Part shown: piece by piece, positions 1 to 64,000 of the stretch
How positions within the stretch are numbered: the first letter of the stretch is position 1
Layout: each line of letters opens with the position of its first letter
NCBI RefSeq assembly: GCF_030409795.1
Contig: NZ_JAUFQN010000019.1
Coordinates: forward strand, 186,001 to 250,000
From: Flavobacterium paronense
GTDB taxonomy: Bacteria > Bacteroidota > Bacteroidia > Flavobacteriales > Flavobacteriaceae
DNA length: 64,000 nt
Direction of reading: 5' to 3'
Notes under the pieces: model-generated
What the model saw: only the letters and a program-made list of their open reading frames with translations
Database searches by the model: none
Told to the model about the DNA's origin: nothing
Position numbers and translations under genes: made by a program

Positions 1-56
1 TGTTGCGCTAAAATACGTTTCTTTTGCCGAATAGGATATTCTACTTCAGAATTTCT

Positions 57-64
57 TACTTTTG
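57..64 (+). promoter_or_regulatory. -7 promoter element of the DegT aminotransferase gene
   Basis: Exact TAnnTTTG match (TACTTTTG). Transcription would begin near 71, which leaves a leader of about 12 bases before the ATG at 84 and rules against the longer in-frame ATG at 24. Confidence 0.6.
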
Positions 65-83
65 TGGCTCAAATTTCAATCGT

Positions 84-1217
84 ATGAAAAAAATACAAAT
101 GGTTGACTTAAAAAGTCAATACGAAAAAATAAAAACTACTGTCGATGCTTCTATTCAAGAGGTTTTAGACACAACAACTTATATCAACGGACCAAAAGTT
201 CACGAGTTTCAAAAAAATCTTGAAGAATATTTGGATGTAAAACACGTAATTCCTTGTGCCAACGGAACTGATGCTTTGCAAATTGCCATGATGGGATTGG
301 GTTTACAACCTGGTGATGAAGTTATCACTGCCGATTTTACGTTCGCTGCAACCGTTGAAGTTATTGCTTTATTGCAATTAACTCCAGTTTTAGTTGATGT
401 TGATGTGGTAAATATGAACATTTCTATTGATGCTATAAAGAAAGCAATCACCCCAAAAACAAAAGCAATTGTTCCTGTTCATTTGTTCGGAAGAGCAGCG
501 AATATGGAAGCTATCATGCGAATTGCTAAAGAACACAATTTATATGTAATTGAAGATAATGCACAGGCTATTGGCGCAAACTGCAAATTCTCTGATGGAA
601 CTAAGAAGAAAGCTGGAACGATTGGTCATGTGTCTTCAACATCGTTTTTTCCCTCTAAAAACTTAGGTTGTTATGGTGATGGTGGAGCTATTTTCACCAA
701 TGACGATGCGTTAGCACACACCATTCGCGGAATTGTAAATCACGGAATGTACATACGTTATCATCATGATGTGGTTGGAGTAAATTCGCGTTTGGATAGC
801 ATTCAGGCAGCCGTTTTGAATGCAAAATTACCATTGTTGGATAGTTATAATGCAGCACGACAAAATGCAGCACGAAAATATTCAGCAACTTTTGAAGGAC
901 ATAAAAATGTAATTGCACCATATATCTGTGATATTTGTGATTGTCATGTTTTTCATCAATATACTTTGAGAATAATTGATGCTGATAGAGATGCTTTGAT
1001 GGAACATTTATTGGCAAAAGGGATTCCATGCGCAATTTATTATCCAATTCCGTTGCATTCACAAAAAGCATACGTAGATTCAAGGTATAAAGAGGAAGAT
1101 TTTCCAGTAACTAATCAATTGGTGAAAGAAGTAATTTCGTTGCCAATGCACACCGAGCTTGATGACGAGCAAATAAAATTTATTACAGATAGCGTTTTAG
1201 AGTTTCTAAACAGATAA
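84..1217 (+). CDS. DegT/DnrJ/EryC1/StrS family PLP-dependent sugar aminotransferase
   Basis: A 377-residue protein of the DegT/DnrJ/EryC1/StrS family, which transfers an amino group to a nucleotide-linked keto-sugar for surface polysaccharide or glycan synthesis. The N-terminal segment around MVDLKSQY, the PLP-contacting VIEDNAQAIGA stretch (Asp158) and the Schiff-base lysine in FFPSKNLGCYGDGG (Lys192) are all present, and the length is normal for the family. An in-frame ATG at 24 would add 20 residues, but the -7 box at 57-64 lies inside that extension, so ATG 84 is preferred. The next gene is galE, which also fits nucleotide-sugar metabolism. It resembles WbpE/WlbC-type 3-oxo-sugar aminotransferases, but the exact substrate cannot be read from sequence. 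Confidence 0.9.
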   Translation: MKKIQMVDLKSQYEKIKTTVDASIQEVLDTTTYINGPKVHEFQKNLEEYLDVKHVIPCANGTDALQIAMMGLGLQPGDEVITADFTFAATVEVIALLQLTPVLVDVDVVNMNISIDAIKKAITPKTKAIVPVHLFGRAANMEAIMRIAKEHNLYVIEDNAQAIGANCKFSDGTKKKAGTIGHVSSTSFFPSKNLGCYGDGGAIFTNDDALAHTIRGIVNHGMYIRYHHDVVGVNSRLDSIQAAVLNAKLPLLDSYNAARQNAARKYSATFEGHKNVIAPYICDICDCHVFHQYTLRIIDADRDALMEHLLAKGIPCAIYYPIPLHSQKAYVDSRYKEEDFPVTNQLVKEVISLPMHTELDDEQIKFITDSVLEFLNR

Positions 1218-1218
1218 A

Positions 1219-1293
1219 AGATAATAGACTAAGAGATGAAAGACAAAATTGTAGATAAAAAACTATTATCTATTCGTCTATCATCTATCATCT
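1219..1293. repeat. Degenerate intergenic repeat with inverted and tandem parts
   Basis: This fills the gap between the aminotransferase and galE. AGATAATAG (1219-1227) is matched by its inverse CTATTATCT (1263-1271), followed by an iterated CTATCAT pattern at about 1278-1293. It has no coding potential and could be a decayed intergenic repeat. Confidence 0.5.
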
Positions 1294-1301
1294 AAAAACA
1301 T

Positions 1302-2315
1302 ATGAAAATACTAGTAACTGGCGGTTTAGGATTTATAGGTTCACACACAGTTGTTGAATTGCAAAATGAAGGTTTTGAAGTCATTGCGATTGACAACCTT
1401 TCCAATTCGTCTATAGATGTTCTTGACGGAATTGAGAAAATCACAGGCAAAAGACCAATTTTCGAAAACATTGATTTAAGAGAGAAATCGGCGGTTCAGA
1501 AATTTTTTAAAAAACATAACGATATTGTCGGCATAATTCATTTTGCTGCCTCAAAAGCGGTTGGAGAAAGTGTTGAAAATCCTTTACTGTATTATGAAAA
1601 CAATATAAATTCGTTAGTTTACCTTTTACAGGAAATGGTAAATTTACCACAAGCTAATTTTATTTTTAGTTCTTCGTGTACAGTTTACGGTCAAGCCGAA
1701 AAGATGCCAATTACTGAGGATGCTTCTGTTCAGCCAGCAAATTCACCTTACGGGAATACAAAACAAATAGGTGAAGAAATTATAAATGATGTTGCAAAAG
1801 TCACCAATATCAATGCTGTTTTATTGCGTTATTTCAATCCAATTGGTGCGCATTCAAGTGCCGAAATAGGAGAATTACCTCTTGGAATTCCACAAAACCT
1901 AGTGCCATTCATTACCCAAACAGCTTTTGGTTTAAGAAAAGAACTTTCAGTTTATGGTAATGATTATCCTACACCAGACGGAACTTGTATCCGAGATTAT
2001 ATTCATGTAGTTGATTTGGCGAAAGCACATGTTATCGCGTTACAGAGATTATTGAATAAGAAAAATAGTGAGAAAGTAGAAACTTTCAATTTAGGAACAG
2101 GAACAGGAAGTTCTGTTATAGAAGTTATCAATGCTTTTGAAAAAGTGTCCGGACAAAAATTACCTTATAAAATTGTTGGCAGAAGAGAAGGCGATGTTAT
2201 CTCCGCTTATGCTAATACCGATAAAGCAAATAATGTTCTGGGTTGGAATACACAACTTTCTTTAGAAGAAGCGCTATATTCAGCCTGGAAATGGGAACAA
2301 AAAATTAGAAGTTAG
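1302..2315 (+). CDS. galE: UDP-glucose 4-epimerase
   Basis: A 337-residue short-chain dehydrogenase/reductase of the extended type that interconverts UDP-glucose and UDP-galactose with bound NAD. The Rossmann motif GGLGFIGSHT is at residues 7-16, the catalytic serine region FSSSCTVYG at 122-130, and the catalytic pair Tyr150/Lys154 in SPYGNTK. RYFNPIGAH and CIRDYIHVVDLA are typical of GalE and help separate it from dehydratases. It lies 84 bp downstream of the sugar aminotransferase on the same strand and a strong hairpin follows the stop. Specificity for UDP-GlcNAc/GalNAc rather than UDP-Glc/Gal cannot be excluded. Confidence 0.93.
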   Translation: MKILVTGGLGFIGSHTVVELQNEGFEVIAIDNLSNSSIDVLDGIEKITGKRPIFENIDLREKSAVQKFFKKHNDIVGIIHFAASKAVGESVENPLLYYENNINSLVYLLQEMVNLPQANFIFSSSCTVYGQAEKMPITEDASVQPANSPYGNTKQIGEEIINDVAKVTNINAVLLRYFNPIGAHSSAEIGELPLGIPQNLVPFITQTAFGLRKELSVYGNDYPTPDGTCIRDYIHVVDLAKAHVIALQRLLNKKNSEKVETFNLGTGTGSSVIEVINAFEKVSGQKLPYKIVGRREGDVISAYANTDKANNVLGWNTQLSLEEALYSAWKWEQKIRS

Positions 2316-2332
2316 CCACTTTTAGTGTTAAA

Positions 2333-2360
2333 AAAACGCCTCAAATTTTGAGGCGTTTTT
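2333..2360. terminator. Bidirectional terminator between galE and the small lipoprotein gene
   Basis: AACGCCTCAAA pairs with TTTGAGGCGTT around a 1-base centre, flanked by A and T runs on both sides. It serves galE (plus) and the convergent lipoprotein gene (minus). Confidence 0.85.
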
Positions 2361-2361
2361 G

Positions 2362-2622
2362 TTATTTCTTAACCGATTCTTTTAATTTTTTTGCCGCTTT
2401 TTCCATTTCTTCAGCACTCTTTAATTTTGCACTGTCTATTTTGGCATTGGCTTTTTCTTTTAAAGTATCGAGTTTAGCTTCGGCTTTAGCTTTCGCCGAA
2501 TCAACAGTTGCAGTTACTTCTTCGGTAACAGCATCTTTGGCTGCGTCTAATTTTTCTTTGGTTTTGTCTTGACAAGACACTAATACTGCTGCAAACGCTA
2601 GTGATAAAATTAGTTTTTTCAT
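2362..2622 (-). CDS. Small helical lipoprotein, function unknown
   Basis: An 86-residue protein with a lipoprotein signal ending in LVSC (lipidated Cys at about residue 17). The rest is almost entirely Ala, Lys, Glu, Asp and Leu with repeated units such as KLDAAKDAV, KAEAKLDTLKEKA and AKIDSAKLK, so one long amphipathic helix or coiled coil is expected. That composition resembles LEA-like or Lpp-like envelope proteins, but no family is assigned. It begins 7 bp after the stop of the M23 peptidase gene on the same strand, so the two may be co-transcribed. A periplasm-facing membrane-anchored helix is an inference. Confidence 0.75.
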   Translation of the reverse strand: MKKLILSLAFAAVLVSCQDKTKEKLDAAKDAVTEEVTATVDSAKAKAEAKLDTLKEKANAKIDSAKLKSAEEMEKAAKKLKESVKK

Positions 2623-2629
2623 TTTTTAA

Positions 2630-4072
2630 TTAATTATTTTTTACAATTTTTTTTACTGTTCTTGATTTAGCACCTTCAATAATCAAAAAATATAAACCTT
2701 TGGATAAACTTGTTACAGCGAATGATTTTTCAAGCTTATTATTTTCAATAGTTGCTTTTTCCTTTTTAACGATTTGTCCAATGCTATTTGTTATTGTAAA
2801 AGTATAGTTTTCATTCTCAATTCCGTTAGCAGTAACTAAAAAATCGTCATTAGTTGGATTTGGAAACACTCTGAAGTAATCAGCATCAGGAGCAGCTGAA
2901 ATTCCCAAAGAATGAGTAATTGTAAACATTTTAGAACAGGTTACACCATTGTATGTTGCTTGAAATGTATAAGTGCCATCAACGGTTGGAAGTAATTTTG
3001 AAAAGCCATAATAACGCGTTTTGTTAAAAGTAGGCATAATATAAGTCCAACTGTTAAATGGTGTTCCGTTCGGATTTAATATTGCCATAGATAGTGTTGT
3101 ATTGGCTGGAATTTCTCTAGTAAAAATGTAAAACTTAGCATAGCCTGGCGATAATCCTGTGCCTTGAAACGGAACTAAAAAAGTATCGCTTTCTGTCAAC
3201 ACATCACTATTAGGACAAGTAGCCATTGCTATATCGGTGGTGTTAACAGATACTTTCATAATAGCAGGATCAGTATGTGGTTTTTGAGAAGCCCACCAAG
3301 AGTTGGCGTTCAAAAGATTACAACTTCCAGAAAACGGGTCTTTATATGTAGCGCTGGTATTTCCTGTCCAAACTTCAAAATGCAAATGTGGTCCACTTGA
3401 ACTTCCCGAACTTCCCACAACACCAAGATATTCTCCAGCCACTACTGTTTGTCCAACTGTTTTGGTAGTAACCGAATTTTTTTTCATGTGCCAATATAAA
3501 GCATAGCTTCCGTCTGCATGCTGAATAATTATTGAGTTTGCTGTTAATGTATTAGAAGAACAATTTCTATCAAAATTACCATCATTTTTTTGGATTATGG
3601 TACCAGCCGCTGCAGCAATAACTTCAATCTGACTGTCATCTATTTTATTGAAACCATAAGGCCAAATGGCAATGTCTGTTCCTTGATGTCCATCATACGT
3701 ATTGGTTTCACAATTAAAATCTTGAATAGCAGTTGCTGCTGTATTTTGGTCAACATAACCACCAATAAAATAATATTGACATTGTATAAATCCTACCGCT
3801 GTTCTCAATGGCCAAATGAGTGAAGTGCTAAGAGTGTTTTTGTTAACACTATTTTCTAAATGTAATTTCTTGAGATTATCACTTACTTCTCTATCTATAA
3901 GATCATATTCTTGTGAAGAAATACAAGGATGTTGTGCGTCATTTTGGGTAAATGTAAACTCACCGCCATCAACTTTAAAATCAGTTATATTGTTTTGTGC
4001 ACGAAGTAGGATTGATGCCAAAAGCAAAAAATTAAAACCTACTATTTTGAATATTTTGGAGATATTTTTCAT
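2630..4072 (-). CDS. Secreted M23 (LytM-type) metallopeptidase with T9SS sorting domain
   Basis: A 480-residue exported protein with an N-terminal signal peptide (about residues 1-25, ending ...LLRAQ). The M23 domain lies around residues 125-265: a zinc-binding His and Asp in DGHQGTDIAIW, and the C-terminal HxH in GPHLHFEVW. Such enzymes cut peptide cross-links in peptidoglycan or act on other extracellular peptides. The last 80 or so residues (FRVFPNPTNDDF to SRTVKKIVKNN) form a type A T9SS C-terminal domain, so it should cross the outer membrane through T9SS and be processed. An uncharacterised beta-rich stretch separates the two. The catalytic ligands appear intact. Confidence 0.88.
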   Translation of the reverse strand: MKNISKIFKIVGFNFLLLASILLRAQNNITDFKVDGGEFTFTQNDAQHPCISSQEYDLIDREVSDNLKKLHLENSVNKNTLSTSLIWPLRTAVGFIQCQYYFIGGYVDQNTAATAIQDFNCETNTYDGHQGTDIAIWPYGFNKIDDSQIEVIAAAAGTIIQKNDGNFDRNCSSNTLTANSIIIQHADGSYALYWHMKKNSVTTKTVGQTVVAGEYLGVVGSSGSSSGPHLHFEVWTGNTSATYKDPFSGSCNLLNANSWWASQKPHTDPAIMKVSVNTTDIAMATCPNSDVLTESDTFLVPFQGTGLSPGYAKFYIFTREIPANTTLSMAILNPNGTPFNSWTYIMPTFNKTRYYGFSKLLPTVDGTYTFQATYNGVTCSKMFTITHSLGISAAPDADYFRVFPNPTNDDFLVTANGIENENYTFTITNSIGQIVKKEKATIENNKLEKSFAVTSLSKGLYFLIIEGAKSRTVKKIVKNN

Positions 4073-4108
4073 AGTTTATGTATTTAATTATCAATCAAAT
4101 GTAAATAA

Positions 4109-4140
4109 AAATCCCTCATAACTTTCGCTATGAGGGATTT
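4109..4140. terminator. Terminator downstream of fabD
   Basis: Perfect 12-bp stem AAATCCCTCATA/TATGAGGGATTT with an 8-base loop. On the minus strand it is followed by a T-rich tract, so it ends the fabD transcript and separates it from the M23 gene. Confidence 0.85.
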
Positions 4141-4157
4141 AATTAGTTTAAAAAGGA

Positions 4158-5030
4158 TTAAGCCGAAATCGTTTCAACGTCTTTATCAATTTTGTTGACC
4201 AATCCAACCAATACTTTTCCGGGACCAACTTCGGTGAAACTTGTCGCGCCATCTTTTATCATTTGTTGTACCGATTGTGTCCATCTTACAGGAGCAGTCA
4301 ACTGTATGATTAAGTTTTTCTTGATCTCGTCTGCATCAGAAACAGCTTTCGCTGTAACATTTTGGTATACAGGACAACTTGGTGTGTTGAAAGTAGTAGC
4401 TTCTATGGCAGCTGCTAATTCTTCTCTCGCTGGTTCCATCATTGGTGAGTGAAATGCACCGCCAACAGGCAATAATAAGGCACGTTTTGCGCCCGCAGTT
4501 TTCATGGCTTCACAAGCTTTTTCAACGGCTGAAAATTCACCCGAAATTACCAATTGTCCGGGGCAGTTATAATTGGCAGCTACCACAATTCCGTCAATTG
4601 AAGCACAAACTTCTTCCACATTTTTATCATCTAAACCTAAAACGGCTGCCATAGTAGAAGGTGTGATTTCACAAGCTTTTTGCATAGCAATAGCACGTTG
4701 GAAAACCAATTTTAATCCGTCTTCAAATGACAAAGCACCATTGGCAACCAAGGCAGAAAATTCGCCAAGTGAATGTCCAGCTACCATGTCTGGAGTAAAA
4801 TTCTCTAAAGTCTTAGCCAAAATAACAGAATGTAAAAAAACCGCTGGCTGTGTTACTTTGGTTTGTTTCAATTCTTCGGCTGTTCCTTCAAACATGATAT
4901 CTGTAATCCGGAAACCTAATATGGTGTTGGCTTTTTCGAATAACTCTTTGGCTAAAGCCGAGTTTTCATATAACTCTTTACCCATTCCGGTAAATTGTGC
5001 TCCTTGTCCAGGAAAAACGTATGCTTTCAT
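4158..5030 (-). CDS. fabD: Malonyl-CoA:ACP transacylase
   Basis: A 290-residue acyltransferase that moves the malonyl group from CoA to acyl carrier protein, supplying two-carbon units for fatty-acid synthesis. FPGQGAQFTGMG at the N-terminus, the nucleophile motif GHSLGE (Ser87) and the catalytic histidine in GAFHSPMM (His194) are all present. Length is close to the usual 300 or so. It is monocistronic as far as can be seen: its own -7 box lies at 5088-5095 and a terminator follows at 4109-4140. The leader contains a repeated GTTTATGGTT sequence. Confidence 0.96.
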   Translation of the reverse strand: MKAYVFPGQGAQFTGMGKELYENSALAKELFEKANTILGFRITDIMFEGTAEELKQTKVTQPAVFLHSVILAKTLENFTPDMVAGHSLGEFSALVANGALSFEDGLKLVFQRAIAMQKACEITPSTMAAVLGLDDKNVEEVCASIDGIVVAANYNCPGQLVISGEFSAVEKACEAMKTAGAKRALLLPVGGAFHSPMMEPAREELAAAIEATTFNTPSCPVYQNVTAKAVSDADEIKKNLIIQLTAPVRWTQSVQQMIKDGATSFTEVGPGKVLVGLVNKIDKDVETISA

Positions 5031-5037
5031 CTTTTGA

Positions 5038-5069
5038 GTTTATGGTTTATAGTTTAAAAGTTTATGGTT
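5038..5069. repeat. Short direct repeat in the fabD leader
   Basis: GTTTATGGTT occurs at 5038-5047 and 5060-5069 with related GTTTATAG and GTTTAAAAG units between. It lies inside the predicted 5' untranslated region of fabD. Confidence 0.4.
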
Positions 5070-5087
5070 CTTGGTTAAACTTGAAAA

Positions 5088-5095
5088 CAAAAGTA
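5088..5095 (-). promoter_or_regulatory. -7 promoter element of fabD
   Basis: Minus-strand TACTTTTG, an exact TAnnTTTG match. The predicted leader is about 50 bases. Confidence 0.55.
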
Positions 5096-5117
5096 ACAAA
5101 ATTTGAAGCAAAATTTG

Positions 5118-5155
5118 AATCTGCGAAAATCTGTTAAATCCGTTTCATCTGTGGC
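5118..5155. repeat. Interspersed-type intergenic repeat with AATCTG units
   Basis: Three to four imperfect copies of AATCTGnGnAA / AATCTGT read across this stretch, ending in ATCTGTGGC. It lies between the FMN reductase stop and the fabD promoter. I recall very similar intergenic sequences from other flavobacterial genomes, but this was not checked. Confidence 0.5.
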
Positions 5156-5160
5156 TCATT

Positions 5161-5688
5161 TTATAATTCAATTGAATCTATAATTTTCAATAAATCCTTT
5201 TTCAATTCGGGGTTAATGATTCCGTTTACAGTATCAAAATTTTCATAGAAGGTTGGCAACGAAAAGCTACCTTTTACATCAGCTCCTTGAAATGGAAATC
5301 TTTTGGTTGCAATCTCTAAAACCGTACTTCCGCCCCTTGCTCCAGGCGAAGTTGCCAATAATAACATCGGTTTTTGCTGAAAGGTTTTGTTGTTGATTCG
5401 AGAAGCCCAATCCAACGTGTTTTTAAAAGCTGAGGAATAAGCACCATTATGTTCGGCTAAAGAAATGACCAGTAAATCTGCACTTCCTATTTTAGCATAA
5501 AAATCATGAGCTAAGGAATGAATGCCGTTTTCTTTTTCTTTGTCAACCGAAAAAACAGGCATTTCAAAATCGTTTAAATCCAATACTTCAATGATGACAT
5601 TCGGAAACAAATTAGCTACATAGGAAGCAAACTGTTTGTTGATGGAATTCTTGCTGGATGAACCGCCAAAGGCTATGATTTTTTTCAT
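5161..5688 (-). CDS. NAD(P)H-dependent FMN reductase family flavoprotein
   Basis: A 175-residue flavodoxin-like protein of the NADPH-dependent FMN reductase family. The phosphate-binding loop GGSSSKNSINKQ follows the first strand, ISLAEHNGAYSSAFKNTLDW is the usual FMN-contacting segment, and LLATSPGARGGS is the conserved 'SPG' loop. Such enzymes reduce FMN, quinones, azo dyes or chromate in the cytoplasm; the physiological substrate is not evident. Its ATG overlaps the stop of the upstream 4Fe-4S gene by 4 bp, so the two are translationally linked. Electron transfer between these partners is an inference from gene order. Confidence 0.85.
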   Translation of the reverse strand: MKKIIAFGGSSSKNSINKQFASYVANLFPNVIIEVLDLNDFEMPVFSVDKEKENGIHSLAHDFYAKIGSADLLVISLAEHNGAYSSAFKNTLDWASRINNKTFQQKPMLLLATSPGARGGSTVLEIATKRFPFQGADVKGSFSLPTFYENFDTVNGIINPELKKDLLKIIDSIEL

Positions 5689-5915
5689 TTTTCGTTATTC
5701 AAATAATAGGTTAAAGCACCAGATGGACATTTTTTTACTGTGTCAATAATTTTTTCTGTAGTCGAATTTTCAGCCACAATCCACGGTTTTTCTTTTGGTT
5801 TGAATACATCCGGATTATTTTTTACGCAATTGGCAGAATGAATGCATTTTCCCGATTGCCACACTATGGTTACTTCGCCATTAGTATATTCTTTTTTCAA
5901 ATTATTTGGATCCAT
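5685..5915 (-). CDS. (4Fe-4S) mono-cluster domain protein
   Basis: A 76-residue protein of the divergent 4Fe-4S mono-cluster family (Fer4_19 type). Candidate ligands are the cysteines of GKCIHSANCVKN and KKCPSGAL near the C-terminus, which with the intervening tryptophan-containing loop match the family layout. One recognised family cysteine position may be replaced, since only three Cys are visible in the motifs (CxxxxxC and CP). It sits between a GNAT protein and an FMN reductase on one strand, suggesting a small redox module. The protein is cytoplasmic, with no signal sequence. Confidence 0.8.
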   Translation of the reverse strand: MDPNNLKKEYTNGEVTIVWQSGKCIHSANCVKNNPDVFKPKEKPWIVAENSTTEKIIDTVKKCPSGALTYYLNNEK

Positions 5916-5930
5916 AAATTATGATTTTAA

Positions 5931-6212
5931 TTATAACACATCGTTAAATTCAGGAGTTTTATCGAAAACACTTTTCGCAAACGGACAAAGAGGAATGATT
6001 TTTATATTATTTTCACGAGCCCATTCTACAGCTTTAGTAACCATTTGTTTGCCAAAACCTTTGCCTTCATTTCCAGGATTAACTTCCGTATGGTCTATTA
6101 TAATTTGTTTATCACCTGCAAAAACAAAGGTCATCATGGCTTCGTGCTTTCCATCAATATCAATGTAAAAAAAGCCTTTATTGCCATCGATTTTTAATTT
6201 TACTTCGCTCAT
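5931..6212 (-). CDS. GNAT-family N-acetyltransferase (YidJ/NATD1-like)
   Basis: A 93-residue single-domain acetyltransferase of the small GCN5-related type. The acetyl-CoA loop is visible as NPGNEGKGFGKQMV (Q/RxxGxG/A form), preceded by the strand KQIIIDHTEV. The C-terminal IIPLCPFAKSVFDKTPEF is typical of the NATD1-like subgroup. An in-frame ATG at 6287 would add 25 residues, but that extension is encoded by a long inverted repeat, so ATG 6212 is preferred. It is followed after 15 bp by the 4Fe-4S gene. Substrate is unknown. Confidence 0.82.
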   Translation of the reverse strand: MSEVKLKIDGNKGFFYIDIDGKHEAMMTFVFAGDKQIIIDHTEVNPGNEGKGFGKQMVTKAVEWARENNIKIIPLCPFAKSVFDKTPEFNDVL

Positions 6213-6231
6213 ACTATTTAAGATTTTAATG

Positions 6232-6289
6232 CTTTGCGACTCTGTGTCTTTGCGTGAAATACATCTCGCAAAGACGCAGAGTCGCAAAG
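6232..6289. repeat. Long inverted repeat (26-bp arms, 6-bp loop)
   Basis: Arms 6232-6257 and 6264-6289 are complementary at 24 of 26 positions; one of the two differences still allows a G-U pair in RNA. The loop is AATACA. The arms contain the phrase CTTTGCGACTCTG. It lies in the 83-bp gap between pirin and the GNAT gene and would form a very stable hairpin in a shared transcript. It has no U-tract, so it is not a normal terminator. Confidence 0.85.
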
Positions 6290-6295
6290 TTATTG

Positions 6296-7012
6296 TTATT
6301 GAATCATTGGAACTTCCATTAATAATAATTCTGCATCCGAAGTAGCTTCAAAAGAGACTTTATCGAAATCGGTGATGCCTAAACCATCTCGTTGTTCTAA
6401 TTCTTGACCGTCTACTTTTACGCTTCCTTTAATCACAAAAACATACAAACCGTTGCCTTCTTTTTTGCGATTGTAATCAATAGTGACTCCTTTGTCTAAA
6501 TTACCCATGTGAAACCAAGCATCTTGATGAATCCAAACTCCGGCATCATCAGCGTTTGGGGAAAGAATTTGTTCTAATTTATTATGACGGTCATTAGTGT
6601 CTAAAGATATTTGTTGGTAACGAGGTGCTACATTTCTGTGTTTTGGGAATACCCATATCTGCAACAAGTTAGTTCTTTTATCGTGATTTGGGTTAAATTC
6701 AGAATGTTGAATTCCAGTTCCTGCACTCATTACCTGAACGTCGCCAAATTTAATAACTTCAGTATTTCCCATACTGTCTTTGTGAGCCAAATCACCTTCT
6801 AATGGTATGGTAATAATTTCCATATTATCGTGAGGATGCGTTCCGAATCCCATTCCAGGTGCAACAATGTCGTCGTTTAAAACTCTCAATACACCAAACT
6901 GAACTCTGTTCGGGTCGTAGTAACTGGCAAAACTAAAAGTATGGTGTGCGTTTAACCAACCATGGTCGGCATGTCCTCGTGTGTTTGCTTTGTGTAAGAT
7001 TGTATTTTTCAT
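6296..7012 (-). CDS. Pirin family protein
   Basis: A 238-residue bicupin of the pirin family. The N-terminal cupin holds the expected metal ligands: His59 and His61 in GFGTHPHDNME, His103 and Glu105 in GTGIQHSEFNP. Bacterial pirins of this type have been linked to quercetinase activity or to redox-dependent regulation; which applies here cannot be told. The C-terminal cupin (from about residue 150) lacks obvious ligands, as usual. It has its own -7 box at 7042-7049 and heads a possible operon with the GNAT, 4Fe-4S and FMN reductase genes. Confidence 0.92.
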   Translation of the reverse strand: MKNTILHKANTRGHADHGWLNAHHTFSFASYYDPNRVQFGVLRVLNDDIVAPGMGFGTHPHDNMEIITIPLEGDLAHKDSMGNTEVIKFGDVQVMSAGTGIQHSEFNPNHDKRTNLLQIWVFPKHRNVAPRYQQISLDTNDRHNKLEQILSPNADDAGVWIHQDAWFHMGNLDKGVTIDYNRKKEGNGLYVFVIKGSVKVDGQELEQRDGLGITDFDKVSFEATSDAELLLMEVPMIQ

Positions 7013-7041
7013 AATGTATAAATTTAGTATTTATTATAATA

Positions 7042-7049
7042 CAAATTTA
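7042..7049 (-). promoter_or_regulatory. -7 promoter element of the pirin gene
   Basis: Minus-strand TAAATTTG, an exact TAnnTTTG match about 30 bases before the ATG. Confidence 0.55.
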
Positions 7050-7082
7050 CAACGTCATGTTTGCGAAAATACTTAATCTAAA

Positions 7083-8327
7083 TTAAGAAATTATTTTATG
7101 AAAAATTGCCAAAATCGCCAAAGCTAGGATAAGCCAAATAGCATAATTTGAAGTATTTTGTAAATGAATTGAAATAAAATTTGATCTTTCGGTATATCTT
7201 TCTATTGCCCAAGCCACTGATGCTATGCCTGCAAATGATGCTCCAATAATTCTTATCCATTTATAAATCCTGAAAGGACTTAAATAGAGAAGCCAAGGCA
7301 TTACCATGATAATAGCAAATAACTGCATTAGCTCAATTCCAACATTAAATCCTAATAAACTTAGAATTAATTTATTAGTTTCTAAATTTAAATTAGCTAG
7401 AATAGTTGCAAAAGCTAAACCGTGGATTAATCCAAAACCTGAAGCAATATATATTTCTTTATTTGGGAAAATAGGTTTTATAGCGTGTATTGCTGTAATC
7501 AAAATAGATAATGCAATGAGTATTTCAACCCATATTGTATTTGGAGTAATAAGTCCAAATGAGCCAATGAATAATGTTATAGAATGACCAATGGTAAATG
7601 CGGTTGCGATTTTTAAAATTCTAATTAAAGCGTATTTGATATTACCAGAACCAATCCACTTTTTATTTATCGAAATTAAAGGAGCTGAAAGGAGCAATAC
7701 CAATAGGAAAAGCAAATGGTCGGTTCCTTCTGAAATATGTTTTATTCCTAAACTAACCATACTTTTAAAACCTTTCCAATTACTGCCTTTTTCTAATGAA
7801 ATATGTAACGGATAAATAGTATTTGTGGGAACATCACGTTCAATTATTCCGATTTGTTGACAGTCATCGTGGATTCCGTTTTCCCAATCTGAATTTATAT
7901 AAATTAAAGCTTGATGATTTGTTATTTCGTGCATTATAGCATCATAGTGGATAGTGAAGTCTCTGTAATTGGAATTTTTGTTTGGAATAAATTTTAATCT
8001 AAATATAATTTCGTTGTATTTTCCAACAAATGCTGCCGATGTTGATTGTATTTTATAATCAATTAATTCCATTTTCCAAAATAGATGATTTTTATCCTCT
8101 ATCTGAATGTGTTTTGAAAAGTAGTTGGAATAAGGATAATTTTGATTTGTTGTGATTTTTGACTTAAAAGCAATTTCAAAATCCTGAAGTGGAATTTGAA
8201 TTTTCATAGTAATGCTTTTAGATTGAACATTTAAAAATACAGATGTATTGGGTAAAGGATGCGACAAGACAACGTTTACCAATAGCAAACTAATCAAACA
8301 AATTATTTTTCGGAATTGTTTTTTCAT
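7083..8327 (-). CDS. HupE/UreJ-family membrane protein
   Basis: A 414-residue protein with an N-terminal signal or anchor, an exported domain of about 160 residues, then about seven hydrophobic helices. SMVSLGIKHISEGTDHLLFLLVLLL is the signature start of the HupE/UreJ_2 membrane domain, with His and Asp that could bind metal; FTIGHSITLF and SGFGLIHGLAFA carry further conserved histidines. HupE/UreJ relatives are thought to be nickel or cobalt permeases or metallocentre accessories, but this two-part version is uncharacterised. No hydrogenase or urease gene is in the window, so the metal-transport role is weakly supported. Mostly seen in inner membrane with the N-terminal domain in the periplasm (inferred). 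Confidence 0.8.
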   Translation of the reverse strand: MKKQFRKIICLISLLLVNVVLSHPLPNTSVFLNVQSKSITMKIQIPLQDFEIAFKSKITTNQNYPYSNYFSKHIQIEDKNHLFWKMELIDYKIQSTSAAFVGKYNEIIFRLKFIPNKNSNYRDFTIHYDAIMHEITNHQALIYINSDWENGIHDDCQQIGIIERDVPTNTIYPLHISLEKGSNWKGFKSMVSLGIKHISEGTDHLLFLLVLLLSAPLISINKKWIGSGNIKYALIRILKIATAFTIGHSITLFIGSFGLITPNTIWVEILIALSILITAIHAIKPIFPNKEIYIASGFGLIHGLAFATILANLNLETNKLILSLLGFNVGIELMQLFAIIMVMPWLLYLSPFRIYKWIRIIGASFAGIASVAWAIERYTERSNFISIHLQNTSNYAIWLILALAILAIFHKIIS

Positions 8328-8334
8328 AAATAAA

Positions 8335-8365
8335 AAAACCTTGCCATCTTTAATAGCAAGGTTTT
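8335..8365. terminator. Terminator downstream of the DUF3500 gene
   Basis: 10-bp perfect stem AAAACCTTGC/GCAAGGTTTT with an 11-base loop, just before the HupE-like gene. On the minus strand a T-rich run follows the hairpin. Confidence 0.8.
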
Positions 8366-8383
8366 AACCGTTATAAAGAGTTG

Positions 8384-9748
8384 TTATTTTTTAATTAGTT
8401 TACTTGAATTACTTCTTACGCCATTGGTTTCTATAAAGTAAATATATGTTCCCGAACTCAAATCGCTTAAATCAACAGTTAAAGAATTATTTCCTGCATT
8501 AAGGGAATTTTTATAAGGAGTTACAACTAATTTTCCATGCAAATCGTATAAGTTTATTTTGACAATTGCACTTTCTTTTAAGTTAAAATTGAAAGTTGTA
8601 TTTTCAGTAACCGGATTTGGGAAGTTTGCAATTCTTGAAGCCAAACTAAAGTTAGTAGTACTTAACGGAGCTCCAGTGCCACCATAATCTTTAGCATGGT
8701 CACGCCATATAGAATGCGGATGTTTTGGCGATAATATAATCCCGTTTTGTGTAGAATATTCAATCCATACACTTGGACCGTCAATTCGGATATAATCATT
8801 TTGATTATTTAAAGTTGCAGTACCAGAGTAGACGATATATGTATTATCTATTTCGGCGGTATATTGTGTCATAAATGTAGCTGCACTCGTGTCGTCAACA
8901 TCGTTTACATAGGTTGCAATTGCGTTTAAAATCAATTGTTTTTGAGAAGCAGTTAAAGTATTTGCTTGTAACCCTACTTTAGTAGTAGGAAACATCCAAT
9001 CTTTTTGAGGGCCACATACTATATCCGTAAAAGTTGTTGTTAAATGTGCAGTTGTTAATTGTGTAGCGGTAAGTCCAGAAAGCATATTTACTAATGCTGT
9101 TTTCTCTTCTAACATAGGTTGATAAGTATTTCCGCCACTTGTGAATGAAGCATAAGGTTCGGTAGCAACAAACGATGGAGTCGCGCCAACTAAATTACCG
9201 TTGATATATGTATTGGAAACAGTTCTATGGTGTCCAGTCATTTGAATTTCAAATGTTCCAGTCATAGCAGGTGTTCCAAAAAATGAAATATAAAAATTAC
9301 CTGCGCCATAATTTGTTCCGCCTCCATTTACTGACAAATAATCATCAGCTGCCCACAATCCTTGCACTTCATTATAGCCTTCTCCAATTGGAGTTCCTGT
9401 CATGGCTTGAACCAAAGCCTTGGCTGCAGCTAGTTGTGGCGCAGTTAAAGTTCCCATTTTTAAACCTAATCTTGCCGACATTGACGCAGGTAAATTAGAC
9501 CAAGTTCTTGCATTAGTCAAGCTGTAGCTTAATTGTAAAGTTGTAATTTGACTTGCAGTTAAAGTTGCTTTAAAAGCATTTGCTAAATCAATAATTTCTT
9601 GAGTAGTAACTGTGGTTGTCGTATTTAAAGAAGATGTATTTACATTAAATTCAGTTGTTTTTAATTTGTTTGATGAACTGCTTTTAAGTCCAAAAAAAAT
9701 TAAAATCCCCAAACTTAAAGTCAAAATGGAGTTGAATACTAATTTCAT
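8384..9748 (-). CDS. DUF3500-like secreted protein with T9SS sorting domain
   Basis: A 454-residue exported protein. A single hydrophobic N-terminal segment (residues 5-22) acts as signal or anchor. The body contains a segment FEIQMTGHHRTVSNTYING and a preceding FYISFFGTP that match the conserved core of the DUF3500 family, whose biochemical function is unknown. The C-terminal 75 residues (IANFPNPVTENTTF to SNSSKLIKK) form a type A T9SS sorting domain, so the mature protein is predicted to be outside the cell. Repeated 'LTATQ/LTASQ' phrases occur in the N-terminal half. No enzymatic role is claimed. Confidence 0.78.
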   Translation of the reverse strand: MKLVFNSILTLSLGILIFFGLKSSSSNKLKTTEFNVNTSSLNTTTTVTTQEIIDLANAFKATLTASQITTLQLSYSLTNARTWSNLPASMSARLGLKMGTLTAPQLAAAKALVQAMTGTPIGEGYNEVQGLWAADDYLSVNGGGTNYGAGNFYISFFGTPAMTGTFEIQMTGHHRTVSNTYINGNLVGATPSFVATEPYASFTSGGNTYQPMLEEKTALVNMLSGLTATQLTTAHLTTTFTDIVCGPQKDWMFPTTKVGLQANTLTASQKQLILNAIATYVNDVDDTSAATFMTQYTAEIDNTYIVYSGTATLNNQNDYIRIDGPSVWIEYSTQNGIILSPKHPHSIWRDHAKDYGGTGAPLSTTNFSLASRIANFPNPVTENTTFNFNLKESAIVKINLYDLHGKLVVTPYKNSLNAGNNSLTVDLSDLSSGTYIYFIETNGVRSNSSKLIKK

Positions 9749-9851
9749 CGATAATTTATTTAAAATTTTCAGTTTACGAAAATCATAATAAAAAATAAGT
9801 CACTCAAATTTTAGCGACATATTAAAGAATTTCGGCGATGAATAGTAGTAA

Positions 9852-10532
9852 CTACTTTAAAAAAATAGTATTAACCTCTTTTTCATAGCTTATTCCAATT
9901 GGAATTTCAATTGATTTTAATATAATTTTCTTATCTCTAATGATTTTTATTTCTGAAATAGGAAGTATGAAGGAACGATGTACTCTTATAAAATGGTTAG
10001 TTGGTAAAAGAGTGAGCATTTCTATCATCGTCATTCGCGTTACGATTTGATTTTCATTTTTACAAATGATAGTTAAATAGTCAGCTTGACTTTCTATATG
10101 CTGAATTTCGGACAAGTAAATTTTAATTAAGCGATAATCAGACCGAACAAAAATTGCTTTTTCTTCTTGATTTTCAAGAGAAATTTTAGACTTTACTTTT
10201 TTTATAGCTAAAAGAAAACGATCCAATTCAAATGGTTTCAATAAATAGTCAATGGCATTGAGATTATAGCTTTCTACAGCATATTCGCTATGGGCTGTAA
10301 TAAAAATGGCTTCGGTATTTTGATTAATTTCTTTTAAAACTTCAATTCCGGATATGTTTGGCATATTAATATCCAAAAAAATTAAATCAACAGGGAATTT
10401 ACGAAGGTATTTTAAAGCTTCTTTTGGATTAGTGAATTTTTTAACTAAATCTACTTCATTAGTTTGAAGACAAAAAGCATCAATCAATTCTAATGAGAGT
10501 GGTTCATCATCCAATGCAATAGCTTTTATCAT
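9852..10532 (-). CDS. LytTR-family response regulator
   Basis: A 226-residue DNA-binding response regulator. The receiver domain (residues 1-120) has the acidic pair DDE at 8-10, the phospho-acceptor Asp54 in LIFLDINMP, and Lys in LLKPFELDRF. The C-terminal half (about 130-226) is a LytTR domain, with IQHIESQADYLTI and FIRVHRSFILP typical. Its ATG overlaps the stop of the sensor kinase gene by 4 bp, so it is the cognate partner. LytTR regulators bind pairs of direct repeats; the target here is unknown. Confidence 0.93.
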   Translation of the reverse strand: MIKAIALDDEPLSLELIDAFCLQTNEVDLVKKFTNPKEALKYLRKFPVDLIFLDINMPNISGIEVLKEINQNTEAIFITAHSEYAVESYNLNAIDYLLKPFELDRFLLAIKKVKSKISLENQEEKAIFVRSDYRLIKIYLSEIQHIESQADYLTIICKNENQIVTRMTMIEMLTLLPTNHFIRVHRSFILPISEIKIIRDKKIILKSIEIPIGISYEKEVNTIFLK

Positions 10533-11518
10533 CTTAAATTTATTTTTAGAATAACAGTAAAATTATGCTCTGTTTCGATAATATCTAATTGATGTTTGTT
10601 TGCATATAATAAATCAAGTCTTTTTTTGGTGTTTGTAATCCCTATTTCTGTAGAAGTTTCTTGTGGGCTTCTGTTTAATTTTTTGTTGTTACTTTCAAAA
10701 TATAAATTACCATTTGTGTTTTTAATTTCTATTCTAATTTCAGCATTTTCATCAGATGACATACCAAATTTAAAAGCATTTTCTACAAATGGGATAAAAA
10801 TCAAAGGAATAATTATATCGTTTGGATACTTATTTTCAGACTCGAAAAGTATTGAACAGGTGTTGCCCAAGCGGATTTTTTGTAAAGCAATATAATTAGT
10901 TACGAACAGAATTTCTTTATCTAATAAAACAAATTCCCTTTCTATTTCGGTTATACTATAGCGCATCATACCTGATAATTTTACAATTGCACTTGGCGTT
11001 TCTTCCGATTTTTTTACTGATAAGGCATAAATACTATTCAGCGTATTAAACAAAAAATGGGGATTAATTTGTCCTTTCAAAAAAGAAAGTTGTGAATTTT
11101 TTATTTCAATTTGAGCTTCTTTTAATCGATGATTTATTCGCATGGAATAAGTAATAAAATATATAGCAACAAATAAAAATAAGGTTATTTGAGAGTTAAT
11201 TAAAAAGGTGAAATTATGTTTAGAAGTTGTGAAATTATTTAAGATGATATCGGGTAATAAACTTAAAAATAAAAAAAACAGTAAGCTTATTATGACTACA
11301 AGGTATCTTTTTTTAAAATAAAATTTCGGAATGATATAATAATAATTAATATAGAAAAAGGCCAATAAAACAAGGTTAGTAGCTTCTTTTCTAACTATTA
11401 AATAATCTCCAATTTTTGACCCAAATTCTGCTCTGTGTGGAGGGGTTAGTAAAAAAGGTATAACTAAAAATGTTACGCAAATTATTAAATGAAAGACAAT
11501 TTTGTTTTTAGTATACAT
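10529..11518 (-). CDS. LytS/YehU-type sensor histidine kinase
   Basis: A 329-residue sensor kinase with about four membrane helices in residues 8-125, a short linker, and a His_kinase domain with the phospho-acceptor in GQINPHFLFNTLNSIYAL (His154). The ATPase part has FVENAFKFGM (N box) and TEIGITNTKKRLDLLY (G box). There is no large periplasmic sensor, so the signal is probably sensed within the membrane. It pairs with the overlapping LytTR regulator. Transcription likely starts from the -7 box at 11534-11541. Confidence 0.92.
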   Translation of the reverse strand: MYTKNKIVFHLIICVTFLVIPFLLTPPHRAEFGSKIGDYLIVRKEATNLVLLAFFYINYYYIIPKFYFKKRYLVVIISLLFFLFLSLLPDIILNNFTTSKHNFTFLINSQITLFLFVAIYFITYSMRINHRLKEAQIEIKNSQLSFLKGQINPHFLFNTLNSIYALSVKKSEETPSAIVKLSGMMRYSITEIEREFVLLDKEILFVTNYIALQKIRLGNTCSILFESENKYPNDIIIPLIFIPFVENAFKFGMSSDENAEIRIEIKNTNGNLYFESNNKKLNRSPQETSTEIGITNTKKRLDLLYANKHQLDIIETEHNFTVILKINLR

Positions 11519-11533
11519 AGTATTACTTTATCT

Positions 11534-11541
11534 CAAAAATA
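11534..11541 (-). promoter_or_regulatory. -7 promoter element of the LytS/LytTR operon
   Basis: Minus-strand TATTTTTG, an exact TAnnTTTG match, with a predicted leader of about 10 bases before the kinase ATG. Confidence 0.55.
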
Positions 11542-11655
11542 AAATAAATTACTTTATAACACTTTATTTAGCGAAGTATATGCCAAAAGTATCGATATGT
11601 TGTTTTAAACCCAACACAGTTTATGTTTGGATTGATAAGTTAAAAACAACACTAG

Positions 11656-12231
11656 CTATTTCCTTAACAACCTGCTTTTCATTTTACTAAAAAATTCCGG
11701 TGTGACACCAATATAAGAAGCAATTTGTTTTTGAGGCACTTTTTGAATTAAAGTTGGATACTTTTTACAGAATTTTTCAAAGCGCTCTTCGGCTGATAAG
11801 CTAAGGTTATCCATCAGACGTTCTTGGTGAGCTACCAGAGAATTTTCGGTTAGTATTCTGAAAAAGCGTTCGAGTTTTGGAATTTCAAGATAGAGTTGCT
11901 CTTGATTTTCTTTGGATAATAAAACCACTTCAGCATCTTCTAAAACTTCTATAAAGAGATTACCGGGTTTCTGAGAAAGCAAACTATACATATCGCCAAT
12001 CCACCAACCTTCGCAAGCAAAACTCAACACATGCTCAACAATATTATCATTGATGTTGAAACTTCGTAGCAAACCTGAATTAACAAAATAGGAATATTTA
12101 CAAACTTCACCGGCATTGAGAATTATGGTTTTAGATTTGTAAAGTTTGGTCTCTGTCTTAGATAAAAAAAGCAACGCTTCTTCGGGAGTTAAAGAAATGT
12201 GTTTCGAAATGTTTTGTATTATCAAACTCAT
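11656..12231 (-). CDS. Crp/Fnr family transcriptional regulator
   Basis: A 191-residue protein with a cyclic-nucleotide-binding-like domain (residues about 20-115; NAGEVCKYSYFVNSGLLRSF) and a short C-terminal helix-turn-helix (QIASYIGVTPEFFSKMKSRLL). The pattern of many flavobacterial Crp-like regulators is matched, including lack of the iron-sulfur cysteines of Fnr. Ligand and regulon are unknown. The -7 box at 12237-12244 ends only 5 bases before the start codon, which implies a leaderless mRNA. It is separated from the upstream DUF6370 gene by a terminator. Confidence 0.9.
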   Translation of the reverse strand: MSLIIQNISKHISLTPEEALLFLSKTETKLYKSKTIILNAGEVCKYSYFVNSGLLRSFNINDNIVEHVLSFACEGWWIGDMYSLLSQKPGNLFIEVLEDAEVVLLSKENQEQLYLEIPKLERFFRILTENSLVAHQERLMDNLSLSAEERFEKFCKKYPTLIQKVPQKQIASYIGVTPEFFSKMKSRLLRK

Positions 12232-12236
12232 ACTCC

Positions 12237-12244
12237 CAAAAGTA
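12237..12244 (-). promoter_or_regulatory. -7 promoter element of the Crp/Fnr gene
   Basis: Minus-strand TACTTTTG. The ATG begins at 12231, 5 bases past the box, so transcription would begin at or next to the start codon. Confidence 0.55.
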
Positions 12245-12266
12245 CAATAAAACTAAAAGATAAAAA

Positions 12267-12296
12267 AAGCGGTCCCTTTTTATGATGAGACCGCTT
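12267..12296. terminator. Terminator downstream of the DUF6370-like gene
   Basis: Stem AAGCGGTC/GACCGCTT with a 14-base loop, followed on the minus strand by a T run. It separates the aspartate aminotransferase/DUF6370 unit from the Crp gene. Confidence 0.8.
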
Positions 12297-12303
12297 GTGC
12301 TTT

Positions 12304-12645
12304 TTAGTGTTTATGTCCTTCGTGTTCGTCGTGAACTTCTGTAGGGAGTAATTTAAATTCACTCGCTACAAACCGGTCATTTTTTATTTCACCCACAACT
12401 TCTGCTTTTCTAATAGCGGAACAAAAACCATCAGCGGCGTGAGCATCTCCATGTTTGTTGATATCGGTTCCGTCAACAAAATAGGATTTTCCGTCGATAC
12501 GAACCGCTAAATCGCAACCGCCTTTGCCTTTCATTCCAAATTGGCATTGACCGCAAGCAGCTTCTACGATTTGTGTTTTTGGTTTTTCTTGTGCATTTAC
12601 AGCAATGCAAACAAAAAGTACAAGAATTGAAATTACTTTCTTCAT
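12304..12645 (-). CDS. Small exported cysteine-containing protein (DUF6370-like)
   Basis: A 113-residue protein with a clear signal peptide (residues 1-18, cleavage after VNA). The mature part has CGQCQFGMKGKGGCDLAVRIDGKSYFVDG and a later cysteine in ADGFCSAIRKAEV, matching the family I know as DUF6370. The CxxC plus two further Cys, and a His-rich tail (HDEHEGHKH), suggest metal binding, which is an inference. It starts 11 bp after the aminotransferase stop on the same strand, so co-transcription is likely. Function is not known. Confidence 0.75.
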   Translation of the reverse strand: MKKVISILVLFVCIAVNAQEKPKTQIVEAACGQCQFGMKGKGGCDLAVRIDGKSYFVDGTDINKHGDAHAADGFCSAIRKAEVVGEIKNDRFVASEFKLLPTEVHDEHEGHKH

Positions 12646-12656
12646 AATAGTATAGT

Positions 12657-13841
12657 TTAAGATAAAGATTCCTTGATTCTATTGAAAGCTTCAGTTAATA
12701 ATTCTTCACTGGTTGCATAAGAAATTCGGATGCAATTCGGATTACCGAAAGCGTCACCAGTCACAGTGGCAACATTGGCTTCAGATAATAAATACATAGA
12801 AAAATCGTCTGCATTGTTAATCACTTTTCCGCGTAATGTTTTTCCAAAAAATGAAGAAACATCAGGGAAAACATAAAATGCACCTTCAGGAACATTTAAT
12901 TTTAATCCGGGAATTTTTTTGGTTAAACCAACCACTAAATCCCTACGGTTTTTAAATGCTGAAACCATTTCGTTTAATACTTTTGGATCGGCATCAACAG
13001 CAGTAATTGTGGCTCTTTGCGCAATTGAATTGGCTCCGGAAGTAACTTGTCCTTGCATTTTGGTACAGGCTTTTGCAATAAATTCAGGTGCTCCAATGTA
13101 ACCAATTCTCCAGCCAGTCATAGCAAAAGCTTTGGCAACACCATTCACAGTAATTGTTCTTTCAAACAATCCCGGAATAGAACCAATACTACAAAACGTT
13201 CCAGAGAAATTGATGTGTTCGTAGATTTCGTCAGAAACGATATAAATGTTTGGATACTTTTCTAAAACTTTACCAATAGCAGTCAACTCTTCGCGATTGT
13301 ATACTGAGCCACTAGGATTGCATGGCGAACTAAACCACATCATTTTGGTTTTTGGTGTAATGGCTTTTTCCAATTGTTCTGCTGTTATTTTAAAATCAGT
13401 TTCTACAGAAGTTGGCACTTCAACAGGTACACCACCGGATAATTTGATAATTTCAAAATAGGAAACCCAGTATGGCGCAGGTAGAATCACTTCATCACCA
13501 TCATTCAGCATTACTTGAGCTATATTGTACAACGATTGTTTGGCACCAGTTGAAACCACTATGTTTGCTGGTTTATAATCTAAATTATTATCGCGTTTGA
13601 ATTTTCTACAAATGGCTTCTTTTAGCTCAGCGTATCCATCAACAGGTGAGTAAGTACTGTAGTTTTCGTCAATCGCTTTTTTAGCTGCTTCTTTGATAAA
13701 ATCGGGTGTGTTGAAATCAGGTTCCCCCAAACTTAAACTGATGATGTCTTTTCCTTGGGATTTTAATTCTCTTGCCAATGCTGCCATTGCAAGTGTTTGT
13801 GATGTAGATAAATTATTAATTCTGTCCGATAAAATACTCAT
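12657..13841 (-). CDS. Aspartate aminotransferase (class I)
   Basis: A 394-residue PLP enzyme of the aspartate aminotransferase I-gamma group, interconverting aspartate/2-oxoglutarate and oxaloacetate/glutamate. SLSLGEPDFNTP (35-46) is the substrate-binding start, SSPCNPSGSVY holds the conserved Asn, SDEIYEHI the Asp/Tyr pair contacting PLP, the Schiff-base lysine is Lys237 in GVAKAFAMTGWR, and the substrate-carboxylate Arg lies in CIRISYATS. The length is standard. Some relatives also accept aromatic amino acids or prephenate, so the substrate range is uncertain. Confidence 0.93.
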   Translation of the reverse strand: MSILSDRINNLSTSQTLAMAALARELKSQGKDIISLSLGEPDFNTPDFIKEAAKKAIDENYSTYSPVDGYAELKEAICRKFKRDNNLDYKPANIVVSTGAKQSLYNIAQVMLNDGDEVILPAPYWVSYFEIIKLSGGVPVEVPTSVETDFKITAEQLEKAITPKTKMMWFSSPCNPSGSVYNREELTAIGKVLEKYPNIYIVSDEIYEHINFSGTFCSIGSIPGLFERTITVNGVAKAFAMTGWRIGYIGAPEFIAKACTKMQGQVTSGANSIAQRATITAVDADPKVLNEMVSAFKNRRDLVVGLTKKIPGLKLNVPEGAFYVFPDVSSFFGKTLRGKVINNADDFSMYLLSEANVATVTGDAFGNPNCIRISYATSEELLTEAFNRIKESLS

Positions 13842-13864
13842 TGTGTCGTTAATTATGTTAAATA

Positions 13865-13890
13865 AAGAAACGCCAGTTAAGGCGTCTTTT
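13865..13890. terminator. Terminator downstream of the desaturase gene
   Basis: Stem built on ACGCC/GGCGT with a 6-base AGTTAA loop, extended by A-T pairs. The minus-strand side continues into TTTCTTTATT. Confidence 0.65.
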
Positions 13891-13898
13891 GTTAGGTA

Positions 13899-14993
13899 TT
13901 AGGCTAATTGTGGTTGTCTTCCGAGTTCCCTTAGATGTTTAAAATGTGAGGCAATTGCTGCTCTTGTTGTCTTGAATTCGTAGTATGGAAGTTCACATTC
14001 TTTGGCAGTTTGTTTTACGATTTCGGCAATTTTACCATAATGAACGTGGCTAATATTTGGAAATAAGTGATGCTCTACTTGATGATTTAATCCGCCAGTG
14101 TAATAATTTACTAACCAATTTTTAGGAGCAAAATTAGCGGTTGTAAACAACTGATGAATTGCCCAAGTATTTTCAATTTCTCCATTTTCGTCCGGAATTG
14201 GATTTTCAGTCTCTTCAACTACGTGAGCCAATTGGAAAACCACACTCAAGATAACGCCTGCAGTGTAATGCATTACCAAAAAGCCTAAAACTACTTTCCA
14301 CCATGTAATTCCCATAACCATTGGAGCCACTATCCAAATCGAGAAATAGATTACTTTAGTGATAATTAAAGTTGTCCAACGAATAGCAGGTTTTTTGAAT
14401 TCGCCATAAGATAGATTTCTTTTCAAATAACGTTTCATTTGAAGGAAATCCGTAGTAATTGCCCAGTTAAAAGTTAGTAATCCGTATAAGAAAACAGAAT
14501 ATAAATGCTGAAATTTATGCAATTTATACCATTTAGCTTCTTTGGTAAAACGCATAATTCTTCCTGCTTCTAAATCTTCATCATGCCCTAGAATATTAGT
14601 ATAAGTATGATGCAAAACATTGTGTTGTACTTGCCAGTTGTAGACATTTCCGGCCAAAATATAAATGCTTCCGCCCATAAATTTATTAACCCAAGATTTT
14701 GAAGAGTAAGCTCCGTGATTTCCATCGTGCATTACATTCATTCCGACTCCGGCCATTCCAACACCAATAACAACATTAAGTAGAAGATACACCCAAAAAG
14801 GCATGTCCATTGCTAATAAAAAGAAATAAGGGGTTAAGAAAATTGAGAACATGACGATTGTTTTCAAATGCAATTTCCAGTTTCCGGTTCTGTCAAGATT
14901 GTTTTCCTTGAAATAATTATTAACTCTCGAATTTAAGGTACGGAAAAATTTTAAATTATCGTTTTTAGAAAATATTGGGGTTGTAGTATCCAT
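13899..14993 (-). CDS. Membrane fatty-acid desaturase
   Basis: A 364-residue integral membrane di-iron desaturase. All three histidine clusters are present: HDGNH (His89, His93), HNVLHH (His124, 128, 129) and HQVEHH (His304, 308, 309). About four to six hydrophobic helices surround them. The HxxxH/HxxHH/QxxHH arrangement groups it with acyl-lipid front-end desaturases (linoleoyl-CoA desaturase-like annotation). It introduces double bonds into membrane fatty acids, likely for membrane fluidity. Transcribed divergently from rsmG from a -7 box at 15016-15023. Regiospecificity cannot be read from sequence. Confidence 0.92.
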   Translation of the reverse strand: MDTTTPIFSKNDNLKFFRTLNSRVNNYFKENNLDRTGNWKLHLKTIVMFSIFLTPYFFLLAMDMPFWVYLLLNVVIGVGMAGVGMNVMHDGNHGAYSSKSWVNKFMGGSIYILAGNVYNWQVQHNVLHHTYTNILGHDEDLEAGRIMRFTKEAKWYKLHKFQHLYSVFLYGLLTFNWAITTDFLQMKRYLKRNLSYGEFKKPAIRWTTLIITKVIYFSIWIVAPMVMGITWWKVVLGFLVMHYTAGVILSVVFQLAHVVEETENPIPDENGEIENTWAIHQLFTTANFAPKNWLVNYYTGGLNHQVEHHLFPNISHVHYGKIAEIVKQTAKECELPYYEFKTTRAAIASHFKHLRELGRQPQLA

Positions 14994-15015
14994 TTAGTGT
15001 ATTTCAAATTTATGA

Positions 15016-15023
15016 CAAAGATA
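15016..15023 (-). promoter_or_regulatory. -7 promoter element of the desaturase gene
   Basis: Minus-strand TATCTTTG, an exact TAnnTTTG match about 22 bases upstream of the ATG. Confidence 0.6.
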
Positions 15024-15078
15024 ATTATTATAATTTTTTAAAGATTATAAACAAATCATAATTATCAACCAAAAGCAT

Positions 15079-15086
15079 TATTTTTG
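15079..15086 (+). promoter_or_regulatory. -7 promoter element of rsmG
   Basis: TATTTTTG, exact match. Transcription would start near 15093, supporting the ATG at 15102 over the in-frame TTG at 15084, which lies inside the box. Confidence 0.6.
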
Positions 15087-15101
15087 TTGAAAATTCACTT
15101 T

Positions 15102-15731
15102 ATGGAAGAAATCATCAAACAATTTCCTAATCTTACTGAAAATCAAATATTACAGTTTCAGAAATTGGGTGCCTTATACCATGATTGGAATGCCAAAATT
15201 AATGTGATTTCGCGAAAAGATATTGATGAATTATATACCAAACACGTTTTACATTCTTTGGCTATTGCCAAAATTCAACCATTTGAACCTGGAACCTATA
15301 TTTTAGATGTTGGTACTGGTGGCGGTTTTCCTGGAATTCCATTGGCGATTTTATTTCCTGAAACCCGTTTTTATTTAATTGATGTAATTCTGAAAAAAAT
15401 CAACGTAGTGAATGCTGTTGCCGTAGCGTTGGAATTAAAAAATGTAAAAGCGGAACAAATAAGAGCTTCCGAAGTTAAAGGCGATTATGACTTTATAGTG
15501 AGTAGGGCTGTAACCAATATGCCCGATTTTGTCTCTTGGATAAAAGACAAAATCAAAAAGCAAAATAAACACGCTTTAAAAAACGGAATCCTTTATTTAA
15601 AAGGAGGAGATTTAACAGAGGAATTAAAAGATTTTCCTATGGCAACCGAATATAATATTGCTGATTTTTTAAAAGATGAATTCTTTGAGACCAAAAAAGT
15701 GGTACATGTGCCATTGAAATTTAAAGCATAA
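15102..15731 (+). CDS. rsmG: 16S rRNA (guanine527-N7)-methyltransferase
   Basis: A 209-residue SAM-dependent methyltransferase (GidB/RsmG) that makes m7G527 in 16S rRNA. YHDWNAKINVISRKD is the conserved N-terminal motif; ILDVGTGGGFPGIPLAI is SAM motif I; FIVSRAVTNMPDF is the downstream conserved segment. A typical length. The ATG at 15102 is chosen from the promoter position. It stands alone, ends in a strong hairpin and is divergent from the desaturase gene. Confidence 0.94.
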   Translation: MEEIIKQFPNLTENQILQFQKLGALYHDWNAKINVISRKDIDELYTKHVLHSLAIAKIQPFEPGTYILDVGTGGGFPGIPLAILFPETRFYLIDVILKKINVVNAVAVALELKNVKAEQIRASEVKGDYDFIVSRAVTNMPDFVSWIKDKIKKQNKHALKNGILYLKGGDLTEELKDFPMATEYNIADFLKDEFFETKKVVHVPLKFKA

Positions 15732-15757
15732 AAAAGCCCTGAATTACAGGGCTTTTT
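15731..15757. terminator. Bidirectional terminator between rsmG and the T9SS cargo gene
   Basis: 11-bp perfect stem AAAAAGCCCTG/CAGGGCTTTTT around AATTA. Both strands have a U-run, so it serves the convergent genes on each side. Confidence 0.9.
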
Positions 15758-15761
15758 AGTA

Positions 15762-16793
15762 TTAACTTTTTACAATTTTCTTCTTTATGCTTCTGCTTTC
15801 ACTTTCGATAGTGATAAGATAAATTCCTTTGGTTAAAGATACTGGAATTTCAAATGTTCCGTTTATCGTTTCATTTTTTGCTTGATAAATAGTTTTCCCG
15901 AGCATATCGGTAACACTAATTGTAGCATTGTCAATAGTGCTTGATGTATTTATTTCAATAGTGGTTTCAACAGGGTTTTTTACCCAAACCGACTCAAGTG
16001 TATTGTGAGCATTTCCCAAAACGGGCATTGTACCTATTTCAATTGTCGTATCGTTTTGGTTGATTCCAGCCGCCGAAGCAACAACAACAGTGTTAAGGCT
16101 TCTTAACTTAAAATTGTTCGTAGGATCGGTTGGTTCATAATAGGCGTAGGTAGTCTGAGAAGCTGTTCCTACCGGGAAGATACTTAGATATAAAGTAACC
16201 GAAAGCACTGTTTTTAATCGGGTTACATTTCCTGAATAACTGTAATCAGGTAAATTTAAAACACCATAACCATCTACTGTCGTTGTCAATGTACCTGAAA
16301 ACGTTCCCGAATTAGTTCCGTAGACATAGTTTCCACTAACATTATTATCAGTATTAGTAAACGGATAAACCATTGGAAAAGCTCCTAAAGTTGCATTACC
16401 TGCGCCATTACTGCCACCATTGAAATTAATAGTTAAGCCTGTTGAATTTAATCCTGTAATTGAAACAGTCGCTGCAGTGTTTTTGGTAAACATCCTGCCT
16501 TCTGTTGTTGTAGCACCTTGAGTTGAAGAGGTTACTATAACATTATTAGTTCCCGGATAAGTTGAAGATTCTGTACTTGTTGGCGCAACATTAGTATAGG
16601 TTGAAGTACCGAGACTAAGGAAACCGGCAAATGTCCATGTTTGATCAATGCCACCAGAACCGTGGCTTAGTGCATTTGGATTAGTAACCGCTGTGCTTAC
16701 AAAGCCATTACTGTTATAAAAAGAATTTATCTGATGTTGAGCAAATCCAATATTAGCTGTTACCAGTAAGGATAAAAGTAATTTTATTTTCAT
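15762..16793 (-). CDS. T9SS-exported protein of unknown function
   Basis: A 343-residue exported protein with a signal peptide (residues 1-18, ...NIGFA). The body is rich in Ser, Thr, Asn and Gly and lacks recognisable catalytic motifs, pointing to a beta-sandwich or repeat-like fold. The last 75 or so residues (ESVWVKNPVETTIEI to ESRSIKKKIVKS) are a type A T9SS sorting domain. It is therefore predicted to be secreted or attached to the cell surface. No functional assignment is made. Confidence 0.75.
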   Translation of the reverse strand: MKIKLLLSLLVTANIGFAQHQINSFYNSNGFVSTAVTNPNALSHGSGGIDQTWTFAGFLSLGTSTYTNVAPTSTESSTYPGTNNVIVTSSTQGATTTEGRMFTKNTAATVSITGLNSTGLTINFNGGSNGAGNATLGAFPMVYPFTNTDNNVSGNYVYGTNSGTFSGTLTTTVDGYGVLNLPDYSYSGNVTRLKTVLSVTLYLSIFPVGTASQTTYAYYEPTDPTNNFKLRSLNTVVVASAAGINQNDTTIEIGTMPVLGNAHNTLESVWVKNPVETTIEINTSSTIDNATISVTDMLGKTIYQAKNETINGTFEIPVSLTKGIYLITIESESRSIKKKIVKS

Positions 16794-16845
16794 AATCGTT
16801 TTTTAAGAAATTGACATTAAGTTATTTGTATTCAAATGTATAAAA

Positions 16846-16871
16846 AAAGTCCAAGTTTTTACTTGGACTTT
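16846..16871. terminator. Terminator downstream of pruA
   Basis: 11-bp perfect stem AAAGTCCAAGT/ACTTGGACTTT with a TTTT loop. The minus strand then reads TTTT, so it ends the pruA transcript. Confidence 0.85.
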
Positions 16872-16903
16872 AAATTTTTCCTTTTCAAAAGGATAAGTTG
16901 GTT

Positions 16904-18532
16904 TTATTCTCCTAAAAACGGATAACGATAATCCTCTGGAGTAACCATTGTTTCTTTGATAGTTCTTGGGGAAACCCAACGTAATAGGTTTTGCATTGAA
17001 CCTGCTTTGTCATTTGTTCCTGATGCTCTTGCGCCACCAAAGGGTTGCATTCCAACAACGGCTCCAGTTGGTTTGTCATTAATGTAAAAGTTTCCAGCAC
17101 TATTTTGTAAAGCCAAAGTAGCTTCTTCAATGGCATATCGATCTTGACTAAAAATGGCTCCGGTCAAAGCATATTCTGATGTTCCGTCAACTAACGTTAA
17201 TGTTTCCTTCCAATTAGCATCTTCATACACATAAATTGTCATTACGGGTCCAAAAAGCTCCGTTTCCATAGTAGCATACTTTGGATTCGATGTAACAATT
17301 ATTGTTGGTTCAATGAAATATCCTTTTGATTTATCGTAATTACCACCAACGATAATTTCGGCATCAGTATCAGTTTTTGCTTGATCAATTGCATTAGCCA
17401 ATTTGTCAAATGAACCTTCATGAATTACCGCTGTAATAAAGTTTCCAAAATCTTCAGGTGAACCCATTTTCATCGACTTCACATCACTAATTAATTGCTC
17501 TTTAACGGCAGGCCAAATACTTAGTGGAATATAAGCTCTTGAAGCAGCCGAACATTTTTGTCCTTGAAATTCAAAAGCACCACGCGTAATACCGGTAACG
17601 ACTTGTTTTACATTCGCGCTTGGATGCGCTAAAACGAAATCTTTTCCGCCTGTTTCTCCAACAATTCTTGGATATGTTTTATAACTGTGAATGTTAGTTC
17701 CGATTTTTTTCCAGATTTCCTTGAATACAAATGTAGAACCTGTATAATGAACACCAGCAAAATCTGGATGAGCCAAAATGGTATCCGTAATCATAACAGG
17801 ATCACCAAACACAACATTGATAACGCCATCAGGAACACCTGCTTCTTTAAAAACATCAATAATAATCTTTGCTGAAAAAACCTGGCTGTCACTTGGTTTC
17901 CAAACTACAGTATTACCCATTAAAGCGGCACTTGCCGGTAAGTTTGCAGCAATAGCTGTGAAATTAAATGGCGTAATGGCATAAATAAATCCTTCTAACG
18001 GACGATATTCCACTCGGTTCCAAACGTCAGAAATTGATTTTGGTTGGTCGTTATAAATTTGTGTCATGAATTCTACATTGTAACGTAGGAAGTCAATCAA
18101 TTCACAAGATGCATCAATTTCAGCCTGATAAATAGTTTTTGATTGTGCAATCATTGTTGCTGCATTAATCCTTGCGCGATAAGGACCAGCAATTAATTCA
18201 GCAGCCTTCAAAAAGATGGCAGCACGTTGTTCCCATGCCATGTTTGCCCATTTTTTTCTCGCTTCAAGAGCAGAGGCAATCGCTTTTTCAATATGTTTTT
18301 TTTCTGCCAAATGATAAGTTCCAACCACATGTTGATGATCATGTGGAGCAGACATGTTTCGTGTATTTCCGGTGCGAATTTCTTCTTTACCAATATAGTT
18401 TGGAACATCAATAGTTTCGTTCCACATTTTTTTGTAAGCAGCTAAAACGGCTGCTTTTTCAGGAGAATTTGGAGCGTATGATTTTACGGGTTCATTAACC
18501 GCTTTTGGTACATGAAAAAAACCTTTTGGCAT
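16904..18532 (-). CDS. pruA: L-glutamate gamma-semialdehyde dehydrogenase (1-pyrroline-5-carboxylate dehydrogenase)
   Basis: A 542-residue aldehyde dehydrogenase that oxidises glutamate-5-semialdehyde to glutamate, the second step of proline degradation. The catalytic cysteine is Cys327 in FEFQGQKCSAASRAY and the general base Glu293 in VGETGGKDF. The N-terminal segment with EEIRTGNTRNMSAPHDH is typical of stand-alone P5CDH, including the eukaryote-like ALDH4 branch. The proline dehydrogenase gene putA/PRODH is not in the window. Transcription probably starts from 18596-18603; the leader holds a 14-bp direct repeat. Confidence 0.94.
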   Translation of the reverse strand: MPKGFFHVPKAVNEPVKSYAPNSPEKAAVLAAYKKMWNETIDVPNYIGKEEIRTGNTRNMSAPHDHQHVVGTYHLAEKKHIEKAIASALEARKKWANMAWEQRAAIFLKAAELIAGPYRARINAATMIAQSKTIYQAEIDASCELIDFLRYNVEFMTQIYNDQPKSISDVWNRVEYRPLEGFIYAITPFNFTAIAANLPASAALMGNTVVWKPSDSQVFSAKIIIDVFKEAGVPDGVINVVFGDPVMITDTILAHPDFAGVHYTGSTFVFKEIWKKIGTNIHSYKTYPRIVGETGGKDFVLAHPSANVKQVVTGITRGAFEFQGQKCSAASRAYIPLSIWPAVKEQLISDVKSMKMGSPEDFGNFITAVIHEGSFDKLANAIDQAKTDTDAEIIVGGNYDKSKGYFIEPTIIVTSNPKYATMETELFGPVMTIYVYEDANWKETLTLVDGTSEYALTGAIFSQDRYAIEEATLALQNSAGNFYINDKPTGAVVGMQPFGGARASGTNDKAGSMQNLLRWVSPRTIKETMVTPEDYRYPFLGE

Positions 18533-18534
18533 AT

Positions 18535-18573
18535 TTAGATTATTAGATTGTTAGACATCTTAGATTATTAGAT
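18535..18573. repeat. Exact 14-bp direct repeat in the pruA leader
   Basis: TTAGATTATTAGAT occurs at 18535-18548 and 18560-18573, start to start 25 bp, with TTAGA variants between. It lies between the pruA ATG and its -7 box, so it would be in the mRNA leader. Confidence 0.7.
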
Positions 18574-18595
18574 AACAGGCATCAAAATGACGACA

Positions 18596-18603
18596 CAAAA
18601 GTA
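18596..18603 (-). promoter_or_regulatory. -7 promoter element of pruA
   Basis: Minus-strand TACTTTTG, an exact match, with a predicted leader of about 55 bases. Confidence 0.5.
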
Positions 18604-18641
18604 CAAAGGAAATTTTGAATTTTTAATAAGAGGCATTGACA

Positions 18642-19028
18642 TTAATTCAAAGCAAATGGAGCACTTAATTTAAATGTTGGCACAATAACTTTGAAAGTTT
18701 TGGTAGTGGTGAAGTTAATCATATCAAAATAACCACTCATCGCTCCAAAAGGCGAGGCCAGCAGACAGCCTGAATTGTAGGTGTGTTTTTCGCCTGGTTT
18801 TAACACAGGTTTTTTACCAATTACACCTTCGCCGTCAACAATTTCAATAGTGTTGAGAGAATCTAAAATTTCCCAATGACGAGTATTTAATTGAACAGAA
18901 TCTTTACTGTGATTTTCGATAGTAATTTCATAACTAAAAGCAAAATGAAGTTTGTAGTTCTTGAAGTAAGTGCCTTCAAAACTAGTCAAAACCGAAATCT
19001 TTATGCCTCTTGTTATTTGGGTAACCAT
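18642..19028 (-). CDS. apaG: ApaG family protein
   Basis: A 128-residue all-beta protein of the ApaG (DUF525) family. The Gly-rich exposed HTYNSGCLLASPFGAMSGYFDM segment and the NHSKDSVQLNTRHWEILDS stretch are diagnostic. In enterobacteria ApaG is linked to Mg/Co efflux phenotypes; the molecular role is not settled. It lies 69 bp downstream of the T9SS plug gene in reading order on the opposite flank (same strand, upstream), and a -7 box is at 19051-19058. Confidence 0.93.
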   Translation of the reverse strand: MVTQITRGIKISVLTSFEGTYFKNYKLHFAFSYEITIENHSKDSVQLNTRHWEILDSLNTIEIVDGEGVIGKKPVLKPGEKHTYNSGCLLASPFGAMSGYFDMINFTTTKTFKVIVPTFKLSAPFALN

Positions 19029-19050
19029 AATTAAGATTATAAAACGAACT

Positions 19051-19058
19051 CAAAATTA
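19051..19058 (-). promoter_or_regulatory. -7 promoter element of apaG
   Basis: Minus-strand TAATTTTG, an exact match about 23 bases before the ATG. Confidence 0.5.
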
Positions 19059-19097
19059 CAAAAAATAATGGTCTGTAGAATAAATGAGTGTTAATTT

Positions 19098-20348
19098 TTA
19101 GTTAGTTATATCTACTGAACTTGCAATTCCTTTTCCAATAATTCTGTCATAACGTTGATTATTTTCTTTATAATATACTAACACGAAATAATTATTCTCT
19201 GTTTGAAAAAAATTGCCGTCAACAGCATTTTCCTCATCAATTTTACCATTGGCATCAGCAATTACATATTGATAATTGGTGAAACCTTGTTTTATCATGA
19301 GCGCTTTTTCGTAGATTCCTTTTTCAGCATTGTACTCCATCTTGTTTTCATCGTTCAATGCAAAATTGTTAAACATGCCATTAATGTAAATTGATTTTTT
19401 CCCGAAGTCTGGAGCTGAAAGAGAGAAGAAAACCCAAGCATAATCTGCTTCAATTTCATTATTTTGAACTCCAATATTTTTCACTATAAAGTTGCCGTTA
19501 ATATCTGGGAAATAGGTGTAAGGAAAATTTGCTCTAGATTGCTCTAAATATAGATGAGCATTATAAATACCACCTTTTGAATCTATAGTCGCAATACTAT
19601 TATTGGCTGCTCGAATATCTTTGTTTTCAAAAAAATGAAATTCATTTCCAGCCCAAAACTGGGTTTCTGTATCATATTTATAAATCAAATCATTGCCAAT
19701 AGTGTATTGAGGTTTGATATTAGTTATTGCATTATCAAATTTTCCGTTTTGCATTAGCATTACTTTTACATTATTCAACGGACTTTGAAAATTAATAGTT
19801 GTCGATTTAATTGCAAAATCCAAATTGTGTTTTTGTTCAACAACATCCAATTTGCGGGCTCTTTTTATTTGTATTGGCACTGAAACTAACTCTTCATAAA
19901 GAATAAATTTTCTTGAAAACACCACTTCTTTATCTTCATTTAAAATCTTTATAACATAATTTCCACTCACTCTTAATTGGGTAAGTCTATTTGGAAATGA
20001 AATACGGTAATGTGAATAAATTTGAAGAGAATTAAACGAATTGGTATAGTCTTGAATTCGTTGGTCGTCAAAACCGTTTAGGTATTCAGCTTTAGCCAGT
20101 TGAGAAGGTTTCCAGTCATAATCGCAATGTGTTATGGTGTAATAATAATTGGCTTCATTGCCATACAAATCATCAAATTGTATTTGAAATCCATCACCTA
20201 GTCGAAATATAGGTAAAGCATTTTGATTGTTTTGAACAAAACTAATTGTTTTAATATTATATGGTGGAGAGATTTCTTTTTCAGCTTGTGAAAACACAAC
20301 TAATGAAATTAGAGAAAAACTAAAAGCAAACAATATATTTTTAAACAT
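19098..20348 (-). CDS. Type IX secretion plug protein (formerly DUF5103)
   Basis: A 416-residue exported protein with a signal peptide (residues 1-20). It belongs to the family formerly called DUF5103, whose members have been described as the 'Plug' that seals the periplasmic face of the SprA outer-membrane channel in T9SS. Recognisable segments are FRLGDGFQIQFDDLYGNEANYYYTITHCDYDW and the immunoglobulin-like C-terminal part from about residue 300 (YAWVFFSLSAPDFGKKSIYINGMFN). The rest of the T9SS core genes are not in this window, while three predicted cargo proteins are. The assignment rests on recalled family content. Confidence 0.82.
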   Translation of the reverse strand: MFKNILFAFSFSLISLVVFSQAEKEISPPYNIKTISFVQNNQNALPIFRLGDGFQIQFDDLYGNEANYYYTITHCDYDWKPSQLAKAEYLNGFDDQRIQDYTNSFNSLQIYSHYRISFPNRLTQLRVSGNYVIKILNEDKEVVFSRKFILYEELVSVPIQIKRARKLDVVEQKHNLDFAIKSTTINFQSPLNNVKVMLMQNGKFDNAITNIKPQYTIGNDLIYKYDTETQFWAGNEFHFFENKDIRAANNSIATIDSKGGIYNAHLYLEQSRANFPYTYFPDINGNFIVKNIGVQNNEIEADYAWVFFSLSAPDFGKKSIYINGMFNNFALNDENKMEYNAEKGIYEKALMIKQGFTNYQYVIADANGKIDEENAVDGNFFQTENNYFVLVYYKENNQRYDRIIGKGIASSVDITN

Positions 20349-20440
20349 AAATTATAATTTAAGAAAGTAAAGGTAGCAAAATTTACTAACCACAATTATA
20401 CCAATTATAATAATAAGTTAAAAAATTGTAAGTTTTTACA

Positions 20441-20467
20441 TTGAAACACAATATTTATATAAATTTG
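20441..20467 (+). promoter_or_regulatory. -33/-7 promoter of the M16 protease gene
   Basis: TTG at 20441-20443 and TAAATTTG at 20460-20467, with 16 bases between, a fair match to the Bacteroidota TTG/TAnnTTTG layout. The predicted leader is about 30 bases. Confidence 0.6.
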
Positions 20468-20503
20468 ACGTTATCCATTTACAAATAATTAAACAGTAAA
20501 CAA

Positions 20504-23314
20504 ATGAAACAAACCAACAAGATTTTATTGCTTTTATTCTTTTTGCCTTTTTATTTATTGGCTCAAAACATCCAAAATGATTCGAAAATTCCATTTGACC
20601 CTAATGTTAAAAAAGGAGTACTTAAAAATGGTTTAACTTACTACATCAGAAAAAACGCCAAACCTGAAAACAAAGTTGATTTACGATTAATTGTCAATGC
20701 GGGTTCAATTCTCGAAAATGATGACCAACAAGGATTAGCGCATTTTATGGAACACATGAATTTTAATGGAACTAAGCGATTCCCAAAGAATCAGTTGGTG
20801 GATTACCTTCAAAGTATTGGAGTGAAATTTGGACAACACTTGAATGCTTATACCAGTTTTGATGAAACAGTTTATTTCTTGCCAATTCCATCTGATAATC
20901 CAGAGAAACTTGAAAAAGGATTTCAAATCATTGAAGATTGGGCGTTTAATGCGAACTTAACACCAGAAGAAATAGATAAAGAAAGAGGTGTTGTTTTGGA
21001 AGAATATAGATTAGGATTAGGTGCTGATAAAAGAATGGAAGATAAATATATTCCGAAAATGATGTACAATTCACAGTATGCTAATCGTCTACCAATCGGA
21101 AAAAAAGACATATTGGAAAATTTCAAATACGATAGAATTATCAGTTTTTACAAAGATTGGTATCGTCCTGATTTGATGGCTGTTATTATTGTTGGAGATA
21201 TTGATGTGGCCGAAATGGAAAAGAAAGTTTTAGCACATTTTGATGGTTATAAAAATCCTGAAAATGAAAAACCAAGAAAGACCTTTGAAGTGCCTAATCA
21301 CAAAGAAACCTTTGTTTGTATTGAAAGTGATAAAGAAGCATCGCAAACGCAAATACAATTGTTGTATAAAGATTACGCATTGCCAAAAAGACCAATTAAA
21401 ATCAGTGATTGCAAAGACGAATTAGTTGAAGGGCTTTTTACAACCATGTTAAATAATAGATTGAATGAGCTAACGAATTCACCAAATCCACCTTTTACCT
21501 ATGGGTTTTCATACCATGGAGGTACGTTTGCCAGATTAAAAGAAGGATACCAATCTTTTGCAATGGTTGATGAGAACAAACAAATTTCTGCTTTAAAAGT
21601 TTTGGTTACCGAGAACGAAAGAGTTAAAAAATTTGGCTTTACTGAAGGAGAATTAAAAAGAGCAAAAACAGATATACTTGCCCAATTGGAAAGCTCATTT
21701 AAGGATAAAGAAAAGAAAGAGTCAGAAAATTATGTTTGGGCTTGTCAGTCAAATTTTCTTGATAATGAACCAATGGCCGGAATTGAATGGGATTTCGAAA
21801 CAACAAAAACACTTATGCCTTCTGTTGATTTAAATGCAGTTAATGCTTTAATTAAAGATTATATAAAAGAAGACAATAGGGTTGTTGTAATTACGGCACC
21901 AGAAAAAGAAGGGCTTAAAAAAGTTACAGAAAAAGAAGTTTTGGAAACTTTAAAGGTAAATATTGCCGATTTAAAACCATACGAAGATAAAGCTGTTGCA
22001 GAGAAGTTACTTAAAATTGTTCCAACTCCGGGCACAATTGTAAGTAAAGTTAAAAATGACAAAATTGGCTCTACAACGTTGACTTTATCAAACGGAGCTA
22101 AAGTAACTTATAAAAAGACCGATTTCAAGAATGAAGAAATTTTAATTGAGGCTATAAGCTATGGAGGTTCAAATCTTTACAGTAATGAAGAAATCAAAAA
22201 AACACAATTTGCCAACAATGGCTTGACCGATGCAGGTTTTTCGGGATTAAAACAAAACGATATTGATAAATTCATGTCTGGTAAAATAGCTAGGATTTCG
22301 CCTTACATTAGTAATACTACTGAAGGAATTAGAGGCGAATCTACACCAAAAGATTTAGAATATGCGATGCAAATGATCTATGGTTACTTTACAGATTTGA
22401 ATTTTGACCCAGAAGCATTTGATGGTTATAAACAAAAACAAAGTGCCTTTTATGATAATTTAATTGCCCAGCCAAACTTTTATTTTCAACAAGAGTTTTA
22501 CACTTATTTGAATAAAGAAAATCCAAGATGGAACGGAATAGTTCCAACAGCAGAAAAATGGGCAGCTACAGATTATAAATTAGCGTACTACAAATTTAAA
22601 GAACGTTTTGCCAATGCCAGTGATTTTGAATTTTTCTTCATAGGAAATGTGGATGAATCAAAAATAGAAGAATATGCCAAAATATATATTGCTTCTTTAC
22701 CGTCAAACAATACTAAAGAAGATGCCAAGGATTTAGGGTATAGAATGCTAAAAGGCGATCTAAAAAAAGTTGTAAATAAAGGAACTGATCCAAAAAGTAA
22801 TGTTACTATTATGTATTATGGCGAAGCACCTTATTCCACAAAAGAAGCTACTGCATTAACTGCATTGGGAGAAGTGTTAACTATTAAATTATTAGAAGAA
22901 TTAAGAGAGAATGAAAGCGGTGTTTATGGAATTTCAGCCCGAGGAAGCATGAATAAAGTTCCTTATGGTTCTTATAATTTTAATATTGGTTTCCCATGCG
23001 GTCCTGAAAATGCAGAAAAATTAACTGCTTCAGCGTTAAATGAATTGCAAAAAATCATAGATAATGGTCCGGAAGAAAAAGACATCAATAAATACAAAGA
23101 AGCAGAAGCTTTAGAGTATAAAAAGAAAATGAAAGAAAACCGTTATTGGATGACCAATTTCACTAAATCGTATGTTAATGGTTCAAATCCTGAAGATATC
23201 TTAATCGCTTCTGAAAATGTAAAAGCAGTTACTGCAAAAGAAATACAAGACGTGGCAAAAAAATACCTGACAAAGGATAAAACTATAGGAATATTAATGC
23301 CTGAAGTAAAATAA
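20504..23314 (+). CDS. M16 (insulinase/pitrilysin) family zinc metallopeptidase
   Basis: A 936-residue exported protease with a signal peptide (residues 1-20, ending YLLAQ). The inverted zinc motif HxxEH is intact in GLAHFMEHMNF (His80, Glu83, His84), and the third ligand Glu lies in the EEIDKERGVVLEEYR helix. Four M16 half-domains are present; the second copy lacks a zinc site, as usual. It degrades peptides in the periplasm or on the cell surface. It is monocistronic, ending at a strong hairpin shared with the convergent methyltransferase. Confidence 0.93.
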   Translation: MKQTNKILLLLFFLPFYLLAQNIQNDSKIPFDPNVKKGVLKNGLTYYIRKNAKPENKVDLRLIVNAGSILENDDQQGLAHFMEHMNFNGTKRFPKNQLVDYLQSIGVKFGQHLNAYTSFDETVYFLPIPSDNPEKLEKGFQIIEDWAFNANLTPEEIDKERGVVLEEYRLGLGADKRMEDKYIPKMMYNSQYANRLPIGKKDILENFKYDRIISFYKDWYRPDLMAVIIVGDIDVAEMEKKVLAHFDGYKNPENEKPRKTFEVPNHKETFVCIESDKEASQTQIQLLYKDYALPKRPIKISDCKDELVEGLFTTMLNNRLNELTNSPNPPFTYGFSYHGGTFARLKEGYQSFAMVDENKQISALKVLVTENERVKKFGFTEGELKRAKTDILAQLESSFKDKEKKESENYVWACQSNFLDNEPMAGIEWDFETTKTLMPSVDLNAVNALIKDYIKEDNRVVVITAPEKEGLKKVTEKEVLETLKVNIADLKPYEDKAVAEKLLKIVPTPGTIVSKVKNDKIGSTTLTLSNGAKVTYKKTDFKNEEILIEAISYGGSNLYSNEEIKKTQFANNGLTDAGFSGLKQNDIDKFMSGKIARISPYISNTTEGIRGESTPKDLEYAMQMIYGYFTDLNFDPEAFDGYKQKQSAFYDNLIAQPNFYFQQEFYTYLNKENPRWNGIVPTAEKWAATDYKLAYYKFKERFANASDFEFFFIGNVDESKIEEYAKIYIASLPSNNTKEDAKDLGYRMLKGDLKKVVNKGTDPKSNVTIMYYGEAPYSTKEATALTALGEVLTIKLLEELRENESGVYGISARGSMNKVPYGSYNFNIGFPCGPENAEKLTASALNELQKIIDNGPEEKDINKYKEAEALEYKKKMKENRYWMTNFTKSYVNGSNPEDILIASENVKAVTAKEIQDVAKKYLTKDKTIGILMPEVK

Positions 23315-23328
23315 TAATAGGTTGCATA

Positions 23329-23360
23329 AAAAAACCTGCTAAGAAATTAGCAGGTTTTTT
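23329..23360. terminator. Bidirectional terminator between the M16 gene and the methyltransferase gene
   Basis: 14-bp stem AAAAAACCTGCTAA/TTAGCAGGTTTTTT around a GAAA tetraloop. It overlaps the last base of the convergent methyltransferase stop region. Confidence 0.9.
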
Positions 23361-24130
23361 TATTTACAACAAACCGGAATAATCTCTCCTTTTGCTAAGC
23401 AATACTTCTCAACTAATTCGGGTGCAATTTTATTGGTATAATCTTCTTCAACTACTTTGAAACCAATGCTTCTTAACTTATCAAAATAATCTCTTCCATA
23501 CACTCTAACATGGTCGTATTGTCCAAAGATTTTAGCGCGTTCTTTTTGATCGACAATGCTATCATCTGAAAATGTTGTTGCTCTTGATAAATCTTGAGGT
23601 ATTTGAAAAATCCCCATACCTCCTGATTTTAGTACACGATACAATTCGTGCATCGCTTTGGTATCATCAGGAATATGTTCCAAAACGTGATTGCAAAAAA
23701 TGATGTCATAAGTGTTATCTTCAAAAGGCAAATTACAAATGTCTGCTTTCACATCTGCTAAAGGCGAAAGCAAATCGGTTGTTGTGTAATCGATATTGGT
23801 TTGCTTTTTGAAACGTTTATAAAACTCTTGTTCTGGTGCAAAGTGTAGCACTTTTTTCTTTTCTTTTGAAGTGAAAAAATCAGTTTCATTCTGAAGATAT
23901 AACCATAATAATCGGTGTCTTTCCAACGAAAGCGTACTAGGTGAAAGTACATTATTTCTTTGATTTCCGTAGCCGTATGGCAAAAACATACGAAAACTTT
24001 TTCCATCAATTGGGTCTGTAAATCGGCTTCCTTTTAATAAAAAAGCTAGTATTGGACGAACAACAATGCTTAAGCGAATAAGTATTGGTCTCGGGATAGT
24101 GTTAAGTATAAACTTGAAAATCTTTTTCAT
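23360..24130 (-). CDS. Class I SAM-dependent methyltransferase
   Basis: A 256-residue protein with a methyltransferase type 11-like core in the middle: KVLHFAPEQEFYKRF (motif I, atypical), VKADICNLPFEDNTYDIIFCNHVLEHI (motifs II-III) and LYRVLKSGGMGIFQIP (motif post III). The first 70 residues contain a hydrophobic stretch and a conserved GKSFRMFLPYGYGNQRNNVLSPST segment typical of one Bacteroidota subgroup. The substrate is unknown. Its start overlaps the map stop by 1 bp (TAATG), so the two are translated together. Confidence 0.88.
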   Translation of the reverse strand: MKKIFKFILNTIPRPILIRLSIVVRPILAFLLKGSRFTDPIDGKSFRMFLPYGYGNQRNNVLSPSTLSLERHRLLWLYLQNETDFFTSKEKKKVLHFAPEQEFYKRFKKQTNIDYTTTDLLSPLADVKADICNLPFEDNTYDIIFCNHVLEHIPDDTKAMHELYRVLKSGGMGIFQIPQDLSRATTFSDDSIVDQKERAKIFGQYDHVRVYGRDYFDKLRSIGFKVVEEDYTNKIAPELVEKYCLAKGEIIPVCCK

Positions 24131-24948
24131 TAGAGCACTAATGTATTTTTTCTAAACTCATCTTCTTCATTACTCACAATTCCCAGTGCTTTGTAGATAT
24201 AACCAAACGTTGAAAGTAATTCGGGCTTACCGTTAACTAATGCTACATTATGTTCAAAATGGGCACTAGGTTTTCCGTCAGCGGTTAATATTGTCCAGCC
24301 GTCTTTGAGTTGTTTGATATTTTTTGTCCCCATGTTAATCATCGGTTCGATGGCAACTACCATTCCTTCAACGAATAACTTTCCGCGACCTCGTTTACCG
24401 TAATTTGGCATTTCCGGATCTTCGTGCATTTTGGTACCTAATCCGTGTCCAACCAATTCACGAACTACACCATATCCATTAGATTCACAATATTTCTGAA
24501 TAGCATTTCCAACATCTTCAACACGATTACCGGCTCTGAATTCTCTTATTCCAACGTATAAAGATTCTTTGGTAACTTTTAAAAGTTTTTTGGCATCAGG
24601 AGCGACTTCGCCGATTTCAAAAGAGTAGGCGTGATCACCATAAAAACCATTTTTCAATACACCACAATCTACAGAAATCACATCGCCTTCTTTTAGCGGA
24701 ATGTTATTTGGAATGCCGTGCACAACCTGCGCATTCGGGCTCATACAAAGAGAATTTGGGAAACCATACAAACCTAGAAAACCTGGAATTCCCCCGTTAT
24801 CTCTAATGAATTCTTCGGCAATTTTGTCTAATTGTAAAGTCGTTACACCAGGTTTAATTACTTTGGCAACTTCTCCTAATGTTTTAGAAACCAATAAAGC
24901 ACTTTCGCGCATTAATTCAATTTCTTCGGCTGTTTTTGGAATAATCAT
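24130..24948 (-). CDS. map: Type I methionine aminopeptidase
   Basis: A 272-residue enzyme that removes N-terminal methionine from new proteins. Metal and catalytic residues are in place: His78, Asp94 and Asp105, His168 in ELVGHGLGTKMHED, Glu201 in VAIEPM and Glu232 in AHFEHN. It lacks the extra insertion of type II enzymes. A -7 box lies at 24998-25005. The methyltransferase gene overlaps its stop. Confidence 0.96.
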   Translation of the reverse strand: MIIPKTAEEIELMRESALLVSKTLGEVAKVIKPGVTTLQLDKIAEEFIRDNGGIPGFLGLYGFPNSLCMSPNAQVVHGIPNNIPLKEGDVISVDCGVLKNGFYGDHAYSFEIGEVAPDAKKLLKVTKESLYVGIREFRAGNRVEDVGNAIQKYCESNGYGVVRELVGHGLGTKMHEDPEMPNYGKRGRGKLFVEGMVVAIEPMINMGTKNIKQLKDGWTILTADGKPSAHFEHNVALVNGKPELLSTFGYIYKALGIVSNEEDEFRKNTLVL

Positions 24949-24997
24949 TTTTTCAATTTAACTTGGATACGTCGGCATTTGGCCTCAGTACAGTTTG

Positions 24998-25005
24998 CAA
25001 AAGTA
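24998..25005 (-). promoter_or_regulatory. -7 promoter element of map
   Basis: Minus-strand TACTTTTG, an exact match about 50 bases upstream of the ATG. Confidence 0.5.
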
Positions 25006-25021
25006 ACTATTTTAACAATAC

Positions 25022-26410
25022 TTATTCAGTGTTTGCCATGATTTTAAATAGTTCTGCATTTGAATTGAAGTATCGGTTTTCAATATTTATTTCAGCTAAT
25101 TGACCACTAACCAAAGTATTTTCTCTTGAGTTTATTAAGAAAATAGAGCTTTCGCCAAATGAAAACAAACGTTCTTCAGAGGAAAGCATGGTATTGTAAT
25201 CTTTTACTAAATCGGTAATAATTTTATTTTGTTTTAGCAAAGATTGAATTTCAATTTGTTGTGCATTTATTTTGTTTTTCAACTGAATTTTTTCCAAATC
25301 TAATTCTAATTGGGCATCTTGAATTTTAAATTTCGCTATTTTCAAATTGCCTCTTTCTTTTCTTAAAAATAACGGGAAGTAAAAATTTAAACCCACTTTA
25401 TAATCTTCAAATTTATAATTATCGAAATAGCTAGGTTGCGATAAATAGGAATAACCAACATCAACTTTTGGTAAGAGTAAATTGGCTTTAAGTTTTTTGT
25501 CTACTTTTAAAATTTCAAGTTTGTTTTGTAAAGCATTTATTTTTGGATTCGTTTCCAAGTTGCTATCAATAATTAATAAATCGTTTATTTTTAATGTTTC
25601 TTGAATGGTTTTAGACAAATTTTCTTCAGGAAACAAGTCGTCAGCAAGTTCTAAAGGAATATTGTTTTCTAACCAAAGAAAGTTAGACAATTCTAATTTT
25701 GATTTATTCAATTTTAACTGAGAATCTTCTAAACTCAACAATCTGTTCTTGACAATTATTCCGGCTTCAACACTATCAATTGCGGGTTTATCACCTTCGC
25801 GAATTAACGCTTTTACGCCATTAAAACGAACTTGTGCATTTTTAGCATACGTTTCATATAGTTTGACTTCATTGTAATTTTTCTTCCAATTAAAGTAGGC
25901 AACCGATGCATTATAAAGTACCGCTATAGCTTGAAGTTTTTGTTCCGATTTACTCAAGTTGATTTGTAGTTTTGCTTTTCTTATATCAGCCATCCTTTGA
26001 TTGATAAACAAACCTTGACCTAGTGGAATTGAGATTCCCAAAGAAGTTAATCCTTGATTTGGAACTGTGTTTTCAGGATTAAGATATATTCCGTCGTTGT
26101 TATCAAAGCCGGCTTTTAATTCAATTCCGTACCAAGTAGGAATTTTAAAACTACTGTTCAAAATAGAATAATAATTATTGTCCTTGAATTTTTTTTGTTC
26201 AAAATCTACTTCAATCTTTGGGTCAAAACCGCCACGAGCTGTCATTAAATTGGCTTGAGCTGTACTTATTTCCAGTAATGAGCTTTTAACCATTGGATGG
26301 TATTTTTTTACATAACCCAAAAACTCATTGTATGTAAGTTCTTTGTTAGGAGGATTTTGTCCATAGCACAAAAATGAGAATAGAAAAAAGAGTATAAGTA
26401 ACTGTTTCAT
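25022..26410 (-). CDS. TolC-family outer-membrane channel protein
   Basis: A 462-residue exported protein with a signal peptide (residues 1-17) and two repeated long coiled-coil helical halves, as in TolC/OprM. ISTAQANLMTARGGFDPKIEVDFEQ and LNFYFPLFLRKERGNLKIAKFKIQDAQLELDLEKI are typical phrases of the family. It forms the outer-membrane tunnel for the exporter encoded just upstream. It is the last gene in the five-gene operon and its ATG overlaps the HlyD stop by 1 bp. What it exports is not evident. Confidence 0.92.
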   Translation of the reverse strand: MKQLLILFFLFSFLCYGQNPPNKELTYNEFLGYVKKYHPMVKSSLLEISTAQANLMTARGGFDPKIEVDFEQKKFKDNNYYSILNSSFKIPTWYGIELKAGFDNNDGIYLNPENTVPNQGLTSLGISIPLGQGLFINQRMADIRKAKLQINLSKSEQKLQAIAVLYNASVAYFNWKKNYNEVKLYETYAKNAQVRFNGVKALIREGDKPAIDSVEAGIIVKNRLLSLEDSQLKLNKSKLELSNFLWLENNIPLELADDLFPEENLSKTIQETLKINDLLIIDSNLETNPKINALQNKLEILKVDKKLKANLLLPKVDVGYSYLSQPSYFDNYKFEDYKVGLNFYFPLFLRKERGNLKIAKFKIQDAQLELDLEKIQLKNKINAQQIEIQSLLKQNKIITDLVKDYNTMLSSEERLFSFGESSIFLINSRENTLVSGQLAEINIENRYFNSNAELFKIMANTE

Positions 26411-27753
26411 TATTTTGATTCTTTTTGATTAACTTTAGGTTGATAATAATTTGGTGGAAAACCATTAAGTTTTCTCCATAATTCAAACCAAACTGGTACA
26501 TTATCTAACAGTGCCAAAGTTTGTGCTCCAGAACCCACACTGATTTGCTTCGGCCAAGGATCTTCCTCTTTATCTGGCGCAATTAAAACTCTGAATTTTC
26601 CGTTATCACTTATAAAAGTTTCTACAGCTACAATTTTTCCGCCAAAAGTACCGTAACTCATATTCGGCCAGCCTGAAAAAACAATTGTTGGCCAACCATC
26701 AAACCAAACGCGTACTTTTTCACCTTTGTGAACCAATGGTAAATCAGTTGGAGAAACATAAGTTTCAACAGCAATATCATATTTTGAAGGCATAATACTT
26801 ACGATTTGTGTACCTTCTTTAATAGTTTCGCCAATTCCCGATTGTAAAGCACGATTAATATAGCCGCTTTGGGGAGCTTTGATATAATACATGCCATTTC
26901 TAATTTTGTAATTGGCATATTGGTTTTCTAATTTATTTACCTCAGCTTTAGTGTCATATTGATTGCTCAATGCTGTGAACTGATCGCTTCTTGCTTTAGA
27001 GTCTTTTTCTGAATATTCAGCCGAAATTCTATTTACTTCAACTTTAGCATTAATTAATTCGTTTTCACTGGCTAATAATTTATTCTCTTGAGTAATAATT
27101 TTAGCATCAACCTCTTGCAGTTTTAGTCGTTTTTCTTCTACATCAGTTAATGGCTTTAAACCTTCTTTATTCAATGCCAGCGAACGATTGAATTGAGTTG
27201 TTGCAATTTTCACTTGTGTTCTGACAGCAACTAAATCCATGCTGTCACTTTTTACTTTTAAAATTGATTGTTTGATTTTGTTTTTAGCTTGTTGTAGCTT
27301 CAGTTTTTTTTCGTTTTCTATAGCCTGAATTTGTGCTGAAAGCGAATTCACTTTTCCGCCATACGATTGTTGGGATAGTTTTTTTGCTTCTACTTGGTTT
27401 TTAGTAGTTTCAACCAAGTTTGGATCGAGATATTCTTCTTTGGTTTCAGAGATGAAAAGGATTGTATCGCCTTTATTTACAAAATCACCTTCTTTTACAA
27501 ACCATTTCTCTATTCTACCGGCTATTGCAGTGTGAATGGTTTGCGGTCTTTGATCCGGTTTTAATGTAGTAACTGCACCTGAACCCGAAATGTTTTGTGT
27601 CCACGGTAAAAATAAAATGACAACACCAAGTATTGAAATCCCTAAAATAATTTTATTTAAAACCTTATAATGTGGTCTTTTGCTCAGGTCATTTATCGTG
27701 CTATATTTTTCAATATTTTCAGTAATTTTATTTTTTTCAGAAATATTTAGCAT
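26410..27753 (-). CDS. HlyD-family periplasmic adaptor (membrane fusion protein)
   Basis: A 447-residue inner-membrane-anchored adaptor. One transmembrane helix at about residues 31-50 is followed by a lipoyl-like half (IAGRIEKWFVKEGDFVNKGDTILFI), a long coiled coil (about 110-280; many Lys, Gln and Glu), the second lipoyl half (YYIKAPQSGYINRALQSGIGETIKEG) and a beta-barrel (VETYVSPTDLPLVHKGEKVRVWFDG). It links the ABC protein to TolC. Typical order for a type I-like exporter. It begins 2 bp after the ABC stop. Confidence 0.93.
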   Translation of the reverse strand: MLNISEKNKITENIEKYSTINDLSKRPHYKVLNKIILGISILGVVILFLPWTQNISGSGAVTTLKPDQRPQTIHTAIAGRIEKWFVKEGDFVNKGDTILFISETKEEYLDPNLVETTKNQVEAKKLSQQSYGGKVNSLSAQIQAIENEKKLKLQQAKNKIKQSILKVKSDSMDLVAVRTQVKIATTQFNRSLALNKEGLKPLTDVEEKRLKLQEVDAKIITQENKLLASENELINAKVEVNRISAEYSEKDSKARSDQFTALSNQYDTKAEVNKLENQYANYKIRNGMYYIKAPQSGYINRALQSGIGETIKEGTQIVSIMPSKYDIAVETYVSPTDLPLVHKGEKVRVWFDGWPTIVFSGWPNMSYGTFGGKIVAVETFISDNGKFRVLIAPDKEEDPWPKQISVGSGAQTLALLDNVPVWFELWRKLNGFPPNYYQPKVNQKESK

Positions 27754-27755
27754 TG

Positions 27756-29423
27756 TTATATTTTTTTAGTATCGTCAATAATTTTTCCTTCACTCATTGT
27801 AATTTTTCTTGTGCATTTTTGTTTCCAATAAGGATTTTTTGAGGAAACAATTAGTGTCCATTTGTTTTCATTTGAAGTGATAAAATCAATAATTTCCTCT
27901 GCAGCTTTTGAATCCATTTTGTCGGTAGCATCTTCAAAAAACAATACTTTTGGGCGATTGATTATACTTCTTGCCAGTAGTATTTTTTGTGCATTTGATG
28001 ATGAAAGTTGACGGCCATCAGGAAATATTTTCGTGTCTAATCCTTTAGGTAATGATTTAATAAATGAACCTAGTTTTACACTTTCAATAGCCCATTTTAA
28101 ATCTTCCTGACTAACAGACGGATTGTTGAAGGTTATATTTTCATGAATTGTTCCTTCAAAAGGAGTTTCGCCACTAATTATAGTTCCAATTTGTGAACGA
28201 TATTGATTCAAATCTATTTTCCTATAGGTATCATCATTTATAAATAGAGAACCTATATTTGGTTTTAATAAGCCTGACAATATTCGAAGAAGCGTTGTTT
28301 TTCCTGAACCGTTATTGCCTTCTAGATACACTTTTTCAGATTGCTCAATTTTCAAATTGATAGCATTTAAAACATAATCATTGCTGTCTGGAAATTTGAA
28401 TTTGATATTATCTATTTCTAATGTGATGTTATTATAACAAATATTACTCTCTTCCGATACTGTTTCTTCCATTTCCAAATCGGTTATTTGTCCAATTTTT
28501 TCAACAGCTGTTAAGACATCATATAAAGTTTCTAAACCAACTATAATCTTTTCGACTGAATTAATTACTAATAAAATCACAATCTCAGCAGCTACAAATT
28601 GTCCAATATTCATTTTCTGATTTAAAACTAAATAGCCGCCAATAAATAATAGTCCGGCTGTTATTATAATTTTAAAAATTATGAGTTGTATGTATTGTCT
28701 TTTTATAATTCCAAAATGACTTTCTCTATAGTTTAAATATTGACCAACAAGTTTGTCATTTTTTGAAAGAGCAAATTCGAAATTGTTTTTTTTACGAAAA
28801 CTAAAATTATTTTTTCCTATTTCCTGTAGCCAACTCACCACTCTGTACTTGTATTTTGATTCTTTTAAGCTTGTAGAAAGTCCAGCATTATAGGAAAATT
28901 TGAATATTCCATAAAGTAATAACAGTAATAAGATTCCGAAGAATATAAAGAATGGATGATAAAGGGACAGCAATATTATACCAAAAGTGATTTGCAGCAA
29001 GGCAGTTGAAAAATCAATTAATAATTTTGAAGCTCCTTTTTGAATAGTTATAGTGTCAAAAAAACGATTGGCTAACTCTGGTAAATGCTGATTATAGAGT
29101 GCTTCATGTTTTATTTTTGGCAATCGATAACCAAACTCAAAGGAAGAACGGACAAATATTTTTTGTTGCAAATTTTCCATAATTCTGAGTTGCATCAATG
29201 ATAGTAATCCAACTAAAGCAACCCCAACTATGACAATCATTACTAATACAATCCATGAAACACTAACTCTTCCGGATTGGATTAAATTAATAATGGCTTG
29301 AATTCCTAATGGCAATGACAAACTAATCAGTCCCGAAAAAATGGCATAAAAAAATACTTGAGAAATATCTTTTCTGTCAAGTTTAAGTAAATTAATCAAA
29401 CGTTGTAAAGGTGAATGTATCAT
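27756..29423 (-). CDS. ABC exporter half-transporter with altered ATPase motifs
   Basis: A 555-residue fusion of a six-helix ABC membrane domain (about 1-310) and a nucleotide-binding domain (about 335-555). The Walker A loop is canonical (GNNGSGKTTLLRILSG). The other motifs are changed: no Gln at the Q-loop site (IGTIISGETPF), LSSSNAQK in place of LSGGQ, ED in place of DE after Walker B (VLFFEDATD), and Ser-Ser-Lys where the H-loop His should be (TLIVSSKNPYW). No N-terminal peptidase domain is present. It should pair with the HlyD and TolC proteins. I recall related Bacteroidota exporters with similar changes, so this may be a lineage trait; how it hydrolyses ATP is unclear. Confidence 0.87.
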   Translation of the reverse strand: MIHSPLQRLINLLKLDRKDISQVFFYAIFSGLISLSLPLGIQAIINLIQSGRVSVSWIVLVMIVIVGVALVGLLSLMQLRIMENLQQKIFVRSSFEFGYRLPKIKHEALYNQHLPELANRFFDTITIQKGASKLLIDFSTALLQITFGIILLSLYHPFFIFFGILLLLLLYGIFKFSYNAGLSTSLKESKYKYRVVSWLQEIGKNNFSFRKKNNFEFALSKNDKLVGQYLNYRESHFGIIKRQYIQLIIFKIIITAGLLFIGGYLVLNQKMNIGQFVAAEIVILLVINSVEKIIVGLETLYDVLTAVEKIGQITDLEMEETVSEESNICYNNITLEIDNIKFKFPDSNDYVLNAINLKIEQSEKVYLEGNNGSGKTTLLRILSGLLKPNIGSLFINDDTYRKIDLNQYRSQIGTIISGETPFEGTIHENITFNNPSVSQEDLKWAIESVKLGSFIKSLPKGLDTKIFPDGRQLSSSNAQKILLARSIINRPKVLFFEDATDKMDSKAAEEIIDFITSNENKWTLIVSSKNPYWKQKCTRKITMSEGKIIDDTKKI

Positions 29424-29426
29424 GCT

Positions 29427-30098
29427 CTATTTTAATGTGTTTTCAATTAAATGTAAATAAAAATTTGTGGGTGAATTATCTTCATCACTGTTGGTAATGG
29501 TTTTCAAATGAATTTTTAAAAAATGCTGATGTAGAGAACCTTCTACAATTGAGGAAGCTAAACTTTTTGAAAATGCATAATTTGGATTATAGGCTTCAAT
29601 CATTTCAACTAAACGGTTAATTACTCTTTTATATATCAAGAAGAAGCCTTGTTTGTTTTCTTCATCAACTTCTTTATTATGAAGTGTTTTGCTAAATTCT
29701 GCTATAATAATCTTATTTAGAATCGCTTCATTAATATGCTCTGTTTTGCTGTCGTCCTCAACTTTTTCAGTGACTATAGAAATTGCTTTTTTTAGTTTTT
29801 CTAAAGGATTTTCAATGTTATTAGTTTCAAAAACTAACCGATATTCCATCCAACCCCAATACCAAGAGGAAAGATAAACGAGCAACTTGTGCTTGCTTTC
29901 AAAGTAACGATAAATAGAACTTTCATTAGAGCCAATTCGTTCTCCAAGTTTTTTGAAAGTAAAATTTTCAAAACCAATTTCATCCATTAAAAGAATACTT
30001 TCCTTAATGATTTTTTTACCAAGCGTTGATGTCTCAGGGTCTTTGACGTATGTTTTGTTATTGATTTTTATCTTTAATGATAAAAGTAAATTATCCAT
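29427..30098 (-). CDS. TetR/AcrR-family transcriptional regulator
   Basis: A 223-residue regulator. The helix-turn-helix is at about residues 25-70 (ILLMDEIGFENFTFKKLGERIGSNESSIYRYFESKHKLL), with the usual YRYF recognition phrase. The C-terminal ligand-binding part is all-helical and not conserved. It lies between the DUF2490 gene and the exporter genes, in one operon, so it probably controls that operon. A 19-bp inverted repeat in the promoter (30865-30883) is the operator candidate. Ligand unknown. Confidence 0.92.
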   Translation of the reverse strand: MDNLLLSLKIKINNKTYVKDPETSTLGKKIIKESILLMDEIGFENFTFKKLGERIGSNESSIYRYFESKHKLLVYLSSWYWGWMEYRLVFETNNIENPLEKLKKAISIVTEKVEDDSKTEHINEAILNKIIIAEFSKTLHNKEVDEENKQGFFLIYKRVINRLVEMIEAYNPNYAFSKSLASSIVEGSLHQHFLKIHLKTITNSDEDNSPTNFYLHLIENTLK

Positions 30099-30106
30099 AG
30101 CTTTTC

Positions 30107-30832
30107 TTAATCATTTGTTGAAGGATGAAAATCATGTTTCCCTCTTTGTTTTAAATCAAAATTGTAAAGTAATGCGATATTAAAAAAATCGCGACCTGTT
30201 TCATCATTAATCTTATAATCATATTGATAAATATAACCCGTTTGAAGTGCTAAATTTTCTGAGAACTCATATCCGCCACCCATGAAAACTCTGTTTCTCT
30301 CAAAAAAAGGTTCTTTGTCAGTAAAGAAAATTTCATTCCACGCTGTTAGATAAAATGTTTTTGATTCGATTTTTTTTCCTTGTAACGGAATCACTGCTGA
30401 TAATCTATATCTAAATCTATTTCTGTAATCATTTGAAGTAAATCTTTGTTCTGCTCGGTATCGATGTTCAAAAACAATATAATCAAAAGGGTTTTTTAAA
30501 TTCACTTGAAACCAAGTTCGAATTTCATTATTTTGTATTGGTGATTCAAAATTCCCTCCTTCGCTGTAGGTGTTATAATCTCCAATGCCTGTTGTAACGG
30601 AAAAATTTGGCTTTATTTTATAGGTCAATCCAAATTTTAATTCATAATAATGAAACTCATCATAAAATGATAAACTTCTAATTTGACCTTCTGTAAATAA
30701 ACTCCATTTTGGACTTGCTTTCATTGTTATATTAAGAATATTCCAAGAGCCTAAACCATTTTTGTTTTGAGAAAAAACCAAAGTGTTAGTACAAATAATG
30801 ACTAGTAGAATAAGTAATTGTTTTAACCTCAT
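30107..30832 (-). CDS. DUF2490 family exported protein
   Basis: A 241-residue protein with a signal peptide (residues 1-21) and a DUF2490-type beta-barrel pattern: LGSWNILNITMKASPKWSLFTEGQIRS, YYELKFGLTYKI, FEHRYRAEQRF, NRFRYRLSAVIPL. The predicted location is the outer membrane. First gene of the operon with the TetR regulator and the exporter, so it may be an extra outer-membrane component or a detector of the exported compound. That role is an inference. Confidence 0.82.
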   Translation of the reverse strand: MRLKQLLILLVIICTNTLVFSQNKNGLGSWNILNITMKASPKWSLFTEGQIRSLSFYDEFHYYELKFGLTYKIKPNFSVTTGIGDYNTYSEGGNFESPIQNNEIRTWFQVNLKNPFDYIVFEHRYRAEQRFTSNDYRNRFRYRLSAVIPLQGKKIESKTFYLTAWNEIFFTDKEPFFERNRVFMGGGYEFSENLALQTGYIYQYDYKINDETGRDFFNIALLYNFDLKQRGKHDFHPSTND

Positions 30833-30859
30833 ATTTCATTAAAATAGTAAATTTATTTG

Positions 30860-30867
30860 CAAATATA
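30860..30867 (-). promoter_or_regulatory. -7 promoter element of the DUF2490-TetR-exporter operon
   Basis: Minus-strand TATATTTG, an exact match, 28 bases before the ATG at 30832. The upstream half of the TetR operator candidate overlaps it. Confidence 0.65.
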
Positions 30868-30883
30868 ATAGTAATACTATTAT
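30865..30883. promoter_or_regulatory. Candidate TetR operator (19-bp inverted repeat)
   Basis: ATAATAGT and ACTATTAT, a perfect 8-bp inverted repeat around AAT, overlap the -7 box of the exporter operon and fill the spacer toward -33. A repressor bound here would block RNA polymerase. The operon encodes a TetR protein as its second gene, so autoregulation is plausible. Confidence 0.55.
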
Positions 30884-30964
30884 TAATGAAATTTTAACTT
30901 TTATTTACAACTTTTTATTTTATCCAAAATGAGTTTTATCATGTTTTTCCTTAAATTAGAGTCT

Positions 30965-30972
30965 TATTTTTG
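30965..30972 (+). promoter_or_regulatory. -7 promoter element of the CoA transferase gene
   Basis: TATTTTTG, an exact match. It lies inside the longer reading frame that begins at 30929 and points to the ATG at 30989. Confidence 0.6.
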
Positions 30973-30988
30973 GATAAATATTTTAGTT

Positions 30989-32257
30989 ATGAGCAAATAT
31001 GTTACAGCATCCGAAGCGGTCAAAGTCGTAAAATCTAATGATAGAGTTTACGTTCAGGCAGCCGCGGCAACCCCAACCATTTTAACCAAAGCCTTAGCCG
31101 AACGAGCATCAGAACTTCGCAATGTTGAGGTTTGTCATTTGCATACCGAAGGCGAAGCTGCCTATGCCAATCCTGATTTATCAGAAAGTTTTCATGTAAA
31201 TTCTTTTTTTATTGGTGGTAATGTTCGCCATACTTTAGCTGCAGGAAATGGTTCTTATACGCCAGTTTTTCTTAGCGAGTTGCCTTACTTATTTCGTAAA
31301 AATGTGTTGCCCATTGATGTGGTTTTTATTCATGTATCTCCTCCTGATAAACATGGTTATTGTTCACTGGGAGTTTCTATAGAAGCTACTGTTGCCGCTA
31401 TTGAAAATGCCAAAATTGTGATTGCACAAGTCAATCTACAAATGCCAAGAACTTTTGGAGACGGAATTATTCATGTGTCCGAAATTGATTATTTGGTTGA
31501 GGTTGATGTGCCAATTTTTGCTCATGATGTAATCCCTTTCACTAAAGAGGAAGAAAAAATAGGAGGATTTATCGCCTCTTTGATAGAAGACAGAAGTACA
31601 CTGCAAATGGGAATTGGTTCTATTCCTGATGCAGCATTAAGCAAATTAAAAAACCATAAAGACTTAGGAATACATTCTGAAATGTTTTCTGACGGTGTGA
31701 TCGATTTGATTGAAAGCGATGTTATCAATTGCAATTATAAAGGCACATTACGCGGAAGAGTTTTGGCTACTTTTTTAATGGGTTCAAAACGTCTTTATGA
31801 TTATGTAAATGACAATCCATTTATTGAAATGAAAGAATCTTCAATGGTTAATGACACAGCTCGAATTCGAAAAAACCCAAAGATGGTTGCTATTAATTCA
31901 GCTATTGAAGTGGATGTAACCGGGCAAGTTTGTGCCGATTCCATTGGAGCCAAAATGTACTCTGGTGTTGGCGGTCAAATGGATTTCATTCGCGGTGCCT
32001 CTTTAAGCGATGGCGGAAAAGCGATTATTGCCTTGCCTTCTATTACCAAAAGAGGAGAAAGTAGAATTGTTCCTTATTTAAAACAAGGCGCCGGAGTTGT
32101 ATCAACACGGGCTCATGTGCAATACATTATTACCGAAAACGGCATAGCCAATTTATATGGTAAAACACTAAAACAACGGGTAACCGAAATGGTCAAAATT
32201 GCACATCCTACGCATCAGGAAAGTGTTGAAAGAGCGTATTTTGATATGTTGAGATAA
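30989..32257 (+). CDS. Acetyl-CoA hydrolase/transferase family protein
   Basis: A 422-residue CoA transferase of the acetyl-CoA hydrolase/4-hydroxybutyrate CoA-transferase family. The GIGSIPDAALSKL motif and the catalytic-Glu loop DLGIHSEMFSDG are present, as is the C-terminal GVGGQMDFIRGASLSDGGKAI. It exchanges CoA between short acyl groups; succinate, acetate or 4-hydroxybutyrate are all possible. The upstream ATG at 30929 would add 20 residues but contains the -7 box, so ATG 30989 is taken. A terminator follows at 32266-32287. Confidence 0.9.
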   Translation: MSKYVTASEAVKVVKSNDRVYVQAAAATPTILTKALAERASELRNVEVCHLHTEGEAAYANPDLSESFHVNSFFIGGNVRHTLAAGNGSYTPVFLSELPYLFRKNVLPIDVVFIHVSPPDKHGYCSLGVSIEATVAAIENAKIVIAQVNLQMPRTFGDGIIHVSEIDYLVEVDVPIFAHDVIPFTKEEEKIGGFIASLIEDRSTLQMGIGSIPDAALSKLKNHKDLGIHSEMFSDGVIDLIESDVINCNYKGTLRGRVLATFLMGSKRLYDYVNDNPFIEMKESSMVNDTARIRKNPKMVAINSAIEVDVTGQVCADSIGAKMYSGVGGQMDFIRGASLSDGGKAIIALPSITKRGESRIVPYLKQGAGVVSTRAHVQYIITENGIANLYGKTLKQRVTEMVKIAHPTHQESVERAYFDMLR

Positions 32258-32265
32258 AAAAAAGA

Positions 32266-32287
32266 AGCCCCGAGTTATCGGGGCTTT
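32266..32287. terminator. Terminator downstream of the CoA transferase gene
   Basis: AAGCCCCGA/TCGGGGCTT around GTTA, followed by TCTTTTTT on the plus strand. Confidence 0.9.
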
Positions 32288-32341
32288 CTTTTTTAATAGG
32301 GTAGCCATCCTATTCATCGAGTGGTTACTGGTTTTCTCTTC

Positions 32342-33070
32342 TCAATTTTTAACGGCAATCACTTTAGCAGGGCTACACTCTTTGTTATTTACATAATTCT
32401 TTTCGGTAAATTTAGTGGTAGTGTAAAAGAACAGTTTGGCACAAACCAGTAGCAGTTGTCCCTCAGGAAGTACAGGACTGGTCCAAACGGTTTCGGTTAG
32501 GGTTTCTTCCTTTTTTTCTATTGGGAGCCTAGTGAACGCTTCAGTGTATTTAGTGTTATCTTCAAAGTTGGTCCCTAGAACATAAAGTAGCAGCTCGGCT
32601 TTTTCGGTGCCTTTGGCGAAACGCATAGCTGTTTTTGGGTTAAAGGCAGGAACCGTTACGACCACTTGGTTTTGGTCGTTTAACAAAGCAGCTATTTCGG
32701 GAGCAAAGTACTTGGTAAAGGGGGAGTAGGTGTTAAACTCAAAACCCGTTAGCAAATCCATAGTGCTGTTTACCGGCGTACGCATGCCTTTTGGCAAGGC
32801 AGTATTTAACTGTATTGCCTTGTATACTTGTCCGGCCAGACGGCTGTACATATAGTGATCCGTGTGATTTGCCAAAAATGAGGTCAGCCCTATACGCAGC
32901 CATTTTGCCCAGCTACTGCATTTTCGAAACTCAGACCCACTAATTATAGTATCGGTTGTCTGTTTAATGTCCTTACGTTTCTGTTGTATAATTTGTTTTT
33001 TTCTCACATCACGGAAAACTATGTTTCCAATAGCGCCACTAATCAATTTGTTTTTGTTTATTCTTGCCAT
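32342..33070 (-). CDS. Conserved-looking orphan protein, function unknown
   Basis: A 242-residue protein with no recognised enzyme motif, no signal peptide and no transmembrane segment. Its N-terminus ARINKNKLISGAIGNIVFRDV resembles the 'GxxGNxVF' start seen in some Bacteroidota proteins of unknown function (DUF6266-like); this is a weak recollection. Three 60-base lines inside the gene that I counted hold 26-27 G+C (43-45%), against 17-18 (28-30%) in one line each of the CoA transferase and gpmI. The codon use therefore differs from the neighbours, as in transferred genes. It lies alone, with an unusual symmetric array immediately upstream. Confidence 0.65.
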   Translation of the reverse strand: MARINKNKLISGAIGNIVFRDVRKKQIIQQKRKDIKQTTDTIISGSEFRKCSSWAKWLRIGLTSFLANHTDHYMYSRLAGQVYKAIQLNTALPKGMRTPVNSTMDLLTGFEFNTYSPFTKYFAPEIAALLNDQNQVVVTVPAFNPKTAMRFAKGTEKAELLLYVLGTNFEDNTKYTEAFTRLPIEKKEETLTETVWTSPVLPEGQLLLVCAKLFFYTTTKFTEKNYVNNKECSPAKVIAVKN

Positions 33071-33096
33071 GATTTCCTAATTTAGATTTATACATA

Positions 33097-33193
33097 TCTA
33101 TAATATTTCTGTACTAAATCTATAATAACTTTATAAAAAAAGCTATTTCTTATAGATTCGTTATAGACTTATTATAGACTCACTATAGAATTA
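33097..33193. repeat. Dyad-symmetric array of 11-bp units (TCTATAA / TTATAGA)
   Basis: Left half: TCTATAA-like 7-mers at 33097, 33108, 33119 and 33130. Right half: TTATAGA-like 7-mers at 33150, 33161, 33172 and 33183. Every step is 11 bp and all four left/right pairs are symmetric about position 33143. Arms 33097-33136 and 33150-33189 are complementary at 29 of 40 positions. It lies between the orphan gene (ATG at 33070) and the gpmI terminator. Confidence 0.85.
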
Positions 33194-33249
33194 TCAAAAA
33201 CGATGCCACAGCAAAATCTACTCGAAAGCAAAAGATTTTCCATAAAAAA

Positions 33250-33269
33250 AGCCTCTCATCTGAAAGGCT
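33250..33269. terminator. Terminator downstream of gpmI
   Basis: On the minus strand AGCCTTTC/GAGAGGCT form a stem around AGAT, followed by a run of seven T. It ends the gpmI transcript. Confidence 0.75.
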
Positions 33270-33291
33270 ATATTGTATAGAAAATGAGCTG

Positions 33292-34809
33292 CTATAATAG
33301 CGAATGACTTGTCATTACTGCTGGTTTTTCAATTCCCATTAATTCTAAAATGGTAGGAGCAAGGTCGCCCAAAACGCCATCGTGTATGGTTTTAAGTTCT
33401 TTATCTACTAAAATTATCGGCACTGGGTTAGTGGTGTGTGCGGTATTCGGACTTCCATCCGGATTTATCATCGTTTCACAATTGCCATGGTCAGCTATGA
33501 TAATCGTCGTATAATTATTTTCAAGGGCAGCTTCTACCACTTCTTTTACGCAGGCATCAACGGCTTCGCAAGCTTTAATTGCGGCAGCCATAACACCAGT
33601 GTGTCCCACCATATCGCCATTGGCAAAGTTGAGGCAAACAAAATCTACTTTACCTTCTTTAAGCTCTGGTACCAAGGCATCCTTTAATTCAAAAGCGCTC
33701 ATTTCGGGTTGTAAATCGTAGGTTGCAACCTTTGGTGAGTTTCTTAATATTCGGGTTTCGCCATGAAAAGGCTGTTCTCTTCCGCCCGAGAAAAAGAAAG
33801 TAACGTGAGGATATTTCTCAGTTTCGGCAATACGAATTTGTGTTTTGTTATGTTTTTCTAATATTTCGCCAAGTGTTTCAGTGATGTTGTCTTTGTCATA
33901 TATTACATGAACGTTTTGATAGGTATCATTATAATTAGTCATCGTAACATAATACAAATTCAATTTATGCATGTTGTGCTCGTGAAAATCTTTTTGCGAG
34001 AGTGCTTCGGTCAATTCACGTCCTCTATCAGTTCTAAAATTGAAGAAAATTACTACATCATCATTTTGTATAGTGGCAATTGGTTTGTCATCAATATCAA
34101 CAGCGGTTAACGGAAGAATAAATTCATCGGTAACGGTATTGGCATAACTTTCGGCTATGCTTTCGACTAAATTTGAGCTGTGTTTTCCTATTCCATTTAC
34201 CAATAAATCGTATGCAAGTTTGATGCGTTCCCAACGTTTATCTCTATCCATAGCATAATAACGACCAACTACAGTAGCTAATTTCACGGTAGAGTTTTGA
34301 ATATAGTTTTCTAAATCCTGAATATATTTTTTCCCAGATTTTGGGTCTACATCGCGACCATCGGTGAATGCGTGAACAAATACTCTATCCAAACCAAAAT
34401 CCTGTGAAGCATCAATTAAACTTCGAAGATGTGACGTGTGTGAATGCACACCACCATCAGAAACCAATCCTAAAAAGTGAACCGCTTTGTTATTACTTTT
34501 GGCATAATTAAAAGCATCAATCAAAGGCTGTTCTTGACTCATGGTTTTGTTTTTGACCGCCAGATTTATTTTTGCCAAATCCTGATAAACAATTCTTCCA
34601 GCACCAAGATTCATATGGCCAACCTCACTGTTTCCCATTTGACCTTCAGGCAGACCAACATTAAGTCCGTCAGTTCGTAATTGCGCGTTAGGATATTTTT
34701 GATATAAACTATTTATAAAAGGGACATTGGCATTGTCAATAGCAGAAACTTTTGGGTCAGGAGATTTTCCCCAACCGTCCAATATCATAAGAATTACTTT
34801 TTTGTTCAT
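33292..34809 (-). CDS. gpmI: 2,3-bisphosphoglycerate-independent phosphoglycerate mutase
   Basis: A 505-residue alkaline-phosphatase-superfamily enzyme interconverting 3- and 2-phosphoglycerate in glycolysis and gluconeogenesis, using two metal ions (usually Mn). Asp11 in LMILDGWG and the phosphorylated serine Ser61 in GNSEVGHMNLGAGRIVYQD are present, as are SDGGVHSH, FTDGRD, NFRTDRGREL and IADHGNCE, all standard for GpmI. Length matches the family. A -7 box lies at 34826-34833. Confidence 0.97.
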   Translation of the reverse strand: MNKKVILMILDGWGKSPDPKVSAIDNANVPFINSLYQKYPNAQLRTDGLNVGLPEGQMGNSEVGHMNLGAGRIVYQDLAKINLAVKNKTMSQEQPLIDAFNYAKSNNKAVHFLGLVSDGGVHSHTSHLRSLIDASQDFGLDRVFVHAFTDGRDVDPKSGKKYIQDLENYIQNSTVKLATVVGRYYAMDRDKRWERIKLAYDLLVNGIGKHSSNLVESIAESYANTVTDEFILPLTAVDIDDKPIATIQNDDVVIFFNFRTDRGRELTEALSQKDFHEHNMHKLNLYYVTMTNYNDTYQNVHVIYDKDNITETLGEILEKHNKTQIRIAETEKYPHVTFFFSGGREQPFHGETRILRNSPKVATYDLQPEMSAFELKDALVPELKEGKVDFVCLNFANGDMVGHTGVMAAAIKACEAVDACVKEVVEAALENNYTTIIIADHGNCETMINPDGSPNTAHTTNPVPIILVDKELKTIHDGVLGDLAPTILELMGIEKPAVMTSHSLL

Positions 34810-34825
34810 GGCAAATTATTTTAAA

Positions 34826-34833
34826 CAAAGATA
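34826..34833 (-). promoter_or_regulatory. -7 promoter element of gpmI
   Basis: Minus-strand TATCTTTG, an exact match. The predicted leader is about 10 bases. Confidence 0.55.
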
Positions 34834-34850
34834 AAGCTAAAAGTTAAGTT

Positions 34851-37298
34851 TTAGAAATGTATTATTTCCTTTGGTTTTGTAAACGATTTGGAAAACTTAG
34901 AATTTTTCAACGAATTGTAATCTATAAAATAGCGAACGCTTATTGAAAGGGAATGACTCAAATTTTGATTGTCGATTGCATCTCTAAAATTGCTTTCAAA
35001 TTGGTGACTGTATTCTCTACTAAATAAAGAAGATTTATTTCTATACAAAATAGAAATTTGACTTCCAGGCGCAAACCACCAGGAATAAGAAAAGTCTAAA
35101 TTCCAAGTGTTTAAATTTGAGTTTTTGTTGTTATTATAAAGTAAATTATCGGTAAAAGTTCCGTCATCTTGTAGGGTCAAATAGTCATCATTAACAGCAA
35201 AAGACCAATAATGACGAACTGTTAAATTGAAATTCATATTACTATTTAGAGAATATTTCCCCTGCAAGGTGTTTGTATAGGTAATTCTGTTTCTTCTTGC
35301 AAAAATGGTATTGCCATCCTCATCAAAGTCAACCCAACCAATATTTTTGTTTTGCCTTGAAAATTTAAAACTATAAATCAAAGAGATATGATCATTAAAA
35401 CGATATCTTGGACTTATTAAAACACCATAATTTATTCTGTCTTTTTCGTTTAAAAAAGTTATGGTTGGATTAAAATCTAATGCAAATTTTCTAAGGTAAT
35501 TAGATGAAAAGTTAAATACACTCTCAATACTTTCGGGATAAATCACAAATTTTGAATCGTCAATAGAACGTGCTTCATAGAAATCATAAATTTTAAAGGG
35601 TCTAGATTTAAGCGCGAATCCAAAATAGTCATTTTTTATACTATAGGTAATTAGACTTATATCTATATTATTAGCTTGTGTTTTGCCAGAATTATTATCA
35701 ATTTCAGAGGAAGCATTTAAACTCAATTTAAAAGTGTTGAACGTTTTGTTGGGTTTTAAAATTCGGTAACTTGCATTTCCATAAAAAGAATGATAATGTG
35801 TTAAAAAATTAATACCTAAATCATTGTTGTCGTAGTCTTTTGAAACATAGGTTCCGCCAACACCAAACCGATACTTACCTTTGGTTTTATTGAATTCGAA
35901 ATAAGATTTGAAACCATTGGTATTATCAACATCATTAATTTGACTGAATTGAAAATTTCCTTGCGCTTGAAATGAATTTGTTCTTGTGTTTAAATCCCAA
36001 ACTAAAGCAGAAACATTGGCATCTCTAAATTGTCCGTTACGAGTTACGTTTGTATTTACTAATGAAACAGATGAGTTTTTGTTAAAGCGTTGGTCAAGTA
36101 CAAAAACATTATAATTGGTAACGGGTGCTAAAGTTTCTAATCTAGTCTGATTTGTATCTGTATTTTTGACCACAACACTAGTTTGTTCTGTGACTGCGTT
36201 TAATACACCTATTCCAAGACCACTTTTATTTCTGCCTGATATTTTTAAGGCATTTATTAATTTTATAGTGCTTGGGAATTTATCAATTGTTTCGTTATTG
36301 GCTAATTCCATTGATGGGCTTTCTCCAATCCTTCGGGTATAAAGCAAATCACCTTTGTTAAACAAGTCTGTTCCTTCAGTAAAAAAAGGCCTGTTTTCAG
36401 CAAATTGTTGCTCAAAAGCACTGAGGTTTAATTCGACATTGTCAAATTTGGTTTGCCCAAAATCAGGAATTAAAATAGCATCGAGTGTGTAGGCATCATT
36501 AATACCATACTTAATGTCTAATCCTCCTTTTAATTCACCGTATGTTTTTTGATTTTTACTTGCGTTTAAATAGTATGAAGAAAAAGGAATCAAAAATAAT
36601 CTTGTTGGTGTTTTTATGTTTTCGATACCTTCTAGAATTCCCGCTTGATTACTTTCAGAACTTATATCGTTTTGTATTCTATTCCAAGTATATTGCTGAT
36701 TATCGCGTCTAATTTCTCTGTAAAAATTCAATCCCCAAGTTTGTTTTTTTGCAGTCGAAAATCGAAGTGCAGCATAAGGAATTCTCATTTCAACAACCCA
36801 ACCAAAATTGGTAATCTGCGTTTTACTTTCCCAAATAGCATTCCATGAAACATCTTCACCATTAGCTTCGGTATAAAAAACATCTATTTGAACTCCAGCC
36901 GCACTAACAAAAAACCTAAATTCTTGCTGCCCATCATTATAACCATTGAGTTGCACACCAAAATGATCAGCCGTTGCAAAATTATCTCTTTCGGTTAGTT
37001 CTTTAGAAATTGCATTTGGTTCTTCATCATATAAAGTTGCGGCAACAAAAATGGCTTCATTTGTGTAAATGACTTTTACGTCGGTTTTTTTTTCTGGTGG
37101 AATTGGCACACCGTTATAAGGTGCTACCATCACAAAATCGGTTGCGGTTTGAGCAAACTTCCATGCAGCTTCATCAAATTTACCATCGATTGTAATTTTT
37201 TCATCGGTAAATTGAGTTTGAAGTGTTTTTTTTTGACCCAATATTTTGCCTGTAAAAAGCAAAATTATGCAAATGAAATAGCATGAATATTTGGGCAT
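34851..37298 (-). CDS. DUF5916 outer-membrane protein with CBM9-like N-terminal domain
   Basis: An 815-residue exported protein with a signal peptide (residues 1-21). Residues about 30-220 look like a carbohydrate-binding family 9 domain (ITIDGKFDEAAWKFAQ, VKVIYTNEAIFVAATLYD, WVVEMRIPYAALRF), followed by a DUF5916 part predicted to be an outer-membrane beta-barrel with many aromatic-ended strands. The family is frequent in Bacteroidota, and its function is not established. It begins about 20 bases past its -7 box. Its own stop is 41 bp upstream of the gpmI start on the same strand, but gpmI has its own promoter. Confidence 0.85.
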   Translation of the reverse strand: MPKYSCYFICIILLFTGKILGQKKTLQTQFTDEKITIDGKFDEAAWKFAQTATDFVMVAPYNGVPIPPEKKTDVKVIYTNEAIFVAATLYDEEPNAISKELTERDNFATADHFGVQLNGYNDGQQEFRFFVSAAGVQIDVFYTEANGEDVSWNAIWESKTQITNFGWVVEMRIPYAALRFSTAKKQTWGLNFYREIRRDNQQYTWNRIQNDISSESNQAGILEGIENIKTPTRLFLIPFSSYYLNASKNQKTYGELKGGLDIKYGINDAYTLDAILIPDFGQTKFDNVELNLSAFEQQFAENRPFFTEGTDLFNKGDLLYTRRIGESPSMELANNETIDKFPSTIKLINALKISGRNKSGLGIGVLNAVTEQTSVVVKNTDTNQTRLETLAPVTNYNVFVLDQRFNKNSSVSLVNTNVTRNGQFRDANVSALVWDLNTRTNSFQAQGNFQFSQINDVDNTNGFKSYFEFNKTKGKYRFGVGGTYVSKDYDNNDLGINFLTHYHSFYGNASYRILKPNKTFNTFKLSLNASSEIDNNSGKTQANNIDISLITYSIKNDYFGFALKSRPFKIYDFYEARSIDDSKFVIYPESIESVFNFSSNYLRKFALDFNPTITFLNEKDRINYGVLISPRYRFNDHISLIYSFKFSRQNKNIGWVDFDEDGNTIFARRNRITYTNTLQGKYSLNSNMNFNLTVRHYWSFAVNDDYLTLQDDGTFTDNLLYNNNKNSNLNTWNLDFSYSWWFAPGSQISILYRNKSSLFSREYSHQFESNFRDAIDNQNLSHSLSISVRYFIDYNSLKNSKFSKSFTKPKEIIHF

Positions 37299-37318
37299 TT
37301 GAGGTCTAGTTAGTCTAA

Positions 37319-37326
37319 CAAAAGTA
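37319..37326 (-). promoter_or_regulatory. -7 promoter element of the DUF5916 gene
   Basis: Minus-strand TACTTTTG, an exact match 20 bases before the ATG. Confidence 0.55.
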
Positions 37327-37444
37327 AATAATTAATTCATAATTACAACTTTTGAAATTAATAAAATCATTCAACGACAATGGTTTATATTCTTAAGTTT
37401 AGCTTAATAAAGCTTAAAATATTTTTATTTTTCAATATTTAGTT

Positions 37445-37452
37445 TATGTTTG
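37445..37452 (+). promoter_or_regulatory. -7 promoter element of the L,D-transpeptidase-like gene
   Basis: TATGTTTG, an exact match. It covers the in-frame ATG at 37446, so the real start must be further down, at 37488. Confidence 0.6.
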
Positions 37453-37487
37453 TAATACCAAATCTAATTTTAAACCTAATATTATCA

Positions 37488-38195
37488 ATGAATTATAAAT
37501 CATTTTCTTTGTTTTTTGTTGTTTTGTTCATGTCTTTTACCAATCTCCCTAGCAAAACAAATTCTATAAAAACTAGTATTAAAACAGAAACTACTGCGGT
37601 TTCAAAAAATGTATCTGTTTATAATCAATTAGATGCTAATTCTTTTGTGCTTCCAAGTTTTGATTGTTTCAATTTAGCATTGGATGGATTTCATTTGTTA
37701 AAAGAAAAAGGTCTTGTTCAAAAAAATGTCTTAACACTAGTCGATTTTAGCTTGTCTTCAAACATGAAGCGTCTTTGGGTTATTGATTTAGATAGAAATA
37801 TGATATTGTTCAATACTTTAGTAGCGCATGGAAGAAATACGGGTGAAGAGTTTGCTGCCCAATTTTCTAATCAGGCAGAATCATTCAAAAGCAGTATTGG
37901 ATTTTATGCCACAGGTGAAATTTATGATGGCAAACATGGTTTGTCGTTGAAATTAGACGGACTTGAAAAAGGATTAAATGATAAAGCAAGAGAAAGAGCT
38001 GTTGTAGTTCATGGTGCTGACTATGTTTCTGAATCGTTTATAAAACAAAATAAGAGATTAGGTAGAAGTCAGGGTTGTCCTGCTATCCCTGTTGAAATGA
38101 ATGCAAAAATTATCAATGTGATAAAAAATAAATCTTGTTTATTTATTTATCATCCTTCTGCAACGCACGAAATAATTTCAAGATTAACTGCTTAA
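37488..38195 (+). CDS. Murein L,D-transpeptidase catalytic-domain family protein
   Basis: A 235-residue exported protein with a signal peptide (about residues 1-22). The C-terminal part carries the YkuD-like signature as AVVVHGADYVSESF and GRSQGCPAIP, with the His and Cys expected of the active site. It would remodel peptidoglycan by making 3-3 cross-links or trimming stem peptides; in the family this is expected but unproven. ATG 37488 is preferred, since the alternative ATG at 37446 sits in the promoter. It stands alone, followed after about 140 bp by tRNA-Gly. Confidence 0.85.
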   Translation: MNYKSFSLFFVVLFMSFTNLPSKTNSIKTSIKTETTAVSKNVSVYNQLDANSFVLPSFDCFNLALDGFHLLKEKGLVQKNVLTLVDFSLSSNMKRLWVIDLDRNMILFNTLVAHGRNTGEEFAAQFSNQAESFKSSIGFYATGEIYDGKHGLSLKLDGLEKGLNDKARERAVVVHGADYVSESFIKQNKRLGRSQGCPAIPVEMNAKIINVIKNKSCLFIYHPSATHEIISRLTA

Positions 38196-38296
38196 ATTTT
38201 ATGCTTAGCAAATGTTTCACAACATTTTCATTACAAATGACTTACAATAGTAAATTCTTTTGGTTTAAATAAGTCGGTATTTTTTTTGAAAAAAAC

Positions 38297-38328
38297 TTGC
38301 ATCGAAAGAATGTTATTCTATATATTTG
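38297..38328 (+). promoter_or_regulatory. -33/-7 promoter of tRNA-Gly
   Basis: TTG at 38297-38299 and TATATTTG at 38321-38328 with 21 bases between. The tRNA begins 11 bases past the box. Confidence 0.75.
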
Positions 38329-38338
38329 CATTCGCATT

Positions 38339-38411
<73 letters not shown>

Positions 38412-38413
38412 CT

Positions 38414-38439
38414 AAAGCCTTAACGAAAGTTGAGGCTTT
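38414..38439. terminator. Terminator downstream of tRNA-Gly (also of pepE)
   Basis: AAAGCCTTAAC/GTTGAGGCTTT with one G-U pair around a GAAA tetraloop, then a T run. pepE ends at 38441 on the other strand, so the hairpin may serve both. Confidence 0.85.
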
Positions 38440-38440
38440 T

Positions 38441-39154
38441 TTATTTTCCTAAATATGCCAAATCTGTTTCAGGTTCTAATTCTTCAGGAATTTCATTTTG
38501 TTTAAACAATCGAGCAGTTAAGTTGCCTTTTAAAAGTATTTTTTCACCAACAACTTCCAGCCAACTTCCTTCTCGCAATCCTAAAACCGGAATAGTATTA
38601 AAAGCATGGAATTCTTTTATTCTGGTTTCCCGTGTTTCGCCCATATGCTTAATCTGCAAATCAGCATCAAGATAATGGGGATTTAAATTGAAAGGAATTA
38701 ACCCCAAGGTTTTATAGCTCGGCGGATATATGATAGGCATATCATTTGTCGTTTGCATAGTCAATCCGGTGATATTGCTTCCGGCGCTTGAGCCAAGATA
38801 GGGCTTCCCGTTTTCGACAACTTTTGCTAAAACTTCCATCACATTATTTTGATATAATTGCTTTACCAATAAAAAAGTATTTCCACCGCCAGTGAAAATT
38901 CCCTGAGCGTTTTCAATAGCTTCAACTGGATTTTCAAATTCATGCAAACCTTTTACTTTTTTATTTATTTTGGCAAAAGCCAACCGAATGGTCAAAGTAT
39001 AATCATCATGAGAAATTCCACCAGGACGAGCATAAGGAACAAACAATATTTCGGTACAATCCTGAAAGTGACTTTCTAAAGTTGGGAATAGGTATTCTAA
39101 ATAGTTGCCGCCATGAATGGTTGACGTGCTGGCGATAATCATTTTTTTACTCAC
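38441..39154 (-). CDS. pepE: Dipeptidase E (peptidase family S51)
   Basis: A 237-residue cytoplasmic peptidase of the class I glutamine-amidotransferase-like fold that cleaves Asp-X dipeptides. The nucleophile motif GSSAGSN (Ser123 of this numbering), IFTGGGNTFLL and IPVLGLREGSWL match PepE. The start at 39154 is GTG; an ATG twelve bases further in (39142) is equally plausible. The GTG overlaps a perfect 12-bp palindrome (39149-39160). Convergent with the tRNA-Gly gene. Confidence 0.88.
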   Translation of the reverse strand: MSKKMIIASTSTIHGGNYLEYLFPTLESHFQDCTEILFVPYARPGGISHDDYTLTIRLAFAKINKKVKGLHEFENPVEAIENAQGIFTGGGNTFLLVKQLYQNNVMEVLAKVVENGKPYLGSSAGSNITGLTMQTTNDMPIIYPPSYKTLGLIPFNLNPHYLDADLQIKHMGETRETRIKEFHAFNTIPVLGLREGSWLEVVGEKILLKGNLTARLFKQNEIPEELEPETDLAYLGK

Positions 39155-39160
39155 GTGAGT
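39149..39160. promoter_or_regulatory. 12-bp perfect palindrome at the pepE start
   Basis: ACTCACGTGAGT, fully self-complementary, covering the GTG start of pepE and the first bases of the divergent spacer. It could be an operator or a chance occurrence. Confidence 0.4.
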
Positions 39161-39236
39161 TATATTTTAAGTTTAACAAAAGATTATATACTTTTAGTAA
39201 TCTATACAGCTATTTTTACATCGTAAAATTAGAATA

Positions 39237-39989
39237 ATGAAGTTATTTAAAAGTATAATTATATTTTTATTTTTTGCTCAAGCTTTTGCTCAAACACCAA
39301 CATTAACTTTAATAAAAGGAAAAATAACTTCCCAAATTAAAGAACTGAATGATGTTTACGTGGCTAATTTACGTTCTGAATCAACCACAACGACAGATAA
39401 TAACGGAAACTTTTCAATGTTTGTAAAAGTGGGTGACACCTTGCAATTTTCGGGTTTGCAAGTAGTAATCAAAAAAGCAGTTATAACAGAAAATGATTTA
39501 GCCAAACAACTCTTTGTTGAAAATTTAGAGGCAAAAGTAAATGCTCTAGATGAAGTTGAAATCAAGCAGTATAAAGCTATCAACGCGGTTTCATTGGGCA
39601 TATTGGAAAGACCTGCTAAAGTATACACACCAGCTGAAAGAAAATTGAGAACAGCCGAAGAACTGCATTGGTACAGTCCATTATTAATTCCGTTAGGAGG
39701 AATGCCAGTTGATGGATTGATAAATTCGATTAGTGGACGAACTGCGATGTTGAAAAAAGAACTGGTAATAGAAAAAAAAGAAAAGTTGTTGCAAAAAATC
39801 GAATATCTTTTCAAGCAAGATTATTTTTTAGAAAACTTAAAAATCCCAAAAGAATATCTAAGAGGATTTTGGTATTATGCTGTTGAAGATCCAAAATTGG
39901 TGAGTGCTTTGAATACAAAAAACAAGATAATGGCTCGTTTTATCTTCTCCGATTTAGCAACTAAATATTTGGATATTTTAAAAAACTAA
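39237..39989 (+). CDS. Carboxypeptidase-like regulatory-domain protein
   Basis: A 250-residue exported protein with a signal peptide (residues 1-18, ...AQAFAQ). Residues about 25-105 form a carboxypeptidase-regulatory-like beta domain (GKITSQIKELNDVYVANLRSESTTTTD, GDTLQFSGLQV), known from TonB-dependent receptors and other surface proteins. The rest is helical and lacks a recognised domain. It lies 43 bp before tatA, which has its own promoter. Function is unknown; it may be a periplasmic or outer-membrane accessory protein. Confidence 0.75.
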   Translation: MKLFKSIIIFLFFAQAFAQTPTLTLIKGKITSQIKELNDVYVANLRSESTTTTDNNGNFSMFVKVGDTLQFSGLQVVIKKAVITENDLAKQLFVENLEAKVNALDEVEIKQYKAINAVSLGILERPAKVYTPAERKLRTAEELHWYSPLLIPLGGMPVDGLINSISGRTAMLKKELVIEKKEKLLQKIEYLFKQDYFLENLKIPKEYLRGFWYYAVEDPKLVSALNTKNKIMARFIFSDLATKYLDILKN

Positions 39990-40001
39990 TAGCAATTTAA
40001 G

Positions 40002-40009
40002 TAACTTTG
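40002..40009 (+). promoter_or_regulatory. -7 promoter element of tatA
   Basis: TAACTTTG, an exact match about 23 bases upstream of the ATG. Confidence 0.6.
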
Positions 40010-40031
40010 CAACTCATTTAGAAAAAAAACT

Positions 40032-40355
40032 ATGTTTGGAATTGGTGGTGGTGAATTAATCTTTATTATTTTCATTGCGTTAATGCTTTTTGGTTCTGAT
40101 AAGATCCCGGATATTGCAAGAACTATGGGAAAAGCGATGGCGCAATTAAAAAATGCTACAAACGAAATAAAAAGCGAAATCCAAAAAGGAGTTGAAGCCA
40201 ATGGAATAGATACATCTATGAAAGAATTGACATCTTCTTTTACTGATGAGGTTGAAAAAGTAAAATCAAATTTAGATTCGAATATGCTGCCGGAAGTCAC
40301 AAAGGCAAAAGAAGACATTGAGGATTTAACAGGACCAATAAAAAGACAACTATAG
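40032..40355 (+). CDS. tatA: Twin-arginine translocase subunit TatA/TatE
   Basis: A 107-residue protein with one N-terminal transmembrane helix (MFGIGGGELIFIIFIALMLFG), a short amphipathic helix starting DKIPDIARTMGKAMAQLKN and a charged helical tail, the standard TatA/E layout. TatA forms the pore-like complex for export of folded proteins. The tail here is longer and more acidic than in E. coli TatA. The next gene starts inside its stop codon (TAGTG), so the two are coupled. tatC is not in the window. Confidence 0.92.
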   Translation: MFGIGGGELIFIIFIALMLFGSDKIPDIARTMGKAMAQLKNATNEIKSEIQKGVEANGIDTSMKELTSSFTDEVEKVKSNLDSNMLPEVTKAKEDIEDLTGPIKRQL

Positions 40356-40942
40356 TGCTGGAAAAAATTATTCAGTTAGACAAGGAGCTTTTAATTTTCT
40401 TAAACGGATTAGGTTCGCCAACATTTGATAGTTTATGGCTTATCATTACTAAACAATTGTATTGGGCACCTTTATTTTTAGTTGTTTTTTACCTGATGCA
40501 AAAGAAACTTGGATGGAAAAAATTTGGTTATTATATTCTTTTTACTGCACTTTTAATAGTGGTTTGTGATCAGACTGCTAATCTTTTTAAACATAGTTTT
40601 GAGCGGTTACGACCTTGTAATGATTTAGAAATAAAAGGAATTATTCGCATTGTAAAATCAAGTCCATCGTTTAGCTTTTTCTCTGGCCATGCTACTAACT
40701 CTATGGCAACAACGGTTTTTACTTATATGATTCTAAAGAAATTTTACAAACATGCTTATTTGTTGTTTTTATTCCCTTTGATTTTTGCTTACAGTCGAAT
40801 TTATCTTGGGTTGCATTTCCCTTCTGATATTTTAACAGGTTATGCTTTTGGAGTAACATTCGGATTTATTTGCTACAAACTGTATCGGAAGTACATTCTA
40901 AAAACTAGAGTACGCGTGAAACGGTCAAACCATCACGAATAG
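40355..40942 (+). CDS. PAP2-family phosphatase
   Basis: A 195-residue polytopic membrane protein of the type 2 phosphatidic-acid phosphatase family, with about five hydrophobic helices. The three active-site motifs are present: KHSFERLRPC (KxxxxxxRP), FFSGHATNS (SGH) and SRIYLGLHFPSDI (SRxxxxxHxxxD). Such enzymes dephosphorylate lipid phosphates, including undecaprenyl pyrophosphate (BacA-independent recycling) or phosphatidylglycerophosphate. The start is GTG, overlapping the tatA stop by 1 bp. Its 3' end overlaps the convergent methyltransferase gene by 38 bp. Confidence 0.9.
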   Translation: MLEKIIQLDKELLIFLNGLGSPTFDSLWLIITKQLYWAPLFLVVFYLMQKKLGWKKFGYYILFTALLIVVCDQTANLFKHSFERLRPCNDLEIKGIIRIVKSSPSFSFFSGHATNSMATTVFTYMILKKFYKHAYLLFLFPLIFAYSRIYLGLHFPSDILTGYAFGVTFGFICYKLYRKYILKTRVRVKRSNHHE

Positions 40943-41561
40943 GAAGCATAACGGTTTCTACTCTTGGATCATCTTTCAAAAGCTGATTATATTCTAAAAG
41001 GATTTTAGTTGTGATATCGTTTGGTTTTACTTCTTCTAAAACTTTTCCACTCCACAAAACGTTGTCAGAAAGTATGATTCCGCCTTTGTTCATAATCGGA
41101 ACAATCAAATGAAAATAATTAATGTAATTTTCTTTATCGGCATCGATAAAAACCAAATCGTATTTTTTAGTTAGCGTCGGAATGATATCTAAAGCATCTC
41201 CAAGATGTTGTGTTATTTGGGTTGCCCAAATGGTTTTGTCAAAATACTTTCTCTGAAAATCGAATAACTCTTCTTCGTTATCCAAAGTATCAATAGTTCC
41301 GTTTTCTGCTAAACCTTCTGCCAGGCAAAGTGTGGCATAACCGGTATAAGTTCCCACTTCAAGAATGTTTGTTGGATGAATAATTTTAGAAAGCATACTC
41401 AAAATTCTGCCTTGAAAATGCCCGCTTAACATTCGTGGTTGCAATATTTTTTGATGCGTTTCTTTATTCAATTGAACTAATAATTCAGGTTCGTCTTGCG
41501 AATGAAGGGTAACATAAGTATCTAATTCTTCAGAAAGGAAATGCATAGGTGTAAATTTCAA
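40905..41561 (-). CDS. O-methyltransferase (class I, caffeoyl-CoA type)
   Basis: A 218-residue SAM-dependent O-methyltransferase (COMT-like, family 3). ILEVGTYTGYATLCLAEGL is SAM motif I, YDLVFIDADKENYINYF carries the metal-binding DADK, and GGIILSDNVLWSGKV holds the third acidic ligand. Small catechol-type or caffeoyl-CoA-type substrates are usual for the fold, but bacterial substrates are rarely known. The 3' end overlaps the convergent PAP2 gene by 38 bp. Confidence 0.9.
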   Translation of the reverse strand: MKFTPMHFLSEELDTYVTLHSQDEPELLVQLNKETHQKILQPRMLSGHFQGRILSMLSKIIHPTNILEVGTYTGYATLCLAEGLAENGTIDTLDNEEELFDFQRKYFDKTIWATQITQHLGDALDIIPTLTKKYDLVFIDADKENYINYFHLIVPIMNKGGIILSDNVLWSGKVLEEVKPNDITTKILLEYNQLLKDDPRVETVMLPIRDGLTVSRVL

Positions 41562-41606
41562 ACATCAAAATTACAAATTCCAAAATTAGTATTTCAACTT
41601 TATGAC

Positions 41607-41614
41607 TAACTTTG
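41607..41614 (+). promoter_or_regulatory. -7 promoter element of rlmN
   Basis: TAACTTTG, an exact match. The ATG is at 41619, only 5 bases past the box, so the transcript would be leaderless or nearly so. Confidence 0.55.
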
Positions 41615-41618
41615 CGCT

Positions 41619-42659
41619 ATGGAAATCGAAAAAAAGGACATCCGAAGTTTAACTAAAGAACAATTGCGTGATTTTTTTATGGCCAATGGAGACAAAGCAT
41701 TTCGAGGTAATCAGGTTTATGAATGGCTTTGGAGTAAAGCTTTACATAATTTTGAAGACATGACCAATGTTTCAAAAGAAACGCGAGTCATGCTCGAAAA
41801 TAACTTCGTGATAAATCATATTAAGGTTGACCAAATGCAACGCAGTGAAGACGGCACGGTGAAAAATGCAGTTCGTTTACACGACGGTTTAATTGTGGAA
41901 AGCGTTTTGATTCCGACAGAAACCAGAACTACAGCTTGTGTTTCGAGCCAGGTTGGTTGTAGTTTGGATTGTAATTTTTGCGCCACTGCACGTTTAAAAA
42001 GGATGCGAAATCTGGAGCCCGGAGAAATCTACGACCAAGTTGTTGCGATTGATAGAGAAAGTCGTCTGTATTACAACCGACCACTTTCGAATATTGTTTT
42101 TATGGGAATGGGAGAGCCTTTGATGAATTACAACAATGTTATGAAAGCGATTGATATGATTACCTCTGAAGAAGGTTTAGGAATGTCGCCAAAGCGGATT
42201 ACGGTTTCCACTTCAGGAGTTTCAAAGATGATTAAAAAAATGGCGGACGATGATGTAAAATTTAAGTTGGCTGTTTCATTGCATTCTGCTATTGAAGAAA
42301 CTAGAAATCACATCATGCCTTTTACCAAAAACTTTCAGTTACCTGAATTGAAAGAAGCTTTACAGTATTGGTATCAAAAAACAAAAAGCAAAATCACATA
42401 CGAATACGTCGTTTGGAAAGGCATTAACGATGATAAAGCTTCGATAGATGCTTTGGTTAAATTCTGTAAATATGTCCCATGTAAAGTCAATTTGATTGAA
42501 TACAACCCCATTGATGATGGAGAATTCCAACAAGCGTCAGATGAAGCCATTGAAAATTACATAAAAGCTTTAGCGAAAAATGACATTGTTGCCAAAGTGC
42601 GCCGAAGCCGAGGAAAAGATATTGATGCAGCCTGCGGACAATTAGCTAATAAATCATAA
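41619..42659 (+). CDS. rlmN: 23S rRNA (adenine2503-C2)-methyltransferase / tRNA m2A37
   Basis: A 346-residue radical-SAM enzyme. The iron-sulfur cysteines are Cys114, Cys118 and Cys121 in VGCSLDCNFC, and the second catalytic cysteine Cys339 lies in DIDAACGQL near the C-terminus, as in RlmN. MGMGEPLMNY and the methyl-carrying Cys107 region are also standard. It makes m2A2503 in 23S rRNA and m2A37 in some tRNAs. It has a strong downstream hairpin. Confidence 0.97.
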   Translation: MEIEKKDIRSLTKEQLRDFFMANGDKAFRGNQVYEWLWSKALHNFEDMTNVSKETRVMLENNFVINHIKVDQMQRSEDGTVKNAVRLHDGLIVESVLIPTETRTTACVSSQVGCSLDCNFCATARLKRMRNLEPGEIYDQVVAIDRESRLYYNRPLSNIVFMGMGEPLMNYNNVMKAIDMITSEEGLGMSPKRITVSTSGVSKMIKKMADDDVKFKLAVSLHSAIEETRNHIMPFTKNFQLPELKEALQYWYQKTKSKITYEYVVWKGINDDKASIDALVKFCKYVPCKVNLIEYNPIDDGEFQQASDEAIENYIKALAKNDIVAKVRRSRGKDIDAACGQLANKS

Positions 42660-42661
42660 AA

Positions 42662-42694
42662 AAAGTCCCGATTTCTGTTTGAAGTCGGGACTTT
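42662..42694. terminator. Terminator downstream of rlmN
   Basis: 10-bp stem AAAGTCCCGA/TCGGGACTTT with a 13-base loop and T-rich 3' side. Confidence 0.85.
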
Positions 42695-42715
42695 CTCCTT
42701 TTATAAATAGCAATC

Positions 42716-43588
42716 TTAATTTCCAATAATAATATTATAACTGTTTCCGTTTACAGTAAATACGGCTAGGTTATCACAATCTCCATTTCCAAAATCAAGT
42801 GTAGCTGTAGTGGCATTTCTAATAATAGTAATGATGCCAGAAACAATTAGAGGTTTGTTTACTACTAAGCAACTCATTTTTACATTCAATGGCGTTGTAA
42901 TAGTGCTAGTTTGGTTAGCGCCACTTGGTGTAGTAGTTACCCAATTCCCAGTAATTTTATAAATATTATCAGTCAAAATTTCAGTACCAAATCCTTCAAT
43001 TATTTCTCTGACTCTAGTTCCAACTCTATGATAAATACCAACATTAGGAACCGTAGCAGTCATATCCATAGTCATTGTTACTTGTGGGTGTGGATTTGGA
43101 TTAGAAGTAGTTGTTATCATAGTTCTGGTAAATATTTTGTCTCCGTTAAATGCAATACCATTGTGTATAAAATTGTCAAACGAATAAGTTATAGTGTGTG
43201 AAGTAGCTTCTGGTTGGTATACAAAGGTGATGATGATTCTTCCGCTAACTACATTCCCGCTGTTTAAAGTGCAACTTGTTCCAAAATCGATTGTTTTAGT
43301 TACAGTTTGCCCAATGGTTGGTGGTGTTCCAAATGCAGGAACTCTTGTAATAGTTGCACAGTTTGTAAGTTCTGATTGAGCTAAATCAGTAACTTTACCA
43401 TTTGTTGAATTTGAATAAGTATTAGTTTCTTGTTCTTCAACAATGCTTGATACATCGTCGTTCATTGCATCAATTTTGGCACTTACTTTAGCATCTTCTG
43501 ATGAAATAGCGTTACCATTGTCCTCTTTAGAGCAGCTAATAATTGTTAGCAAAAAGGAAAATACTAGTATTAATTTTGTTGTTTTCAT
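42716..43588 (-). CDS. Putative lipoprotein, unknown function
   Basis: A 290-residue exported lipoprotein with the lipobox TIISC (lipidated Cys about residue 19). The mature part is beta-rich and Thr/Asn-rich, with SELTNCATITRVPAFG, GTSCTLNSGNVVSGRIIITF and a C-terminal DFGNGDCDNLAVFTVNG. It resembles uncharacterised Bacteroidota lipoproteins without a named domain. It lies alone between the convergent rlmN gene and the divergent polyprenyl synthase gene. Confidence 0.7.
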   Translation of the reverse strand: MKTTKLILVFSFLLTIISCSKEDNGNAISSEDAKVSAKIDAMNDDVSSIVEEQETNTYSNSTNGKVTDLAQSELTNCATITRVPAFGTPPTIGQTVTKTIDFGTSCTLNSGNVVSGRIIITFVYQPEATSHTITYSFDNFIHNGIAFNGDKIFTRTMITTTSNPNPHPQVTMTMDMTATVPNVGIYHRVGTRVREIIEGFGTEILTDNIYKITGNWVTTTPSGANQTSTITTPLNVKMSCLVVNKPLIVSGIITIIRNATTATLDFGNGDCDNLAVFTVNGNSYNIIIGN

Positions 43589-43681
43589 AGTTCTATTTTT
43601 TATGGTTTGCTGTGTAAGAGTTGGGTTTTTACAAAAGGTTTAATCAAAAGTAAAAAAATTTCTTAAACGATTCCATTATTG

Positions 43682-43689
43682 TATATTTG
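43682..43689 (+). promoter_or_regulatory. -7 promoter element of the polyprenyl synthase gene
   Basis: TATATTTG, an exact match. The ATG at 43696 is 6 bases past the box; the upstream TTG at 43687 lies inside the box. Confidence 0.55.
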
Positions 43690-43695
43690 AAAGCG

Positions 43696-44676
43696 ATGAA
43701 CATCACCTCACAAATAAAAAAACCGATTCAAATGGAAATGGAACTTTTTGAAAAAAAGTTCTATGAATCGATGACTTCTAAAATTGCGTTACTCAACAGG
43801 ATTACTTATTACATCGTAAACAGAAAAGGAAAACAAATGCGACCAATGTTTGTTTTTTTAGTTGCCAAAATGCTTTCCGAAAAAAATGAAGTTAACGAAA
43901 GAACTTATCGTGGCGCTAGTGTAATTGAGTTGATTCACACAGCAACGTTGGTTCATGACGATGTGGTTGATGATAGCAACAGGCGTCGCGGATTTTTCTC
44001 TATTAATGCTTTGTGGAAAAATAAAATTGCAGTTTTAGTCGGCGATTATTTATTGTCAAAAGGATTACTACTTTCTATTGATAATGGCGATTTTGATTTA
44101 CTCCGAATAATTTCGGTTGCAGTAAGAGAAATGAGTGAAGGAGAATTACTTCAAATTGAAAAAGCAAGGAGATTAGACATCGTCGAAGAAATATATTATG
44201 AAATCATCAGAAAAAAAACTGCTACTTTAATTGCGTCTTGTTGTGCTCTTGGTGCCAAATCAGTTTCTGAAGATGAGGCGAAAGTGGAAGCCATGCGCAA
44301 ATTTGGAGAACTTATCGGAATGGCATTTCAAATCAAAGACGATTTATTTGATTATACCGATGACGCCATTGGGAAACCAACCGGAATTGATATCAAGGAA
44401 CAAAAAATGACATTACCTTTAATTTACGCATTAAATAATTGTTTACCCAAAGAAAAAACTTGGTGCATCAATTCAATCAAGAATCACAACAAAGACAAAA
44501 AACGCGTTAAGGAAGTTATCCAATTTGTAAAAGATAAAAACGGTTTGCGTTATGCCGAAGAAAAAATGATAGCATTCCAGCAAGAAGCACTTCAGATTTT
44601 AGAGAAATTCCCCCAATCTGATTATAGAGATTCGCTCTCACTTATGGTAAATTACGTTATTGAAAGAAAAAAATAA
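43696..44676 (+). CDS. ispB: All-trans polyprenyl diphosphate synthase (octaprenyl-type)
   Basis: A 326-residue trans-prenyltransferase that elongates isoprenoid chains for the menaquinone side chain. First and second aspartate-rich motifs are intact: LVHDDVVDDSNRRRG and FQIKDDLFDYTDD, together with EMSEGELLQIE. The length and AxxVIELIHTATL phrase fit the long-chain (heptaprenyl or octaprenyl) branch rather than farnesyl synthase. The in-frame TTG at 43687 is not used because it lies within the promoter box. The chain length produced is not certain. Confidence 0.88.
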   Translation: MNITSQIKKPIQMEMELFEKKFYESMTSKIALLNRITYYIVNRKGKQMRPMFVFLVAKMLSEKNEVNERTYRGASVIELIHTATLVHDDVVDDSNRRRGFFSINALWKNKIAVLVGDYLLSKGLLLSIDNGDFDLLRIISVAVREMSEGELLQIEKARRLDIVEEIYYEIIRKKTATLIASCCALGAKSVSEDEAKVEAMRKFGELIGMAFQIKDDLFDYTDDAIGKPTGIDIKEQKMTLPLIYALNNCLPKEKTWCINSIKNHNKDKKRVKEVIQFVKDKNGLRYAEEKMIAFQQEALQILEKFPQSDYRDSLSLMVNYVIERKK

Positions 44677-44790
44677 AATATTTTCATTCGTTAAGACTTG
44701 ATTTTAATGGGATTTTATTTTTTTTAAAATTATCATGCAACTATTTTACAACCATCCTCGTCTATGCTAATAGAACACTAACCAATAGTT

Positions 44791-45351
44791 TTGAAAGTAA
44801 TCAATTTACATCAAGAAGAAAAAGAACTAATCGAATTGGCTGTCGACAATAATCGTCATGCGCAACATAAATTATATTCTAAATTTTCACCAAAAATGTT
44901 AAGTGTTTGCCGCCAATACATAAAAGATGTGCATCAAGCGGAAGATGTTATGATTACGGCTTTTATGAAAGTGTTTACTAATTTAAAAAATTTTGAACAC
45001 AAAGGAAGCTTTGAAGGTTGGATAAGAAGAATCATGATTAATGAATGCATTTCTTTTATCAGAGTTCAGAAAAAAGTAAAGTTCATTGAAGACGAGAATT
45101 ATGTCGAGGAAAGATATAATAATATAGAAAGCCAATTTTCGGTAGAAGATATTCAGTTTTTGATTGACAATTTACCCGATGGTTACAAAATGGTTTTCAA
45201 TTTGTATTGCATTGAAGGATTCAAACATCAAGAAATTGCAGAAATGCTCGGAATTAATGAAGGCACTTCAAAATCTCAATTATCACACGCTCGAAGAATG
45301 TTGCAAGACAATATTAAAAAATTAAAAAATTACAATAATGGAACCTATTAA
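44791..45351 (+). CDS. ECF-type RNA polymerase sigma-70 factor
   Basis: A 186-residue sigma factor with region 2 (KLYSKFSPKMLSVCRQYIKDVHQAEDVMITAFMKVF) and region 4 (LPDGYKMVFNLYCIEGFKHQEIAEMLGINEGTSKSQLSHARRML) only, as in extracytoplasmic-function sigmas. The start codon is TTG; no better one is in frame. The next gene overlaps by 14 bp and encodes a membrane protein that may be its anti-sigma factor. This unit likely reports envelope conditions. Confidence 0.93.
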   Translation: MKVINLHQEEKELIELAVDNNRHAQHKLYSKFSPKMLSVCRQYIKDVHQAEDVMITAFMKVFTNLKNFEHKGSFEGWIRRIMINECISFIRVQKKVKFIEDENYVEERYNNIESQFSVEDIQFLIDNLPDGYKMVFNLYCIEGFKHQEIAEMLGINEGTSKSQLSHARRMLQDNIKKLKNYNNGTY

Positions 45352-46084
45352 ATTAGAAAATCAGATAAGAGAAAAGTTGAATTCGAGAGAAATTCAACCT
45401 TCAACTCAAGCTTGGGACAGATTAGATGCAATGCTTTCGGTTGCTGAAGAAAAAAAAACAAGACGACCTTTTGGATTTTTGTTTATTGCTGCAAGCATCA
45501 CGGTTTTGATAGCTGTTGGTATGTTTTTCTTCACACAAAATAGTATAAAAATTCAGCCTAAAGATGATGTAGTTACTTCGGAACCTATCGATACGGTTCA
45601 AAAACCAGTAAACGAAATACAATCTCCAATCCTGGAAGAAAAACAAGAATTAGTTTCAACAGATAACCAAAATCCAAAATCACATATAACAAATAATAAT
45701 CAACGAGTTTCAATCCAAAATCAAAAAACGCCAAACAATCAAAATCAATCCAACAATCCACTTATTAATCGTGAAAAAGAAATTGAATTTCAAAACAGTT
45801 CCGATGTGGCTTTGAAAGAGTTGCCAAGAGTTATTTCAACAACACCAAAAGAAGTTCAGAAAAAAACAACATATGTTGATGTTGATGAGCTACTGGCTTC
45901 GGCTGAAAATATAGGTAAATCAAAAAGCAAAGCAAAATCTGATAAAATTAACGTTGATCCCAACACTTTATTATCCCATGCTGACGGTGAAGTAGAAATG
46001 ACTTTCCGTGAAAAAGCAATCAATAGATTAACAAAAAACTATATGGAACTTAAAGTGGCTTTGGCCAACAGAAATAACGAATAA
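45338..46084 (+). CDS. Putative transmembrane anti-sigma factor
   Basis: A 248-residue protein with a cytoplasmic N-terminal part, one transmembrane helix at about residues 44-65 (PFGFLFIAASITVLIAVGMFFFT) and a charged, Asn/Gln/Ser-rich C-terminal region with low complexity. That layout and the 14-bp overlap with the sigma gene fit an anti-sigma factor holding the sigma at the membrane. No HATPase or zinc-finger (ZAS) motif was seen. The call is from context and topology rather than sequence identity. Confidence 0.65.
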   Translation: MEPIKLENQIREKLNSREIQPSTQAWDRLDAMLSVAEEKKTRRPFGFLFIAASITVLIAVGMFFFTQNSIKIQPKDDVVTSEPIDTVQKPVNEIQSPILEEKQELVSTDNQNPKSHITNNNQRVSIQNQKTPNNQNQSNNPLINREKEIEFQNSSDVALKELPRVISTTPKEVQKKTTYVDVDELLASAENIGKSKSKAKSDKINVDPNTLLSHADGEVEMTFREKAINRLTKNYMELKVALANRNNE

Positions 46085-46117
46085 AAACAATCATTAATCA
46101 CATTTAAATCAAACATC

Positions 46118-47221
46118 ATGAGAAATTTTACAATTTATTTAGCACTAGCGGCATGCCTATTTGCAGGGAAAGTAGTTGCGCAGGAAACCTTCGAATCAAA
46201 AGCAAGACAAATTGCAGACAAGATCGAAAAAATCACAAAAGATGAAAAAGAAGCATTGAAAATTGAAATAGAAGAAGTTAATAAACAATTCGAAAGCGGA
46301 ACCATTACTAAAGCAGAAGCAGATGTTAAAAAGAAAAAATTAGCCGAAGCACGCGCACTTATAATCGAAAATAAAGTAGCAGTTTCTCACGAAGAACTAA
46401 AAGAGTTAGTACAGCAAAAAGTGAACGGAAAGATTTCAAGTTCAGAAAGCAATCCTAAGGAAAGGGATAGCATTGTACTAATTGGCAAGAAATATAAAAT
46501 AACGTATAAAGTTACTGACAGTACTTATATTGATGTCAACGGAATTAGAAGAAAATACAACGAAAGAAAAAGACTCGGTGAAAGAAGAACTACTTCTCAA
46601 TTTGTATTTGCAGCAGGTGTAAATAACTTAGTTACCAACGGAAGCGCTAATAATTCTGATTATAGATATTGGGGTTCCCATTTCTACGAATGGGGATTTA
46701 CTTCAAACACCCGCCTTTTCAAAAATGACAATTTATTGCATTTAAAATACGGATTTTCAGTAATGTATAATAATCTTCGCCCAACAGGCAATAGATTATT
46801 CGTTGCAAACGGAAACCAGACCGATTTGGAAACAAGTTCTGTTAATCTTCATGATTCGCGTTTCAGAAATGTGTATTTAACAGCACCAGTGCATTTAGAA
46901 TTTGATTTTACAAAAGCTAAAAAAAATGCCGAAGGCAAAACAATATTCAGAAGTCATGAAAGCATTCGATTCGGAATAGGCGGTTATGCAGGATTCAGAG
47001 TAAAATCAAAACAGATTTTAAAATACGAAGCAGACGGACATGACATTACCGTTAAGGAAAAAGGCGGATTTAATGCCAATGATTTTATTTACGGAGTAAG
47101 TACCTATCTTGGTTATCGCGCAACAAGTTTATATCTGAAATATGATTTAAATCCATTGTTTAAAGACAATGCCGTTAAGCAAAACAACATATCACTCGGT
47201 GTTCGTTTTGACTTGAATTAA
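46118..47221 (+). CDS. Exported coiled-coil plus beta-barrel protein
   Basis: A 367-residue exported protein with a signal peptide (residues 1-21, ...KVVAQ). Residues about 25-110 form a Lys/Glu-rich coiled coil (KIEKITKDEKEALKIEIEEVNKQFESGT). From about 155 on there are alternating aromatic-ended strands (SQFVFAAGVNNLV, FYEWGFTSNTRLFKN, LHLKYGFSVMYNNL) as in an outer-membrane beta-barrel. It is the third gene of the sigma/anti-sigma unit, 33 bp after the anti-sigma gene, so it may be a product or sensor of that system. No named family. Confidence 0.7.
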   Translation: MRNFTIYLALAACLFAGKVVAQETFESKARQIADKIEKITKDEKEALKIEIEEVNKQFESGTITKAEADVKKKKLAEARALIIENKVAVSHEELKELVQQKVNGKISSSESNPKERDSIVLIGKKYKITYKVTDSTYIDVNGIRRKYNERKRLGERRTTSQFVFAAGVNNLVTNGSANNSDYRYWGSHFYEWGFTSNTRLFKNDNLLHLKYGFSVMYNNLRPTGNRLFVANGNQTDLETSSVNLHDSRFRNVYLTAPVHLEFDFTKAKKNAEGKTIFRSHESIRFGIGGYAGFRVKSKQILKYEADGHDITVKEKGGFNANDFIYGVSTYLGYRATSLYLKYDLNPLFKDNAVKQNNISLGVRFDLN

Positions 47222-47252
47222 AATAATTTGTTTAGGTTAGTTTATACTTCGA

Positions 47253-47280
47253 AAAGATGTTTCAGCAATGAAGCATCTTT
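47253..47280. terminator. Terminator downstream of the sigma operon
   Basis: AAAGATGTTTC/GAAGCATCTTT with one G-U pair around AGCAAT and a T-run after. Confidence 0.8.
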
Positions 47281-47334
47281 TTTTATTTTACGTTCTAAAT
47301 TATGTATTTTTACGCTCATTCATTTTTTTTGTTT

Positions 47335-47363
47335 TCTAAAAATCTAAAAATCTAAAAATCTAA
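47335..47363. repeat. Tandem 8-bp repeat before dnaG
   Basis: TCTAAAAA three times in tandem (47335-47358) followed by a partial TCTAA. It ends 2 bp before the dnaG TTG start codon and so lies in the leader or promoter region. Confidence 0.7.
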
Positions 47364-47365
47364 TT

Positions 47366-49345
47366 TTGATTACCCGCGAAACTATAGATAAAGTTTTTGA
47401 AACCGCACGAGTGGAAGAAGTCATAGGTGATTTCGTCCAGCTCAAACGTGCCGGCAGCAATTACAAAGGATTGAGTCCGTTTTCGGATGAACGTTCTCCT
47501 TCGTTCATGGTTTCTCCTGTGAAGCAAATTTGGAAAGATTTCAGTTCGGGAAAAGGCGGAAGTGTGGTCACTTTCCTTATGGAACATGAACATTTTACTT
47601 ATCCCGAAGCCATTCGTTTTTTGGCAAATAAATACAATATCGAAATTGAAGAAACCGAAACGTCTCAAGAAGATAAAATAGAAGCCAACGAAAAAGAAAG
47701 CATGTATTTGGTTTCGGAATTTGCGAAAACGTATTTTCACGACACGCTTTTAAATTCCGAAGAAGGAAAAGCAATTGGTTTGTCGTATTTCAAAGAAAGA
47801 GGTTTCACCAATGAAACCATTGCCAAATTTGGTTTAGGTTATTCTCCAGAAACTTGGGATGCTTTTACTAAACAAGCATTGTCGAAAGGATATCAATTAG
47901 AATTTCTTAAAAAAGTTGGTTTGACCATTGCAAGAGAAGACGGAAAACATTTTGACCGTTTCAAAGGAAGAGTAATGTTCCCGATTCAGAGTTTGTCAGG
48001 ACGAAATTTAGGTTTTGGCGGACGGATTTTAAACAATGATAAAAAGGCTGCTAAATACCTGAATTCACCCGAGAGTGATATTTACCATAAAAGTAAAGTC
48101 CTTTACGGAATTTTCCACGCCAAACAAGCGATTGCCAAACAAAATAATTGCTATTTAGTAGAAGGGTATACCGATGTAATCCAGTTGCATCAGGCCGGAA
48201 TTGAAAATGTGGTAGCTTCATCCGGAACGGCTTTAACGCCAGACCAAATTCGATTAATCAACCGATTGACCAAAAATATCACCGTTCTTTTCGATGGAGA
48301 TGCTGCAGGACTTCGCGCTTCTGTTCGTGGAATTGATTTGATTCTCGAAGAAGGAATGAATGTAAAAGTTTGCACGTTCCCTGATGGTGATGATCCGGAT
48401 AGTTTTGCCAGAAAGAATTCGTATGAAGATTTAGTTTTGTATTTAGAAAACAACGCTAAAGATTTTATCCAATTCAAAGCATCACTTTTGATGGATGAAG
48501 CCAATAATGATCCAATCAAAAAAGCCGATTTGATTCGAGATATGGTTGTAAGTATTTCTAAAATTCCGGATAGAATTAAACGGGAAATCTATATTCAGGA
48601 AACAGCTCGTATTATGGATATTTCTGAGCAAGTGTTATTGAATACGTTAGCTCAATTAGTTCAGAAAGACATATCGGAAGCTGGAAAAAAACTTAAACAA
48701 GAACAAAAGGCATTTGAAGTTGTTAAAAACGAGCCGCTTTTTCAGCAGGAAAAAGTCAATATTGTTTACGAATTGGAACGTAAGATTATTGAAATGTTAT
48801 TGCTTTATGGTTCTCAGGAAGCCGACTTTGATGATTTTATTTTGAAGGCCAATGAAGACGGCGAAATGATTGAAGAAAAAGAAACCAATACTGTTAAAGT
48901 TCATCAACGAATTTATTTGAGTTTGCAAGAAGACGAAGTAGAATTAGCCAATCCTTTATTTAAAGAAATCTATAATGATTTAATAGCATATTATAATCAA
49001 AACGAGCATTTCAATATAGAACAGTATTTAATGCAATTGTCTATTGAACACTCACAAATGGTTACGGACATTTTGATGTTAGAAGAAAAAGAGTTGCTTC
49101 ACAATTGGGAAACCAAGCATATTTATGTGAAAACTAAAATTCAAAATGTATCACAATATGTTTCAGAAACTATTGTTTCTCTTCGCGAATTTCTTATCAA
49201 TAAATTGATTATGGATTTGATGAACAATTACAGCAGTGAAGAAGAAAATGATTTAGAAGAACTAAAATCAACCATCAACGATTATAACAAACTAAAAGTT
49301 AATCTGACTAACAAAATAGGAAGAATACGCTCAACTTATCTATAA
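47366..49345 (+). CDS. dnaG: DNA primase
   Basis: A 659-residue DNA primase that makes RNA primers on the lagging strand. Residues 34-65 correspond to the zinc-binding domain, but the four ligand positions are Ser37, Ser40, Asp58 and Ser61 instead of Cys, His, Cys, Cys. The catalytic core is complete: LVEGYTDVIQLHQAG and LFDGDAAGLRA form the TOPRIM fold, and FKGRVMFPI and GFGGRIL sit just before it. A helical C-terminal domain for helicase binding follows. The start is TTG at 47366, right after an 8-bp tandem repeat. Confidence 0.96.
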   Translation: MITRETIDKVFETARVEEVIGDFVQLKRAGSNYKGLSPFSDERSPSFMVSPVKQIWKDFSSGKGGSVVTFLMEHEHFTYPEAIRFLANKYNIEIEETETSQEDKIEANEKESMYLVSEFAKTYFHDTLLNSEEGKAIGLSYFKERGFTNETIAKFGLGYSPETWDAFTKQALSKGYQLEFLKKVGLTIAREDGKHFDRFKGRVMFPIQSLSGRNLGFGGRILNNDKKAAKYLNSPESDIYHKSKVLYGIFHAKQAIAKQNNCYLVEGYTDVIQLHQAGIENVVASSGTALTPDQIRLINRLTKNITVLFDGDAAGLRASVRGIDLILEEGMNVKVCTFPDGDDPDSFARKNSYEDLVLYLENNAKDFIQFKASLLMDEANNDPIKKADLIRDMVVSISKIPDRIKREIYIQETARIMDISEQVLLNTLAQLVQKDISEAGKKLKQEQKAFEVVKNEPLFQQEKVNIVYELERKIIEMLLLYGSQEADFDDFILKANEDGEMIEEKETNTVKVHQRIYLSLQEDEVELANPLFKEIYNDLIAYYNQNEHFNIEQYLMQLSIEHSQMVTDILMLEEKELLHNWETKHIYVKTKIQNVSQYVSETIVSLREFLINKLIMDLMNNYSSEEENDLEELKSTINDYNKLKVNLTNKIGRIRSTYL

Positions 49346-49348
49346 AAA

Positions 49349-49368
49349 AACCTCGCGTTTGCGAGGTT
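49349..49368. terminator. Bidirectional terminator between dnaG and the LuxR-type gene
   Basis: 8-bp stem AACCTCGC/GCGAGGTT around GTTT. The T-run is strong on the minus strand (end of the LuxR-type gene) and weaker on the plus strand. Confidence 0.85.
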
Positions 49369-49373
49369 CAATT

Positions 49374-50003
49374 TTAAACGATTTCTAAGGTTTTTGCTTT
49401 GTTAACAAGGTCAACCAGATTCGTTACATTAAGTTTCGTTAGTAAACGAAGTTTGTAAGTACTAATAGTTTTTTCGTTTAAAGCTAAAATTTTAGCGATC
49501 TCATTGTTTTTTTTACCATCGCTTAAAAAACGAAGCACTTCGATTTCTCGATTAGAAAGTTTGCGATACAAACGTTCCGATTTGTTTTGTTTAGCAATCA
49601 ATGCTAAACTTTTCTTGATTTCATCATTTAGAATAATTTGCCCCTGACTTACTTTGACAATGGCAATTCCTAAATTTTCAAGCTTTGATGTCTTGTGAAC
49701 ATAACCCGCACAACCAGCCTTTATAGCATTTGGAGCATAAATATGTTCTGACAAACTACTAAAAACAATAACTTTTGTTTTTGGAAAATTTTTAATGATT
49801 GACTTGACTTCATAAATACTCTTTAATCCTTCAAGCTCTAAATCGATGATTAAGACGTCAATTTCTTTGTTTCTTAATGCATCCGGAACCATAAAAAAGT
49901 TACCTACATTTGAAACGACATTTATTTCAGGATGATCCTTAAAATAAGCCTTCATTCCAAAGTGTACTACTGGAAAGTTATCCGCTACACATAAATTTAT
50001 CAT
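49374..50003 (-). CDS. NarL/FixJ (LuxR-type) response regulator
   Basis: A 209-residue response regulator with a receiver domain (Asp8 acid pocket, phospho-acceptor Asp54 in LIIDLELEGL) and a C-terminal LuxR-type helix-turn-helix (SNREIEVLRFLSDGKKNNEIAKILALNEKTISTYKLRLLTKL). No partner kinase is adjacent. It is conserved-looking in flavobacteria; its signal is unknown. It is followed by a strong terminator shared with dnaG. Confidence 0.92.
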   Translation of the reverse strand: MINLCVADNFPVVHFGMKAYFKDHPEINVVSNVGNFFMVPDALRNKEIDVLIIDLELEGLKSIYEVKSIIKNFPKTKVIVFSSLSEHIYAPNAIKAGCAGYVHKTSKLENLGIAIVKVSQGQIILNDEIKKSLALIAKQNKSERLYRKLSNREIEVLRFLSDGKKNNEIAKILALNEKTISTYKLRLLTKLNVTNLVDLVNKAKTLEIV

Positions 50004-50078
50004 AATTGTGGTATTTGATAAAAGTTAATAAAACTACCCGTAAAGGTAAGAAAACATATTCTAAAAATGTTAAAATAT

Positions 50079-50891
50079 TTAACTATTTTTATATTCTAAA
50101 GGGATTAAACATACAGGAATTGGCTTCATTTTATGTTGATTTATTGTATTCAACTTTTTGTAAATTTCAAAGACTTCTTTTTCTCTTTTAGTGAAATTTT
50201 CATTTTTTCCATTACTTTCAGCTTCAAGCATTGCCCATTCTAATTCGTCATAACTTGCACCAATTTGCTCTTCATCAGTTCTTGAATCTCCAAATAATCC
50301 ATCTGATGGCGCAGCATTTTGAATAGATTTTGGGATTTTTAAATAGTCACCCAAAGCATAAACATCACTTTTCATTAAATCTGCAATCGGACTCAAATCA
50401 ACACCGCCATCACCATATTTGGTATAAAAACCAACACCAAAATCTTCTACTTTGTTTCCAGTTCCAGCGACCAGCAAACCATGAATTCCAGCAAGATAAT
50501 ATAATGTTGTCATTCGCAATCTTGCTCTGGTATTGGCTAAAGACAAATTTAGCTTTGTTTCATTTTCTGTGCTTGGCACTTCCTTTTTAAACGTTTCAAA
50601 AACTAATGTCAAATCCGTTTCAACATTTTTCACATTCGGAAATCGCTTTTTTAATTGCTCTATATGTTCCCTTCCTCGACTCACATGGGTTCTGTTCTGA
50701 TGAATTGGCATTTCAACACATAAGGTGGTTAAACCCGTTTGAGCACAAAGTGAAGAAGTCACAGCAGAGTCAACTCCGCCTGAAATTCCAACAATAAAAC
50801 CATTCACATTCGCATTTGTTGCATAATCCTTCAACCATGTAACAATAAAGGTGGTGATTTCCCCTACCTTAATAGTACTTTTTTTTGCCAT
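50079..50891 (-). CDS. nadE: NAD+ synthase (ammonia-dependent)
   Basis: A 270-residue adenine-nucleotide-alpha-hydrolase-type enzyme that amidates deamido-NAD to NAD. GISGGVDSAVTSSLCAQ is the ATP-binding P-loop, and VAGTGNKVEDFGVGFYTKYGDGGVDLSPIADLMKSDVY is the NaAD/ATP site. The length and lack of an N-terminal nitrilase domain indicate the NH3-dependent form. It is divergent from gldB, with back-to-back -7 boxes at 50922-50937. Confidence 0.96.
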   Translation of the reverse strand: MAKKSTIKVGEITTFIVTWLKDYATNANVNGFIVGISGGVDSAVTSSLCAQTGLTTLCVEMPIHQNRTHVSRGREHIEQLKKRFPNVKNVETDLTLVFETFKKEVPSTENETKLNLSLANTRARLRMTTLYYLAGIHGLLVAGTGNKVEDFGVGFYTKYGDGGVDLSPIADLMKSDVYALGDYLKIPKSIQNAAPSDGLFGDSRTDEEQIGASYDELEWAMLEAESNGKNENFTKREKEVFEIYKKLNTINQHKMKPIPVCLIPLEYKNS

Positions 50892-50921
50892 TTGTTATGA
50901 ATTTTTTTAGAAACTGAACTG

Positions 50922-50929
50922 TATATTTG
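50922..50929 (+). promoter_or_regulatory. -7 promoter element of gldB-gldC
   Basis: TATATTTG, an exact match. It is directly abutted by the minus-strand -7 box of nadE (50930-50937). Confidence 0.6.
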
Positions 50930-50937
50930 CAAATGTA
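50930..50937 (-). promoter_or_regulatory. -7 promoter element of nadE
   Basis: Minus-strand TACATTTG, an exact match. The two boxes meet in the palindromic core TTTGCAAA, so only one polymerase can bind at a time. Confidence 0.6.
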
Positions 50938-50981
50938 AAAAATCAGAAGTTTTTAATCGATTTAATATCATTAATTTTATA

Positions 50982-51950
50982 ATGAAAAAATATTTAGTTC
51001 TATTAGCCTTTTTAGTTGGTTTAGCCTCTTGTGATAAAAAATCTAAAGTAGAAAAAGCAATAGAGGAAACTCCCCCAGTTACACTTAAGATTTATCGTTT
51101 TGACAAAGCATTTTTTGAAACACCACCAAATGAGTTGCAAAATCTAAAAGCCGAATATCCTTTTTTCTTCCCAGAAGGAACCCCTGATAAAATTTGGACT
51201 GACAAAATGCAAAACCCGCAATGGAGGGAATTATATCAAGAAGTGGAAAAGAAATATTCCAATTTTGGAGAGCAAACCTCAGGAATTGAGGATTTGTTTA
51301 AACATATAAAGTATTTTTTTCCAAACGCAGTAATGCCAAAAGTGTACACGGTTATTGCGGATATGGATTACAACAACAAGGCTATTTATGCCAATGATAA
51401 ACTTGTAATTTCGTTGGAGTTATATCTTGGAGCCAATCATAAATTTTATGAGTTTCCTAAATATTTAGAGCAAAATTTTGAAGAAAGACAAATGCTACCA
51501 GATATCGTTACGAGCTTTTCGTTAGGTAAAATTCCTCCACCAACAGAAAAAATATTGCTTGGAGAAATGATATATTATGGAAAACAGTTGTATTTAAAAG
51601 ATCAGTTACTACCTAATTATATTGATGCCGAAAAAATTGGTTATTTGCCTGAACAAATTTCATGGTGCCAAGAAAACGAGAGTTATATTTGGCGTTATTT
51701 TATTGAAAAGGAATTACTATATAGCTCAGATTCCAAATTACCCGGACGTTTTATAAATTTGGCGCCGTTTTCTAAGTTTTATTTGGAGATAGATAACGAA
51801 TCTCCGGGAAGAGTTGGGCAATGGATTGGATGGCAAATTGTTCGTTCGTTTATGCAAAATAATGACGTTAGTATGCAAGAAATGCTAAAAATGAATGCCA
51901 AAGAAATATTTGAAAAATCCAAATACAAACCAAAAAAGTCAGATGAGTAA
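50982..51950 (+). CDS. gldB: Gliding motility lipoprotein GldB
   Basis: A 322-residue lipoprotein (LASC lipobox, lipidated Cys17). It matches GldB of Flavobacterium, with conserved stretches DFKAFFETPPNELQNLK-like (here RFDKAFFETPPNELQNLK), EYPFFFPEGTPD and VYTVIADMDYNNKAIYANDKLVISLELYLG. It is needed for gliding in F. johnsoniae but its molecular role is not defined; the HxxxD-like surface resembles a metallopeptidase fold. gldC overlaps its end by 8 bp, the order known in flavobacteria. Confidence 0.93.
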   Translation: MKKYLVLLAFLVGLASCDKKSKVEKAIEETPPVTLKIYRFDKAFFETPPNELQNLKAEYPFFFPEGTPDKIWTDKMQNPQWRELYQEVEKKYSNFGEQTSGIEDLFKHIKYFFPNAVMPKVYTVIADMDYNNKAIYANDKLVISLELYLGANHKFYEFPKYLEQNFEERQMLPDIVTSFSLGKIPPPTEKILLGEMIYYGKQLYLKDQLLPNYIDAEKIGYLPEQISWCQENESYIWRYFIEKELLYSSDSKLPGRFINLAPFSKFYLEIDNESPGRVGQWIGWQIVRSFMQNNDVSMQEMLKMNAKEIFEKSKYKPKKSDE

Positions 51951-52278
51951 AAGCATAACCTCCGAAATAAAAATCATAGTTGAATTAGATGAAAACCGTG
52001 TTCCAGAAAAATTAACTTGGTCAGCACAAGATGGTGGCGTTGAACAACAAGAGGCAAAAGCAATGATGCTTTCTGTTTGGGATAGCAAAGTACAAGAAAC
52101 ACTTCGTATAGATTTATGGACAAAAAACATGCCTGTTGATGAAATGAAATTGTTTTTCCATCAAACATTAGTTGCTATGGCTGATACTTTTCAACGAGCT
52201 ACTCAAGATGAAAAAATGGCGGATACCATGAAAGATTTCTGTGATTATTTTGCCGAAAAAATGGAGTTAAAGAAATAG
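51943..52278 (+). CDS. gldC: Gliding motility protein GldC
   Basis: A 111-residue cytoplasmic protein without a signal sequence. The pattern SEIKIIVELDENRVPEKLTWSAQDGG and AKAMMLSVWDSKVQETLRIDLWTKNMPVDEMK is characteristic of GldC, which usually follows gldB. The in-frame ATG at 51895 would add 16 residues inside gldB and is not favoured. GldC enhances gliding in F. johnsoniae but is not essential. Its stop is 3 bp before the ysxC stop on the other strand. Confidence 0.94.
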   Translation: MSKSITSEIKIIVELDENRVPEKLTWSAQDGGVEQQEAKAMMLSVWDSKVQETLRIDLWTKNMPVDEMKLFFHQTLVAMADTFQRATQDEKMADTMKDFCDYFAEKMELKK

Positions 52279-52281
52279 AAA

Positions 52282-52902
52282 TTAAAATTGATTGAGGTCT
52301 TTAAATACTTCTGTATTTACATCGTCAATATATTCTAAAACAGCTTCTCTTCCGGTAGTTTCTGTAGCTGAAGTCACAAAATGTTGCGGCATTTCTTCCC
52401 AGTTGTTTGCCAGAAGTGCTTTTCGATAGGCGGCGATGTTCGATTCAATTTTGCCCTTACTTATTTTATCTGCTTTAGTAAATATAATGCAGAAAGGGAT
52501 TTCAATTTCACCCAAATAAGTAATGAACTCTAAATCGATTTTCTGTGCCTCTAACCGAATATCTATTAGTACAAAAGCACAAACCAACTGTTCTCTTTTT
52601 TCAAAATAATCAGTGATAAACTCTTGAAAAACTTCTTTTGTCCTTTTGGAAACACGTGCGTAACCATAACCAGGTAAATCTACTAAAAACCAATTCGAAT
52701 TGATTTTAAAATGATTAATCAACTGTGTTTTCCCGGGTTTCCCAGATGTTTTAGCCAAATTTTTATGATTGGTCAACATGTTGATTAAAGAAGATTTCCC
52801 AACATTGGAGCGACCAATAAAAGCATATTCAGGTAAACGTTCCAACGGACATTTACTTACATCTGAATTACTGATAATAAATTCGGCGGTATTGATTTTC
52901 AT
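52282..52902 (-). CDS. ysxC: Ribosome biogenesis GTPase YsxC/YihA
   Basis: A 206-residue EngB/YsxC/YihA GTPase essential for 50S ribosome assembly. G1 GRSNVGKSSLINML, G3 DLPGYGYA, G4 TKAD and G5 SAT are all readable. It follows the hydrolase gene with a 1-bp gap on the same strand, so it is part of the same transcript. Convergent with gldC without space for a terminator. Confidence 0.96.
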   Translation of the reverse strand: MKINTAEFIISNSDVSKCPLERLPEYAFIGRSNVGKSSLINMLTNHKNLAKTSGKPGKTQLINHFKINSNWFLVDLPGYGYARVSKRTKEVFQEFITDYFEKREQLVCAFVLIDIRLEAQKIDLEFITYLGEIEIPFCIIFTKADKISKGKIESNIAAYRKALLANNWEEMPQHFVTSATETTGREAVLEYIDDVNTEVFKDLNQF

Positions 52903-52903
52903 G

Positions 52904-53668
52904 TTATAAATGAACTTCTTTTAACCATTCGTCAAGCAAACGGTTGAATTCGTCAGGATGTTCCATCATTGCTGCATGTCCACATTTGTCAATCCAATAT
53001 AATGAAGAATTTGGCATTAATTTATGAAATTCATTTGCTACTTCTGGTGGTGTTACTTGATCATTTTTACCCCAAATTATACAGGTTTTAACATGCATCT
53101 TTGGTAAATCTTTGGCCATATTATGACGAATGGCACTTTTGGCAATGGTCAATGTTTTAATAACTTTAATTCTATCATTTACAACAGAAAAAACTTCGTC
53201 AACCATTTCTTTTGAAGCTACTTTTGGATCATAAAAAACAGCTTCTGCTTTTTTCTTAATGTACTCATAATCGCCACGTTTAGGGTAACTATCACCCATG
53301 GCACTTTCGTAAAGACCAGAACTTCCAGTAATTACTAGTCCGGCAACTTTTTCAGGATAAACTTTAGCATGATACAATGCAATATGTCCACCAAGAGAAT
53401 TTCCCAAAAGAATTACACGGTCAAAACCTTTAAAATTGATAAAGTCTTTTACATATTTTGCAAAAGCTTTTACATTGGTCTTTAAAATGTTTTGGGTATA
53501 AAGTGGCAACTCTGGAATAACTACCTTATAGCCTTTAGATGAGAAATAGTTGGCAACTCCATTAAAGTTACTTAACCCACCCATCAATCCGTGTAAAACG
53601 ACTATTGGTGTGCCCTCACCAGCTTCAAAATAGGAATATCTACCCTCTTTTTTAAATTTTCCTTCCAT
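52904..53668 (-). CDS. Alpha/beta hydrolase
   Basis: A 254-residue alpha/beta-hydrolase fold protein. The oxyanion loop HGLMGG, nucleophile elbow GNSLGGH (Ser) and late catalytic Asp (WGKNDQVTP) and His (DKCGHAAMMEHP) are in order. A cap domain of about 60 residues (residues ~125-190) lies between. The substrate is unknown; esters or lactones are typical. The gene shares an operon with ysxC, and in flavobacteria this pair is often adjacent (recollection). Confidence 0.9.
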   Translation of the reverse strand: MEGKFKKEGRYSYFEAGEGTPIVVLHGLMGGLSNFNGVANYFSSKGYKVVIPELPLYTQNILKTNVKAFAKYVKDFINFKGFDRVILLGNSLGGHIALYHAKVYPEKVAGLVITGSSGLYESAMGDSYPKRGDYEYIKKKAEAVFYDPKVASKEMVDEVFSVVNDRIKVIKTLTIAKSAIRHNMAKDLPKMHVKTCIIWGKNDQVTPPEVANEFHKLMPNSSLYWIDKCGHAAMMEHPDEFNRLLDEWLKEVHL

Positions 53669-53696
53669 GTGACTTCTTTGAGTTTTGCCTCGGGAA

Positions 53697-53704
53697 CAAA
53701 TATA
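53697..53704 (-). promoter_or_regulatory. -7 promoter element of the hydrolase-ysxC operon
   Basis: Minus-strand TATATTTG, an exact match about 28 bases before the ATG. Confidence 0.6.
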
Positions 53705-53958
53705 TGATTTTATAGATTAAAACCCATTTATATAAGGATTATTTACTGCTAAAATTGATAATCTCATCAGCATTCAATTAGAAACTAATAAAGTAGTATT
53801 TATCAACAATCACAAAAATATTTCAAGCTAAAACACTAAAACCAAATCATACTAAAAATAAATTTTTTATCCCTCATTTTCTTTCTGCGAAACGCACCCC
53901 GTATTTTTTATGTTTTAGCCAATAGGTTTCTAAATTTTTTCATCAAAAATGGAATGAA

Positions 53959-54004
53959 GTGGTAAAACTTATTAACAAAGTGGTATTTTGTGGTAAATTG
54001 TGGT
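53959..54004 (+). promoter_or_regulatory. Probable MraZ operator (GTGGT repeats)
   Basis: GTGGTA occurs at 53980, 53990 and 54000 at an exact 10-bp period, with a further copy at 53959. This sits just upstream of the mraZ -7 box. MraZ is known to bind tandem GTGG-type repeats in its own promoter in other bacteria. Confidence 0.8.
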
Positions 54005-54015
54005 AATTATTTTTA

Positions 54016-54023
54016 TATTTTTG
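54016..54023 (+). promoter_or_regulatory. -7 promoter element of the mraZ (dcw) operon
   Basis: TATTTTTG, an exact match, about 22 bases before the TTG start. Confidence 0.65.
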
Positions 54024-54045
54024 CTCGTAACGAAACCAAAATAAA

Positions 54046-54519
54046 TTGAACACCATAATCGGAACATACGAATGCAAGGTTGATGCCAAAGGGAGATTGA
54101 TGATTCCTTCGGCGTTAAAGAAGCAATTGTCTAATTCTCTGCAAGATGGCTTTGTCTTGAAGCGTTCGGTTTTTCAGCCTTGTTTAGAGTTATATCCTAT
54201 GACTGAGTGGAATTTGATGATGCAAAAAATCAACAAATTAAACCGCTTTGTTAAGAAAAACAACGACTTTATTCGTCGGTTTACAGCGGGCGTAAAAGTG
54301 GTAGAAGTTGATGATTTAGGAAGGTTGTTAGTTCCAAAAGACTTGGTGGCGTTTAGTAAGATTTCAAAAGATATCGTCTTGTCTTCTGCGGTTAATATTG
54401 TAGAGATTTGGGATAAAGATTTATACGAAAAGTCAATTGCTGGTGATGATATTGATTTTGCTGATTTAGCCGAAGATGTAATGGGAAATACTAATGACGA
54501 TGACAATGGAGTATCATAA
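54046..54519 (+). CDS. mraZ: Transcriptional regulator MraZ
   Basis: A 157-residue DNA-binding protein made of two SpoVT-AbrB-like halves (TYECKVDAKGRLMIPSALK and KVVEVDDLGRLLVPKDLVAFSK). It represses the division and cell-wall cluster by binding the repeats at 53959-54004. The start is TTG at 54046; no ATG is nearby. Its 3' end overlaps the rsmH start by 26 bp, so the two are coupled. Confidence 0.95.
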   Translation: MNTIIGTYECKVDAKGRLMIPSALKKQLSNSLQDGFVLKRSVFQPCLELYPMTEWNLMMQKINKLNRFVKKNNDFIRRFTAGVKVVEVDDLGRLLVPKDLVAFSKISKDIVLSSAVNIVEIWDKDLYEKSIAGDDIDFADLAEDVMGNTNDDDNGVS

Positions 54520-55402
54520 TCCGGTTTTATTAAAAGAAACTGTTGACGGACTAAACATCAAACTTAATGGTGTTTATGTAGATGTAACTTTTGGTGGCGG
54601 TGGACATTCCAAAGAAATTTTAAGCCGGTTAGGCCCAAACGGTAAACTATTTGGGTTTGACCAAGATGAAGATGCTTTTGCCAATGCTTTGCCAGATGAA
54701 AGGTTTACGTTAATACCTGAAAATTTTAGATACATCAAACGGTTTTTGAGATTTCACGGTGTAAAAAGTGTTGATGGAATTTTAGCAGATTTAGGAGTTT
54801 CTTCACATCAGTTTGATGTTCCGGAAAGAGGTTTTTCTACTCGTTTTGATGCTGATTTGGATATGAGGATGAGTAAAAAAAATGATTTGAATGCTTTCAA
54901 AGTAGTTAATGAATATGATGAAGCCAATTTAAAAAGAGTGTTTTTGGATTACGGAGAATTAAAAGTAGCTCCAGCTTTAGCCAGAACAATTGTCGAAGCA
55001 AGAGAAAAGAAAGCAATCGGGACAACAGATGAATTGAAAATTGTTTTGTCAAGATTTTTGCCCGAACAATTTAAAAATAAAATCCTGGCTCAAATCTATC
55101 AGGCAATACGAATTGAAGTAAATCAGGAAATGGATGTTTTGAAAGAATTTTTAGAACAATCGCTTGAAATATTGAAACCAGAGGGAAGATTAAGTGTGAT
55201 TTCCTACCATTCATTAGAAGACAGATTGGTAAAACGATTTATAAAAAACGGCATGTTTGAAGGTGAGCCAGAACGTGACTTTTTTGGAAATTTTTCAGTT
55301 CCGTTTAAAAGCATAGAAAAATTAATCGTACCAAGTGAAGCAGAAATAAAAGTGAATAACCGAGCAAGAAGCGCAAAACTTAGAATAGCTGAAAAAAAAT
55401 AA
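54494..55402 (+). CDS. rsmH: 16S rRNA (cytosine1402-N4)-methyltransferase
   Basis: A 302-residue SAM methyltransferase (MraW/RsmH) acting on C1402 of 16S rRNA. HNPVLLKETVDGL, DVTFGGGGHSKEIL (SAM motif I), GILADLGVSSHQFDVPERGFSTRFDADLDMRMS and FISYHSLEDRLVK-like (VISYHSLEDRLVKRF) are diagnostic. Second gene of the dcw operon. It overlaps mraZ and ends 3 bp before the ftsL-like gene. Confidence 0.97.
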   Translation: MTMTMEYHNPVLLKETVDGLNIKLNGVYVDVTFGGGGHSKEILSRLGPNGKLFGFDQDEDAFANALPDERFTLIPENFRYIKRFLRFHGVKSVDGILADLGVSSHQFDVPERGFSTRFDADLDMRMSKKNDLNAFKVVNEYDEANLKRVFLDYGELKVAPALARTIVEAREKKAIGTTDELKIVLSRFLPEQFKNKILAQIYQAIRIEVNQEMDVLKEFLEQSLEILKPEGRLSVISYHSLEDRLVKRFIKNGMFEGEPERDFFGNFSVPFKSIEKLIVPSEAEIKVNNRARSAKLRIAEKK

Positions 55403-55405
55403 AGC

Positions 55406-55753
55406 ATGAAAAATGGAGTTTATAGCATATTAAAAGCTCGGTTTTTAGTCAATGAAGACGCTACAAGAAACTGGCGTTTTATAGTTTTTCTGTTTCTGTT
55501 AGCGCTTTTGATGATTGCCAATACACACCGATTTGAACAAAAATGTTTTCGCATCACAGAACTCACAAATGAAGTAAAAGAATTACGATCAGAGTTTGTA
55601 GATAAGCGTTCAGAATTAATGAAATTAAAAATGGAATCGACAGTTTCTGAAGAAATGGAAAAAAGAAAAATTTTCCCATCTTCAGTTCCGCCACAAAAAA
55701 TAAAAGTTAAAAAACCAACAGAAAAAAGTTTCTTTCAAAGACTATGGCAGTAG
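55406..55753 (+). CDS. ftsL: FtsL-like cell-division protein
   Basis: A 115-residue protein with one transmembrane helix at about residues 24-41 and a periplasmic coiled coil (ITELTNEVKELRSEFVDKRSELMKLKMES). The position between rsmH and the division transpeptidase is the usual place of ftsL, whose product joins FtsB and FtsQ at the divisome. Sequence conservation is low, so the call rests on topology and order. It overlaps ftsI by 10 bp. Confidence 0.82.
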   Translation: MKNGVYSILKARFLVNEDATRNWRFIVFLFLLALLMIANTHRFEQKCFRITELTNEVKELRSEFVDKRSELMKLKMESTVSEEMEKRKIFPSSVPPQKIKVKKPTEKSFFQRLWQ

Positions 55754-57753
55754 AAGATAAACATATCTCTTACCGAATTTATTTAGTTGCGTTCAGCATC
55801 TTCATAATGGCTGTATTAATCACTTTTAATTTGACCAAAATTCAATGGTCTCAAGGTGATTACTACCGAAAATTAGCAAAAGAAAGAACGGTAAGAAACT
55901 TTGTCATACCAGCCAATAAAGGGAATATCTATTCTTCCGACGGAAGTTTGTTAGCTACATCAATCCCAAATTACAATATCCGTTTTGATGCTATGGCACC
56001 AAAAGGAATAGCTTTCGAGAAAAACGTACTGCCTCTAGCTGATTCATTGGCAAAAATGCTGGGCAAACCAAGTTCTTTTTACCACACACAATTGAGAATG
56101 GCCCGCGCTAACAAGAACAGATATTTATTAATCGCCCGTGATTTAAGCTATACCGAATACATAAAAATTAAAGGTTTTCCACTTTTCAATTTAGGTGCTA
56201 ACAAAGGCGGAATGATTACTGAGCAGGAAACCGTTCGTGAACATCCCATTGGAAAAATTGCCGAAAGAACTATTGGTTATGACCGAATAGACGAAAATGG
56301 AATCCGAATCGGTAAAGGAATTGAATGGTCTTTCAGAAAATATTTAAACGGAAAAGACGGTAAAGTCTTAAAGCAAAAAATTGCCAAAGGGCAATGGAAA
56401 CCTATTCGCGATGTGAATGAAATTGATCCGCAAGATGGATATGACGTGATTTCTACTATCGATGTTTATATCCAGGATATTGCACACCATGCCTTGATGA
56501 AACAGTTGAAAGAGTTTAAAGCCGAACACGGTTGTGTTGTAGTTATGGAAACCAAAACCGGAAAAATAAAGGCCATTTCTAATTTAGGAAAACTTAAAGA
56601 AACCGATTCAACTTATTTCGAAACTACAAATTATGCTATAGCCGAATCTCACGAACCTGGTTCAACATTCAAATTGGTTGATATGATAGCATTGCTTGAT
56701 GATCATAAAATAGACACGAGTAAAGTTTATGATAGCAAAGGTGGAATTATTGATTACAGAGGAAACAAAGTTCGCGACTCACACGAAGGCGGTTATGGTA
56801 AAATATCTTTAGCACGAGGTTTTGAAGTTTCTTCGAATACCATAATGGTTCAGGCGGTTTATGAAAATTACAGAAACAATCCACAACAGTTTGTAGATAG
56901 AATTGACCGAATGGGTTTGAACAAACCATTAGGATTGCCATTTCAGGGAGAAGGCAAACCCTATATCCCGCAAACAACAGACAAACACTGGAGCGCCATT
57001 TCGTTACCATGGATGGCTTTTGGTTATGGTGTTTCAGTAACTCCATTACAAACATTGACCTTGTATAATGCTGTTGCCAATAATGGCGAAATGGTTAAAC
57101 CACAATTTGTTTCAGAAATAAAAGAATGGAATAAAATCATCAAAACATACAACAAAAAAGTCATCAATCCGAAGATTTGTTCAGACGAAACTATTGCCAA
57201 ACTAAAAGCCGTAATGCAAAATGTGGTAAAAAAAGGAACAGGTTCAAAGTTGTATTCCAAAGATTTCTCAATGGCAGGTAAAACAGGAACGGCACAGGCT
57301 AATTATGGAAAAAACGGAGGAAATGACAAACATTATATCTCTTCTTTTGTTGGTTACTTTCCAGCAGAAAACCCAAAATATTCCTGCATAGTTGTAGTTC
57401 ACAAACCCAATACTTCCGGAAATAATTATTATGGTGCCGATGTTGCCGGACCGGTTTTTAAACGAATTGCGCAAAAGATTTTTACAGATTCGCCATCAAC
57501 AAACGAAATCAAAAATCTGAATAAAAAAATCAGCAAACAGGAAGTAGCTTATGATGATTATAAAATCAAATCTAATTCTGGGATTAAAGTTATTCCAAAT
57601 TTAAAAGGAATGAGCGGAATGGATGCTGTGGCTCTTTTGGAAAATTTAAAACTTAAAGTTAAAGTCATTGGCATCGGGAAAGTAAAAAAACAATCGATTC
57701 CGGCTGGAGAATCATTAGATAAAACCAAAACAATCATACTCGAATTATCGTGA
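55744..57753 (+). CDS. ftsI: Division-specific penicillin-binding protein with PASTA domain
   Basis: A 669-residue class B PBP, the septal transpeptidase. A short cytoplasmic tail and one transmembrane helix (about 11-32) precede a dimerisation domain and the transpeptidase domain. Active-site motifs are SxxK Ser307-Lys310 (GSTFK), SSN 363-365 and KTG 513-515 (GKTGTAQ). A PASTA domain at about 610-669 (VIPNLKGMSGMDAVALLENL) is found in SpoVD/PBP2x-like types and Bacteroidota FtsI. It ends in the GTGA overlap with murE. Confidence 0.95.
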   Translation: MAVEDKHISYRIYLVAFSIFIMAVLITFNLTKIQWSQGDYYRKLAKERTVRNFVIPANKGNIYSSDGSLLATSIPNYNIRFDAMAPKGIAFEKNVLPLADSLAKMLGKPSSFYHTQLRMARANKNRYLLIARDLSYTEYIKIKGFPLFNLGANKGGMITEQETVREHPIGKIAERTIGYDRIDENGIRIGKGIEWSFRKYLNGKDGKVLKQKIAKGQWKPIRDVNEIDPQDGYDVISTIDVYIQDIAHHALMKQLKEFKAEHGCVVVMETKTGKIKAISNLGKLKETDSTYFETTNYAIAESHEPGSTFKLVDMIALLDDHKIDTSKVYDSKGGIIDYRGNKVRDSHEGGYGKISLARGFEVSSNTIMVQAVYENYRNNPQQFVDRIDRMGLNKPLGLPFQGEGKPYIPQTTDKHWSAISLPWMAFGYGVSVTPLQTLTLYNAVANNGEMVKPQFVSEIKEWNKIIKTYNKKVINPKICSDETIAKLKAVMQNVVKKGTGSKLYSKDFSMAGKTGTAQANYGKNGGNDKHYISSFVGYFPAENPKYSCIVVVHKPNTSGNNYYGADVAGPVFKRIAQKIFTDSPSTNEIKNLNKKISKQEVAYDDYKIKSNSGIKVIPNLKGMSGMDAVALLENLKLKVKVIGIGKVKKQSIPAGESLDKTKTIILELS

Positions 57754-59213
57754 TTATTTTAAAAGACATATTATATAAAGTGGCCATCGAAGCTGTAAAA
57801 GGTTCGACAGAAATGTGCATTAACAAAATTGAATTCGACTCAAGAAAAGTTGTAGAAAATGATGTTTTTGTAGCCATTCGCGGAACGGTTTCAAACGGGC
57901 ATAATTTTATTGAAACCGCCATAAATCTTGGTGCAATAGTTATTGTTTGCGATACATTTCCAGATGTTATTGTTACTGGAGTTACTTATATTCAGGTGAA
58001 AGATACCAATTCAGCCTTGGCATTTTTAGCAGCAAATTATTATGGTAATCCATCACAAAATTTAAAATTAATTGGCATCACTGGAACCAATGGTAAAACT
58101 ACCATAGCATCTTTATTATACCAATTATTCCAAAAAGCAGGCTATAAAGTTGGCTTGTTATCAACCGTAAAAATCATGGTTGATGATAAAGAATACAAAG
58201 CAACACACACTACACCAGATTCGTTAACAATCAATTATTATTTGGCAGAAATGAGTGAAATGGGTGTTGAATATTGCTTTATGGAAGTAAGCTCTCACGG
58301 AATTCATCAAAAACGTACCGAAGCCTTACATTTTGAAGGTGGCGTTTTCACGAATTTGTCTCACGATCATTTAGATTATCATCCAACATTTGCGGATTAT
58401 CGGGATGTGAAAAAATCATTTTTTGACCATTTGCCAAAATCAGCTTTTGCATTGACCAACATCGATGACAAAAACGGTTTAGTAATGATTCAGAATACGG
58501 CTGCAAGAAAACTGACGTATGCTTTGAAATCTTATGCCGATTATAAAGCGCAAATTCTGGAAAACCAATTATCAGGATTGTTGTTGAAGATTAATGATAG
58601 TGAAGTCTGGGTTCGATTGATAGGAACTTTTAACGCCTATAATTTATTAGCAATTTATGGAACTGCAATCGAATTAGGATTAGACAAATTAGAAGCACTT
58701 CGATTATTATCTGAATTGGAAAGTGTTTCCGGGCGTTTTCAATTTATTGTTTCCAACTTTCAAATTACAGCAATTGTTGATTATGCACATACGCCTGATG
58801 CATTAGAAAATGTCTTGAAAACCATCAATGATATTCGTTCTAATAACGAACAATTGATAACGGTTGTAGGTTGTGGTGGTGATAGAGACAAAACGAAAAG
58901 ACCAATCATGGCAAATATTGCTTCAACTATGAGCAATAAAGTAATCATCACGTCTGACAATCCAAGAACCGAAGATCCAATTGACATTATTGCCGATATG
59001 GAAGAAGGTGTGCAACCCCAAAATCAAAGAAAAACATTGTCAATTGTTGATAGAAAACAAGCTATTAAAACCGCTTGTCAGTTAGCAGGCCCAAATGATA
59101 TTATTCTTATTGCCGGAAAAGGACATGAAACGTATCAGGAAATAAACGGAGTGCGTCATGATTTTGATGACATGAAAATTGTACAAGAACTATTAGAACA
59201 ACTAAACAAATAA
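57750..59213 (+). CDS. murE: UDP-MurNAc-tripeptide synthetase (meso-DAP adding)
   Basis: A 487-residue Mur ligase. The ATP loop GITGTNGKTTIASLLY, the central VSSHGIHQKRTE and the DNPRTEDP motif are present; DNPR marks the meso-diaminopimelate-adding type, as expected for Bacteroidota. GTG start overlapping the ftsI stop by 4 bp. Cytoplasmic, third ligase step of peptidoglycan precursor synthesis. Confidence 0.96.
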   Translation: MIILKDILYKVAIEAVKGSTEMCINKIEFDSRKVVENDVFVAIRGTVSNGHNFIETAINLGAIVIVCDTFPDVIVTGVTYIQVKDTNSALAFLAANYYGNPSQNLKLIGITGTNGKTTIASLLYQLFQKAGYKVGLLSTVKIMVDDKEYKATHTTPDSLTINYYLAEMSEMGVEYCFMEVSSHGIHQKRTEALHFEGGVFTNLSHDHLDYHPTFADYRDVKKSFFDHLPKSAFALTNIDDKNGLVMIQNTAARKLTYALKSYADYKAQILENQLSGLLLKINDSEVWVRLIGTFNAYNLLAIYGTAIELGLDKLEALRLLSELESVSGRFQFIVSNFQITAIVDYAHTPDALENVLKTINDIRSNNEQLITVVGCGGDRDKTKRPIMANIASTMSNKVIITSDNPRTEDPIDIIADMEEGVQPQNQRKTLSIVDRKQAIKTACQLAGPNDIILIAGKGHETYQEINGVRHDFDDMKIVQELLEQLNK

Positions 59214-59235
59214 CCAAATTAACACATAACCAGAT

Positions 59236-60462
59236 ATGTTATATTATTTATTTGAATACCTCGACAAAACAATGGATATTCCCGGAGCAGGAGTTTTCCA
59301 GTATATTACTTTCCGTTCAGCTTTAGCATTGATACTTTCGCTAATGATTTCAACTATTTACGGAAAAAAAATCATCACTTTTTTGAGAAATCAACAAGTT
59401 GGTGAAACCGTTAGAGAACTTGGTCTTGAAGGTCAAACACAAAAAGCAGGAACGCCAACAATGGGTGGATTAATCATAATCATTGCAACGCTAATTCCGG
59501 TTTTACTGTTAACCAAATTAAATAACATCTACATCATCCTTTTAGTTGTAACCACACTTTGGATGGGAACAATTGGTTTTATTGACGATTATATTAAAAT
59601 TTTCAAAAAAGACAAACAAGGTTTAAAAGGAATTTTCAAAGTAATTGGGCAAGTTGGATTGGGATTAATTGTTGGTTCGGTATTGTATTTCAATCCGAGT
59701 GTTACCGTTAGAGAAAGAGCTACTACACCAATAAATTTTAATCAAACTGAAACAATTGTTTCGAAGACACCATCTGAAATAAAATCTACAGTAACTACAA
59801 TTCCATTTACAAAAAACAATGAATTGGATTATGCCAAAATCATCGAATGGACGGGTGAAGGTTATGAAAACTGGGCTTGGTTAGTTTTTATTCCGATTGT
59901 AATTTTTATTATAACTGCCGTTTCAAACGGAGCAAATCTAACCGATGGAATTGATGGTTTAGCCGCCGGAACTTCAGCTATTTCAGTACTTGCACTCGGG
60001 ATTTTTACATTCGTTTCAGGGAACGTTATTCTTTCCAGCTATTTGAACATTATGTACATTCCAAATTCGGGTGAAATGACTGTTTTTATAGCTGCTTTCG
60101 TTGGAGCCTTAATCGGATTTCTTTGGTATAATTCCTATCCGGCATCAGTATTTATGGGCGATACAGGAAGTCTGACTATTGGTGGAATCATAGCGGTTTT
60201 AGCAATTTCTGTTCGAAAAGAAATGTTATTACCTGTGTTGTGCGCCATCTTCTTTGCCGAAAATTTATCAGTGATTTTACAAGTTTCTTATTTCAAATAC
60301 ACCAAAAAACGTTTCGGAGAAGGAAGACGAATTTTCCTCATGTCGCCATTGCATCATCATTATCAAAAGAAAGGATATCACGAAAGTAAAATTGTAACCC
60401 GTTTTTGGATTGTAGCCATTTTGTTGGCTATAGTTTCTATTGTGACATTAAAATTGAGATAA
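59236..60462 (+). CDS. mraY: Phospho-N-acetylmuramoyl-pentapeptide transferase
   Basis: A 408-residue ten-helix membrane enzyme that forms lipid I from UDP-MurNAc-pentapeptide and undecaprenyl phosphate. [18 protein letters not shown] (Asp pair), [10 protein letters not shown] and FMGDTGSL, and the His-rich MSPLHHHY segment, are the catalytic motifs. It is about 45 residues longer than the E. coli enzyme; an extra loop lies at about residues 150-210 ([13 protein letters not shown] to EGYENW). The stop overlaps the murD start by 1 bp. Confidence 0.96.
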
Positions 60463-61796
60463 TGCAACGATTAGTAGTACTTGGCGGTGGAGAAAGTGGT
60501 GTTGGAACTGCTATTTTAGGAAAGAAACAAGGCTATGATGTTTTTGTTTCTGACTTTGGAAGAATTAAAGACAATTATAGAGAAGTTCTTAAAAAATATG
60601 AGATTAAATGGGAAGACGAAACCCATACGGAAAGCCTGATTTTATATGCCGATGTGGTAATGAAAAGCCCAGGCATTCCAGAAAAAGCCCCAATAGTAAA
60701 AAAGCTTTTGGAAAAAGGAATTCCAGTGATTTCTGAAATTGAATTTGCAATTCAGTTTACCAATGCAAAAACCATTGGAATCACAGGTAGTAATGGTAAA
60801 ACAACAACGACAATGTTGACCTATCATTTGCTAAAAGAAGGCGGGTTAAATGTTGGACTTGGCGGAAATATTGGTAAGAGTTTTGCTTGGCAAGTAGCCG
60901 AAGAGAATTACGATTGCTATGTGCTGGAATTGAGCAGTTTTCAGTTAGACGGAAACATTAATTATAGACCAGACATAGCCATAATAACGAATATAAGTCC
61001 GGATCATTTGGACCGATACGATTATAAATATGAAAACTATATCGCATCAAAATTCAGAATAACAATGAACCAAACAGAGAACGATTATCTCATTTATGAC
61101 GCAGATGACGAGGCAATCACAGAATGGTTCAAAAAAAATAAAACTAACGCCCAATTAATTCCATTTTCATTAACAAAAACATTTGAAAACGGAGCTTTTA
61201 TAAAAAACGATACTATGGACATCATCATCAACAACGAAGAATTTGAAATGAAAACCGGAGAGGTTTCTCTGGAAGGAAAACACAACATGAAAAACGCTAT
61301 GGCAGCAACTTCTGTAGCACAGCTGATGAAAATCAGAAAGGAAACTATTCGTGAGAGTTTATCCAATTTTCAAGGTGTAGAACATCGTTTAGAAAAAGTA
61401 CTCAAAATTCAAAATGTACAGTACATAAACGATAGCAAAGCAACCAATGTGAATGCTACTTTCTTTGCGCTAGATAGTATGACTGTCCCAACAGTATGGA
61501 TAGTTGGTGGTGTTGACAAAGGAAATGATTACGCAGAATTGATGTCTTTAGTAAGAGAAAAGGTGAAAGCAATCATTTGCCTTGGCGTTGATAACAAAAA
61601 AATAATTGATGCTTTTGGAAATGTTGTAGATATGATGGTTGAAGTTGACAACATGAGAGATGCAGTAATAACAGCAAAACATCTTGCAGAAAAAGGCGAT
61701 GCTGTTTTATTGTCTCCGGCTTGCGCGAGTTTCGATTTATTTCAAAATTACGAAGACAGAGGAAATCAATTTAAAGCAGCGGTGAAGAATTTATAA
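60462..61796 (+). CDS. murD: UDP-MurNAc-L-Ala-D-Glu ligase
   Basis: A 444-residue Mur ligase adding D-glutamate. VVLGGGESGVGTAILGKKQG is the N-terminal Rossmann part, GITGSNGKTTTTMLTYHLL the ATP loop, ISPDHLDRYD the metal site, and LSPACASFDLFQNYEDRG the C-terminal motif. An in-frame ATG at 60405 would add 19 residues inside mraY and is unlikely; ATG 60462 overlaps the mraY stop by 1 bp (TAATG). Confidence 0.96.
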   Translation: MQRLVVLGGGESGVGTAILGKKQGYDVFVSDFGRIKDNYREVLKKYEIKWEDETHTESLILYADVVMKSPGIPEKAPIVKKLLEKGIPVISEIEFAIQFTNAKTIGITGSNGKTTTTMLTYHLLKEGGLNVGLGGNIGKSFAWQVAEENYDCYVLELSSFQLDGNINYRPDIAIITNISPDHLDRYDYKYENYIASKFRITMNQTENDYLIYDADDEAITEWFKKNKTNAQLIPFSLTKTFENGAFIKNDTMDIIINNEEFEMKTGEVSLEGKHNMKNAMAATSVAQLMKIRKETIRESLSNFQGVEHRLEKVLKIQNVQYINDSKATNVNATFFALDSMTVPTVWIVGGVDKGNDYAELMSLVREKVKAIICLGVDNKKIIDAFGNVVDMMVEVDNMRDAVITAKHLAEKGDAVLLSPACASFDLFQNYEDRGNQFKAAVKNL

Positions 61797-61852
61797 AATT
61801 TAGGATTTAGGAAGTATCTAAATCCCAATTCCTAAATCCCAATTCCTAAATC
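61797..61852. repeat. 14-bp tandem repeat with inverted copy, inside the dcw operon
   Basis: AAATCCCAATTCCT occurs at 61820-61833 and 61834-61847, with a partial third copy. The inverse GATTTAGGA stands at 61804-61812, so TCCTAAATC can pair with it. It lies in the 59-bp murD-ftsW gap. Confidence 0.7.
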
Positions 61853-61855
61853 AAA

Positions 61856-63145
61856 ATGAAAGAACTAGTAAACAGTTTAAAAGGAGATAAAGTCATCTGG
61901 GCATTCGTTGCCTTGTTGGCGCTGTTTTCGTTTATGCCTGTTTTTAGTGCGAGTAGTAATCTAGCCTATATGCGCCATGGTTCCGGGAATGCGTTTACTT
62001 ATTTACTGAAACATGCAGCTCAAGTATTGGTAGGTTTTTTTATTTTATACAAAATCCATAAAGTTCCATATCACTATTTCAAAACGATATCCAAAATCCT
62101 GTTGCCTGTTGTATGGATTTTATTAATTTATACCTTGCTTAAAGGAACTATCATCGACGGAGCAAACGCAAGCCGTTGGATACAGATTCCGTTTATTGGT
62201 ATTACGTTTCAAACTTCTACGTTAGCATCCATCGTATTATATGTTTTTGTGGCCCGTTATTTATCTAAAAAAAGAGAAACGCCTATCACTTTCCAAAACT
62301 CGCTTTGGGAATTGTGGACGCCTGTTTTTATTACATTAATTTTTATTCTTCCAGCCAATTTATCTACAGCTGCCTTGATATTCTCGATGGTATTGATGTT
62401 GGTTTTTATTGGAAAATATCCACTGAAATATATCGGAATTATACTTGGAGCCGGAATTATTGGATTGACCTTTTTCATATTAGTAGCTAAAGCTTTTCCG
62501 AATGCTTTCCCAAATCGTGTTGACACTTGGATTGCTCGTATTGACAACTTCACCAGCGACAAACCCGATGAAGATGATTACCAAATCGAAAAGGCAAAAA
62601 TAGCCATCGCTTCTGGCGGAATATACGGATTGGGCCCAGGGAAAAGCGTGCAAAAAAACTTTTTGCCACAATCTTCTTCCGATTTTATCTATGCCATTAT
62701 TGTGGAAGAATACGGAATGGTTGGCGGTTTATGTGTTTTGGGTTTATATCTTTTATTGCTATTCCGATTTGTAATTGCAGCGCACAAAGCCAATTCACTT
62801 TTTGGAAAACTCGTCGTCGTTGGTTTAGGTTTTCCAATAATTTTTCAAGCGATGACCAACATGGCTGTTGCTGTAGAATTGTTGCCGGTTACAGGTCAAA
62901 CTTTACCATTGATTAGTAGCGGAGGAAGTTCTATTTGGATGACTTGTATTGCTTTGGGAATTATTTTAAGTGTAACTAAAAAAGAAGAAGAAATAGCAGA
63001 AGAACAAGCCGAAAAACAAAAACGGGAAGATGCTTTACAAAAGCTTATAGATAAACAATTATTAGAAGATGAAGCGGCTGAAATGGAAGATTTTTCCATT
63101 GTAGATAAGGCAAATCCAATGAGTGCTGTTTTGAATAAAAAATAA
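61856..63145 (+). CDS. ftsW: Lipid II polymerase / division protein FtsW
   Basis: A 429-residue SEDS-family membrane protein with about ten helices. It polymerises lipid II at the septum together with FtsI. The catalytic-loop region [47 protein letters not shown] and [17 protein letters not shown] are diagnostic. A charged C-terminal tail of about 60 residues rich in Glu, Lys and Gln follows. It ends 1 bp before the murG ATG. Confidence 0.96.
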
Positions 63146-63146
63146 A

Positions 63147-64000
63147 ATGAAAAAATTAAAATTCATATTAAGTGGTGGCGGAACCGGTGGACATATCTAC
63201 CCGGCGATTGCTATTGCCAATGAATTAAAATTGCGTTTTCCTGATACCGAATTTCTTTTTGTTGGTGCTGAAGACAAAATGGAAATGCAAAAAGTGCCAG
63301 AAGCAGGTTATAAAATTGAAGGACTTTGGATTGCCGGTTTACAACGAAAACTGACAATGCAAAATTTGATGTTTCCATTGAAATTGATCAGCAGTTTAGT
63401 CAAGGCGCGAAAAATAATTAAAAACTTTAAGCCCGATGTTGTAATTGGAACAGGTGGTTTTGCCAGCGGTCCTTTATTACAGATGGCAAATATGATGAAG
63501 ATTCCAACAGTGATTCAGGAGCAAAATTCTTATCCGGGAATCACCAATAAATTATTGAGCAAAAAAGCCAATGCGATTTGTGTGGCTTATGAAAATTTAG
63601 AGCGGTTTTTTCCAAAAGATAAGATTGTTTTCACCGGTAATCCGGTTCGCCAGGATTTATTGGAAATAGATTCTAAACGAAATGAAGCCATTAAGTATTT
63701 TAATTTAAATCCAAATAAAAAAACACTTTTGGTACTTGGCGGAAGTCTTGGGGCAAGAAGATTAAATCAATTAATTGAAAAAGAAATTTACAATATTGTT
63801 TCAAAAGATATTCAAATTATATGGCAATGTGGCAAGTTATATTATAACAATTACAATCATTATTCTGATGGACAACTAGTTCAAGTTTTGTCTTTTATAG
63901 ATAGAATGGACTTAGTGTATGCCGCAGCCGATTTTGTCATTTCACGAGCTGGAGCATCATCCGTTTCAGAGTTATGTTTAGTTGGTAAGCCAGTAATCTT
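63147..64000 (+). CDS. murG: UDP-GlcNAc:undecaprenyl-PP-MurNAc-pentapeptide transferase, 3' end beyond window
   Basis: At least 284 residues, reading to the end of the window without a stop, so the gene is cut off. It is the glycosyltransferase that turns lipid I into lipid II. The N-terminal [15 protein letters not shown] loop (residues 10-24), [34 protein letters not shown] and [12 protein letters not shown] are typical. The last readable part, [13 protein letters not shown], is the UDP-GlcNAc-binding helix. It follows ftsW within 1 bp. Confidence 0.95.

Follow-up and report, generated by a model that had tools for sequence, protein, structure and literature searches.

In REPIN-RAYT systems, the nearest in organisation to the locus described here, a gene is accompanied by palindromic repeats dispersed across the genome, and different genes have different repeats. 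In type III toxin-antitoxin loci (ToxIN), tandem repeats are found upstream of a gene and the repeat type is specific to the cognate protein; these repeats are larger than the unit dealt with below and possess no palindromic half. A further point of comparison is CarH, a regulator of the MerR type. Copying of REPIN-RAYT repeats is believed to be aided by the gene's protein (PMC8049555, PMC2817692), and RAYTs are described as tyrosine transposases of the IS200/IS605 type, with the Pfam domain Transposase_17 and with two flanking, inverted REPs that carry a GT(A/G)G head (PMC2817692). The operators of CarH, which are the nearest operators to our array, are described as tandem repeats of 11 bp, three or four in number, that share one face of the DNA (PMC9304148). 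Short, intergenic TAACTGA direct repeats have been reported from Beggiatoaceae and some Bacteroidetes; in the passages of that report drawn on here they differ from our array in being one fixed heptamer, with no tie to one gene family and seldom inverted (PMC4679880).

The array studied here lies in a window of 64,000 nucleotides from Flavobacterium paronense (contig NZ_JAUFQN010000019.1, positions 186,001 to 250,000), by which we mean the whole stretch of DNA analysed. Read in the orientation of its cognate gene (32342..33070, minus strand), it begins with a direct half of four 11-bp units, GATAATTCTAT, AGTGAGTCTAT, AATAAGTCTAT and AACGAATCTAT (33152..33195, minus strand), and continues through an A/T-rich dyad centre without strand (33137..33151), which separates the two halves, into an inverted half with four mirrored cores on the 11-bp grid, two exact and two degenerate (33097..33136, minus strand). 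The ATG of the gene is located 81 nt past the end of the fourth direct unit. The preliminary description had placed eight cores on an 11-bp grid mirrored about position 33143, and this was borne out by the letters, the left cores reading TCTATAA (33097), TCTGTAC (33108), TCTATAA (33119) and TTTATAA (33130) and the right cores TTATAGA (33150, 33161 and 33172) and CTATAGA (33183). TRF recorded the right half as a repeat of period 11 with 3.6 copies and 82% matches, while an inverted-repeat search returned an inverted pair of 44 nt, 73% complementary, with a 5 nt gap. When the whole 64 kb window was scanned for 4x11 arrays, the right half ranked first (0.77 identity, the best unrelated site reaching 0.58) and the left half fourth (0.56), the dyad of the latter (0.76) being the best among the eight sites listed. 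Of 200 dinucleotide shuffles made from the 400 nt upstream, none scored as high as the array, which together with its place at the top of the scan indicates that the arrangement is better than expected in shuffled A+T-rich sequence, a control suggested in the preliminary description. Elsewhere in the window (61818-61852), a perfect 14-bp tandem repeat of 2.5 copies (CTAAATCCCAATTC) was observed.

The gene is flanked by genes for a phosphoglycerate mutase (iPGM_N, PF06415) and for an acetyl-CoA hydrolase/transferase (PF02550, PF13336), and has three divergent paralogs in its own genome (46, 33 and 26% identity). The window locus is repeated, with nearly exact flanks, on a 13.5 kb contig (C6:7046-10765; G000, L002/L006), where the copy of the gene is broken by small indels (87%, one stop); the G000 assembly is listed with 9.66% contamination, and either strain variation or faulty assembly may account for this copy.

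Within the genus, 74 of 398 genomes had a profile match to the protein at E 1e-20, and across the phylum 30 of 395 had one at E 1e-10; many of these matches belong to a distant branch, family B, in which many proteins begin with MARQKG. The family proper was defined as the 34 non-duplicate loci with a profile score of at least 100, minus a duplicate contig (L002) and a broken gene (L012), giving 32 members with the window gene included; L058 (score 99.5) fell just under this cut-off though its array is perfect, and the starts of L011 and L094 were shifted by hand to the family start. An upstream array (at least 0.65 identity, within 400 nt) was found in 30/32 members and a downstream array within 400 nt in none of the 32, the median best 4x11 identity being 0.77 upstream versus 0.44 downstream. 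The link of arrays to homologues of the 32342-33070 gene, which the preliminary description had proposed to look for, thus holds. In 31 of the 32 members none of 200 shuffles reached the observed score (L046 was reached by 2/200), and 11 was the best period among 7-16 in 30/32; the arrays of L046 and L095 are weak. A common layout was seen across loci, with four direct 11-mers, a short centre (often an A-run plus a T-run) and then inverted units. The distance to the ATG is near-constant inside four groups (127-129, 111-112, 100-101 and 156-159 nt) and varies over the whole family, being 81 nt at the window locus and reaching 311 elsewhere.

Among 62 lower-scoring relatives, mostly of family B, most were without a clear array, while 11 had arrays whose scores were reached by 0/200 shuffles, among them five loci from other families of the phylum (L068, L069, L088, L090 and L091). 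At L242 (G334:C1:1321260), an array of the word TAGATACTCCAT was noted at a distance of about 155 nt from a gene of family B (63 bits), and arrays with a word of their own may occur in some members of this branch. We also observed a recurring family-B block (L016:1012-2994 and similar loci) composed of a small divergent gene, the family-B gene, a DUF5675-type gene and a small hydrophobic gene, holin-like by eye, which is possibly a lysis or phage-derived module. Among the loci compared, a related small divergent gene lay upstream in 38 and a related downstream gene was present in 38; in the L016 set, the one set tested, the downstream gene is DUF5675.

The words of the units differ between loci, as exemplified by GATGAGTCCAT, GTGTGTCCGAT, AGCTAGTCCAT, GTTGGTCGGCT and TATGATCGGGA, and unit likeness was 0.789 inside arrays versus 0.447 between arrays. 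Unit distance was found to follow protein distance (Mantel rho 0.627, 0/2000 permutations) over 26 of the 32 loci, with L010, L046, L094, L095, L011 and L055 left out of the table. The own genome holds four gene-linked arrays with four different units, so a single host factor with a single site would not explain the arrays. A fixed TCTATAA core, as had been put forward for searching related genomes, is unsuitable as a family search, because cores vary from locus to locus and a large part of the family would go undetected.

The cognate gene encodes a protein of 242 amino acids with a basic N-terminal part and, in an AlphaFold model (mean pLDDT 90.5), a C-terminal beta-sandwich of weak and generic likeness to Ig/FnIII/C2 beta-sandwiches (best Z 6.3). 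The window protein matched no Pfam, NCBIfam or PADLOC entry, PADLOC remaining without a match for it at E 0.1; no Pfam family was matched at E 0.01 by any of the 32 aligned members, PHROGs gave a single match at E 0.065, and a PDB sequence search returned only YebC (E 0.51). A Csx1 match in one of the two relatives scanned by PADLOC (E 0.007, 13.8 bits) was judged to be chance. Foldseek against the PDB gave one match below E 0.001, the proteinase inhibitor 3isy (9.8e-4), and none below E 0.001 in the viral library. The N-terminal part consists of strands and helices in the model; modelled alone it was poor (mean pLDDT 73.9), with a best Z of 3.0 among 34 chains, and no DNA-binding fold was recognised. 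Its charge is pronounced, with a net +12 over residues 1-90 of the window protein and, among 29 proteins, a median net of +12 for the first 90 residues against -5 for the remainder, and the columns conserved at 85% or above in these 29 proteins contain no H, Y, D or E. Given this basic N-terminal part and the lack of H, Y, D and E in the conserved columns, we think that the protein probably binds rather than cuts DNA. No enzyme signature that explains copying was found in it.

A phage origin was rejected, the window protein and the G297 element (DNA) having no match in a phage collection, and likewise a plasmid origin, as one relative's protein and window 32942-33292 (DNA) had no match in a plasmid collection. 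Profile A2 found no relative in viral contigs; in genome contigs it recovered 20 loci, against none with the window protein alone as query.

Arrays were also found away from any family gene. The own genome has five clear arrays and one weak array of this kind. Three of the six are located upstream of rpsL, between recO and ileS, and between rnhA and a pfkB-like gene (names from ORF reading), two belong to the GTGTGTSCGAT type, and one near C19:967530 is degenerate; in the DNA examined around them no family ORF was detected at E 0.01. At the rnhA/pfkB-like place, L039 has an array plus the gene between those same neighbours, and L040 has an array plus the gene beside the same pfkB-like gene as the gene-less array of the own genome. 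The most populous case is the genome G297, in which 47 loci gave an exact pattern match, one of them gene-linked; a family ORF was present in only one (L308) of the 40 copies examined, and the other 39 had none.

In likeness to REPIN-RAYT, the dispersed repeats mostly match a resident gene: for 72 of 91 gene-less arrays (31/50 outside G297) the nearest gene-linked array was that of their own genome, among 33 gene-linked arrays of which at most four came from any one genome, a match partly ascertained because the gene-less arrays were found with patterns taken from gene-linked units, and a count that treats L242 as gene-less despite its family-B gene about 155 nt away and includes the doubtful arrays L248 and L250. 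The remaining 19/91 were nearest to the gene of another genome; five gene-less arrays in G018 had no cognate gene found, and those of G097 carry a different word from its gene. Over 101 genomes, gene-less pattern matches were present in 5/9 genomes with the gene versus 15/92 others (Fisher p 0.014, gene-linked arrays not counted), and in 6/9 versus 15/92 (p 0.0023) when gene-linked arrays were included.

In viral contigs the array pattern was found in 23 stretches, none of which contained a family ORF at E 0.01 within the DNA examined. In six of these contigs (L202, L203, L213, L214, L217 and L199) AGTCCAT was seen at 11-bp steps, with up to 11 consecutive units in L214 and no family gene in the stretch, whereas further pattern stretches look like plain repeats (ten viewed). 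By eye, a CTGTATAGTTATTTTAGGACGGGTC- or TAGGACGAGACA-like sequence was noted near many arrays in several genomes (L009, L011, L055, L065, L178, L180, L224, L235 and L237), and may be the end of an IS or MITE that prefers array sites.

In G297, 22 of whose long copies were aligned, similarity reaches from about -230 to +260 around the array; this long unit was absent from 30 other genomes at E 1e-6. Most other genomes compared show similarity over about 60-140 bp at the array, at roughly 71-98% identity, with longer stretches in G014 and G097. Turnover was apparent between two species of the genus, G123 and G020, which have a gene-linked locus in common (90% identity over 3.8 kb) and share none of the gene-less positions among the 8 and 7 compared, eight of nine gene-less places of G123 having been taken into the comparison. 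The two orthologous intervals open to comparison were without an array, having best 4x11 identities of 0.58 and 0.42, versus 0.76 and 0.91 in the occupied species; the intergenic DNA of the pair is too diverged for an empty site to be aligned at base resolution. No target-site duplication or clean element end was seen by eye in the 22 aligned long G297 copies. The common gene-linked locus (L387/L388), at 90% over 3.8 kb against about 69-75% in the other flanks compared, may have been exchanged between lineages or may be unusually conserved.

We favour, at even confidence, the explanation that the array is a cooperative recognition site of the protein encoded directly downstream, with autoregulation at the home locus, and that the array is also copied to other places in the genome; protein binding, autoregulation and the manner of copying are what we infer. 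Protein copies would be arranged along a single DNA face, covering the four direct units of 11 bp and, past the centre, the mirrored ones, and would probably contact DNA through the basic N-terminal part. As different gene copies have different unit words, the paralogs of one genome would not need to cross-react. Copying to other, mostly intergenic sites would involve, for most of the genomes compared, a block of about 60-140 bp, and would give genes separate populations of gene-less arrays in the manner of REPIN-RAYT, while the array at the home locus would most likely also control the expression of its own gene. The preliminary description had offered a cooperative operator as one possibility, and the one-turn spacing and locus-specific units do fit a cooperative protein site.

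It is unlikely, though to be taken seriously, that the arrays are instead a MITE- or REPIN-like mobile element, with the protein acting as the element's transposase and having a fold that has yet to be recognised. Consistent with this, the copies are dispersed and mostly intergenic (among the 39 gene-less arrays of G297, 1 overlaps an ORF of at least 100 aa, by mechanical ORFs), similarity covers whole arrays in blocks of the size and identity given above, positions are not common to the two species, and genomes with the gene hold gene-less matches more often. Against it, and in contrast to RAYTs, a HUH (His-hydrophobic-His) motif was found in 0/29 proteins, the best columns reaching H 9, Y 16, D 23 and E 22 of 29, and no member has Transposase_17. 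No transposase was among the fold matches listed, an absence that by itself leaves room for one. Moreover, the array stands on one side of the gene only, upstream in 30/32 and downstream in 0/32, whereas a RAYT gene is flanked on both sides, and the repeat here consists of an 11-mer unit in four direct copies together with inverted ones. The idea of a small mobile element in the preliminary description survives in so far as gene-less arrays exist and are placed differently in two species; its 'decayed terminal structure' is not supported, as the layout is conserved and there is no partner array downstream.

A second alternative, in which the gene-less arrays are operators of a regulon under the cognate protein and are kept in place by selection, appears decidedly improbable. 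The unit corresponds to one helical turn, four direct units occur in some CarH operators as described (PMC9304148), and two arrays lie upstream of core genes (rpsL and ileS by ORF reading), all of which would suit a regulon. However, the G297 arrays appear randomly oriented to their neighbours (20 tandem, 8 convergent, 7 divergent and 4 unclassed, n=39, mechanical ORFs), similarity reaches past the unit cores, and positions differ between the two species; the G297 arrays look as though they have spread with little regard to promoters. The likeness to CarH is also limited, as its unit is described as nnnnTnnACAn and its regulator as B12-dependent (PMC9304148), whereas here the unit varies between loci and the protein has no Pfam match. 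With no Pfam family in the 32 members at E 0.01, no MerR-type DNA-binding domain was found.

We regard it as very doubtful that the array acts as RNA, either as a hairpin leader or as a small RNA controlling the gene. Folding of the gene-sense strand as RNA was better than that of its shuffles (z -3.2), while the + strand as DNA showed no such advantage (z -1.0). The central stem is largely retained in G297, but position 6 is unpaired in 10/40 copies (8 G-G, 2 C-C; 39 gene-less plus L308), so pairing does not hold that base. In the same genome, TAnnTTTG was found 161-190 nt upstream in 25/40 copies, and a four-pair hairpin in 27 copies (24 distinct) had 100% of cells paired and a covariation of 0.454 versus 0.259, with 0/500 shuffles reaching it for paired cells, doubly changed cells or covariation. 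This hairpin lies outside the array, however, was observed only in G297 and was unexceptional on two of five measures (149/500 and 21/500 shuffles). TAnnTTTG was present in the region of 7/29 gene-linked loci and in 0/29 together with a spaced TTG, and no Rfam family was matched at gathering score, only sub-threshold, by window 31900-33600 and 16 related loci. The hairpin RNA of the preliminary description is thus weak in its pure form, given the inner stem unpaired at position 6, although a covarying hairpin is present in G297 beyond the array. Some array copies may be transcribed. Separately, the long G297 copies (L302-L340), which often have TAnnTTTG about 180 nt upstream and the compensatory four-pair hairpin, could represent a small RNA family with tens of members. 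ToxIN differs from the system here, which has dispersed gene-less copies, and no ToxN-like endoribonuclease fold was among the fold matches listed.

The pattern of exchanges within units was also considered. In 36 arrays, two-letter columns were C/G in 28 cases versus 15 for A/C plus G/T, compared with 2 versus 18 in the flanks, which gives a hint of a strand-symmetric reading. The hint is a weakly controlled one, as the flanks are more A+T-rich and, when complementary exchanges (A/T plus C/G) are pooled, arrays (50:15) and flanks (45:18) do not differ (p 0.55).

That the array is a functionless, chance A+T-rich simple repeat, as the A+T-rich window unit might suggest, is next to impossible to maintain and is contradicted by the 64 kb scan, the shuffles, the arrays at 30/32 family members and the G/C-rich units elsewhere (GTGTGTCCGAT, GTTGGTCGGCT) in identical layout.

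A literature search, mostly at the level of titles and the beginnings of abstracts, recognised no description of this system in those parts of the records. As the protein, unit and layout match no family tested, we file the gene-array system under neither REPIN-RAYT nor CarH and call it new as a class, with a function that we infer. A bolder proposal, which we consider possible but put forward tentatively, is that it represents a new self-spreading repeat system of Bacteroidota, in which a protein without a transposase signature and a cooperative array of 11-bp units diversify together into pairs that exclude one another, the array being spread through the genome in protein-bound form by a copying route not described for REPINs or MITEs.

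What has been found is a conserved pairing of gene and repeat, belonging to no named family, in a common genus of bacteria, with upstream 11-bp arrays present as well in some distant relatives from other families of the phylum. Since repeat words differ between genes, the family provides a natural set of candidate orthogonal protein-DNA pairs for tests of specificity. If the arrays spread without a transposase, their copying route would be a new question, and if they are operators, they would make up a fast-changing regulatory network.
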